36,103 nucleotides of DNA, taken from NCBI GenBank assembly GCA_030950105.1, contig JAUZRV010000200.1, positions 1-36,103 on the forward strand. Direction: 5' to 3'. The notes beneath the pieces were generated by a model. The model had not been told where the DNA came from. It searched no databases and worked only from the letters and a program-made list of their open reading frames with translations. The stretch comes from Rhodobacterales bacterium. GTDB taxonomy: Bacteria; Pseudomonadota; Alphaproteobacteria; Rhodobacterales; Rhodobacteraceae. The translations under genes were made by a program, and so were the position numbers. Shown in pieces: positions 1 through 36,103 of the stretch; position 1 is the stretch's first letter; each line of letters starts with the position of its first letter.

Positions 1-141
1 TTCCCCTGGCTGTATGAGCGGGGTAACTGTAGTCTCTGTCATGGCGTATCTTTCCTTTCCTGGAAATATTGGATGCATGAATCACATCCATGATACGCCA
101 CCTGAAAATTATGCCATCACCAAGATTCGCGGTTAACTCTC
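1..141 (-). mobile_element. Terminus of an IS256/Mutator-like insertion sequence, including the first 14 codons of a transposase (ATG at 42..40, MTETTVTPLIQPGE..., runs off the window)
   Basis: Reverse complement gives GAGAGTTAACCGCGAATCTTGGTGATGGCATAA... then ATGACAGAGACTACAGTTACCCCGCTC...; the N-terminus resembles Mutator-type transposases; it abruptly ends the adjacent acyltransferase ORF. Confidence 0.55.
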
Positions 142-1983
142 ATAGGTTAAATGGCCGGGATCCCATGCAAGAGGCACATAGGTTTGGTCATTTTGATCGG
201 CTGAGCGAACCGTGCTCAGGCACAAGGCGTTGTCGCACAAGGGATCAAGCAACGATACAAATTTGACGCCCATTTGGGTTGCCCGTCGACGCAATATTTC
301 GTCGGCGTGTTCTATTTCGGCTGTATTGGCCTTTAGGTATCGGGATTGGGCAAGCGGATCGTCATATTTGGCAAGTTGTTCGGGTAAATTTGGCAACCAT
401 CGCGGTGCGCCGCCAACCACGATGATCTGGCTATCCGGGGCGGATTTTTGTAGCGCTTCGATGGTGGTCGGGAGATTTTCAAGTTGGTCATCAGGGTAAG
501 ATTTCCAGTTGGAATGTAGCACAATAATTTTTGGCAGTTGTTGGGACACTAGCGCAAAAGAAAAGCGGTTCAACCCTGCGCAGTTGGGGCGTTTTGACGA
601 AGCATATGTGGCGAGGGGCGGGCAAGAGGATGCCGTTATCTGAGAGGTGGAAAATCGTTCACGCAAACCAACCGAAAGCGCCGCAGCATAAGAATCACCG
701 ATGATCAGAATGTCGTTTTGAGCGGTTGAACATGTGTCTTTTATATCGGCTGAGGTTTGTTGGCGCTCTAAAAAGCAATCCCGCCGCCTGTAGAGGCCGT
801 CTTTGTCATAGTTCGCATAGGCAATTGTTGCCGTTTGAGCGGGGTTATAGGACGCACCGAACAGCAACCCGTTTCGGGAATCTCCATAGAGGCCAATTGC
901 GATAAACCCCGCGCCCACCAGACCGGCAACGCCAAACAGGGCACGCTGTGAAGCGAGGAACGGGTCGCGTAATGGGGCGCGGCGTTTGCGGAACGGATTT
1001 TCAACAAAGCGCCATGTCAGGTAGGCGAGCCCAAGCGAGGCGGCGGCCAATGCCAGCATAACCCAGTGTTCGGGCGGGGCGAGGCTTCTTAATCGGGCGA
1101 AGGCAAACAGGGGTTGGTGCCACAGGTAGGCGCTATAGCTTATCAACCCGATACCAACGAAAGATTTGTGGGATAACAGGGATGCAACCCATGTTCCGCG
1201 GGTTCCGTATAGGATTATCAGGGCGGTGCCACCCACCGGAGCGAGCGCATAGACCGAGGGGAAGGGCGTGTTGTTATCGTAAAAGAAGATGGAAAAAACA
1301 ATGAGAGCCAATCCAAAAGTTGACAGTGGAGTGCTGGGTTTTCGGGGCTTTGCCGTCACCATGAAGGCCGCGATGGAACCGGCGAACAGTTCCCAGGCGC
1401 GAGTCGGGGCCAGATAGAAATTGGCGCCGGGGTATTTGCGCCACCCCAGTTCGCTTAACAGCAAACTTAGCACCGAAATTGCAATAATGCTGTAGAATAC
1501 CGGATTGCGGCCAAAGCGCCAAAAAAGCATCAGGAAGATCGGGAACAGCATGTAATATTGTTCTTCGACGGCGAGGCTCCAGGTGTGTAGCAGGGGTTTG
1601 GTTTCGGAAGCTGCGCCAAAATATCCGCTCTCTCTCCAGAATAGAATGTTCGAGACAAACAGGCCAACGGCGACCAGACTCTGCGAGAAATCTTCGAGTT
1701 GCGAGGGCAGCATCCACATCCACGCGAAGGGGATGCAAAACAGCATAACGAAAAAGAGTGCTGGTAAAATGCGGCGGGCGCGCCGTTCGTAAAACCGCAG
1801 AATAGAAAAATTGCCCTGCTCAAGTTCGTTGATGAGGATTGTGGTGATGAGATAGCCGGAGATTACGAAGAAGATATCGACGCCGACATAGCCACCGCTA
1901 AACACGGTAAAGCCGGCGTGGAATAGAATAACCGGGATAACGGCGACGGCGCGTAAACCGTCAATTTCGCGCCTGTATTGCAT
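133..1983 (-). pseudogene. Acyltransferase-3 (OafA/YrhL-type) with C-terminal SGNH domain, 3' end truncated by IS
   Basis: N-term YRREIDGLRAVAVIPVILFHAGF, multiple TM segments; SGNH block ILIIGDSYAA and terminal DPGH; ORF stops right after DPGHLTYES at the IS junction. Confidence 0.8.
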
Positions 1984-2133
1984 TTACGTTCCATAATAAA
2001 ATTTAAATCAAAGATCTGTTGACCGCTGAATTAATTTTTTTGGGAAACTCGCATGATGGCGGCGTATTTGCAACGTCTCATCTGGCAATAAATGCCGGGC
2101 GGATGCTGTGAAAAGGGGCGTATATCGGGTGAC

Positions 2134-2721
2134 TCAGGGGCGAGAAACGGCGGTGTTTGACTGGGTAAGGATCATGCGGATCAAGGTATCGAGGGCGTTG
2201 GTGTTGTCGTGATTGTCTTGCGCGCTCAGGATCTCCATGCCGACGAAAGCGCCGTAAATCAGGCGGGCGTGATCGGGGTTCGGGGTGCCAAGTGCCACAA
2301 GGATGCTTTCGATATAATCGAGCCGTTGACGGTCAATTTCGATGACAGCGGTGTGGGCGTCGGCATTGGTTTGTGCCCAGGCGCGAATGGCAAATTCGGT
2401 AGCCGACCCGCCGTGGGTGGCATTTTTATTACCCGCGACGGCCATTTCACCAAGACGGATCAGGCGCTGTTCGGGGTCGTGCGCCGATTGCAGGGCTTCA
2501 ACGGTGGAATCATAGGCCCGTTGCCGCCAAAGCACGAGCATTTGACGGTGGAAATCGGGGACATCGGCGAAATGCCAATAAAACGAACCTTTGGTGGTTT
2601 TAAGGGCACGAGCGAGAGATTCGGCCTTGAGCGCGGAGGGGCCGTGCAAGGCAAGTGCGCGGAAACCGGCGAATATCCAGTCTTCGGGGGTGAGGCGTTT
2701 TTTGGAGTTTGGTTTTGCCAT
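2134..2721 (-). CDS. TetR/AcrR family transcriptional regulator
   Basis: N-terminal HTH (DWIFAGFRALALHGPSALKAESLARALKTTKGSFYWHF); start at MAKPNSKK gives an intergenic region containing two palindromes. Confidence 0.9.
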   Translation of the reverse strand: MAKPNSKKRLTPEDWIFAGFRALALHGPSALKAESLARALKTTKGSFYWHFADVPDFHRQMLVLWRQRAYDSTVEALQSAHDPEQRLIRLGEMAVAGNKNATHGGSATEFAIRAWAQTNADAHTAVIEIDRQRLDYIESILVALGTPNPDHARLIYGAFVGMEILSAQDNHDNTNALDTLIRMILTQSNTAVSRP

Positions 2722-2730
2722 GGGACAACC

Positions 2731-2744
2731 ATACGGTGACGTAT
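2731..2744. promoter_or_regulatory. Candidate TetR operator 1 (ATACG-GTGA-CGTAT)
   Basis: Perfect 5-bp arms, same arms as site 2, between divergent genes. Confidence 0.6.
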
Positions 2745-2771
2745 TGACTTGGGCAAGGTGCAAGCCTAACC

Positions 2772-2785
2772 ATACGGCAGCGTAT
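2772..2785. promoter_or_regulatory. Candidate TetR operator 2 (ATACG-GCAG-CGTAT)
   Basis: Perfect 5-bp arms identical to site 1, spaced 41 bp start to start. Confidence 0.6.
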
Positions 2786-2802
2786 GTATTGGAGAATCAG
2801 TT

Positions 2803-3177
2803 ATGAATAGATGGATGGCCGCAGCGGCGGGTTTGATGGCGTTAACCCTGGTTGCGCATGTTTTTGGTGGCGGGCCAGAGGTGATTGACGTGGTTATGGC
2901 GTCGCCATTGCCCGATGTGGTGCGGATGTTGTCGGCGGTGGTCTGGCACGGGATTACGGTGATGTTGGCGGTGTCGGTGGTCGGTCTCGGGTATTTGGCG
3001 CGGCATGAAAATCGCGGTTTGGCGATGATGATCGCAGGCGTGCAAATCGGGTTTGTCGGGTTGTTTCTTGGCTACGGGATTTTCGGGCTGGGCAATATTT
3101 CCGAGATGCCGCAATGGAGCGTATTTTTGGCGATGCCGATCATGATGGCGCTGGGCAGTCGGGGGCGCGCGACATGA
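2803..3177 (+). CDS. Small integral membrane protein, unknown function
   Basis: 124 aa, several hydrophobic segments; GGAG SD before ATG; divergent from TetR. Confidence 0.75.
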   Translation: MNRWMAAAAGLMALTLVAHVFGGGPEVIDVVMASPLPDVVRMLSAVVWHGITVMLAVSVVGLGYLARHENRGLAMMIAGVQIGFVGLFLGYGIFGLGNISEMPQWSVFLAMPIMMALGSRGRAT

Positions 3178-3590
3178 TTGCGGGGTTGGTGATTGCAGTA
3201 TTGGCGTTGATTGGCGCGGTTCATGCACTGTGGGGCGCGCGGATCTGGTGGCCGATAACGGACGAGGCACGGTTGGTGACGTTTGCCGTTGGGGGCAAAG
3301 GAATGGTGCGGATGCCACCGGCGGCGGCCTGTTATGCCGTGGCCGCGTTGATGGTACTGGGCATGGTTTGGGTGATGATGTTGGCGGGTTGGGTCGTGGT
3401 TTTGCCGCACCCCCTGGTGACGGTTGGCGGGTTTGTTATGGGCGCGGTTTTTATGGCGCGGGGCGTGGCCGCCTATGTGCCGTGGTTCGCGCGGATCACG
3501 CCACAACCGGAATTTCGCCGGATGGACCGGCGGATTTACGGGCCGCTGTGCCTTGTGATCGGGGGCGCGGTTTTGATCCTAGGCCAATAG
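3174..3590 (+). CDS. Small integral membrane protein, unknown function
   Basis: Start ATGATTGCGGGG overlaps the stop of the preceding gene (translational coupling); hydrophobic segments. Confidence 0.7.
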   Translation: MIAGLVIAVLALIGAVHALWGARIWWPITDEARLVTFAVGGKGMVRMPPAAACYAVAALMVLGMVWVMMLAGWVVVLPHPLVTVGGFVMGAVFMARGVAAYVPWFARITPQPEFRRMDRRIYGPLCLVIGGAVLILGQ

Positions 3591-5237
3591 GCGGCGGGCG
3601 ATAACGGTGGCCTGAATTTCGGCGGCGCCCTCAAAAATATTGAGGATACGGGCGTCGCAGAGGATACGCGAAATCTGGTATTCGAGGGCGAAACCGTTGC
3701 CGCCGTGGATTTGCAAGGCATTGTCGGCAGCGGCCCACGCAACGCGCGCACCAAGAAGTTTTGCCATGCCGGCCTCGAGGTCGCAGCGTTGATCGTGGTC
3801 TTTTTGCCAAGCCGAATAATAGGTGAGCTGCCGCGTAACCATGATTTCAACAGCCATCATTGCCAATTTGCCCGAGACGCGGGGGAAATCAATCAGGGAT
3901 TTGCCGAATTGTTTGCGTTCCTGTGCGTATTGCATCCCGATGTCGAGCGCGGACTGGGCAACGCCAATGGCACGCGCCGCGGTTTGGATGCGGGCGGATT
4001 CAAAGGTTTGCATCAGTTGTTTGAACCCTTTGCCCTCGACGCCGCCAAGCAGGTTTTCGCCTTTGACGTGAAAGCCATCAAAGGCAAGTTCATATTCTTT
4101 CATACCGCGATAGCCGAGAACCTCGATTTCGCCGCCGGTCATACTCTCGGTGGGGAACGGGTTTTCGTCGCTACCGGGGGTTTTTTCAGCGAGGAACATC
4201 GACAAGCCACGGTGGTCGGTGGTGTCGGGATCGGTGCGCGCCAGCAAGGTCATGACATGGGTGCGCGCGGCGTGGGTGATCCAGGTTTTGTTGCCGGTGA
4301 CGGTGTAATCATCGCCTGTTTTCACCGCGCGGGTGCGCAATGACCCAAGGTCGGAGCCGGTATTGGGTTCGGTGAAAACCGCCGTTGGCAAGGTCTCGCC
4401 CGAAGCGATTTTGGGCAACCATTTCTGTTGCTGTTCGTCGGTGCCGCCACAGAGGATAAGTTCGGCGGCGATTTCCGAACGGGTGGCCAGCGACCCAACC
4501 CCGATATAGCCACGCGACAGTTCTTCGGAGACCACAACCATCGACGCCTTGGAAAGACCGAAACCGCCCATATCTTCGGGAATGGTGAGACCAAAAACGC
4601 CCATCTCGGCGAGGGCGTCGATGATCTCTATCGGGATCAATTCGTCCTTAAGGTGCCATTCGTGGGCATGGGGAATGACGCGTTCAACCGCAAACCGGCG
4701 GAATTGGTCGCGGATCATTTCAAGTTCGTCATCCAATCCGGTGGCCCCGACGGTGACATTGGCGGATTGTTCGACCATCAATTCAACAAGACGGGTGCGG
4801 GCCGCCTGGGAGTTGCCCGATTGGGTCAGGGTCATCACTTCGGGGGTCATAATGGCGCGCATGTCGTCCTGGGACAGGCCGATATCCTGGGGGCGGATGA
4901 TTTCGCCCTGGGACATCGGGATGCCACCGTATATCTGCCAGAGGTATTCCCCAAAGGCGATTTGGTGGATGATTTGTTCAACCTCGCCAAATTTTCCGTC
5001 TTTTTGCAGGGCCTCGGCCCATGCCTGCATTTGGGTAAGGGCCTGCGCATAGGTGGCAAGCCATGAAAGGCCGTGGGCGGCGGTTTGGTTGGTCTCGATC
5101 GCGGCACCGGAAATGCGTCCGTCTTGGGTGGTGAGATCACGCAGGCGGGTTTTGGCGGTTTCCAGAAGGGTATCCACGGGCGGGATCGCGGCGCCGGTCA
5201 ATGTGAGAAGATCGGGAAGAACGAGTGGGTTGGTCAT
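3579..5237 (-). CDS. Acyl-CoA dehydrogenase family protein with N-terminal extension
   Basis: FTEPNTGSDLGSLRTRAVKTGDDYTVTGNKTWITHA and QIHGGNGFALEYQISRILCDARILNIFEGAAEIQ are ACAD signatures. Confidence 0.92.
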   Translation of the reverse strand: MTNPLVLPDLLTLTGAAIPPVDTLLETAKTRLRDLTTQDGRISGAAIETNQTAAHGLSWLATYAQALTQMQAWAEALQKDGKFGEVEQIIHQIAFGEYLWQIYGGIPMSQGEIIRPQDIGLSQDDMRAIMTPEVMTLTQSGNSQAARTRLVELMVEQSANVTVGATGLDDELEMIRDQFRRFAVERVIPHAHEWHLKDELIPIEIIDALAEMGVFGLTIPEDMGGFGLSKASMVVVSEELSRGYIGVGSLATRSEIAAELILCGGTDEQQQKWLPKIASGETLPTAVFTEPNTGSDLGSLRTRAVKTGDDYTVTGNKTWITHAARTHVMTLLARTDPDTTDHRGLSMFLAEKTPGSDENPFPTESMTGGEIEVLGYRGMKEYELAFDGFHVKGENLLGGVEGKGFKQLMQTFESARIQTAARAIGVAQSALDIGMQYAQERKQFGKSLIDFPRVSGKLAMMAVEIMVTRQLTYYSAWQKDHDQRCDLEAGMAKLLGARVAWAAADNALQIHGGNGFALEYQISRILCDARILNIFEGAAEIQATVIARRLLA

Positions 5238-5406
5238 GATGGAATCCTGCCGGTTGCGGGCCTGTAGTGGTTTGGGGTGTGGTAATCACTTTGCAGGTGC
5301 AGCGCAACTTAAATGCGCAATGCTGCGGTGCTTTGGTTGATAGTTGCGCGCTAGAATTGTGCGTGGAATTTTCTTTTGTTGCGTGGCGGCGGTGGTATGA
5401 GGGGCC

Positions 5407-6177
5407 ATGGAAATGATTTTTGCAGTGATGGACCCGCAGGTTTTTGCCGTTGCGATGATGATTGCGTTACTGGCGGGGGTGATCAAGGGAATCGTCGGGT
5501 TTGCCATGCCGATGATCATGATTTCAGGGTTGAGTTCGCTGATTTCGCCTGAATTGGCGTTGGCGGGATTGATCGTGCCGACATTGTTGGCCAACGGGTG
5601 GCAGGCATTGCGGCAGGGACCGCACGCGGCATGGCAATCGGTGGCGCAGTTCCGGGTTTTTCTCGGCGTCGGGTTGGCGATGTTGTTGATTTCGTCGCAA
5701 TTGGTGCGCGTGTTGCCGGCGTCGGTTTTGTTGATGGGGATCGGCGCGCCGGTGGCCCTGTTTGCGGTGTTGCAATTGCTGGGCTGGCAATTGCGGTTGC
5801 CGGACAAAAAACGCGGTTGGATCGAGGCGGCGATTGGCGGATTTGCCGGATTTATCGGGGGCATGTCAGGGGTCTGGGGACCGCCAACCGTGGCCTATTT
5901 GACTGCGCTCGGAACACCGAAGCGCGACCATATCCGGGTGCAGGGCGTGGTCTATGGATTAGGCGCGGTGGCGTTGTTCGGGGCGCATATCGGATCGGGC
6001 GTGTTGCGGGCGCAGACCTTGCCGTTCTCGCTGGCGCTGGTTTTCCCGTCGATATTGGGGATGTGGGTCGGATTGCAGGTGCAGGACCGGATTGACCACG
6101 TGATATTTAGGCGCGCAACTTTGGCGGTTCTGTTGATTGCGGGGTTGAATTTGGTGCGGCGCGGGATGGTTGGATAG
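5407..6177 (+). CDS. TSUP family (TauE/SafE-like) permease
   Basis: Repeated hydrophobic segments; MIALLAGVIKGIVGFAMPMI and GFAGFIGGMSGVWGPPTVAYLTAL motifs. Confidence 0.8.
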   Translation: MEMIFAVMDPQVFAVAMMIALLAGVIKGIVGFAMPMIMISGLSSLISPELALAGLIVPTLLANGWQALRQGPHAAWQSVAQFRVFLGVGLAMLLISSQLVRVLPASVLLMGIGAPVALFAVLQLLGWQLRLPDKKRGWIEAAIGGFAGFIGGMSGVWGPPTVAYLTALGTPKRDHIRVQGVVYGLGAVALFGAHIGSGVLRAQTLPFSLALVFPSILGMWVGLQVQDRIDHVIFRRATLAVLLIAGLNLVRRGMVG

Positions 6178-6211
6178 AGGCCGGCGCCGGCGGCGGGGGG
6201 CGGATTTGTGG

Positions 6212-6763
6212 TTAGCTCATGAAGGCGTCGCCGTTGCAAATCGCGCTTTGCAGGGGCGCTTGCGCGGTCGGGACCACGTCGAATTCGACACGATAGAGTA
6301 AGGTGCCGTTATCGTAGGCCTCAAAAACCCACGGGCCGGTGGCCATTTCATACGGGAAATCAAAGGTGAAGGCGCGGGTAGTGAGATCACCGGCGAGGAT
6401 GTCGGAACTCCAGCGTTCAACAGTGGTGTTTTGCGGGCCAAAGGGCGGGTGATGGGTCAGGATTTCGACATCCATCATATCGCCGCCCTCTACTGCGCGG
6501 GTTTTGATCCCGAAGGTCAGCCCGAGAATGGCGGGAACGCGGGTGCCATACCAGTTGATCACCGGATCATTGGCGATGCGGTTGATCTCGCCAAGGATGG
6601 TATCGGGGGCGGGCTCGGTGCCGGTGACTTCGACGAAGCAGATCAGCCCGACCTCGATTTCTGCGATGCGGGTTTCGTCAAACCAGATGCCGCGGGATTG
6701 TGACAAGGCGGGGGCGGCAAAGGCGAAAATCAGCCACAACAGGGGTAAAGTTATGTGTTTCAT
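6212..6763 (-). CDS. Secreted DUF3859-like protein
   Basis: Signal peptide MKHITLPLLWLIFAFAAPALSQS; GIWFDETRIAEIEVGLICFV resembles DUF3859. Confidence 0.65.
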   Translation of the reverse strand: MKHITLPLLWLIFAFAAPALSQSRGIWFDETRIAEIEVGLICFVEVTGTEPAPDTILGEINRIANDPVINWYGTRVPAILGLTFGIKTRAVEGGDMMDVEILTHHPPFGPQNTTVERWSSDILAGDLTTRAFTFDFPYEMATGPWVFEAYDNGTLLYRVEFDVVPTAQAPLQSAICNGDAFMS

Positions 6764-6867
6764 TGAGGCAGTGTAGCGGCCAGCGCCAAAGTTGACACCC
6801 CTTAACCGCCGCGCGTGCATCCAATGCCGTGACTGGATGATAGGCCGGCGAAATTGGAGCCGCCACT

Positions 6868-6903
6868 AAAAAGGGCCATTGTGGTAAATACCGCAACAGC
6901 CCT
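6868..6903 (-). terminator. Intrinsic terminator of pckA
   Basis: AGGGC...TTGTGG-taaata-CCGCAA...GCCCT stem-loop; A-tract at its left side gives a U-tract on the minus strand. Confidence 0.6.
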
Positions 6904-6924
6904 GTTCAGGTTGTTTTGAAAATC

Positions 6925-8523
6925 TTACCCGATGGCAGCGGCTTTTACGTCGTCGTCGATGAACGGGACATACTGGGCAAAATTGTCGCTGAACATCGTG
7001 ACCAGTTTGGCGGCTTGGGCGTCGTAGGCGGCGCTATCGCTCCATGTGCGGCGCGGATCAAGCAGGACTTCGGCAACGCCGCGAACGGCAACCGGAACGT
7101 CAAAGCCGAAATTCGGGTCTTTGCGGAACTCGGCGTCGTTCAGCGATCCTTCGAGAGCGGCGGTGAGCAGGGCACGCGTGGCGCGGATCGGCATACGCGA
7201 TCCGGTGCCATAGGCGCCGCCGGTCCAGCCGGTGTTGACCAACCAACAGGTGGCCCCGTGTTTTGCGATTTTTTCACGCAGAAGATTGCCGTAGACCTCT
7301 GGGCGGCGCGGCATGAAGGGGGCCCCGAAACAGGTCGAAAATGTCGGTTCCGGTTCGGTGACGCCGCGTTCGGTGCCCGCCACTTTGGAGGTAAAGCCCG
7401 ACAGGAAGTGATACATTGCCTGGGCCGGTGTGAGGCGCGAAATCGGAGGCAAAACGCCAAAGGCATCACAGGTCAGCATGATGATGTTTTTGGGATGGCC
7501 ACCCATCGCGGTTTCCGACGCGTTTGAAATATAATGCAGCGGGTAGGCGCAGCGCATGTTGGCGGTCAGGCTATCATCGGTGAAATCAAGGGTTTTGGTT
7601 TCTTCGTCAAACACCATGTTTTCAATCACAGTGCCGAATTTACTGGTGGTGGCGTAAATCTCTGGTTCGGCCTCGGCGCTTAGGTTGATGGTTTTGGCGT
7701 AACAGCCGCCTTCGAAATTGAAGGTGCCGCTATCGGACCAGCCGTGTTCGTCGTCGCCGATCAACGTGCGCGACGGATCGGCAGAAAGCGTGGTTTTGCC
7801 GGTGCCCGAAAGGCCAAAGAAAATTGCGGTATCCACCGGATTGTCCTGCGCGTGATTGGCAGAGCAATGCATCGGCATCACGCCTTTTTCGGGCAGCAGG
7901 TAGTTGAGCAGGCTAAACACCGACTTTTTGTTTTCGCCAGCATATTCGGTGCCACCGATCAGAATGATCTTGCGTTCGAAATTCATCGCGATGACGGTTT
8001 CTGAGCGGCAATTGTGACGGGTCGGATCGGCCTGAAATGTGGGGCAGTTGATCACGGTGAAATCGGCGGTGAAAGTATCAAGTGTGTCGCGTTCGGGGCG
8101 GCGTAACATGGTGCGGTTGAACAATGCGTGCCACGCCAGTTCGGTGACCATGCGCACATTGATCGCATAGGCGGGATCAGAGCCACCAACCAGATCCTGC
8201 ACGAAATAATCGCGGCCCTTCATATGGGCGAGCATATCGTCGTAAAGATTGTCAAAGCCCTCGGGGGACATTTCGCCGTTGTTTTCCCACCAGATCGTAT
8301 CAACAACATTGGCGGTTTTGACGACATGTTTGTCTTTGGGGGAACGGCCGGTGAATTTGCCGGTGGAGACGAGAAAAGCGCCGCCTTGGCCCAATCTGCC
8401 TTCGTTGCGTTTAAGCGCGGCTTCGATCAAGGCAGGTTCAAGCGCGTTATAAGAGACATTGCCCAGCCCGGTGATGCCTTGGTCTTTGAGCTGAAAATTC
8501 GGGTTTACCCGTCCAAATGTCAT
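6925..8523 (-). CDS. pckA: Phosphoenolpyruvate carboxykinase (ATP)
   Basis: [29 protein letters not shown] kinase-1a/P-loop; start [17 protein letters not shown]. Confidence 0.97.
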
Positions 8524-8664
8524 AATAAATTCTCCTGACGGCACGTAGGCCGCAGTATTCAAAAACCGGAATGAGGATTTCACCCGCCACCGCACGATCC
8601 CGCGAGGATCGATAATGGCGTCTTAACATGTTGATTTGATATTGGAATAGCCCGGAATTTAACC

Positions 8665-8709
8665 GTTAGCGCAACCAAGCGAAGTTTAGCGCAATCGTTT
8701 TGCGCTAAC
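8665..8709. promoter_or_regulatory. Cluster of three GCGC-centred LacI-type operator-like palindromes upstream of pckA / chvI
   Basis: GTTAGCGCAA (8665-8674), TTTAGCGCAA (8685-8694), TTGCGCTAAC (8700-8709); first and third are exact reverse complements. Confidence 0.6.
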
Positions 8710-8888
8710 ACAGGGTTCTGGTGCGCACTTGGCAAATAAGTGAGGCATTTTAGCCATTGGTTACCACTTTTGATGTCCAATAGGGCGAATCGGTGGCCTG
8801 ATTCGTAGTTAGGGATTGATTGTAAAGACAAAAAGGGCGAATACTGGTAAAAAAACAGGCAATCTGAGCAGTATAAGGAAAAAATCAC

Positions 8889-9590
8889 ATGTCTAAAATC
8901 GCCCTGGTGGACGATGACAGGAATATCCTGACGTCCGTTGCTATGACTCTCGAAGCCGAAGGTTTCGATGTTGAAACCTATAATGACGGGCAGTCCGCAT
9001 TGGACGCCTTTAACAAACGTATGCCGGATATGGCGGTTCTTGATATCAAGATGCCCCGCATGGATGGTATGGATCTGCTGCAACGCTTGCGGCAGAAATC
9101 GCAAATGCCGGTGATTTTTCTGACCTCGAAAGACGATGAAATTGACGAGGTTCTCGGGCTGCGTATGGGGGCCGATGATTATGTGAAAAAGCCGTTTTCA
9201 CAGCGCCTTTTGGTGGAACGTATTCGGGCATTGCTGCGCCGTCAGGACGCGATTGCCAATGATGTGGTTGGCGAAACCGAAGAAACCAAGATTATCGAGC
9301 GCGGTGATTTGCGCATGGACCCGCTGCGCCACTCGGTGAGCTGGAAAGGCAACGAAGTGTCGTTGACCGTAACCGAATTTTTGTTGCTGCAAGCGCTGGC
9401 GCAACGGCCCGGTTTCGTGAAATCGCGGGATCAGTTGATGGATGTGGCTTATGATGATCAGGTATATGTGGATGATCGCACCATCGACAGCCATATCAAA
9501 CGTCTGCGCAAAAAGATGCGCGCCGCCGATGACGGGTTTTCCGCGATTGAGACGTTATATGGTATCGGGTATAGATATAACGAAGAATAG
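8889..9590 (+). CDS. chvI: OmpR-family response regulator, ChvI-like
   Basis: [26 protein letters not shown], phospho-Asp in [12 protein letters not shown]-terminal winged helix; followed by a ChvG-like kinase and hprK. Confidence 0.93.
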
Positions 9591-9709
9591 CAGGTTTTGC
9601 GCTTGATCCTTAACGTTTGGAGCGGGCGCAAAGCACCCAAGGAGGCAATTGGTGCCTTTGATGCGGATTTGCGAATTTTGAGACGCGCAAAAATGAATTG
9701 GACGTTAGA

Positions 9710-11431
9710 ATGGCGTTTGTAGAGGGGATTAACGTGCGGGATATGGCACCTCATCGGGAAGGTGATGTCGTTTTGGGGGATGATTTCATCGCCCCCAACA
9801 GCACTGTTGAACAAGATGTGCGCGAACGTCGGGAGCGGCGCGGGCTTTTTTCGCTACAGCGCTCTCCGCTGACGCGCAAAATCATTACCTTTAATCTGAT
9901 TGCGTTGAATATTCTGGTGGCGGGCATACTCTACCTCAATTCTTCTCGTGATAGTCTTGCGATACAGCGTGCGGATGGCATGGTTGCCGAAGCCGAACTT
10001 GTCGCGGATGTGTTTGAGGCGCAATTGCCCAAGGGGGCGCCGATCAATCTTGTTTCGGGCGACGGGGTTGATGTGGCGACCACGTTGCAAGGTCTCGATA
10101 TGCGGGCGGGTGTTGAAGTATTTGTATTTGACCCCACCGGCGTTTTGGCCGCGAACAGTGCCGGCCAAGGTATCGGGGCAGTTCACAGCGGCGGCGGTGG
10201 CGAGGCGTCACCGACCCTTATTACAGATTTTTTAAGCGGCCTATGGCGGTTTGTTTCCGGCCCGTTTTCGGGTGGCAATGAATCGCTGGCACCGGTGAGC
10301 GCGCAAGACCAATCCCGCGCCTTGGTTGAACGTGCGATGTCTGGTGGCACACAGGTGCAATCGGGGCAGAGCGGTGAAGGGCTGGTTTTTGCGGTGGCAA
10401 CGCCAATTCTTGTCAACGGGCAGGCGGTCGGTGTGGTTGCGCTTGCCAGTGCTGCCGGTGAAATTGATGCCCTGGTGCGATCCGAGCGCGAGCGGGTGTT
10501 GCAGATGTTTTTGATTGCGACGCTGGTTTCAATCGGGCTGAGTCTTATCCTTGCGTCAACGATTGCCAATCCTCTGGCGGATCTTGCAGCAGCTGCCGAG
10601 CTTGGTGGCGATCGCAACCAACGCCACGCGCAACCGGGGCGGATTCGTATTCCGGATCTCACAGCGCGCCCTGATGAAATCGGGCGGCTTTCGGGATCTC
10701 TGCGGGGCATGGTGAGTGCGCTTTATGACCGGATTGACGGAAATGAACAATTTGCCGCCGATGTGGCGCATGAAATCAAAAACCCGCTGGCCAGTCTGCG
10801 TTCTGCCGTAGGGACGTTGCGGATCGCCAAGCGCGACGATCAGCGGCATAAATTACTTGATGTGATCGAGCATGATGTGCGCCGCCTTGATCGGTTGGTG
10901 AGCGATATTTCAAATGCTTCGCGACTCGATAGCGAGTTGGTTAAAGAAGAAGAAGAAGAATTTGATCTGCTGCATATGCTGGGCAATCTGGGCCAATTTC
11001 TTGGTGAAGAAGCGCGCGGGAAGGGCATTGATTTTATCACCGATTTGCCGCGTGAGCCCATCATGATCAACGGTCTCGAGGCGCGGCTCGCGCAGGTGTT
11101 TGTCAATCTGATCACCAATGCGACAAGTTTCTGCGAAGATGGTGATGCGATCCGTTTATGGGCGCGGCAACGGGAAAATCGCGTGCTGGTGGTGGTGGAA
11201 GATACCGGACCGGGGATACCTGACGCGGCGCTGCATAAGGTTTTTAAACGGTTTTATTCGGAACGCCCGGTCGATGATTTTGGCAATAATTCTGGCCTTG
11301 GCCTGTCAATTAGCAAGCAAATTGTCGAAGCGCATGATGGCGTGATTTGGGCCGAAAATATCCGGCCTACCGATGCCGATGTAACATCCGAACCTTTGGG
11401 TGCGCGGTTTGTTGTGGGCCTTCCGATATAA
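9710..11431 (+). CDS. chvG: Sensor histidine kinase, ChvG-like
   Basis: Two TMs, HAMP, VAHEIKNPLASLRSAVGTLR H-box, N/G boxes (NLITNATSF, DTGPGIPD, GLGLSISKQIVEAHDG). Confidence 0.92.
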   Translation: MAFVEGINVRDMAPHREGDVVLGDDFIAPNSTVEQDVRERRERRGLFSLQRSPLTRKIITFNLIALNILVAGILYLNSSRDSLAIQRADGMVAEAELVADVFEAQLPKGAPINLVSGDGVDVATTLQGLDMRAGVEVFVFDPTGVLAANSAGQGIGAVHSGGGGEASPTLITDFLSGLWRFVSGPFSGGNESLAPVSAQDQSRALVERAMSGGTQVQSGQSGEGLVFAVATPILVNGQAVGVVALASAAGEIDALVRSERERVLQMFLIATLVSIGLSLILASTIANPLADLAAAAELGGDRNQRHAQPGRIRIPDLTARPDEIGRLSGSLRGMVSALYDRIDGNEQFAADVAHEIKNPLASLRSAVGTLRIAKRDDQRHKLLDVIEHDVRRLDRLVSDISNASRLDSELVKEEEEEFDLLHMLGNLGQFLGEEARGKGIDFITDLPREPIMINGLEARLAQVFVNLITNATSFCEDGDAIRLWARQRENRVLVVVEDTGPGIPDAALHKVFKRFYSERPVDDFGNNSGLGLSISKQIVEAHDGVIWAENIRPTDADVTSEPLGARFVVGLPI

Positions 11432-11501
11432 ATCCGACCTCTGGACCGGCTTTGACTGGCGTGTTTGGTGCGCAATTTTTGTCCAAAAGGCGGCAAATGT
11501 C

Positions 11502-11951
11502 ATGACCTTGGAAACGATATCCGTCACCGGACCTACGCCAGGTGCTGGCGGGATGATCCACGCCACTTCGGTTGAATGTGCGGGCAACGGGGTGTTGATC
11601 CTCGGCCAATCTGGCAGCGGAAAATCGGCGCTGGCGTTGGAGATGATGGCATATGGCGCGACGCTTGTCGCCGATGACAAAACCAAAATCGTGGTTGATG
11701 ATGGTCGGCTTGTGGCGTCGGCCCCTGCCACAATCCAAGGTAAGATCGAAGCGCGGTTTGTTGGAATATTGCGCGCATGTGACGCCGGGCCGACACCTAT
11801 TGCCCTTGTCGTGGACATGAATCGTGAAGAAGATCAGCGGCTACCACCGCATCGTGAGATTATTTTACTGGGGAAATCACTGCCGTTGCTGCACTATAGT
11901 ACGCGGCGGCATTTCCCCGCTGCGATTCTACAGATTCTGAAAACTGCGTGA
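11502..11951 (+). CDS. hprK: HPr kinase/phosphorylase, short alphaproteobacterial form
   Basis: GVLILGQSGSGKSALALEMMAYGATLVADDKT; lies between chvG and rapZ. Confidence 0.9.
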   Translation: MTLETISVTGPTPGAGGMIHATSVECAGNGVLILGQSGSGKSALALEMMAYGATLVADDKTKIVVDDGRLVASAPATIQGKIEARFVGILRACDAGPTPIALVVDMNREEDQRLPPHREIILLGKSLPLLHYSTRRHFPAAILQILKTA

Positions 11952-11963
11952 AGTGATTTATTG

Positions 11964-12872
11964 ATGTCTGATGGTGCACTTGGTGATCAAAAAATACCTA
12001 ATCCCGCCGCGAATCAGCGGCTGATTCTGGTGACTGGCCCTTCGGGGGCCGGCCGATCTACTGCGATCCGGGTTCTTGAGGATCTGGGATTTGAGGCGAT
12101 TGACAACCTTCCTATATCGCTTATCAGCCGGCTGCTTTCAGGGCCGCCGCACCATCAGCCGATGGCGCTTGGCATAGATACACGCAATCGGGATTTTTCG
12201 ACTGCGGGTCTCATCGAAGTGATCGACCAAATGAGCACCAACCGGATTGTGCCGCTTGAGGTTTTGTATCTGGATTGCAGCACCGATGTCTTGTTAAAGC
12301 GGTTTTCAGAAACCCGTCGCCGCCATCCGTTGGCCCCGGGCGAAAGCCCGATCAAGGGGATTGGGCGGGACCTGGATTTGCTTGGCCCAATCCGGGCGCG
12401 CGCCGATCTTTTGATAGATACCAGCGACTTGACCCCACATCAGCTCCGCACTGAGGTTGAAAGATGGTTCGCGCCCAACGCCGAGCAAGGCCTTGCAATT
12501 TCGGTAAATTCCTTTTCCTACAAGCGCGGATTACCACGCGGGATCGACATGGTTTTTGATGTGCGATTTCTGCGCAACCCGTATTGGGAAGAAAATCTGC
12601 GGAGTTTAAACGGGCAAGATGCCGAAATCGCGGAATATGTCGCGCAAGATCCGCGGTTCCACCCGTTCTTTGATCGGGTTCTGGATCTGACAAAAATGTT
12701 GTTGCCCGCGTATATGGAAGAAGGGAAGGCGCATTTTGCAATTGGGTTTGGGTGCACCGGAGGGCAACATAGATCGGTCACATTGACGGAAAAACTGGCT
12801 GAGGCTCTTGTGATTGTCGGCTGGCGGGTGTCAATTAGACATCGTGAGCTGGAGCGACAGTTGCGGCAATGA
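11964..12872 (+). CDS. rapZ: RNase adapter protein RapZ
   Basis: [53 protein letters not shown]-terminal signature. Confidence 0.94.
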
Positions 12873-12915
12873 TACAGAGGGCGAAATTGGGACAAGACAA
12901 ACGAGGGTATTCAGC

Positions 12916-13317
12916 GTGATCGGAATTGTGATTGTCGCACATGGTCAATTGGCGCGCGAGTATCTTGGCGCAGTTGAACATGTTGTCGGGAGCCAATCCG
13001 GCGTGCGCACGGTGGCGATTGCCGCCGACCACGACCGCCCGGGAAAACGCGCCGAGATTTTGGCCGCTGCCGATGCGGTGGACGCAGGCCATGGGGTGGT
13101 GGTGGTGGCCGATATGTTTGGTGGATCGCCGTCAAATCTTTCGTTGCCAGCCTGCGCTGCAAGCAACCGACGCATTTTGTATGGCGCGAATTTACCAATG
13201 CTGATCAAACTTGCCAAATCTCGCCATTTGACCGTGGGGGATGCCGTAAATGCCGCCATAAAAGCCGGTCGAAAATATATCGACACCCAGAATTTTAGCC
13301 AAGAGTCGCAGCACTAG
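12916..13317 (+). CDS. PTS EIIA, mannose-family-like (regulatory PTS)
   Basis: GTG start; GIVIVAHGQLAREYLGAVEHVVG with the phospho-His, VVVADMFGGSPSNL. Confidence 0.9.
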   Translation: MIGIVIVAHGQLAREYLGAVEHVVGSQSGVRTVAIAADHDRPGKRAEILAAADAVDAGHGVVVVADMFGGSPSNLSLPACAASNRRILYGANLPMLIKLAKSRHLTVGDAVNAAIKAGRKYIDTQNFSQESQH

Positions 13318-13342
13318 CGCCAAGCAGGAAACCCCATTTTTA

Positions 13343-13621
13343 ATGTCTGAAATGATCAAACGCACACTCAAGATAGTCAATGAAAAGGGCCTGCACGCGC
13401 GGGCCTCGGCCAAATTTGTTGAGGTTGTCGAGAGATTTGACGCACGCGCCGAAGTCGAGAAAGATGGGTTGGACGCCGATGGTGACAGCATTATGGGGCT
13501 TTTGATGTTGGCAGCCTCCAAAGGAAGCTCTATTAATGTGGTCACTTCGGGGCCGCAAGCAGAAGCACTTGCGGATGCTTTGGGGGCATTGGTTGCCGAT
13601 CGTTTTGGCGAGGGCAGATGA
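13343..13621 (+). CDS. HPr family phosphocarrier protein
   Basis: NEKGLHARASAKFVEVV (His active site), DGDSIMGLLMLAASKGS (regulatory Ser). Confidence 0.95.
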   Translation: MSEMIKRTLKIVNEKGLHARASAKFVEVVERFDARAEVEKDGLDADGDSIMGLLMLAASKGSSINVVTSGPQAEALADALGALVADRFGEGR

Positions 13622-13655
13622 TCCGATTGAGATCGAAACAGGCAGGTTTGACAGC

Positions 13656-14561
13656 GTGACGAATAGTATTCACAATTCACGAATAGCGGCGCAACCCGGG
13701 GGGGGCAAGGCCACCGGTATCGCAGAGAATACGGGCACGAAATACGATCGCCGCACCCTTACCTATGCCAATAGTTTTGACAGCCGGTGGACGTCTATTG
13801 TCATCCATGCAATTGAGTGGATGACAGGTAAGTTGGTGATTTTACAAAGAATTCGCAAATTTGAGAAAACCGAAGTGCCAACCGGCCTGTCGTTTTGGCG
13901 GGCGGCGTTGGATACCATGGGGATCGCGCTTGAAACGCCGCAAAGCCAACTTGATAATATACCGCTTTCCGGTCCGGTTGTGATTGTCGCAAATCATCCC
14001 CACGGTCTTGTTGATGGCATGTTGATGGCCGAATTGATTGGCCGTCGCCGCGCCGATTTCAAGATTTTAACCCGGTCGCTTTTGACCGGAATTGACGAGG
14101 TGGCATCGTCCTATTTGATTCCCGTTCCGTTCCCGCATGATAAGGATGTGCAGCGTAAAAGTGTTGAAATGCGCAGTGCTGCGATGGCCGTTTTGCGCGC
14201 AGGCGGCGTAATCAGTGTGTTTCCGAGCGGGGTCGTGGCGGCCTCCGAGAGCATGTTTGGTCCCGCGATTGAACAGGATTGGAATGTTTTTACAGCGCAA
14301 ATGATCCGGCGTTCGGGGGCGACCGTGGTTCCGATACATTTTACCGGCGCCAATTCAAGATGGTATCAAATTGCGAACCGGATCTCGGCGACGCTTCGGC
14401 AGGGATTGTTGTTACATGAAATTGTGCATTCTATGGATAAGCCGCAGGCACCGGTTGTGGGTAACCCGGTGAGTGAAATTGATTTGCAGCGTTTGGAAGC
14501 TGATCCGCGTGGTTTTATGGCTTGGCTGCGAGGGCACACCCTGGGGTTGGGGCGGGATTAA
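13656..14561 (+). CDS. 1-acyl-sn-glycerol-3-phosphate/lysophospholipid acyltransferase family protein
   Basis: PVVIVANHPHGLVDGMLMAELIG (NHxxxxD-type motif), VISVFPSGVVAASE. Confidence 0.85.
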   Translation: MTNSIHNSRIAAQPGGGKATGIAENTGTKYDRRTLTYANSFDSRWTSIVIHAIEWMTGKLVILQRIRKFEKTEVPTGLSFWRAALDTMGIALETPQSQLDNIPLSGPVVIVANHPHGLVDGMLMAELIGRRRADFKILTRSLLTGIDEVASSYLIPVPFPHDKDVQRKSVEMRSAAMAVLRAGGVISVFPSGVVAASESMFGPAIEQDWNVFTAQMIRRSGATVVPIHFTGANSRWYQIANRISATLRQGLLLHEIVHSMDKPQAPVVGNPVSEIDLQRLEADPRGFMAWLRGHTLGLGRD

Positions 14562-14787
14562 GTGCGCTTCTGGACGTCGCTTGGCCGGGTATGGTGTCTC
14601 GAAGCGGGTATTGATTTATGGGCTGAAAAATGGCTACGACACCAAAATCAAGCGGCATTTTGGAAGGCAGAGGGCCAATTTTGTTGATATGTCTATTTGA
14701 TTCGAAAAATAGTTAAAATTAGTAGTCCTTCATGAATTGGTTATTTAACGGGGTTAGGTGTCGTGGGCATCGATAAAGGACCCTCCC

Positions 14788-17322
14788 ATGTTGCTAGCCT
14801 CTCGTCTCAAAAATATCCAAATTTCTCGCGCTCTTGTATTTGTTTCGGCTGTTCCTCTCTTGATTGCGCTGCTTCTTACCGTTTGGGGGGGCATTGACTA
14901 TACCCACACCGCAAGCGACATGGGGCGGCTGCAAAAATTGGTTAACCCGATCGCATTGTTGAGTGATCTTGTGCATGAGCAGTAAAAAGAGCGTGGGGTA
15001 ACAGCGGTATTTATTGGCAGCGAAGGGCAGAAGTTTGGCAAGGAGTTAGCCGCGCAACGCGTTGAAACCGACGCAAAAACCGACCTTCTGCTTGCGCATT
15101 TGGAGGAAAATGATCTCGCCAAACTGAATGTCGATCTGGCGCGCGCAATGAAGGGTGTTCTGGAACTGATTGTCCAACGTGATGAAATTCGAACGCGTGT
15201 GGATTCCGGCGGTATTCCGGGGGATGAAGCGATTAACTATTATACAACGGTGAACGGTGAAATCCTTGATATGATTCAATCGGTGTCGCGGCTTAGCTCT
15301 GACAGTGTAATTACCTCGGGTATTACGGCCTTTTCGGGGTTTTTAATGGCAAAAGAACGGGCGGGAATTGAGCGCGCAATAGGATCGCGAGGATATGCAA
15401 AGGGTCAATTCACGAGCGAGGAATTGGCGGAGCTTTATGCACTGATAACGGTGCAAGACGCGTATTTCGGAATTTTTACCCTCAACGCAACTGAAGAACA
15501 CGTTAAACAACTTGATGAGTTTATGTTGCTTCCGGTGGTGCGTAAGGTGGAAAATATGCGCGAACTGGCATTTTCCAATGGCTATGACGGAGACATATCT
15601 GCCTATTCTGGTGCTGACTTTTTTGAAGCACAAACCGGCAAAATCAATGCGCTGAAAGATCTGGAAAGCCTTCTATCACGGGATTTGTCGGCCTTGATGG
15701 CTTCTGAGTTTCGGAGCGCCAAATTTCAGCGAAATATCATGGTTTTCATTATGATTGTTGCCCTTTTGATCGCTTGCAGTGTGACCTATTTCCTTATCCG
15801 AACGATTAGGTCAAACTTTGGCACTGTGTTGGCATCTGCGAGCGAGATGGCGGCGGGGAATCTTGAGGTCGAACTTCCTCCTGCGACCAACAATGAATTG
15901 GGGCAAATCGTTGTGGTCTTGACGCAACTTCGAGACAGTATTCTTGAAGGTAAAAAAACCGAACAGGAAATGCGTAAAGCGGAACTACGGGAGCAGGAGC
16001 GGCAAAGGGATGCCGAGCGCGCAGAGGCCGAAGCCGAAGCGAAGCGCGCGGCGGAGCGAGATGCGATAGCGGCAGAAACTCGTGAGCGTGAACAAACCGC
16101 TGCGCAAGAAATTTCAATTGTTGTTGCCGCTTGTGCACAGGGCGATTTTAGTCAACAGCTTGAAACGGCGAATAAAAAGGGCGTGTTTGCGGACATTTGC
16201 GATGGTGTAAACCAAGTTTGTGAAGTTGCAAACTACGGGTTAGGGGAAATCAAGATGTCGCTGGAAGCATTGTCACGCGGAGATTTGACTCACCGGATGG
16301 AGGGGGGATTTCTCGGCGTTTTTGATGAAATCAGAAACACCGTGAACACGACGGCACAAAGCCTTGCAAAAAACATTTCACAGATAGATCAAAGCAGCAT
16401 TTTGATCAGGGCGTCGACAACAGAAGTAGCCGAAGCTGCCGGAAGCCTTGCTACGCGAACCGAACATGCGGCTGCCACTCTGGAGCAAACGGCTGCGGCT
16501 ATTCAGGTGCTGTCGGGTTTGGTTTCCTCAACGGCGAATTTATCGGCAGCTGCCAATGTCGAAGCCGCTAGTATTCAAGAAATGACCGAAAGTGGCGATG
16601 AAATTGTTGCTTCTACGGTTGAGGCAATGCATGCAATCCAGTCTTCTACGGCGGCAATTGGCAAAACAATAACCTTGATAGATGATATTACTTTCCAAAC
16701 AAATCTATTGGCTTTGAATGCTGGCGTTGAAGCGGCGCGTGCTGGCGAAGCGGGGCGTGGCTTTGCAGTGGTGGCCTCTGAAGTGCGAGACCTTGCCGCC
16801 CGTTCTTCAGATGCGGCGCGTGAAATATCTGCCCTTATTGCGGCCAGTGAGGAACAGGTAAATAATGGCGTGTCTATGGTGGATCAAACCGGAGCCGCGC
16901 TTAAATCAATATCGGCCGGTGTAACTGGGATTGCGTCCCAGATTGCGGAAATTTCACATTCTGCAGAAGAACAATCGAATAGTATTGATGAGATCAACCT
17001 TGCCGCCAAACAGTTGGATCAAACGACCCAGCAAAATGCAGCAATGTTTGAAGAAACCACAGCCACCAGTATTGCGCTGCAAGAGGAGACAAATACATTG
17101 GCTGATGTGATTTCAGCGTTTGATATCGGTCAAGGGCGTTCACAGGAAGATGCCGTTGTTTCAAACGACGAAACGCCCTTGGGTCGTATTCGAAAAGCCG
17201 AGAAAGAAGTAGCAGCCGTCAATGTGCCGCAACCAAAAACGGTTAGTCAGATGCGCTCGGCAACCAATTTGGCCGCGGATTATGAAAACAACACAGATTT
17301 GGACGGTTGGGATGAGATGTAG
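14788..17322 (+). pseudogene. Methyl-accepting chemotaxis protein with probable nitrate/nitrite-sensing (NIT) ectodomain; in-frame TAA at 14983-14985
   Basis: ORFs 14758-14985 and 15100-17322 are in the same frame; [19 protein letters not shown] reads through as a NIT-like segment; canonical tip [35 protein letters not shown]. Confidence 0.8.
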
Positions 17323-17350
17323 GGGGCCGAATCCGACGTCGATATGTGTT

Positions 17351-18226
17351 TTAACGCGTTGCGACAGGTTCATCGCCTCTGTAATCGTAAAATCCGCGCC
17401 CGGTTTTTCGACCGAGCCAACCCGCCTCAACATATTTTGTGAGTAATGGACAGGGGCGGTATTTGGTGTCTGCCAAACCGTCATGCAGCACGTTCATAAT
17501 CGCCAGACAAGTATCGAGCCCAATAAAATCGGCGAGTTCCAGCGGGCCCATCGGGTGGTTGGCGCCAAGGCGCATAGAACTGTCGATGGACGAGACATTG
17601 CCCACACCTTCATAGAGGGTATAGACCGCTTCGTTGATCATCGGCATCAGGATGCGATTGACGATAAAGCCGGGGAAATCTTCGGCGCTGGCAGAGGTTT
17701 TCCCAAGCCGTTCAACAACTTCATGGCAGGCCTTAAAAGTGGGTTCATCGGTGGCAATACCACGAATAAGTTCAACAAGTTTCATCACCGGAACCGGGTT
17801 CATGAAGTGAAACCCCATAAATTTTTCGGGGCGGTCTGTTCTGCTCGCCAGGCGGGTGATCGAGATCGACGAGGTATTGGATGTCAGGATCGTGTGTGGT
17901 TGCAGGTGCGGCAGCAATTCATCGAAAATTGATTGTTTAATTTTTTCGCGTTCGGTTGCCGCCTCGATCACCAGATCGGTGGCACCGAGATCGGATAGGG
18001 CCAGAGTTGTGGTGATGTTTTTCATCGCAGCATTTTTTTCGGCGAGAGATATTTTTTCGCGGCTCACCTGGCGATCAAGGTTTTTGTCAATCAGAGCAAC
18101 CGAAGCGTCCAATGCATCGGATGATATATCGGTTAACAAGACTTCGTAGCCGGCCAAAGCCATCACATGGGCGATTCCGTTGCCCATTTGTCCTGCGCCG
18201 ACAATGCCGATTGTGTTGATGGTCAT
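17351..18226 (-). CDS. 3-hydroxybutyryl-CoA dehydrogenase
   Basis: IGIVGAGQMGNGIAHVMALAGYEVLLTDIS Rossmann motif; GFHFMNPVPVMKLVELIRG; GPLELADFIGLDTCLAIM. Confidence 0.93.
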   Translation of the reverse strand: MTINTIGIVGAGQMGNGIAHVMALAGYEVLLTDISSDALDASVALIDKNLDRQVSREKISLAEKNAAMKNITTTLALSDLGATDLVIEAATEREKIKQSIFDELLPHLQPHTILTSNTSSISITRLASRTDRPEKFMGFHFMNPVPVMKLVELIRGIATDEPTFKACHEVVERLGKTSASAEDFPGFIVNRILMPMINEAVYTLYEGVGNVSSIDSSMRLGANHPMGPLELADFIGLDTCLAIMNVLHDGLADTKYRPCPLLTKYVEAGWLGRKTGRGFYDYRGDEPVATR

Positions 18227-18386
18227 GGCGATACCCCTTGTTGAATTCGCCTGACAATAGGGCGCGTAGGTATCTGCCTGCAAGGGTTAGAGGTGGTTAA
18301 AATATAGGTCAAATGCCAGCATTAGCGAAATCGAAACGGTTTTTTGCGAATCTGTTCATGGGTGAGTAATATAAAAGGTGGGTGAG

Positions 18387-19214
18387 ATGACCTATGAGAA
18401 CTTGGGCGGCGGGGCCCTCGACTATTTCCCGTGTCGGTATGGTAAATCAAAATTGCTGTTTCGCGGTCCGCGACGCAAATTGGAAGGGGATTATATTGCC
18501 TTTCTGGGCGGGACCGAAACCTATGGAAAATTCATTGAGAAGCCGTTTCCATTTTTGGTGGAAAGGGAGATTGGCAAGACGTGTGTCAATTTTGGCTGGC
18601 TCAATGCGGGGGTGGATGTGTTTTTGAACGATCCGACCATCCTTGAGGCGTCGGCAGGGGCGCGGGCGACGGTGGTGCAGGTGATGGGCGCACAGAATAT
18701 GTCGAACCGGTTTTATGCGGTGCACCCGCGCCGCAATGACCGGTTTTTGCAAGCCTCAAGCCTGTTGAGAACGGTGTTTCGCGAGGTGGATTTTACCGAA
18801 TTCCATTTCAATAAGCATCTTTTACAAACGCTGCAAACTCTGTCAATCGAGCGCTACGAGATGGTGTGGGACGAGTTGAAAAACGCATGGTTGGCGCGGA
18901 TGCAACTCTTGCTTGGGAAAATCAGCGGAAAATCAATTGTGCTGTGGTTCGCTGACCATGCGCCGGAACAGACGGATACGGTTGATGGGCTGGGGCACGA
19001 TCCGCTTTATGTGGATCACGAAATGATCGAGAAAATCCGCCCGTTTGCGACCGAAGTGGTTGAAGTCACCGCGAGTTCAACGGCGATTAAGCAGGGTGTT
19101 GAGGGTATGATATATAGCCAGATGGAAGCACCGGCGGCGGCAGAAATGATGGGTCCAAAGGCGCACTATGAAGCCTCGACGGCGTTAAGTGACGCGTTGG
19201 GTCGGTTGCTATAA
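18387..19214 (+). CDS. DUF6473-like protein, unknown function
   Basis: MTYENLGGGALDYFPCRYGKSKLLFRGPRR...YIAFLGGTETYGKFIEKPFPFLVE; ATGACC start at 18387. Confidence 0.7.
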   Translation: MTYENLGGGALDYFPCRYGKSKLLFRGPRRKLEGDYIAFLGGTETYGKFIEKPFPFLVEREIGKTCVNFGWLNAGVDVFLNDPTILEASAGARATVVQVMGAQNMSNRFYAVHPRRNDRFLQASSLLRTVFREVDFTEFHFNKHLLQTLQTLSIERYEMVWDELKNAWLARMQLLLGKISGKSIVLWFADHAPEQTDTVDGLGHDPLYVDHEMIEKIRPFATEVVEVTASSTAIKQGVEGMIYSQMEAPAAAEMMGPKAHYEASTALSDALGRLL

Positions 19215-19246
19215 ATAAAAATGGCCCGCCGGATGAGGCGGGCCAT
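19212..19246 (-). terminator. Intrinsic terminator of the etfBA operon
   Basis: Perfect 10-bp stem ATGGCCCGCC-GGATGA-GGCGGGCCAT followed on the minus strand by TTTTATTT. Confidence 0.85.
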
Positions 19247-19282
19247 TGCAACGGTCAATCGGGGCGTATTGCCTTGTGAAAT

Positions 19283-20209
19283 CTAGAGTTTTTCGATCAA
19301 TTCAGGCACGGCAGTGAACAGGTCGGCCACCAGACCAAAATCTGCGACTTGGAAAATCGGCGCTTCCTCGTCTTTGTTGATCGCCACGATGACTTTGGAG
19401 TCTTTCATGCCGGCGAGATGTTGGATCGCACCAGAAATACCTACGGCGACGTAGAGATCAGGGGCGACAACTTTGCCGGTTTGACCGACTTGCCAATCAT
19501 TCGGAGCATACCCGGAATCAACCGCGGCGCGCGACGCACCGACGGCCGCGCCGAGTTTGTCCGCCAGTTTTTCGATCAAGGCGAAATCATCTTCGGAGCC
19601 AACACCGCGACCCCCGGAAACCACCACGCCTGCGCTGGTAAGTTCGGGACGGTCCGAGGTGGCCACTTTGTCTTCGACCCATTCGGACAGGCCAGGATTG
19701 GCGACGGCGGCGATGGAATCAACCGAGGCAGAGCCGCCTTCACCAGCGGCATCGAACGTCGCGGTGCGGATGGTGAGGACCTTGGTTGCATCGGATGATT
19801 TAACCGTTTGAATCGCGTTGCCTGCGTAAATCGGGCGCTCGAATGTGTCGGCGTCGACCACGGCGGTGACGTCGGACATCACCATCACATCAAGCAACGC
19901 AGCGACGCGGGGCAGGATGTTTTTGGCATTGGCGGTCGCCGGGGCAACGATGTGCGAATAGTCACCGGCCAAAGACACGATCAACGCGGCAATGGGTTCG
20001 GCCAAACCGTTGCCATAGGCGGCATCGTCAGCGCAGAGCACTTTGGATACGCCATCAAGTTTGGCAGCAGCAGAGGCGGCATCGCCACATCCCGATGAGG
20101 CGCAAAGCACGGTGATATCACCGAGGGAGGCCACCGCACTCAGGGTTTTTGCGGTTGCATCAACGGATAATTCGCCGCTGGTGACTTCTGCGATAAGAAG
20201 AACAGACAT
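19283..20209 (-). CDS. etfA: Electron transfer flavoprotein subunit alpha
   Basis: [73 protein letters not shown]. Confidence 0.97.
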
Positions 20210-20967
20210 TATATAGCCCCCGCATCTTTGAGTTTTTCGATCAATTCATCGACCGAGGCCACGATGATACCGGCGGCGCGGGTCGATGGTTCGGTGGTCG
20301 CGGTGATTTCGAGGCGCGGCGAGATGTCGACATCATAATCAGCGGCGGTTTTCATGTCCATCGGTTTGCGTTTGGCCTTCATGATGTTGGGCAAAGACGC
20401 ATAACGCGGTTCGTTCAGGCGCAAATCAACAGTGACGATTGTGGGCATGGAAACCTTGATGGTTTGCAGACCGCCGTCAACTTCGCGGGTGACGATGGCG
20501 CTATCGCCGTCAATGTCGAGTTCGGAAGCATAGGTCGCTTGCGACCAGCCGAGCAGCGCAGAGAGCATTTGCCCGGTGGCATTCATGTCGTTGTCGATCG
20601 CCTGTTTGCCCGCGAGGACAAGACCGGGTTGTTCTGCGTCGATCACGGCCTTGAGAAGCTTGGCAACGGCCAGAGGTTCGATGTCGGTTTGCACGTCATC
20701 GGTCGCTTCGATCAGGATCGCGCGGTCGGCGCCCATGGCCAAAGCGGTGCGCAGGGTTTCCTGTGCTTGCTTGACACCGATGGATACGGCGACGATTTCG
20801 TCGGCTTTACCGGCTTCACGTAGGCGGATCGCCTGTTCAACTGCGATTTCGTCGAACGGGTTCATCGACATTTTGACATTGGCGAGATCGACACCGCTTC
20901 CGTCCGCTTTGACGCGAACTTTGACGTTATAGTCGATGACGCGTTTGACAGGTACAAGCACCTTCAT
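20209..20967 (-). CDS. etfB: Electron transfer flavoprotein subunit beta
   Basis: [49 protein letters not shown]; overlaps the etfA start. Confidence 0.97.
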
Positions 20968-21156
20968 TGGCGGTATCTCCTTGGTAAAATAATCGAGCCA
21001 TGGGCGACTCGTTTGTCGGACTTGCGGCGTTGATATATTTTTGTGCGCGGTTGAAACAGGGTAAAATCGTCATCTTGGCACACGGGGACGTCGCGTTTTA
21101 TGCATTTGCAGCATTTTATTGCCAGAATGTTTCAGGTTTCCCTTTGGTGGCAGGTG

Positions 21157-21729
21157 CTACCTGTTTGCACCAGGCACCCATAGCACGTCGGCGCGGCCTT
21201 CGTCGTTGGCGATGCGGGCGGCGGTAAAGAACCAGTCAGACAGGCGATTGAGGTATTTAACCGCTTCGGAATTGACGGTTTCGGCAGCGGCGAGTTCGAC
21301 CGTCAATCGTTCTGCGCGCCGTGATACAGTGCGGCAAATATGGAGATGCGCGGCCAAAGGCGTGCCACCGGGCAGGATAAAACTGCGCAGCGGTTCGAGG
21401 ATGGCCGTCATGGCGTCGATTTCGGATTCAAGGCGGGCGACCTGCGTGGCATCCATGCGCAGGGGCGGATATTCGGCGGTGGCATCGTCGGGGGATGGCG
21501 GGCGGCAGAGATCGGCCCCCAGATCGAACAGGTCGTTTTGGATGCGCGAAAGGGCGATGTCGGCGTCACCTGTGGCATGCAGGCGGGCGGTGCCAAGGGT
21601 GGCGTTCACCTCGTCCACGGACCCATAGGCGGTGACGCGCAGGTCATATTTTGTGCGACGCGTGCCATCGCCAAGTGCGGTGGTGCCCGCATCGCCCGAT
21701 TTGGTGTAGATTTTGTTGAGAACGACCAT
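21157..21729 (-). CDS. Cob(I)yrinic acid a,c-diamide adenosyltransferase, PduO type
   Basis: MVVLNKIYTKSGDAGTTALGDGTRRTKYDLRVTAYGSVDEVNATLG; FILPGGTPLAAHLHICRTVSRRAER. Confidence 0.95.
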   Translation of the reverse strand: MVVLNKIYTKSGDAGTTALGDGTRRTKYDLRVTAYGSVDEVNATLGTARLHATGDADIALSRIQNDLFDLGADLCRPPSPDDATAEYPPLRMDATQVARLESEIDAMTAILEPLRSFILPGGTPLAAHLHICRTVSRRAERLTVELAAAETVNSEAVKYLNRLSDWFFTAARIANDEGRADVLWVPGANR

Positions 21730-21733
21730 TTGG

Positions 21734-21937
21734 TTAGCCTCCCAAGCTGCGCACATAGATGAAAATCAGGATCAGGACAACGGCGATCAATTGCCCGATA
21801 ATACGCCACCGCATCATTTTGTTGCCGTATTTTCTATTAAATTCGCCACCTTTGGCAAAGGTTCCGATACCGATGAATAGAATAATCGCGACACCAACCA
21901 CGGCGGCAATCACGACGTAAAACAATAGTCCAGTCAT
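21734..21937 (-). CDS. HIG1-domain-like twin-transmembrane protein
   Basis: 67 aa, two TMs separated by GGEFNRKYGNKMMRWRIIGQ. Confidence 0.8.
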   Translation of the reverse strand: MTGLLFYVVIAAVVGVAIILFIGIGTFAKGGEFNRKYGNKMMRWRIIGQLIAVVLILIFIYVRSLGG

Positions 21938-21960
21938 TGGTTTGCTCCTTTAATTCCCGT

Positions 21961-22806
21961 TTATACGCGGGTTAGTACCCAATCGAGCGCTCGCGTTGGC
22001 AATACGCGTTTCAGCGCGCCCATGATATAGGTCACCGTGGTGACATAATAGCGCGGTTTCGGTTTTTTTGCTTCAAGCGCGTGAATTAGTTTTTTGGTAA
22101 CGGCAGAAGCGGGCAATTCGAATGTATCGGGTTTGGTTTTCTCGTCATAGAGCCGATTGAGCAGGGTTGTGCGGTATTCCCCGGCGCGGGGCGAGTTTTC
22201 CCAATCAATCCAGCGCTCAAAATGCGGTATTGAATTTTGGCGGATATCCGAGGTCACCGGACCGGGTTCAATCAGGATCACCTGAATGTTGGCATCCTGC
22301 ATTTCAAGGCGCCAAGTATCGGTGAGACCTTCGATGGCGAATTTCGAGGCGCTATAGGCAGCGCGCCATTTCATTGTGACCAGCCCGAGAACCGAAGAAT
22401 TATTGATAATGCGACCGTGCCCTTGCGCACGCATGGCGGGAATGGCGGCGCGGGTCAGATCGTGCCAGCCAAAAACATTCACTTCGAAAAGGGCGCGTAA
22501 ACCGTCACTTGGCAGATCTTCGGCAGCACCGGGAAGGGCATATGCCCCGTTATTAAAAAGGGCGTCGAGGGTGCCACCGGTTTCTGCGAGGACACGATCA
22601 ACGGCGTTCTGGATTGATGCCGGATCGGCGTAATCGAGGGGAAAAGAGTTGAGACCCTCGGCGCACAAGCGGTCGCAATCTTCGGGTTTGCGGCAGGTGG
22701 CAAAGACCCGCCAGCCGCGTTTGGCGAGGCCGTGGGCGGCGTCATAGCCGATGCCACTTGAGCAGCCGGTGATCAGGATGGATTTTTGGCGCGTTTGATT
22801 TGTCAT
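21961..22806 (-). CDS. Short-chain dehydrogenase/reductase
   Basis: ILITGCSSGIGYDAAHGLAKRGWRVFATCR; catalytic Ser-YSASKFAIEG. Confidence 0.92.
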   Translation of the reverse strand: MTNQTRQKSILITGCSSGIGYDAAHGLAKRGWRVFATCRKPEDCDRLCAEGLNSFPLDYADPASIQNAVDRVLAETGGTLDALFNNGAYALPGAAEDLPSDGLRALFEVNVFGWHDLTRAAIPAMRAQGHGRIINNSSVLGLVTMKWRAAYSASKFAIEGLTDTWRLEMQDANIQVILIEPGPVTSDIRQNSIPHFERWIDWENSPRAGEYRTTLLNRLYDEKTKPDTFELPASAVTKKLIHALEAKKPKPRYYVTTVTYIMGALKRVLPTRALDWVLTRV

Positions 22807-22862
22807 GAGGAACGATATGGTGCGCGGCCCGGCAAATGGCAAGGCGGGAAACCTTGTGGTCT

Positions 22863-23453
22863 TCAGGCCTTCTTGCGCCCGAACGAAAAAACCTTGGACA
22901 TCCATTTTTTATCTTCAGGCGGGTGGGGCACGTATTTGTCCATTTCGGTTTCGATATCGACGCCGTCTATGACTTCGCTGCCATTTTGAACGCGCTGGTA
23001 GAGGTAGTCGGCAATTGGCAAGATGGCCGTGCGATAGGCATCATCGGAGAAGATCTTAATGGCGACATCTTCGAGGTCAAACCAAATCGTTTCGGCGTCT
23101 TTTTCTTCGCTCAATCCGGCAACAAGGCGGCACAATTCGTCGATGCGTGCGACATCGCCGCCAAAACAGGTGTTGGAATCACAGGTATGTTCTTCGGCGA
23201 TTTGGCCGCCAAACAGTTCGATAATGCGAATTTCAAGCATTTCGATGAAGCTATCCCATTTTCCGGTAAAGGTTTTGTCACTGATCAATACCGGCGGGCG
23301 CGGCAGCATTTGCACCGACACCACCTTGAGACCCAAGGCGCGGGCGGTCAAGGCATGGCCCGCTTCGTATACGGAAAGGCGAAACGAAAGATCGGCACAG
23401 CGCGCTTCGGCGGCGGTCGTCGGGGCGCGGCTTGCGGCGGTTTCGGAATACAT
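22863..23453 (-). CDS. Stand-alone FtsH/M41-peptidase-like domain protein with degenerate zinc motif (YEAGH)
   Basis: RLSVYEAGHALTARALG vs HEAGHA of M41; RIIELFGGQIAEE vs LLGGRAAEE; TCFGGDVARIDELC vs TTGASNDxxRATxLA; no AAA+ domain; start codon abuts the stop of the dynamin-like gene. Confidence 0.6.
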   Translation of the reverse strand: MYSETAASRAPTTAAEARCADLSFRLSVYEAGHALTARALGLKVVSVQMLPRPPVLISDKTFTGKWDSFIEMLEIRIIELFGGQIAEEHTCDSNTCFGGDVARIDELCRLVAGLSEEKDAETIWFDLEDVAIKIFSDDAYRTAILPIADYLYQRVQNGSEVIDGVDIETEMDKYVPHPPEDKKWMSKVFSFGRKKA

Positions 23454-24962
23454 TTATTCGGCTTTCTCGTTTGCAGTCTCTGCGGGTGTTTCAGTCAGTG
23501 TTTCCACCACAGGGGATTGGTCTTCGATCACCGCAGCGATTTTTCCGGACGGGTCGGCGTAGCGGTCGTTCAAGCTCTGGATATGGGTGGCGACGGTTTC
23601 GCGCACCAGACGCAGCTTTTTGGCGGCGCGTTTGCTCCACCCGGCGGGTTCAGTGCTGAAAATCGAGTGGAAGGCGCCGGCGCTTTTGAGGAAGGCCCCT
23701 TTGAGGTTGAGATCGACCTGACCATATTTTTCGGCCAACGGCGCAGCGACGCGTTTGGCAACCACACCGCGGACCCAATAGTGGAATGATACCAACAGGA
23801 TGAGCGCGCCAATGCCGCCAACGGCGATGTCAAACAGGTGGCTGTTGATCCACGGCAGGGTGAAAATCTCGAAGGAAGGCACCCATTTGAACGTGATCGC
23901 GGCGGCAATGGCGGCCGCGATAAGCAGGCCAGCGGCAATGCCGTCACCGATCAAAACACCCCGGCGCCAACGGGCCTTGGCGTCGCGCAATTTGGGCAGA
24001 ATATCGTGTTCAAGTTCGTTGGCCACGGTTTCGAGCACCGAAACGATGCGGTAATTGCGCTGAAGCTCGACTTCGTCCATGCGGTCGATGATTTTCTTGA
24101 GGTCGGCATCGCGTTTGGCCTGAAACCGTTCGCGCAGAGCCATATCGGCAATCGGGATCGCGGCATCTTCGTTGTAGATAGTGTAGAATTGCCCGCTTGT
24201 CAGGCCGGCCTGTGCCATGGCGCGTTGCCATGCGCCGGTGATTTCTTCGGGGTTATCTTCCTTGGCTGCGGTATCTATCTGATTGAGAATATAGAGAAAT
24301 TTCGACGCATCCGTGCGCGAAACCGTGCGCGAAACCAGATGTTCCAACGTGTCCTGCATGGCACCGGGTTCGGGGTGGCGGGCATCAAAGAACACCAGAA
24401 CCAGATCCGAGAGATCGAGGATGTGATCGGTGATGCGCAGGGTCGAGGTGCGTTGATCATCGGCGTCAAAACCGGGGCTGTCGATGATGATCTTGCTTTT
24501 GATGCGTTCATTGCTGGTGGTGCGCAGTTGCAGGTAGCTCTCGATATGTTTGCCTTCGCCCTGCGCCACTTTTTCAATCTCGTGGGAAATGCGGTAAAAC
24601 GGAAACCGTGGATCGGCATCAAGCGCGGAACCGGGCAATGTTTGGTTGGCGGCAGTGGTGGCGGCGCGGTGGCAAATCACGGTGAATTTGTCATCCACCG
24701 CCTGATTGCCGGTGCTTTGCAGCGTTTCGCCAACATAAGAGTTGATAAATGATGATTTACCGGCGGAAAATGTGCCGAGAACCGAAATCAGCGGCCACCA
24801 CGAGATGCGCGAGGCCAGCGATGTGTCACGATCCAGAAGGCCGGTGCGATAGAGGAGCTGATCAAATTTGTAGTAGGTCGGCAGGACCTCAAGCAGCGCC
24901 GGATTTTCAACGGAAAGGTGTTTTTCCAGGCGGTTCAGGCGGTTACTAAGAAACGAGCTCAT
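23454..24962 (-). CDS. Dynamin-like GTPase with two C-terminal-half TM segments
   Basis: G1 GTFSAGKSSFINSYVG, G3 IDSPGFDADD, G4-like ILNQIDTA; hydrophobic GIAAGLLIAAAIAAAITF and IAVGGIGALILLVSFHYWV. Confidence 0.85.
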   Translation of the reverse strand: MSSFLSNRLNRLEKHLSVENPALLEVLPTYYKFDQLLYRTGLLDRDTSLASRISWWPLISVLGTFSAGKSSFINSYVGETLQSTGNQAVDDKFTVICHRAATTAANQTLPGSALDADPRFPFYRISHEIEKVAQGEGKHIESYLQLRTTSNERIKSKIIIDSPGFDADDQRTSTLRITDHILDLSDLVLVFFDARHPEPGAMQDTLEHLVSRTVSRTDASKFLYILNQIDTAAKEDNPEEITGAWQRAMAQAGLTSGQFYTIYNEDAAIPIADMALRERFQAKRDADLKKIIDRMDEVELQRNYRIVSVLETVANELEHDILPKLRDAKARWRRGVLIGDGIAAGLLIAAAIAAAITFKWVPSFEIFTLPWINSHLFDIAVGGIGALILLVSFHYWVRGVVAKRVAAPLAEKYGQVDLNLKGAFLKSAGAFHSIFSTEPAGWSKRAAKKLRLVRETVATHIQSLNDRYADPSGKIAAVIEDQSPVVETLTETPAETANEKAE

Positions 24963-25111
24963 GATGGTGTCCTCTGCGGATTCTGGTTCGGGCAGTATAG
25001 GGCGTTTCGCGGGATTGTTGAACAACACATTGCCCTACTACGCGCGGCACTTCGACTTGTTATGTTGTGTTCCGGCGGTCGTATTGGTCGCGGCAACCGG
25101 AACACAATGGT

Positions 25112-25813
25112 TTAGCGATTGGCGGCGGCAAGGTTGCGCAATTCGGCGGCTTTGGCCGGTGCGATGGATTGCAACACATTGATCAAGGGCATCGCTTGTT
25201 GGGTGTTGCCGTTTGATATCAATTGCTTGGCGGCCATGTGATAATAGGTGCCAGCATCATCAAAACGGCGTTGCGAGAAATATAAATTGCCAAGCTCACC
25301 AAGGACATCGACATTTTCGGGGTTGGCGGCGGCCATCGCTTTATACATGGTTTCGGTTTTGGCAATGTCGCCGTTCCAATAGGCCTGACGGGCCTCGTTG
25401 CGCAGGGCCTCGAGATCGGCGGCGGGCGTCGGGGCGGTGGTGTCGGCAGTATCCGCGTTTGCCGCCGTCGTAGTGGACGGTGTAGAAGGTGTGGTTTCTT
25501 GCACGGTTTCCGCTACGGTTGCTGACATGGTTGCGGTTGGTTCGACAACGGCGTTGGCAACCGGAGTCTGGATCGGTTGGGCGGTGTCGGATTCGGTGTC
25601 TTCGTTCACAACGACCTGAGGGGCGGGTTCGGGCGCGGTTTCGGTTGTCTCGGCCCCGTCGTCAGGGGTGTTTTCGGCGGCCATTTCGGCGCTTTCACCA
25701 CCAAACCACGGCCAGCCGATCATCGGCAGGACTGTGTCACGGTTAAAAAACACGACGGCGGCAGCGGCGACAACGACGTAGATGAGGACCAATCGTAAAA
25801 AGGGCATAATCAT
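25112..25813 (-). CDS. N-terminally membrane-anchored TPR-like protein with Thr/Pro/Ala-rich linker
   Basis: LVLIYVVVAAAAVVFF anchor; EALRNEARQAYWNGDIAKTETMYKAMAAANPENVDVLGELGNLYFSQRRFDDAGTYYHMAAKQL TPR pattern. Confidence 0.75.
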   Translation of the reverse strand: MIMPFLRLVLIYVVVAAAAVVFFNRDTVLPMIGWPWFGGESAEMAAENTPDDGAETTETAPEPAPQVVVNEDTESDTAQPIQTPVANAVVEPTATMSATVAETVQETTPSTPSTTTAANADTADTTAPTPAADLEALRNEARQAYWNGDIAKTETMYKAMAAANPENVDVLGELGNLYFSQRRFDDAGTYYHMAAKQLISNGNTQQAMPLINVLQSIAPAKAAELRNLAAANR

Positions 25814-25840
25814 CGGAATATTCCTTTGGAATTTGAGGCG

Positions 25841-26461
25841 TTATTTGGCGTAGATCGCGCGGGCGAGGGTATCAAGCTCGGCGGCGGCTTTGCCATTCGG
25901 TTCTTGTTCAAACACGGCCAGTCCTTCGGAAAAAGAGCGGCGGAAGGCGAGGCGCTGCACCATGCGCGGGCTGAGCGCGACAATCGGGTCGAGCATTTCA
26001 AGCGCTTCCATGGTTTCGGCATTTTCGCGTGATTTCGGGTGCGGGTCGGCGCGGTTGATAAAGGCAAGGACGGGGGGCATTTTGCCCTTTTTGCGTTCCT
26101 CGGTGATGATACCAAGGAAATGCTGCGTGGCCCAGATATCGGCCTGCGACGGGGTCACGGGAATAACGATGCGGTCGCAAATGCGGATCGCGGCGCGCAG
26201 GGCATCCATATCGGAGGTGCCCACATCAATCAGCCAATCATTTTTGGCGCCGGTGGCTTTGGTCGGTAGCTTGTGCACGACTTTGAGGGCCGGTTCCACG
26301 GCGTCTTCTTCGCGAATGTCGGCAACGTCGGTCACGGTGCGTTGCGGGTCAAGATCACAAACGGTGACTTTTTCGCCTTTGGATATGCGCCACATCGCCA
26401 TATTGAAAACGATTGTGCTTTTGCCGGTGCCGCCTTTGAAGTTGGCGTAAAGAGTCATCAT
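25841..26461 (-). CDS. ParA/MinD-family P-loop ATPase
   Basis: Deviant Walker A FKGGTGKSTIVFNMA; CDLDPQRT; WLIDVGTSD; VIPVTPSQADIWAT. Confidence 0.9.
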   Translation of the reverse strand: MMTLYANFKGGTGKSTIVFNMAMWRISKGEKVTVCDLDPQRTVTDVADIREEDAVEPALKVVHKLPTKATGAKNDWLIDVGTSDMDALRAAIRICDRIVIPVTPSQADIWATQHFLGIITEERKKGKMPPVLAFINRADPHPKSRENAETMEALEMLDPIVALSPRMVQRLAFRRSFSEGLAVFEQEPNGKAAAELDTLARAIYAK

Positions 26462-26482
26462 GGCGTTTGGTCCTTCTATTCT

Positions 26483-27268
26483 TTAGTCGCGTGTGGGGGC
26501 GGGCAATTGCGTATTCGGCAGCTCGATTTTTTGCCAACCTTGCGGCACTTGGAAGGCCGTGGGATTGACTGCGCCGACAACGATGTTTTCGAGGCGGCGG
26601 GTGTCACCATTGGCCAGAGTTTCGCGCACGACGACGCGTAATTCGGGGTCAAACCACCAATCGCCATTTGCGACGGGTTGACCGGGGATCGTGGTTTGTG
26701 TGGTCCAGTATTCGGTGCGGCGGCCATTCAGATCGCGCATGGATTGAAACGACATGATCATTTTTGCGCCGTCAGGGGTTTCTTGCCGCAAGGCGCGGCG
26801 GCGGGTAGAATCCCAGAGCAGAACCGTTGGCGCGGTGTTGGGGGCCGTCGATAAATTCCAGCGCTCAACCGCAATGCCGTTGACGGTATCGGTGCCACTG
26901 CGTTGGCAGCTTGGCGATTCTATCTGACCGGGGCAGGGGTTGGTATAGGCGTCGGTGGCGGTCGCGGGCACGGCGGGGCCGATCACCTCCATATAGGTGC
27001 GGGCAGCGGGATCGAGAATATACATTGCGCCAATTTCGGGGCGCAGGATCTGAATGATATTCTGGCCTTCGCTGACAAATTCGAGGCGCATGTTCTGACC
27101 TGATTTCACCACGGTGCCGGTTGTTTCGGGTTGGCCAGCACGCGCATGCAGGGCGGTGGCCGAATAGGAAAGGGTTTGCTGGGCCGCAAGGGGCGTGGCG
27201 GGCAGGACCGTCATAGCAACCGATATCAAAGGGAACATCACGGCAGAAACGATGGTTTTGATCAACAT
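26483..27268 (-). CDS. Secreted protein of unknown family
   Basis: Signal peptide MLIKTIVSAVMFPLISVAMTVLPATPLAAQQ; ends 21 bp before parA-like start. Confidence 0.7.
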   Translation of the reverse strand: MLIKTIVSAVMFPLISVAMTVLPATPLAAQQTLSYSATALHARAGQPETTGTVVKSGQNMRLEFVSEGQNIIQILRPEIGAMYILDPAARTYMEVIGPAVPATATDAYTNPCPGQIESPSCQRSGTDTVNGIAVERWNLSTAPNTAPTVLLWDSTRRRALRQETPDGAKMIMSFQSMRDLNGRRTEYWTTQTTIPGQPVANGDWWFDPELRVVVRETLANGDTRRLENIVVGAVNPTAFQVPQGWQKIELPNTQLPAPTRD

Positions 27269-27336
27269 ATCCGGGGCCCTCTTTGATTGATTTGTGACGT
27301 ATTCATGGCGCATTTTTGAAAGGAAATTAAGGGGTT

Positions 27337-27365
27337 GCCCGCCCCAACGATGTGTCGGGGCGGGC
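27337..27365 (-). terminator. Possible terminator/attenuator hairpin downstream of the GN-rich gene
   Basis: GCCCGCCCC-11 nt loop-GGGGCGGGC perfect 9-bp stem; weak U-tract on the minus strand. Confidence 0.5.
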
Positions 27366-27386
27366 GGTATTAAAGCCTAAGCCAAC

Positions 27387-27941
27387 TTAGTTAGTGGCTT
27401 CTGCTGTTGGCTCTTGAACGTCGGCGGCAGGCGCGTCTGCAGGAGCAGCGGCAGCACCGGGCATTGGGCCCCAAGCCGGGTTCCAAGGCATGTTGTTATA
27501 GCCGTTGCCACCGTTCATGTTGTTATAGCCGTTGCCGTAACCTTGGCCCTGACCTTGGCCTTGGCCTTGAGCTTCACTTTGGCCTTGGCCTTCGGCGGAA
27601 CCGGTGAAGCCAAAGTTGAACGAACCAGTGCCGTTGCCATTGCCGTTACCGTTGTTGGACCCGTTGAAAGGACCCCAGTTGTTGCCCCAACCGTTGTTGC
27701 CACCCCAAGGTGTCCAGTTGTTGCCGCCCCAACCGTTGTTGCCGTTGTTGCCCCAACCGTTGTTGCCACCCCAAGGTGTCCAGCCATTGTTGTTGTTGAA
27801 AGGGCCCCAGTTGTTGCCGCCCCAACCGTTGTTGTTGTTATAGCCGCCGTTATTTGGGCCCCAGTTTTGAGCGGATGCTTCAAGAGCTGCAACACTTGTA
27901 AGGCCTGCGGCCAGAACGGCTGTCATGATGATCTTTTTCAT
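27387..27941 (-). CDS. Secreted Asn/Gly/Trp-rich low-complexity repeat protein
   Basis: Signal peptide MKKIIMTAVLAAGLTSVAALEASAQ; repeats of NNGWGGNNWGPF / TPWGGNNGWGNN and (QG)n. Confidence 0.8.
   Translation of the reverse strand: MKKIIMTAVLAAGLTSVAALEASAQNWGPNNGGYNNNNGWGGNNWGPFNNNNGWTPWGGNNGWGNNGNNGWGGNNWTPWGGNNGWGNNWGPFNGSNNGNGNGNGTGSFNFGFTGSAEGQGQSEAQGQGQGQGQGYGNGYNNMNGGNGYNNMPWNPAWGPMPGAAAAPADAPAADVQEPTAEATN
27678..27783. repeat. Perfect 40-bp direct repeats (27678-27717 and 27744-27783), in-frame spacing 66 bp
   Basis: Both read gttgttgccccaaccgttgttgccaccccaaggtgtccag. Confidence 0.9.
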
Positions 27942-28078
27942 TGGTAGTCTCCTAAATGTGTCCCGGATTATGTGTGGACGGTGGCAGTGGGACATATGCC
28001 GTTATCCAAAAAATGTGCCGTGATTGGCACGGTCGTATATTTGTGCCGAAATCGGCGGGGGCTTAATCTCTTTTCGGT

Positions 28079-28792
28079 TCACCAGAACCCGAAGGGAGAA
28101 AAATTCGTTGAGGGCGACCCGAAACCGGGAAAACCGCCCATAGAGGGGAAACCGCCGTAGCCGTTTCCGGGGAAATTATTGAAGCCGCCCGGAAAGCTGT
28201 TGAAGCCGCCCGGAAAACCGTTGTTCGAATAGGGGCCAAAGCCGTTTGACCCATATTGTTGACCGTAAGGTTGGCCGTAATAGGGTTGGTTGTAGTTTTG
28301 GCCGTTTTGCTGGCCGTATGGTTGGTCATACCCTTGCCTGTATTGCGGGTAGGCAGTGGAGTTTTGTGTGGGCGTTTGAACGCTGCGGGGTTGGCCCATA
28401 TTGGCGGGCGCAAAAGCTTGTTGTCGGGGTTGCCCAAGCTGCTGTTGTGGTTGCATCTGCGGATAGGCCGGACGCGCGGGTGCGGCGGGGTTGGTGTTGC
28501 GCCCCGTGGCCAGCAATTCGTCAAGGTTGTCCGGCGCAAAGCGGTTGTCGGCGGCCACAGGCGCGTTATCTGGCGCGATTGTGTGGGGTGTTTTTACCGA
28601 CGGTTCAACGTAATATTTCGGCTTTTTCTGCGGGTCCATAACCGGTGCAGAGGAAGCCAAATTCTGGTTATTTGTGTTTGTATTCCATGCGTTAGACCCT
28701 TGTTCCGCTCCTGATACAGGAGAGAGCGTTGCGATGACTGCGACCGCAGCTATGGGCAATGAAATGGAAAATTTCACTTTATTCTGTTCCAT
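28079..28792 (-). CDS. Secreted Gln/Pro/Asn/Gly/Phe-rich low-complexity protein
   Basis: Start MEQNKVKFSISLPIAAVAVIATLSPVSGAEQ; tail NGFPGGFNSFPGGFNNFPGNGYGGFPSMGGFPGFGSPS. Confidence 0.75.
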   Translation of the reverse strand: MEQNKVKFSISLPIAAVAVIATLSPVSGAEQGSNAWNTNTNNQNLASSAPVMDPQKKPKYYVEPSVKTPHTIAPDNAPVAADNRFAPDNLDELLATGRNTNPAAPARPAYPQMQPQQQLGQPRQQAFAPANMGQPRSVQTPTQNSTAYPQYRQGYDQPYGQQNGQNYNQPYYGQPYGQQYGSNGFGPYSNNGFPGGFNSFPGGFNNFPGNGYGGFPSMGGFPGFGSPSTNFSPFGFW

Positions 28793-28805
28793 ATTTTCTC
28801 TCCGA

Positions 28806-29477
28806 CTATCGGTTGGGCGCTGGCGAATATCCGCCATATCCGGGGGGGGGACCATAGCCATTTGGCGGTCGATTTGGTCCAAAGGCGGGGTTGTAGCCGC
28901 CCCATTGTTGCATCTGTGGTGGCATTATCTGTCCAAAATACGGTCCGGTGTTGCGCATGTTTCCTTGATTGAACAGAGGGCCATTCTGAAAGACGGGGGG
29001 GCGATATTGTGGTTGGTTGGCAAAGCCGGAATTGGTGCCGCGATTGTTCATATTGGGCGGGGCGACGTAACCGGGGAAAAAGCCCGGTGTGGTCACCATA
29101 TTTGAGGCGGCAGCGGCGGCCTGATTTGCCCAGCGCTGTCGATTCTGGTTGGCATTGGCGATGTTCGCGGCAGTATTGGGCGGGCTAATGGGGGCCACAT
29201 TTGTTCCGGTATTGGCAGGCGTATTTTCCCCGGGCGTGGCGCGATTTTGCATCCAATAGGGCAACGCTTGCGCATTGTTTTGCGGATTTGCCCAATTTGG
29301 GCGCGCGGGTTGCTGCTGGCGTTGTTGCGGTTGAACGGGTTGCGGCGGGGCAATGATGATTTGATACGGGCCGGGGAGAGGGGCAACCGGCGGTGTCACC
29401 TGTGCCTGCGCGATTGTGGCCAGTTCAACAGCCATGCCAAAGCCCAGAATTGCGGCGAGTTTTGTAAGTCTATGCAT
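28806..29477 (-). CDS. Secreted Pro/Gln/Asn-rich low-complexity protein
   Basis: Signal peptide MHRLTKLAAILGFGMAVELATIAQAQ; PPQPVQPQQRQQQPARPN...; 10 bp downstream of RND permease. Confidence 0.75.
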   Translation of the reverse strand: MHRLTKLAAILGFGMAVELATIAQAQVTPPVAPLPGPYQIIIAPPQPVQPQQRQQQPARPNWANPQNNAQALPYWMQNRATPGENTPANTGTNVAPISPPNTAANIANANQNRQRWANQAAAAASNMVTTPGFFPGYVAPPNMNNRGTNSGFANQPQYRPPVFQNGPLFNQGNMRNTGPYFGQIMPPQMQQWGGYNPAFGPNRPPNGYGPPPGYGGYSPAPNR

Positions 29478-29487
29478 GCTCTGTTCC

Positions 29488-32400
29488 TTACTCGCTTGCG
29501 GTGCTGCCCGGTTTTTTCAACCGGATGCCGCGTCGTCCCGAGGCCTTGGCGGCTTTGGGCTTGGGGGGCTTGGTGGGTTTGGCTGCTTTTGCCGCTGATT
29601 TGGGCGCGGCTTTCACTTTTGGCTTGGCTGCCGCTTTGGAGGCTGGCTTGGCTTTCGGCTTGGGGGCGGGTTTGGCTTTCGGCTTTGCTGCCGCTTTTGC
29701 CGCTGGCTTAACCGCAGCGGGTTTAACGCTCGCTGGCTTTACAGCTGCGGGTTTAACCGCTGCGGGTTTTTGAACTTTCGCCGGGGCCGAGATAACCGGA
29801 GCAGGGCGGGGTGCTGCGGTTTGGGGGGCGGCCATGACGCTTACGGTGCGCGGTTTGGAACCGAACAGGCCAATGAACCACTGAACGCCACCGGATATCA
29901 ACAACCACAGGCCTTCGCCGAGCATCAGGATTGCGTCCATGATCCCGCCAAGAAAGGCGCGGCTTTTGGGCAGGGAACCACCGCCGTGGGGGCGATAGGC
30001 AGGGGCGGCGGTTTCGGTTGCAGCAACCGTTGCGTCTGTGTCCGGTGACCCGTCGCCATTATCGGTAAGCGCCTTGCGGAAGGTCACACAACCGAGCGGG
30101 ATCACGATCAAGGTAAGCAATGTCGACACCATGCCGCCCATCATGAGCGAGATCGCCATGCCTTCAAAAATCGGATCCGAAAGGATCACGGAGGATCCCG
30201 CCATCAACGCCAATGCGGTGATGATAATCGGGCGGGTCCGGGTGCAACAGGCGTAAACGACCGCATCACGCACTTCCATACCGTCTTCGACCGCGTGGCG
30301 CGAAAAATCGACCAGCAGAATCGAGTTGCGCACAATTATCCCGGCGAGCGCGATGAAACCGATCATCGAGGTCGCGGTGAACGGCGCGTCAAACAACCAG
30401 TGGCCGGGTACAATGCCAATCAGGGTAAGCGGGATTGGAGCCATAACAATGGCGGGCATGGTGAAATTGCCGAACTCCCAGACCACAAGAATATAAATCA
30501 GGATCAGCGCGACACCGAATGCAATGCCCATATCGCGGAAAGTGACATAGGTAACGGTCCATTCGCCGGTCCACTCAAGCGCGGATTGCAGGCTGTTTTT
30601 GGGGGGACCGGTGAAATTTGTATCCACGGCGACACCATCGGGGGCAATGTAATCTTCAAGCAGACCTTCGACTTCGAGGATGCCATAAATCGGCGCGCCA
30701 AGCTGGCCTGCGACCTCGCCGGTGACGTATTCAACGGCACGCAGGTCTTTGTGATAGACCGGCGGATCAAGTTGGAAGGCCTCGAAATAGCCAAGTTCGG
30801 TGAGCGGGATCATGGTGCCCGAGGCAGTCGGAATTGGCAGTTGCCCGAGGCGGCCAAAATCACCGCGCAGCGCCAGAGGCATTTGCAGATAGATATATTC
30901 GGGTTCAAGCGCGCGTTCGTTTTTCACATCGCCAAGGATCATCCCGCCCATGGCCATTTCCAGTTGGCGATTGATGTTTTCAACCGACACACCACGGCGC
31001 GACGCCTTTTCGCGGTTCACCACAAAACGCCAGCTATCATAGGGGGCGTGCAGGAAGGTATCGGAATCGACGATTGTTTCGGCTTTGGCGAACATTGCCT
31101 CGACATCACGCGCTACCTGACGGCGGGTCGCACCATCGGGGCCGTAAATCTCGGCGACCATGGTTTGCAAGACCGGCGGTCCGGGGGGCATTTCCACCAC
31201 TTCGAGGTTGCCACCGGCGGCGGCTGCGATCGGGGTCAAGGCATTGCGGGCCAAAACCGCAAGTGCGTGCGAGGACCGTTCGCGATCGCCTTTGTCGGTT
31301 AATTGCACCTGAATGTCGGCTTGCCATGGACGATCCCGCAAATAGGTATGGCGCACCAAGCCGTTGAAGTTAAACGGGCTTGCGGTGCCGGTATAGGATT
31401 GCAGGGCCACGACCTCGGGAATATCCATCAGTTCCTCGGCAAGACGCGCCACGACATTGGCGGTCACCGGAAGGGCGGTGCCCTCGGGCATGTTCAGTAC
31501 GACGTTGAATTCCGGTTTATTGTCGTTTGGCAGCATTTTCACCGCGACGCTTTGGGTGCCGAACATCGACAGGCTCAGGGCGAAGACGAACAACAGGCCG
31601 ATGCCGAAAATCCAGCCTTTGAGGCGGCTGTCGAGGAGCGGCAGCAACATACCTTTGAAAAAGTGGTTGAGTTTGCGTTCCTGACGGTGTTCCGCCTTTT
31701 GCAGCTTGTCGAGCTGTTTCATCGTCGGTTTGATGCGCTGGGCGAGCCAGGGCGTGAATATAAACGCGGCAAACAGCGAGATCAGCATGGCCACAGACCC
31801 AAGGGCCGGAATCGGGGCCATATACGGTCCCATCATGCCGGTCACAAACCCCATCGGCAACAAGGCGGCGATGACGGTGAATGTGGCCAAAATGGTCGGG
31901 TTGCCGACTTCGCGCACCGCATCGACATTGCATTGGTCAGAACATTCGCCCTTCATCAACCAGCGACGGTAGATATTTTCAACCACCACAATGGCATCAT
32001 CCACCAAAATCCCGATGGAAAATATCAGTGCGAACAACGACACCCGATCAATGGTAAAACCAAGCAGGTAAGCGCCAAATACGGTGAGCAGGATCACCAC
32101 AGGGATCACGATCAACACCACAATGGCGGCGCGTAGACCCAACGCATACCAGATCAACAAGGTGACGGCGCCGGTGACCACGAACAATTTAAAGATCAGC
32201 TCGTTCACTTTTTCATTGGCGGTTTCGCCGTAATCGCGGGTCACTTCGACATGGATATTGTCGGGGATCAGGCTGCCTTTGAGGCGCTCGATGTATTCCA
32301 GAACATCTTTGGTCACCTGCACGCCGTTGGAGCCGGCCTTTTTGGCAACCGCGATGGTCACGGCGGGGGCGCCAATGGGCGCGCGGGTGTCGGTGATGGC

Positions 32401-33327
32401 TTCGCCTTCTTCGGCGTGGACGCCATAGGAGGGGCCTGTATAATAGGCGACCATTGTATTGGCGTCGTCGGTGCCTTGGGTCACAAGGGCAACGTCGCGG
32501 ATATAGACGGCCTGGCCCTGGCTGTCGCCAATCATCAGGTTTTCGATGTCTTGCACCGACTGTAGGAAAGCGCCGGTATAAAGGGAAAATGTGGTTTGGC
32601 CGGTTTCCACATTGCCGACGCCACGTTCGGAATTGGCGGTGCGAATGGTTTGGGCCAATTGATCAAGACCAATACCAAACCCCGCAAGGCGTTCAGGAAA
32701 AACCTCGATGTTATAAGCATTCGAGCGGCCACCGACGATAAAGCTCTGCGAGGTGCCGCCGATTTCCTTGAGGCGCTGCATCACATCAAGGCCAAGCGTG
32801 CGCATCGACGCCTCGTCGACCTCGTGGGACCACATGGTAAGGGTGACAACCGGCACATTGTCGATGCCTTTGGGGCGGATCAGGGGTTGGGAGACACCGG
32901 GCGGGATACGATCGAGATTGGATTGGATCTTGTCGTTCAGTTTGACCAAGGACGGCCCGAGTTCTTCGCCCACTTCGAATTGCACGGTGACCATCGCGCC
33001 GTTGCGCTGCGACATGGAATAGACGTGTTTAACACCGGCGATTTCCGACATCATGCGTTCGAGCGGATCGGTGGCAAGCGAGGCCACCTGATCGGCAGAA
33101 GCGCCATGATAGGAAAAGAAAATATCAACCATCGGCACCGAGATTTGCGGATCTTCCTGACGCGGTGTCAGAACCAGACCCATCAACCCGAGGGCAAGGC
33201 AGGCAATCAGCAAAAGTGGCGAAAGCGGCGAATTTATGAAAGTTTTGGCCAAACCGCCCGCCAAGCCGAGATTGTTGGAAAACTCGGGGCTTGCACCGTC
33301 TTTTGCGTCTCTATTGTCTGCCATCAT
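29488..33327 (-). CDS. RND efflux transporter permease with extra C-terminal hydrophobic segment and Lys/Ala/Pro-rich tail
   Basis: TM4 GILVDDAIVVVENIYRRWL, MIGFIALAGIIVRNSILLVDF; 1279 aa; tail AAPQTAAPRPAPV...KPKAAKASGRRGIRLKKPGSTASE. Confidence 0.95.
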   Translation of the reverse strand: MMADNRDAKDGASPEFSNNLGLAGGLAKTFINSPLSPLLLIACLALGLMGLVLTPRQEDPQISVPMVDIFFSYHGASADQVASLATDPLERMMSEIAGVKHVYSMSQRNGAMVTVQFEVGEELGPSLVKLNDKIQSNLDRIPPGVSQPLIRPKGIDNVPVVTLTMWSHEVDEASMRTLGLDVMQRLKEIGGTSQSFIVGGRSNAYNIEVFPERLAGFGIGLDQLAQTIRTANSERGVGNVETGQTTFSLYTGAFLQSVQDIENLMIGDSQGQAVYIRDVALVTQGTDDANTMVAYYTGPSYGVHAEEGEAITDTRAPIGAPAVTIAVAKKAGSNGVQVTKDVLEYIERLKGSLIPDNIHVEVTRDYGETANEKVNELIFKLFVVTGAVTLLIWYALGLRAAIVVLIVIPVVILLTVFGAYLLGFTIDRVSLFALIFSIGILVDDAIVVVENIYRRWLMKGECSDQCNVDAVREVGNPTILATFTVIAALLPMGFVTGMMGPYMAPIPALGSVAMLISLFAAFIFTPWLAQRIKPTMKQLDKLQKAEHRQERKLNHFFKGMLLPLLDSRLKGWIFGIGLLFVFALSLSMFGTQSVAVKMLPNDNKPEFNVVLNMPEGTALPVTANVVARLAEELMDIPEVVALQSYTGTASPFNFNGLVRHTYLRDRPWQADIQVQLTDKGDRERSSHALAVLARNALTPIAAAAGGNLEVVEMPPGPPVLQTMVAEIYGPDGATRRQVARDVEAMFAKAETIVDSDTFLHAPYDSWRFVVNREKASRRGVSVENINRQLEMAMGGMILGDVKNERALEPEYIYLQMPLALRGDFGRLGQLPIPTASGTMIPLTELGYFEAFQLDPPVYHKDLRAVEYVTGEVAGQLGAPIYGILEVEGLLEDYIAPDGVAVDTNFTGPPKNSLQSALEWTGEWTVTYVTFRDMGIAFGVALILIYILVVWEFGNFTMPAIVMAPIPLTLIGIVPGHWLFDAPFTATSMIGFIALAGIIVRNSILLVDFSRHAVEDGMEVRDAVVYACCTRTRPIIITALALMAGSSVILSDPIFEGMAISLMMGGMVSTLLTLIVIPLGCVTFRKALTDNGDGSPDTDATVAATETAAPAYRPHGGGSLPKSRAFLGGIMDAILMLGEGLWLLISGGVQWFIGLFGSKPRTVSVMAAPQTAAPRPAPVISAPAKVQKPAAVKPAAVKPASVKPAAVKPAAKAAAKPKAKPAPKPKAKPASKAAAKPKVKAAPKSAAKAAKPTKPPKPKAAKASGRRGIRLKKPGSTASE

Positions 33328-33359
33328 ATCTCTCCCTTATGTGCTGGCCTGGAACCGGA

Positions 33360-34511
33360 TTATTCGCCGGAGACCAAACTGGCCGGTGGGTTGAGGATGA
33401 CTTGTTCGCCGCCCGAGAGGCCGGAAACAATCGAGATGCGCCCATCAGGAAGCGGGTAGCCGACGCGCACGATGCGCAGGCTTGGCGCGCCATTTTCAAG
33501 CACAAAGACCGAGGGCAGCGAACCGCGCCAGATCAGGGCTTCGGCTGGAAGCGCGGGTTCGGAACGGGTGGGCACCGAAAGGTCGGGCACCGTGACCTCG
33601 ACATACATGCCGGGACCACCGGGGGTTTCAAACGGCAGGTCGAATTTGACCATCACCGTGTGGCGGCCGGGATCGGCCACGGGGAATATTTGCGCCACTT
33701 TGGCGTCAACTGTAACGCCGCCGAGATCAAGACGCGCCGGCACGATCATGCCTTCGGTCAGGCCAGCAGCAAGGCGCACGGGCACGTCGGCCTCGATACG
33801 CAGATATTCGGTGAAGGCGACGGTCATCAATGGCATGCCCGGTTGCACGGTATCGCCGACCTCGACATTTTTGCGGATCACGACACCGTCAAACGGGGCG
33901 ATGGATTGTGCATTGCGCAGACCGGCATCAAGAGCGTCAAGATTTGCCTGCGCCTGAAGAACCGCGGTTTCGGCCTGTGAAATACCGGCACCGGCCCCAT
34001 ATAGATCGGCCTGACGTTCCACATTGCTGTTGGAGAGGCCCATCTGGTTGGAAAACCCACGGGTAAAGAATTGGTCGAACATCGACGGCACGCCCATGCC
34101 CGGAATTCCGGTAAGCGAATTGGTGCGCGGCGAATAGAGTTCGCGGGAATATTGCATTTGCGAGTTGCGCAAAGCGGATTCGGCTTGCAGGATTTGCGCC
34201 CCTGCGGCGCGGCGCTGGGCCTGAAGGGCGGTGTCGTCGATCATCACCAGAACATCGCCTTTGGTGGCGTCATGTCCTTCGATGCCCGCAAGGTAGGTCA
34301 CGCGGCCGGGAATTTGGGCGCTTAGGGTGACTTCTTTGTAAGGAACGACCGTGCCACCAATGGTTGCACTGCCGCCGGACATGTTCGAAGTGACGAAAGC
34401 GGTCTCAAAATCGGTGGTGGATTGCTGCGCAGACAGGATTTGCGCCGGTGCAGCCGCCAAAGTAGCCGCTAATACCCACTTAAAGCCCAAAGTTGAAAAC
34501 TGATTCGTCAC
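33360..34511 (-). CDS. RND efflux periplasmic adaptor (MFP) subunit
   Basis: IPGRVTYLAGIEGHDATKGDVLVMID lipoyl half-motif, APFDGVVIRKNVEVGDTVQPGMPLMTV second half; GTG start, 32 bp upstream of permease. Confidence 0.93.
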   Translation of the reverse strand: MTNQFSTLGFKWVLAATLAAAPAQILSAQQSTTDFETAFVTSNMSGGSATIGGTVVPYKEVTLSAQIPGRVTYLAGIEGHDATKGDVLVMIDDTALQAQRRAAGAQILQAESALRNSQMQYSRELYSPRTNSLTGIPGMGVPSMFDQFFTRGFSNQMGLSNSNVERQADLYGAGAGISQAETAVLQAQANLDALDAGLRNAQSIAPFDGVVIRKNVEVGDTVQPGMPLMTVAFTEYLRIEADVPVRLAAGLTEGMIVPARLDLGGVTVDAKVAQIFPVADPGRHTVMVKFDLPFETPGGPGMYVEVTVPDLSVPTRSEPALPAEALIWRGSLPSVFVLENGAPSLRIVRVGYPLPDGRISIVSGLSGGEQVILNPPASLVSGE

Positions 34512-34544
34512 TTGGTTAACCCCCCCCGTTCATTCACTTTTTCC

Positions 34545-34567
34545 GAATATGTTGATATTCAATATTC
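34545..34567. promoter_or_regulatory. Candidate operator upstream of the RND adaptor gene: GAATAT-gttg-ATATTC plus a further AATATTC
   Basis: Perfect 6-bp inverted repeat with overlapping third half-site, 34 bp upstream of the GTG start. Confidence 0.4.
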
Positions 34568-34650
34568 AAGATATGAGTTAAGGTTTACCATAAGTTGCGT
34601 TTTTTTCAAAGATATATTGTCATATTTGAATATAAGAATTGCATTAGACC

Positions 34651-34679
34651 AAAAAACCCGCCTTGGAACGGGCGGGTTT
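34651..34679 (-). terminator. Intrinsic terminator of the Met-heptad coiled-coil gene
   Basis: AAACCCGCC-8 nt loop-GGCGGGTTT with A-tract on its left (U-tract on minus). Confidence 0.75.
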
Positions 34680-34718
34680 GATTCGGTTATAACGGTATAT
34701 TTGTGGAGTGGGGGGCGG

Positions 34719-35168
34719 TTAAAATCCGAAAGGCGTGTTGCCCCACATATAGGACATCGGATTTGAAAACGCGTTGGTGGCATTGCTGATGTCATAGGTC
34801 ATGCGGTTCATATTGCCGACCAGACCATTCATCGAATAATTCAGGGCCGCAACCGATTGGTTCATATCCCCGATATCGTCGGTCATGCCGGAAATATTGC
34901 GGTTCATGCCATTAATGCTGTCGTTCATTTCGGTCATGTTCTGGTTCATGACGACAAAATTTTCGCTCATGCTGTGCACATCTGTTGTCATGCTGACCAA
35001 GGTGGTGTTCATGGTTTTGATGCTCTCGTTCAATTCAACCATGATATCGGTCATGGTGAACACCCGCAGGGCCATCCCATACATAACCCAGGTAAATACG
35101 GCCATGACGATAAGGATACCCGCCGTTGTCAAAACAACGAAGCCGCCGCTACTTGCGCGTCTATACAT
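34719..35168 (-). CDS. Single-pass membrane protein with methionine-core heptad coiled coil
   Basis: SD AAGGAG 6 nt before ATG; MYRRASSGGFVVLTTAGILIVMAVFTWVMYGMAL anchor then 14 contiguous heptads beginning MTDIMVE. Confidence 0.8.
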   Translation of the reverse strand: MYRRASSGGFVVLTTAGILIVMAVFTWVMYGMALRVFTMTDIMVELNESIKTMNTTLVSMTTDVHSMSENFVVMNQNMTEMNDSINGMNRNISGMTDDIGDMNQSVAALNYSMNGLVGNMNRMTYDISNATNAFSNPMSYMWGNTPFGF

Positions 35169-35348
35169 GGTCATCTCCTTGGCGATCACGGCGCAGAGGG
35201 CACCTTGGTCATTGTATTGCTGCGTGCAGATCGGGCCAGATTGGCAACCTGCGGACACATTCATAAACTTAAATACCATTCATTTGCAATTGTCGCGTGT
35301 TTTATTTTTGCGATTACGGTCACTGCGCCGCAGTATAGCCGGTTATGG

Positions 35349-35968
35349 TTAATATTTTCGGTTCACTGGTTTGGTAACGGGGCGGGCGCGGGTTTTTTCG
35401 CGCAGGAATACGAATAATCCCGAGGCCATGATTAGGGCGATCCCAATTGTTGCTATGGAATCAGGGAGTTCCGACCAGAACAACCATCCCCAGAATACCG
35501 CCAAAGGCAGGCCGATATATTCAAACGGGGCCACGGTGGCGGCATCGGTCACCCGATATGCCTGTGACAATGCATAGCCGACCACGCTTGAAATCATCCC
35601 GAGGCCACCAAACAACAACAGGTCACTATCGGCGGGCCACACCCATGCGCGCAGCAGAAAGATCAGGCTTTCGCTCTCTAACCCAACGGCAAAACGGCCA
35701 TCACCAGCAAAGAGCCAAAACCCGATACTAACGATGATAAAGGTCGCCTGAATATAGATCACCAACGCGCTTGCCTTGGTTGTGGCGCCAAGTTTGCGGG
35801 TCAAAATCTGGTTCAGGGCATAGGTGAGGGCGGCGATGATCGGCAATACCATCACGATCCAGCTTACGCCGAAATCGTTTTCGCCTTGCCACGGTTGCAA
35901 CATAATCAAAACGCCGACAAATCCGACAATCACCGCGCCAATGCGAAACGGGCCGACCTTTTCACCTA
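35349..35968 (-). pseudogene. EamA/DMT-family transporter, N-terminal half missing
   Basis: Reading frame runs GEKVGPFRIGAVIVGFVGVLIMLQPW... to the stop; upstream in frame is a TAG/TAA and unrelated sequence. Confidence 0.75.
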
Positions 35969-36103
35969 GCCCGAATTATTCATCAGCCTCCGGGTATTTC
36001 CTTCCGGCGCACTGGATCGGCCGGGTTGACGGCGGCGTTTTGAACTGAGTTTAGAGTGTGCGTTGAAGGTTGATATCTGGGGGTGTTCGGGCGGCTGATG
36101 CCG
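35969..36103. mobile_element. Probable insertion-sequence terminus at the right window edge
   Basis: Sequence change exactly where the transporter homology stops; reverse complement reads ...KRRRQPGRSSAPEGNTRRLMNNSG*, a peptide type I associate with IS-flanking pseudo-ORFs. Confidence 0.4.

Follow-up and report, generated by a model that had tools for sequence, protein, structure and literature searches.

FtsH (MEROPS M41) holds a protease domain, which is the part of the protein that forms the hexameric ring, fused to an AAA+ domain and an N-terminal transmembrane (TM) region. HEXXH zinc sites, like the one found in this domain, ordinarily need both His residues. The plant pseudoproteases FtsHi1-5, associated with the Ycf2-FtsHi motor, exhibit the same fold and a changed HEXXH motif, and they keep the AAA+ domain while losing the second His, the Asp, and with them most of the ligands, as the HExxHx74D of E. 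coli FtsH is replaced by TEVGVx80Y, NEAAMx78T, REAAVx74S, or WAAGRx81E (PMC11266112). The window analysed here, a stretch of 36,103 nucleotides from a member of the Rhodobacterales, encodes a 196-aa protein (22863..23453, minus strand) that, judging from its family profile and predicted fold, is a stand-alone M41 domain with neither an AAA+ domain nor a TM helix. It shares with FtsH the fold and the order of the motifs (the xEAGH helix, the GGxxAEE motif, and the helix with the third-ligand Asp), while it differs in the presence of a Tyr instead of the first His, in three invariant Cys residues, in the spacing between His and Asp (66 residues versus 74 in FtsH), and in a sequence MLPRPPV that replaces the PRG.ALG strand of FtsH. 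Contrary to FtsHi, the only ligand changed in this M41-like protein is the first His.

In an earlier note on this DNA, the gene was regarded as one half of a two-gene module, together with the dynamin-like GTPase gene that precedes it. The pair instead closes a larger conserved cluster, with about 11 genes, whose products recall other described systems. The window GTPase resembles the bacterial dynamin-like proteins IniA, LeoA, BDLP, and DynA in its Dynamin_N domain and in the predicted long helices with a TM hairpin that follow it, although it represents a subfamily of its own, linked to this putative sulfur-globule cluster, and lacks the fused tandem of DynA. An orphan ParA-family ATPase in what seems to be an inclusion-associated cluster is reminiscent of the positioning of organelles by McdA/ParA-type systems, even though no McdB-like partner has been identified in the cluster. 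Lastly, the sulfur globule proteins SgpA-D from Allochromatium vinosum are secreted, repetitive, and structural proteins of dsr-type sulfur oxidisers, which is also the putative nature of one product of the cluster (GN), as most members of its family match Pfam PF17228 (SGP). In Allochromatium, the coat proteins of the globules are periplasmic after export, oxidation of the stored sulfur by rDsr takes place in the cytoplasm, and sgpD seems to be transcribed as a unit of its own (PMC10386293), which differs from the clustered arrangement of GN. A literature search of limited scope returned no description of a dynamin/ParA/M41 cluster tied to sulfur globules, nor any text connecting these globules with dynamin or ParA in this sense. 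It is proposed that the cluster probably serves sulfur-oxidising Alphaproteobacteria of the dsr type to form protein-coated sulfur globules, to enclose them, and to place them, and that the M41-like protein would be a cytosolic partner, with an altered protease site, of a dynamin/ParA assembly at the inner membrane.

The M41-like ORF runs from 23453 to 22863 on the minus strand, immediately after the stop codon of the GTPase ORF at 23454, and the junction reads TAA-ATG with zero spacer, as previously noticed. The MYSE start is correct, since relatives start with MYTE or MYSD. The three blocks in M41 order formerly recognised from the letters are all present: YEAGHA at residues 29-34, ELFGGQIAEE at residues 79-88, and FGGDVARIDELC at residues 97-108, so that the key residues are Y29-E30-A-G-H33, followed by C91, C96, and D100. 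The codon for Tyr29, which occupies the place of the first zinc-binding His in HEXXH, lies at 23367..23369 (minus strand). Neither a TM helix, by hydropathy, nor a signal peptide was seen in the protein. A predicted SDR ORF (21961-22905, minus strand) overlaps the end of the gene; its true start is probably located downstream, at MTNQTRQKS, and this neighbour is not common to the cluster homologues.

When a single M41-like sequence was used as query, M41 was not recognised by Pfam and NCBIfam, nothing useful was retrieved from PDB, PHROGs, or PADLOC, and the weak Pfam matches to M50 and SH3BGR were discarded as chance-level. A profile of the family, on the other hand, matched only FtsH in the PDB, with a best E value of 0.012 when built from four sequences and of 0.0025 when built from 31. 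In alphaproteobacterial genomes, the next matches to this profile after the true members were ORFs of the size of FtsH (mostly 600-780 aa), with E values down to 3e-8 per genome. The AlphaFold model obtained with 31 sequences (pLDDT 82.7, pTM 0.80) led to the same family, as the first 37 Foldseek matches in the PDB were all FtsH, FtsHi, YME1, or AFG3L2 (best E 2.3e-4, TM-scores by query mostly 0.5-0.6), with FtsHi chains among the best. The M41 resemblance claimed from the letters has therefore been borne out by both sequence profile and predicted fold. No AAA+ match was found by Pfam in the 196-aa ORF, which sets it apart from the fused architecture of FtsH.

Homologues were collected from 199 Rhodobacteraceae genomes (one per genus), from a contig scan of 84,980 species, and, by profile, from 395 genomes at the order level and 385 at the class level. 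The scan yielded 39 loci with an alignment, and nothing with one sequence. The motif Y-E-[AS]-G-H, in which residue 31 is either Ala or Ser, appears in 39/39 distinct homologues; one of the two patterns used in the 84,980-species scan held VYE, which favours members with Tyr, while the profile searches, independent of this pattern, revealed no His version either. Cys19, Tyr29, Glu30, Gly32, His33, Cys96, and Gly99 are invariant in all 39 distinct sequences, and Cys91 and Asp100 are so save for one masked row (Asp100 in 38/39). The three invariant Cys residues (Cys19, Cys91, and Cys96) fall outside the FtsH pattern. Close pairs of the gene show dN/dS values of 0.02-0.14, and the altered motif is thus maintained under purifying selection and is not decaying. 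The Tyr substitution with retention of the Glu, the second His, and the Asp is consequently no private mutation of this genome.

The protein may be a pseudoprotease or an altered-metal enzyme, as previously put forward: the first His is changed, whereas the Glu, the second His, and the Asp are kept, unlike in plant FtsHi. As these three residues are retained and a Cys is found one helical turn before the Asp, an altered metal site is possible, in which Cys96, predicted by the AlphaFold model to lie on the same helix as Asp100, may take part. One may go further and consider that the protein is a working metallohydrolase, in which Tyr29 or Cys96 takes over from the first His in a rearranged site, and that it cleaves or processes a partner from the cluster. 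The preservation of the general base Glu30, His33, and Asp100 in every readable sequence, which is not observed in FtsHi1-5 (PMC11266112), and the invariance of Cys96 on its predicted helix shared with Asp100 would suit this possibility. Nevertheless, it is considered doubtful in view of the usual need for two His residues in sites of this kind and of the absence of an AAA+ unfoldase to feed the substrate. Since the unfoldase has not been kept, the protein is in any case unlikely to be a processive protease, and a partner with altered protease function is preferred.

The cluster extends in the window from about 35168 to 22863, with all genes on the minus strand, and it is syntenic across Rhodobacteraceae and partly conserved in Magnetovibrio and Rhodospirillaceae. 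The conserved order is cc, MFP, RND, two secreted Pro/Gln/Asn-rich proteins, GN, OM, ParA, TPR, dynamin, and M41-like. The first gene (34719..35168) encodes cc, a small protein that begins with MYRRASSGGF and holds an N-terminal TM segment and a long coiled-coil-like tail, as read from its sequence and synteny; in other genomes, it directly adjoins the M41-like gene or the dynamin gene. It is followed by the MFP (33360..34511), the periplasmic adaptor of the RND transporter, which scores over the cut-off of TIGR01730, and by the RND transporter itself (29488..33327, 1279 aa; Pfam ACR_tran 9.1e-141), assigned also by its hydropathy and its syntenic copies. The transporter extends about 200 aa at the C terminus beyond the AcrB-type core, with an extra hydrophobic segment near 1125-1144, and the syntenic copies range from 1270 to 1363 aa. 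Two secreted proteins come next, one rich in Pro, Gln, and Asn (28806..29477), with weak homologues beside RND genes, and another also rich in Tyr (28079..28882), with homologues, that ends in SPFGFW. The latter and its relatives end in aromatic motifs (SPFGFW, MPFGFF) and the cc proteins in NPMSYMWG..FPF, which may represent a shared sorting or docking tail.

GN (27387..27995, with a likely start near 27941) is a probably secreted Gly/Asn/Trp-rich repeat protein, with a signal-like N terminus according to sequence and hydropathy. OM (26483..27313) is a secreted protein that also starts with a signal-like segment and in which two Cys residues are invariant; no Pfam family was found for it, and it is conserved in 28/39 fetched loci. 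The ParA/MinD-family partition ATPase (25841..26461) was assigned by synteny and by its matches to ParA_partition of NCBIfam (129.5 bits, under the cut-off of 180) and to Pfam CbiA (E 1.2e-10); no ParB gene is found beside it in the window, and this ParA is therefore an orphan. The TPR protein (25112..25813; Pfam TPR_19 E 1.6e-7; syntenic) holds an N-terminal hydrophobic anchor at residues 1-29 as revealed by hydropathy. In a dsrA-bearing genome of another family (G869), the OM-ParA-TPR-dynamin core is found at 14080-18726 of its locus with the M41-like gene absent, so that the M41-like protein is not indispensable and has been added to, or lost from, this core. Searches by tblastn of plasmids and phages gave no match.

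The link of the cluster to sulfur globules is a strong correlation that relies on GN and on the distribution of dsrA. Within the GN family, 18/21 members match PF17228 at E<=0.1 (best E 8.7e-11), and GN from the window does so at E 0.0084 and 17.4 bits, below the gathering cut-off of 26.7, a similarity that rests on low-complexity sequence. The gene dsrA is present in 18/19 distinct genomes with the module versus 3/38 without it (Fisher 7.5e-11), and in the unbiased sample it appears in 15/199 Rhodobacteraceae, including all four genomes with the module (P 2e-5), although such P values are optimistic and should be taken as guides only, because the genomes are phylogenetically related. SGP matches at E <= 0.01 were found in 16/19 genomes with the module and in 0/41 others (Fisher 6e-12, to be read likewise), the 41 including 15 that have dsrA and lack the dynamin gene; among dsrA-positive genomes alone, the figures are 15/18 and 0/15. 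None was found in 14 control genomes. Over the Pfam cut-off, SGP matches occur in 13/60 genomes, every one of them with the module. A Magnetovibrio metagenome-assembled genome (G914) holds six PF17228 matches on several contigs, the best at 1.8e-24. The genome of the window has dsrA according to the family model, and a run of its ORFs can be read as dsrABEFHCMKLJOPN, with the genes other than dsrA named after their size, order, and sequence starts. As 11/15 dsrA-positive Rhodobacteraceae lack the module, this is not needed for sulfur oxidation. The gene soxB offers a weak contrast, being common in the family (18/19 genomes with the module versus 25/38 others, P 0.02), and absence of soxCD was rejected as a marker of globule formers because soxC is present in 10/19 genomes with the module; neither gene strengthens the link to globules.

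An unlikely explanation for these data is that the cluster makes some other envelope structure, such as an outer-membrane extension, a vesicle, or an efflux-linked coat, and that its link to dsr and SGP is ecological or phylogenetic. The RND/MFP pair, the secreted low-complexity proteins, and the periplasmic OM would suit a general role in the envelope, and Pfam matches of SGP-type proteins, being of low complexity, can reflect composition. However, SGP matches are lacking in the 41 genomes without the module (15 of them with dsrA and no dynamin) and in the 14 controls, and the association persists in the unbiased one-per-genus sample and reaches Magnetovibrio and Rhodospirillaceae. Formation of sulfur globules is still the preferred reading.

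The dynamin-like GTPase (23454..24962, minus strand, 502 aa, with an alternative GTG start at 25028) matches Dynamin_N (PF00350) with E 1.5e-13 and 51.6 bits (cut-off 27), and hydropathy shows two adjacent hydrophobic segments at about 334-364 and 372-395, as expected for a paddle or TM hairpin. Its AlphaFold model is of low confidence (pLDDT 63.8, 12 sequences), with weak Foldseek matches to IniA and LeoA, and it is too poor for structural claims. A role in defence was rejected: PADLOC matched the GTPase only weakly to LeoA (E 0.0005), with no stretch that passed, and the gene setting is out of keeping with such a role.

Linkage of the GTPase gene with the M41-like gene, as anticipated by the earlier note, is conserved: they are at most 1.6 kb apart in 34/39 fetched loci, in two gene arrangements. 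The remaining five comprise two loci that lie at the end of a contig and three where cc adjoins the M41-like gene. The arrangement differs in Magnetovibrio and Rhodospirillaceae, where cc separates the two genes and the M41-like gene is encoded on the opposite strand. In the one-per-genus sample, the M41-like gene and full-length dynamin co-occur in the same 4/199 genomes (chance 1.6e-8, optimistic like the other P values), while two further genomes hold remote dynamins only. In one of these four (G108), the M41-like and cc genes are on contig 4 and the dynamin cluster on contig 56, both halves being kept. The distances between M41-like proteins and between dynamins correlate (r 0.83), as partly expected from shared ancestry. 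Hence, none of the outcomes named beforehand as contrary to the proposal (no likeness to M41, homologues mostly with an intact HEXXH, or no linkage with the dynamin gene) was observed, even though no specific evidence has been found for the membrane quality-control role that was also put forward. This same linkage bears on the idea that full-length FtsH of the cell has an adaptor or inhibitor in the M41-like protein, for instance one joining or capping the protease ring to protect or deliver proteins of the globule envelope. It shares the fold of the ring-forming domain of FtsH, but its gene is linked to dynamin and the cluster, and ftsH is never adjacent in the loci read, which makes this idea quite improbable.

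In the proposed working of the cluster as a sulfur-globule machinery, secreted GN would coat periplasmic sulfur, as suggested by its SGP similarity, and the TM-anchored dynamin-like GTPase would shape the inner membrane bulging around the globule. The orphan ParA, along with the TM-anchored TPR and coiled-coil proteins, would place or segregate the globule, these roles and that of the GTPase being suggested by protein families and synteny, while RND/MFP and OM may serve the envelope side. The M41-like protein would be a cytosolic domain detached from the AAA+ domain and the membrane anchor, acting as a non-processive partner or regulator that may bind the dynamin/ParA assembly. A bolder version, rather unlikely at present, envisages a dedicated organelle-type machine in which dynamin, orphan ParA, and TM scaffolds enclose a sulfur inclusion of the periplasm and set its location, and in which the M41 fold, with its Y-E-x-x-H / C-x3-D site, has been repurposed as a regulator responsive to metal or sulfane sulfur. 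That the M41-like gene is a degenerate pseudogene, or its M41 resemblance fortuitous, is practically discarded, because its invisibility to single-sequence Pfam and NCBIfam searches is outweighed by the profile, the Foldseek results, the dN/dS values, and the invariant motifs.

The enclosure, placement, and inheritance of sulfur globules are poorly understood beyond the coat proteins, and the cluster provides a specific set of candidate genes (dynamin, ParA, TPR, coiled coil, M41-like, and RND/MFP) that is partly present in the genomes of cultured Magnetovibrio blakemorei and Maritimibacter. If the proposal is true, a bacterial dynamin would be tied to a defined inclusion. The cluster also exemplifies an M41 domain that exists without an AAA+ motor and retains a consistently altered metal site. 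Elsewhere in the window, on the plus strand, are also found genes for a methyl-accepting chemotaxis protein with a nitrate/nitrite-sensing NIT domain (15100-17322; Pfam 5.2e-37) and for a DUF6473 protein (18378-19214; Pfam 2.3e-124).
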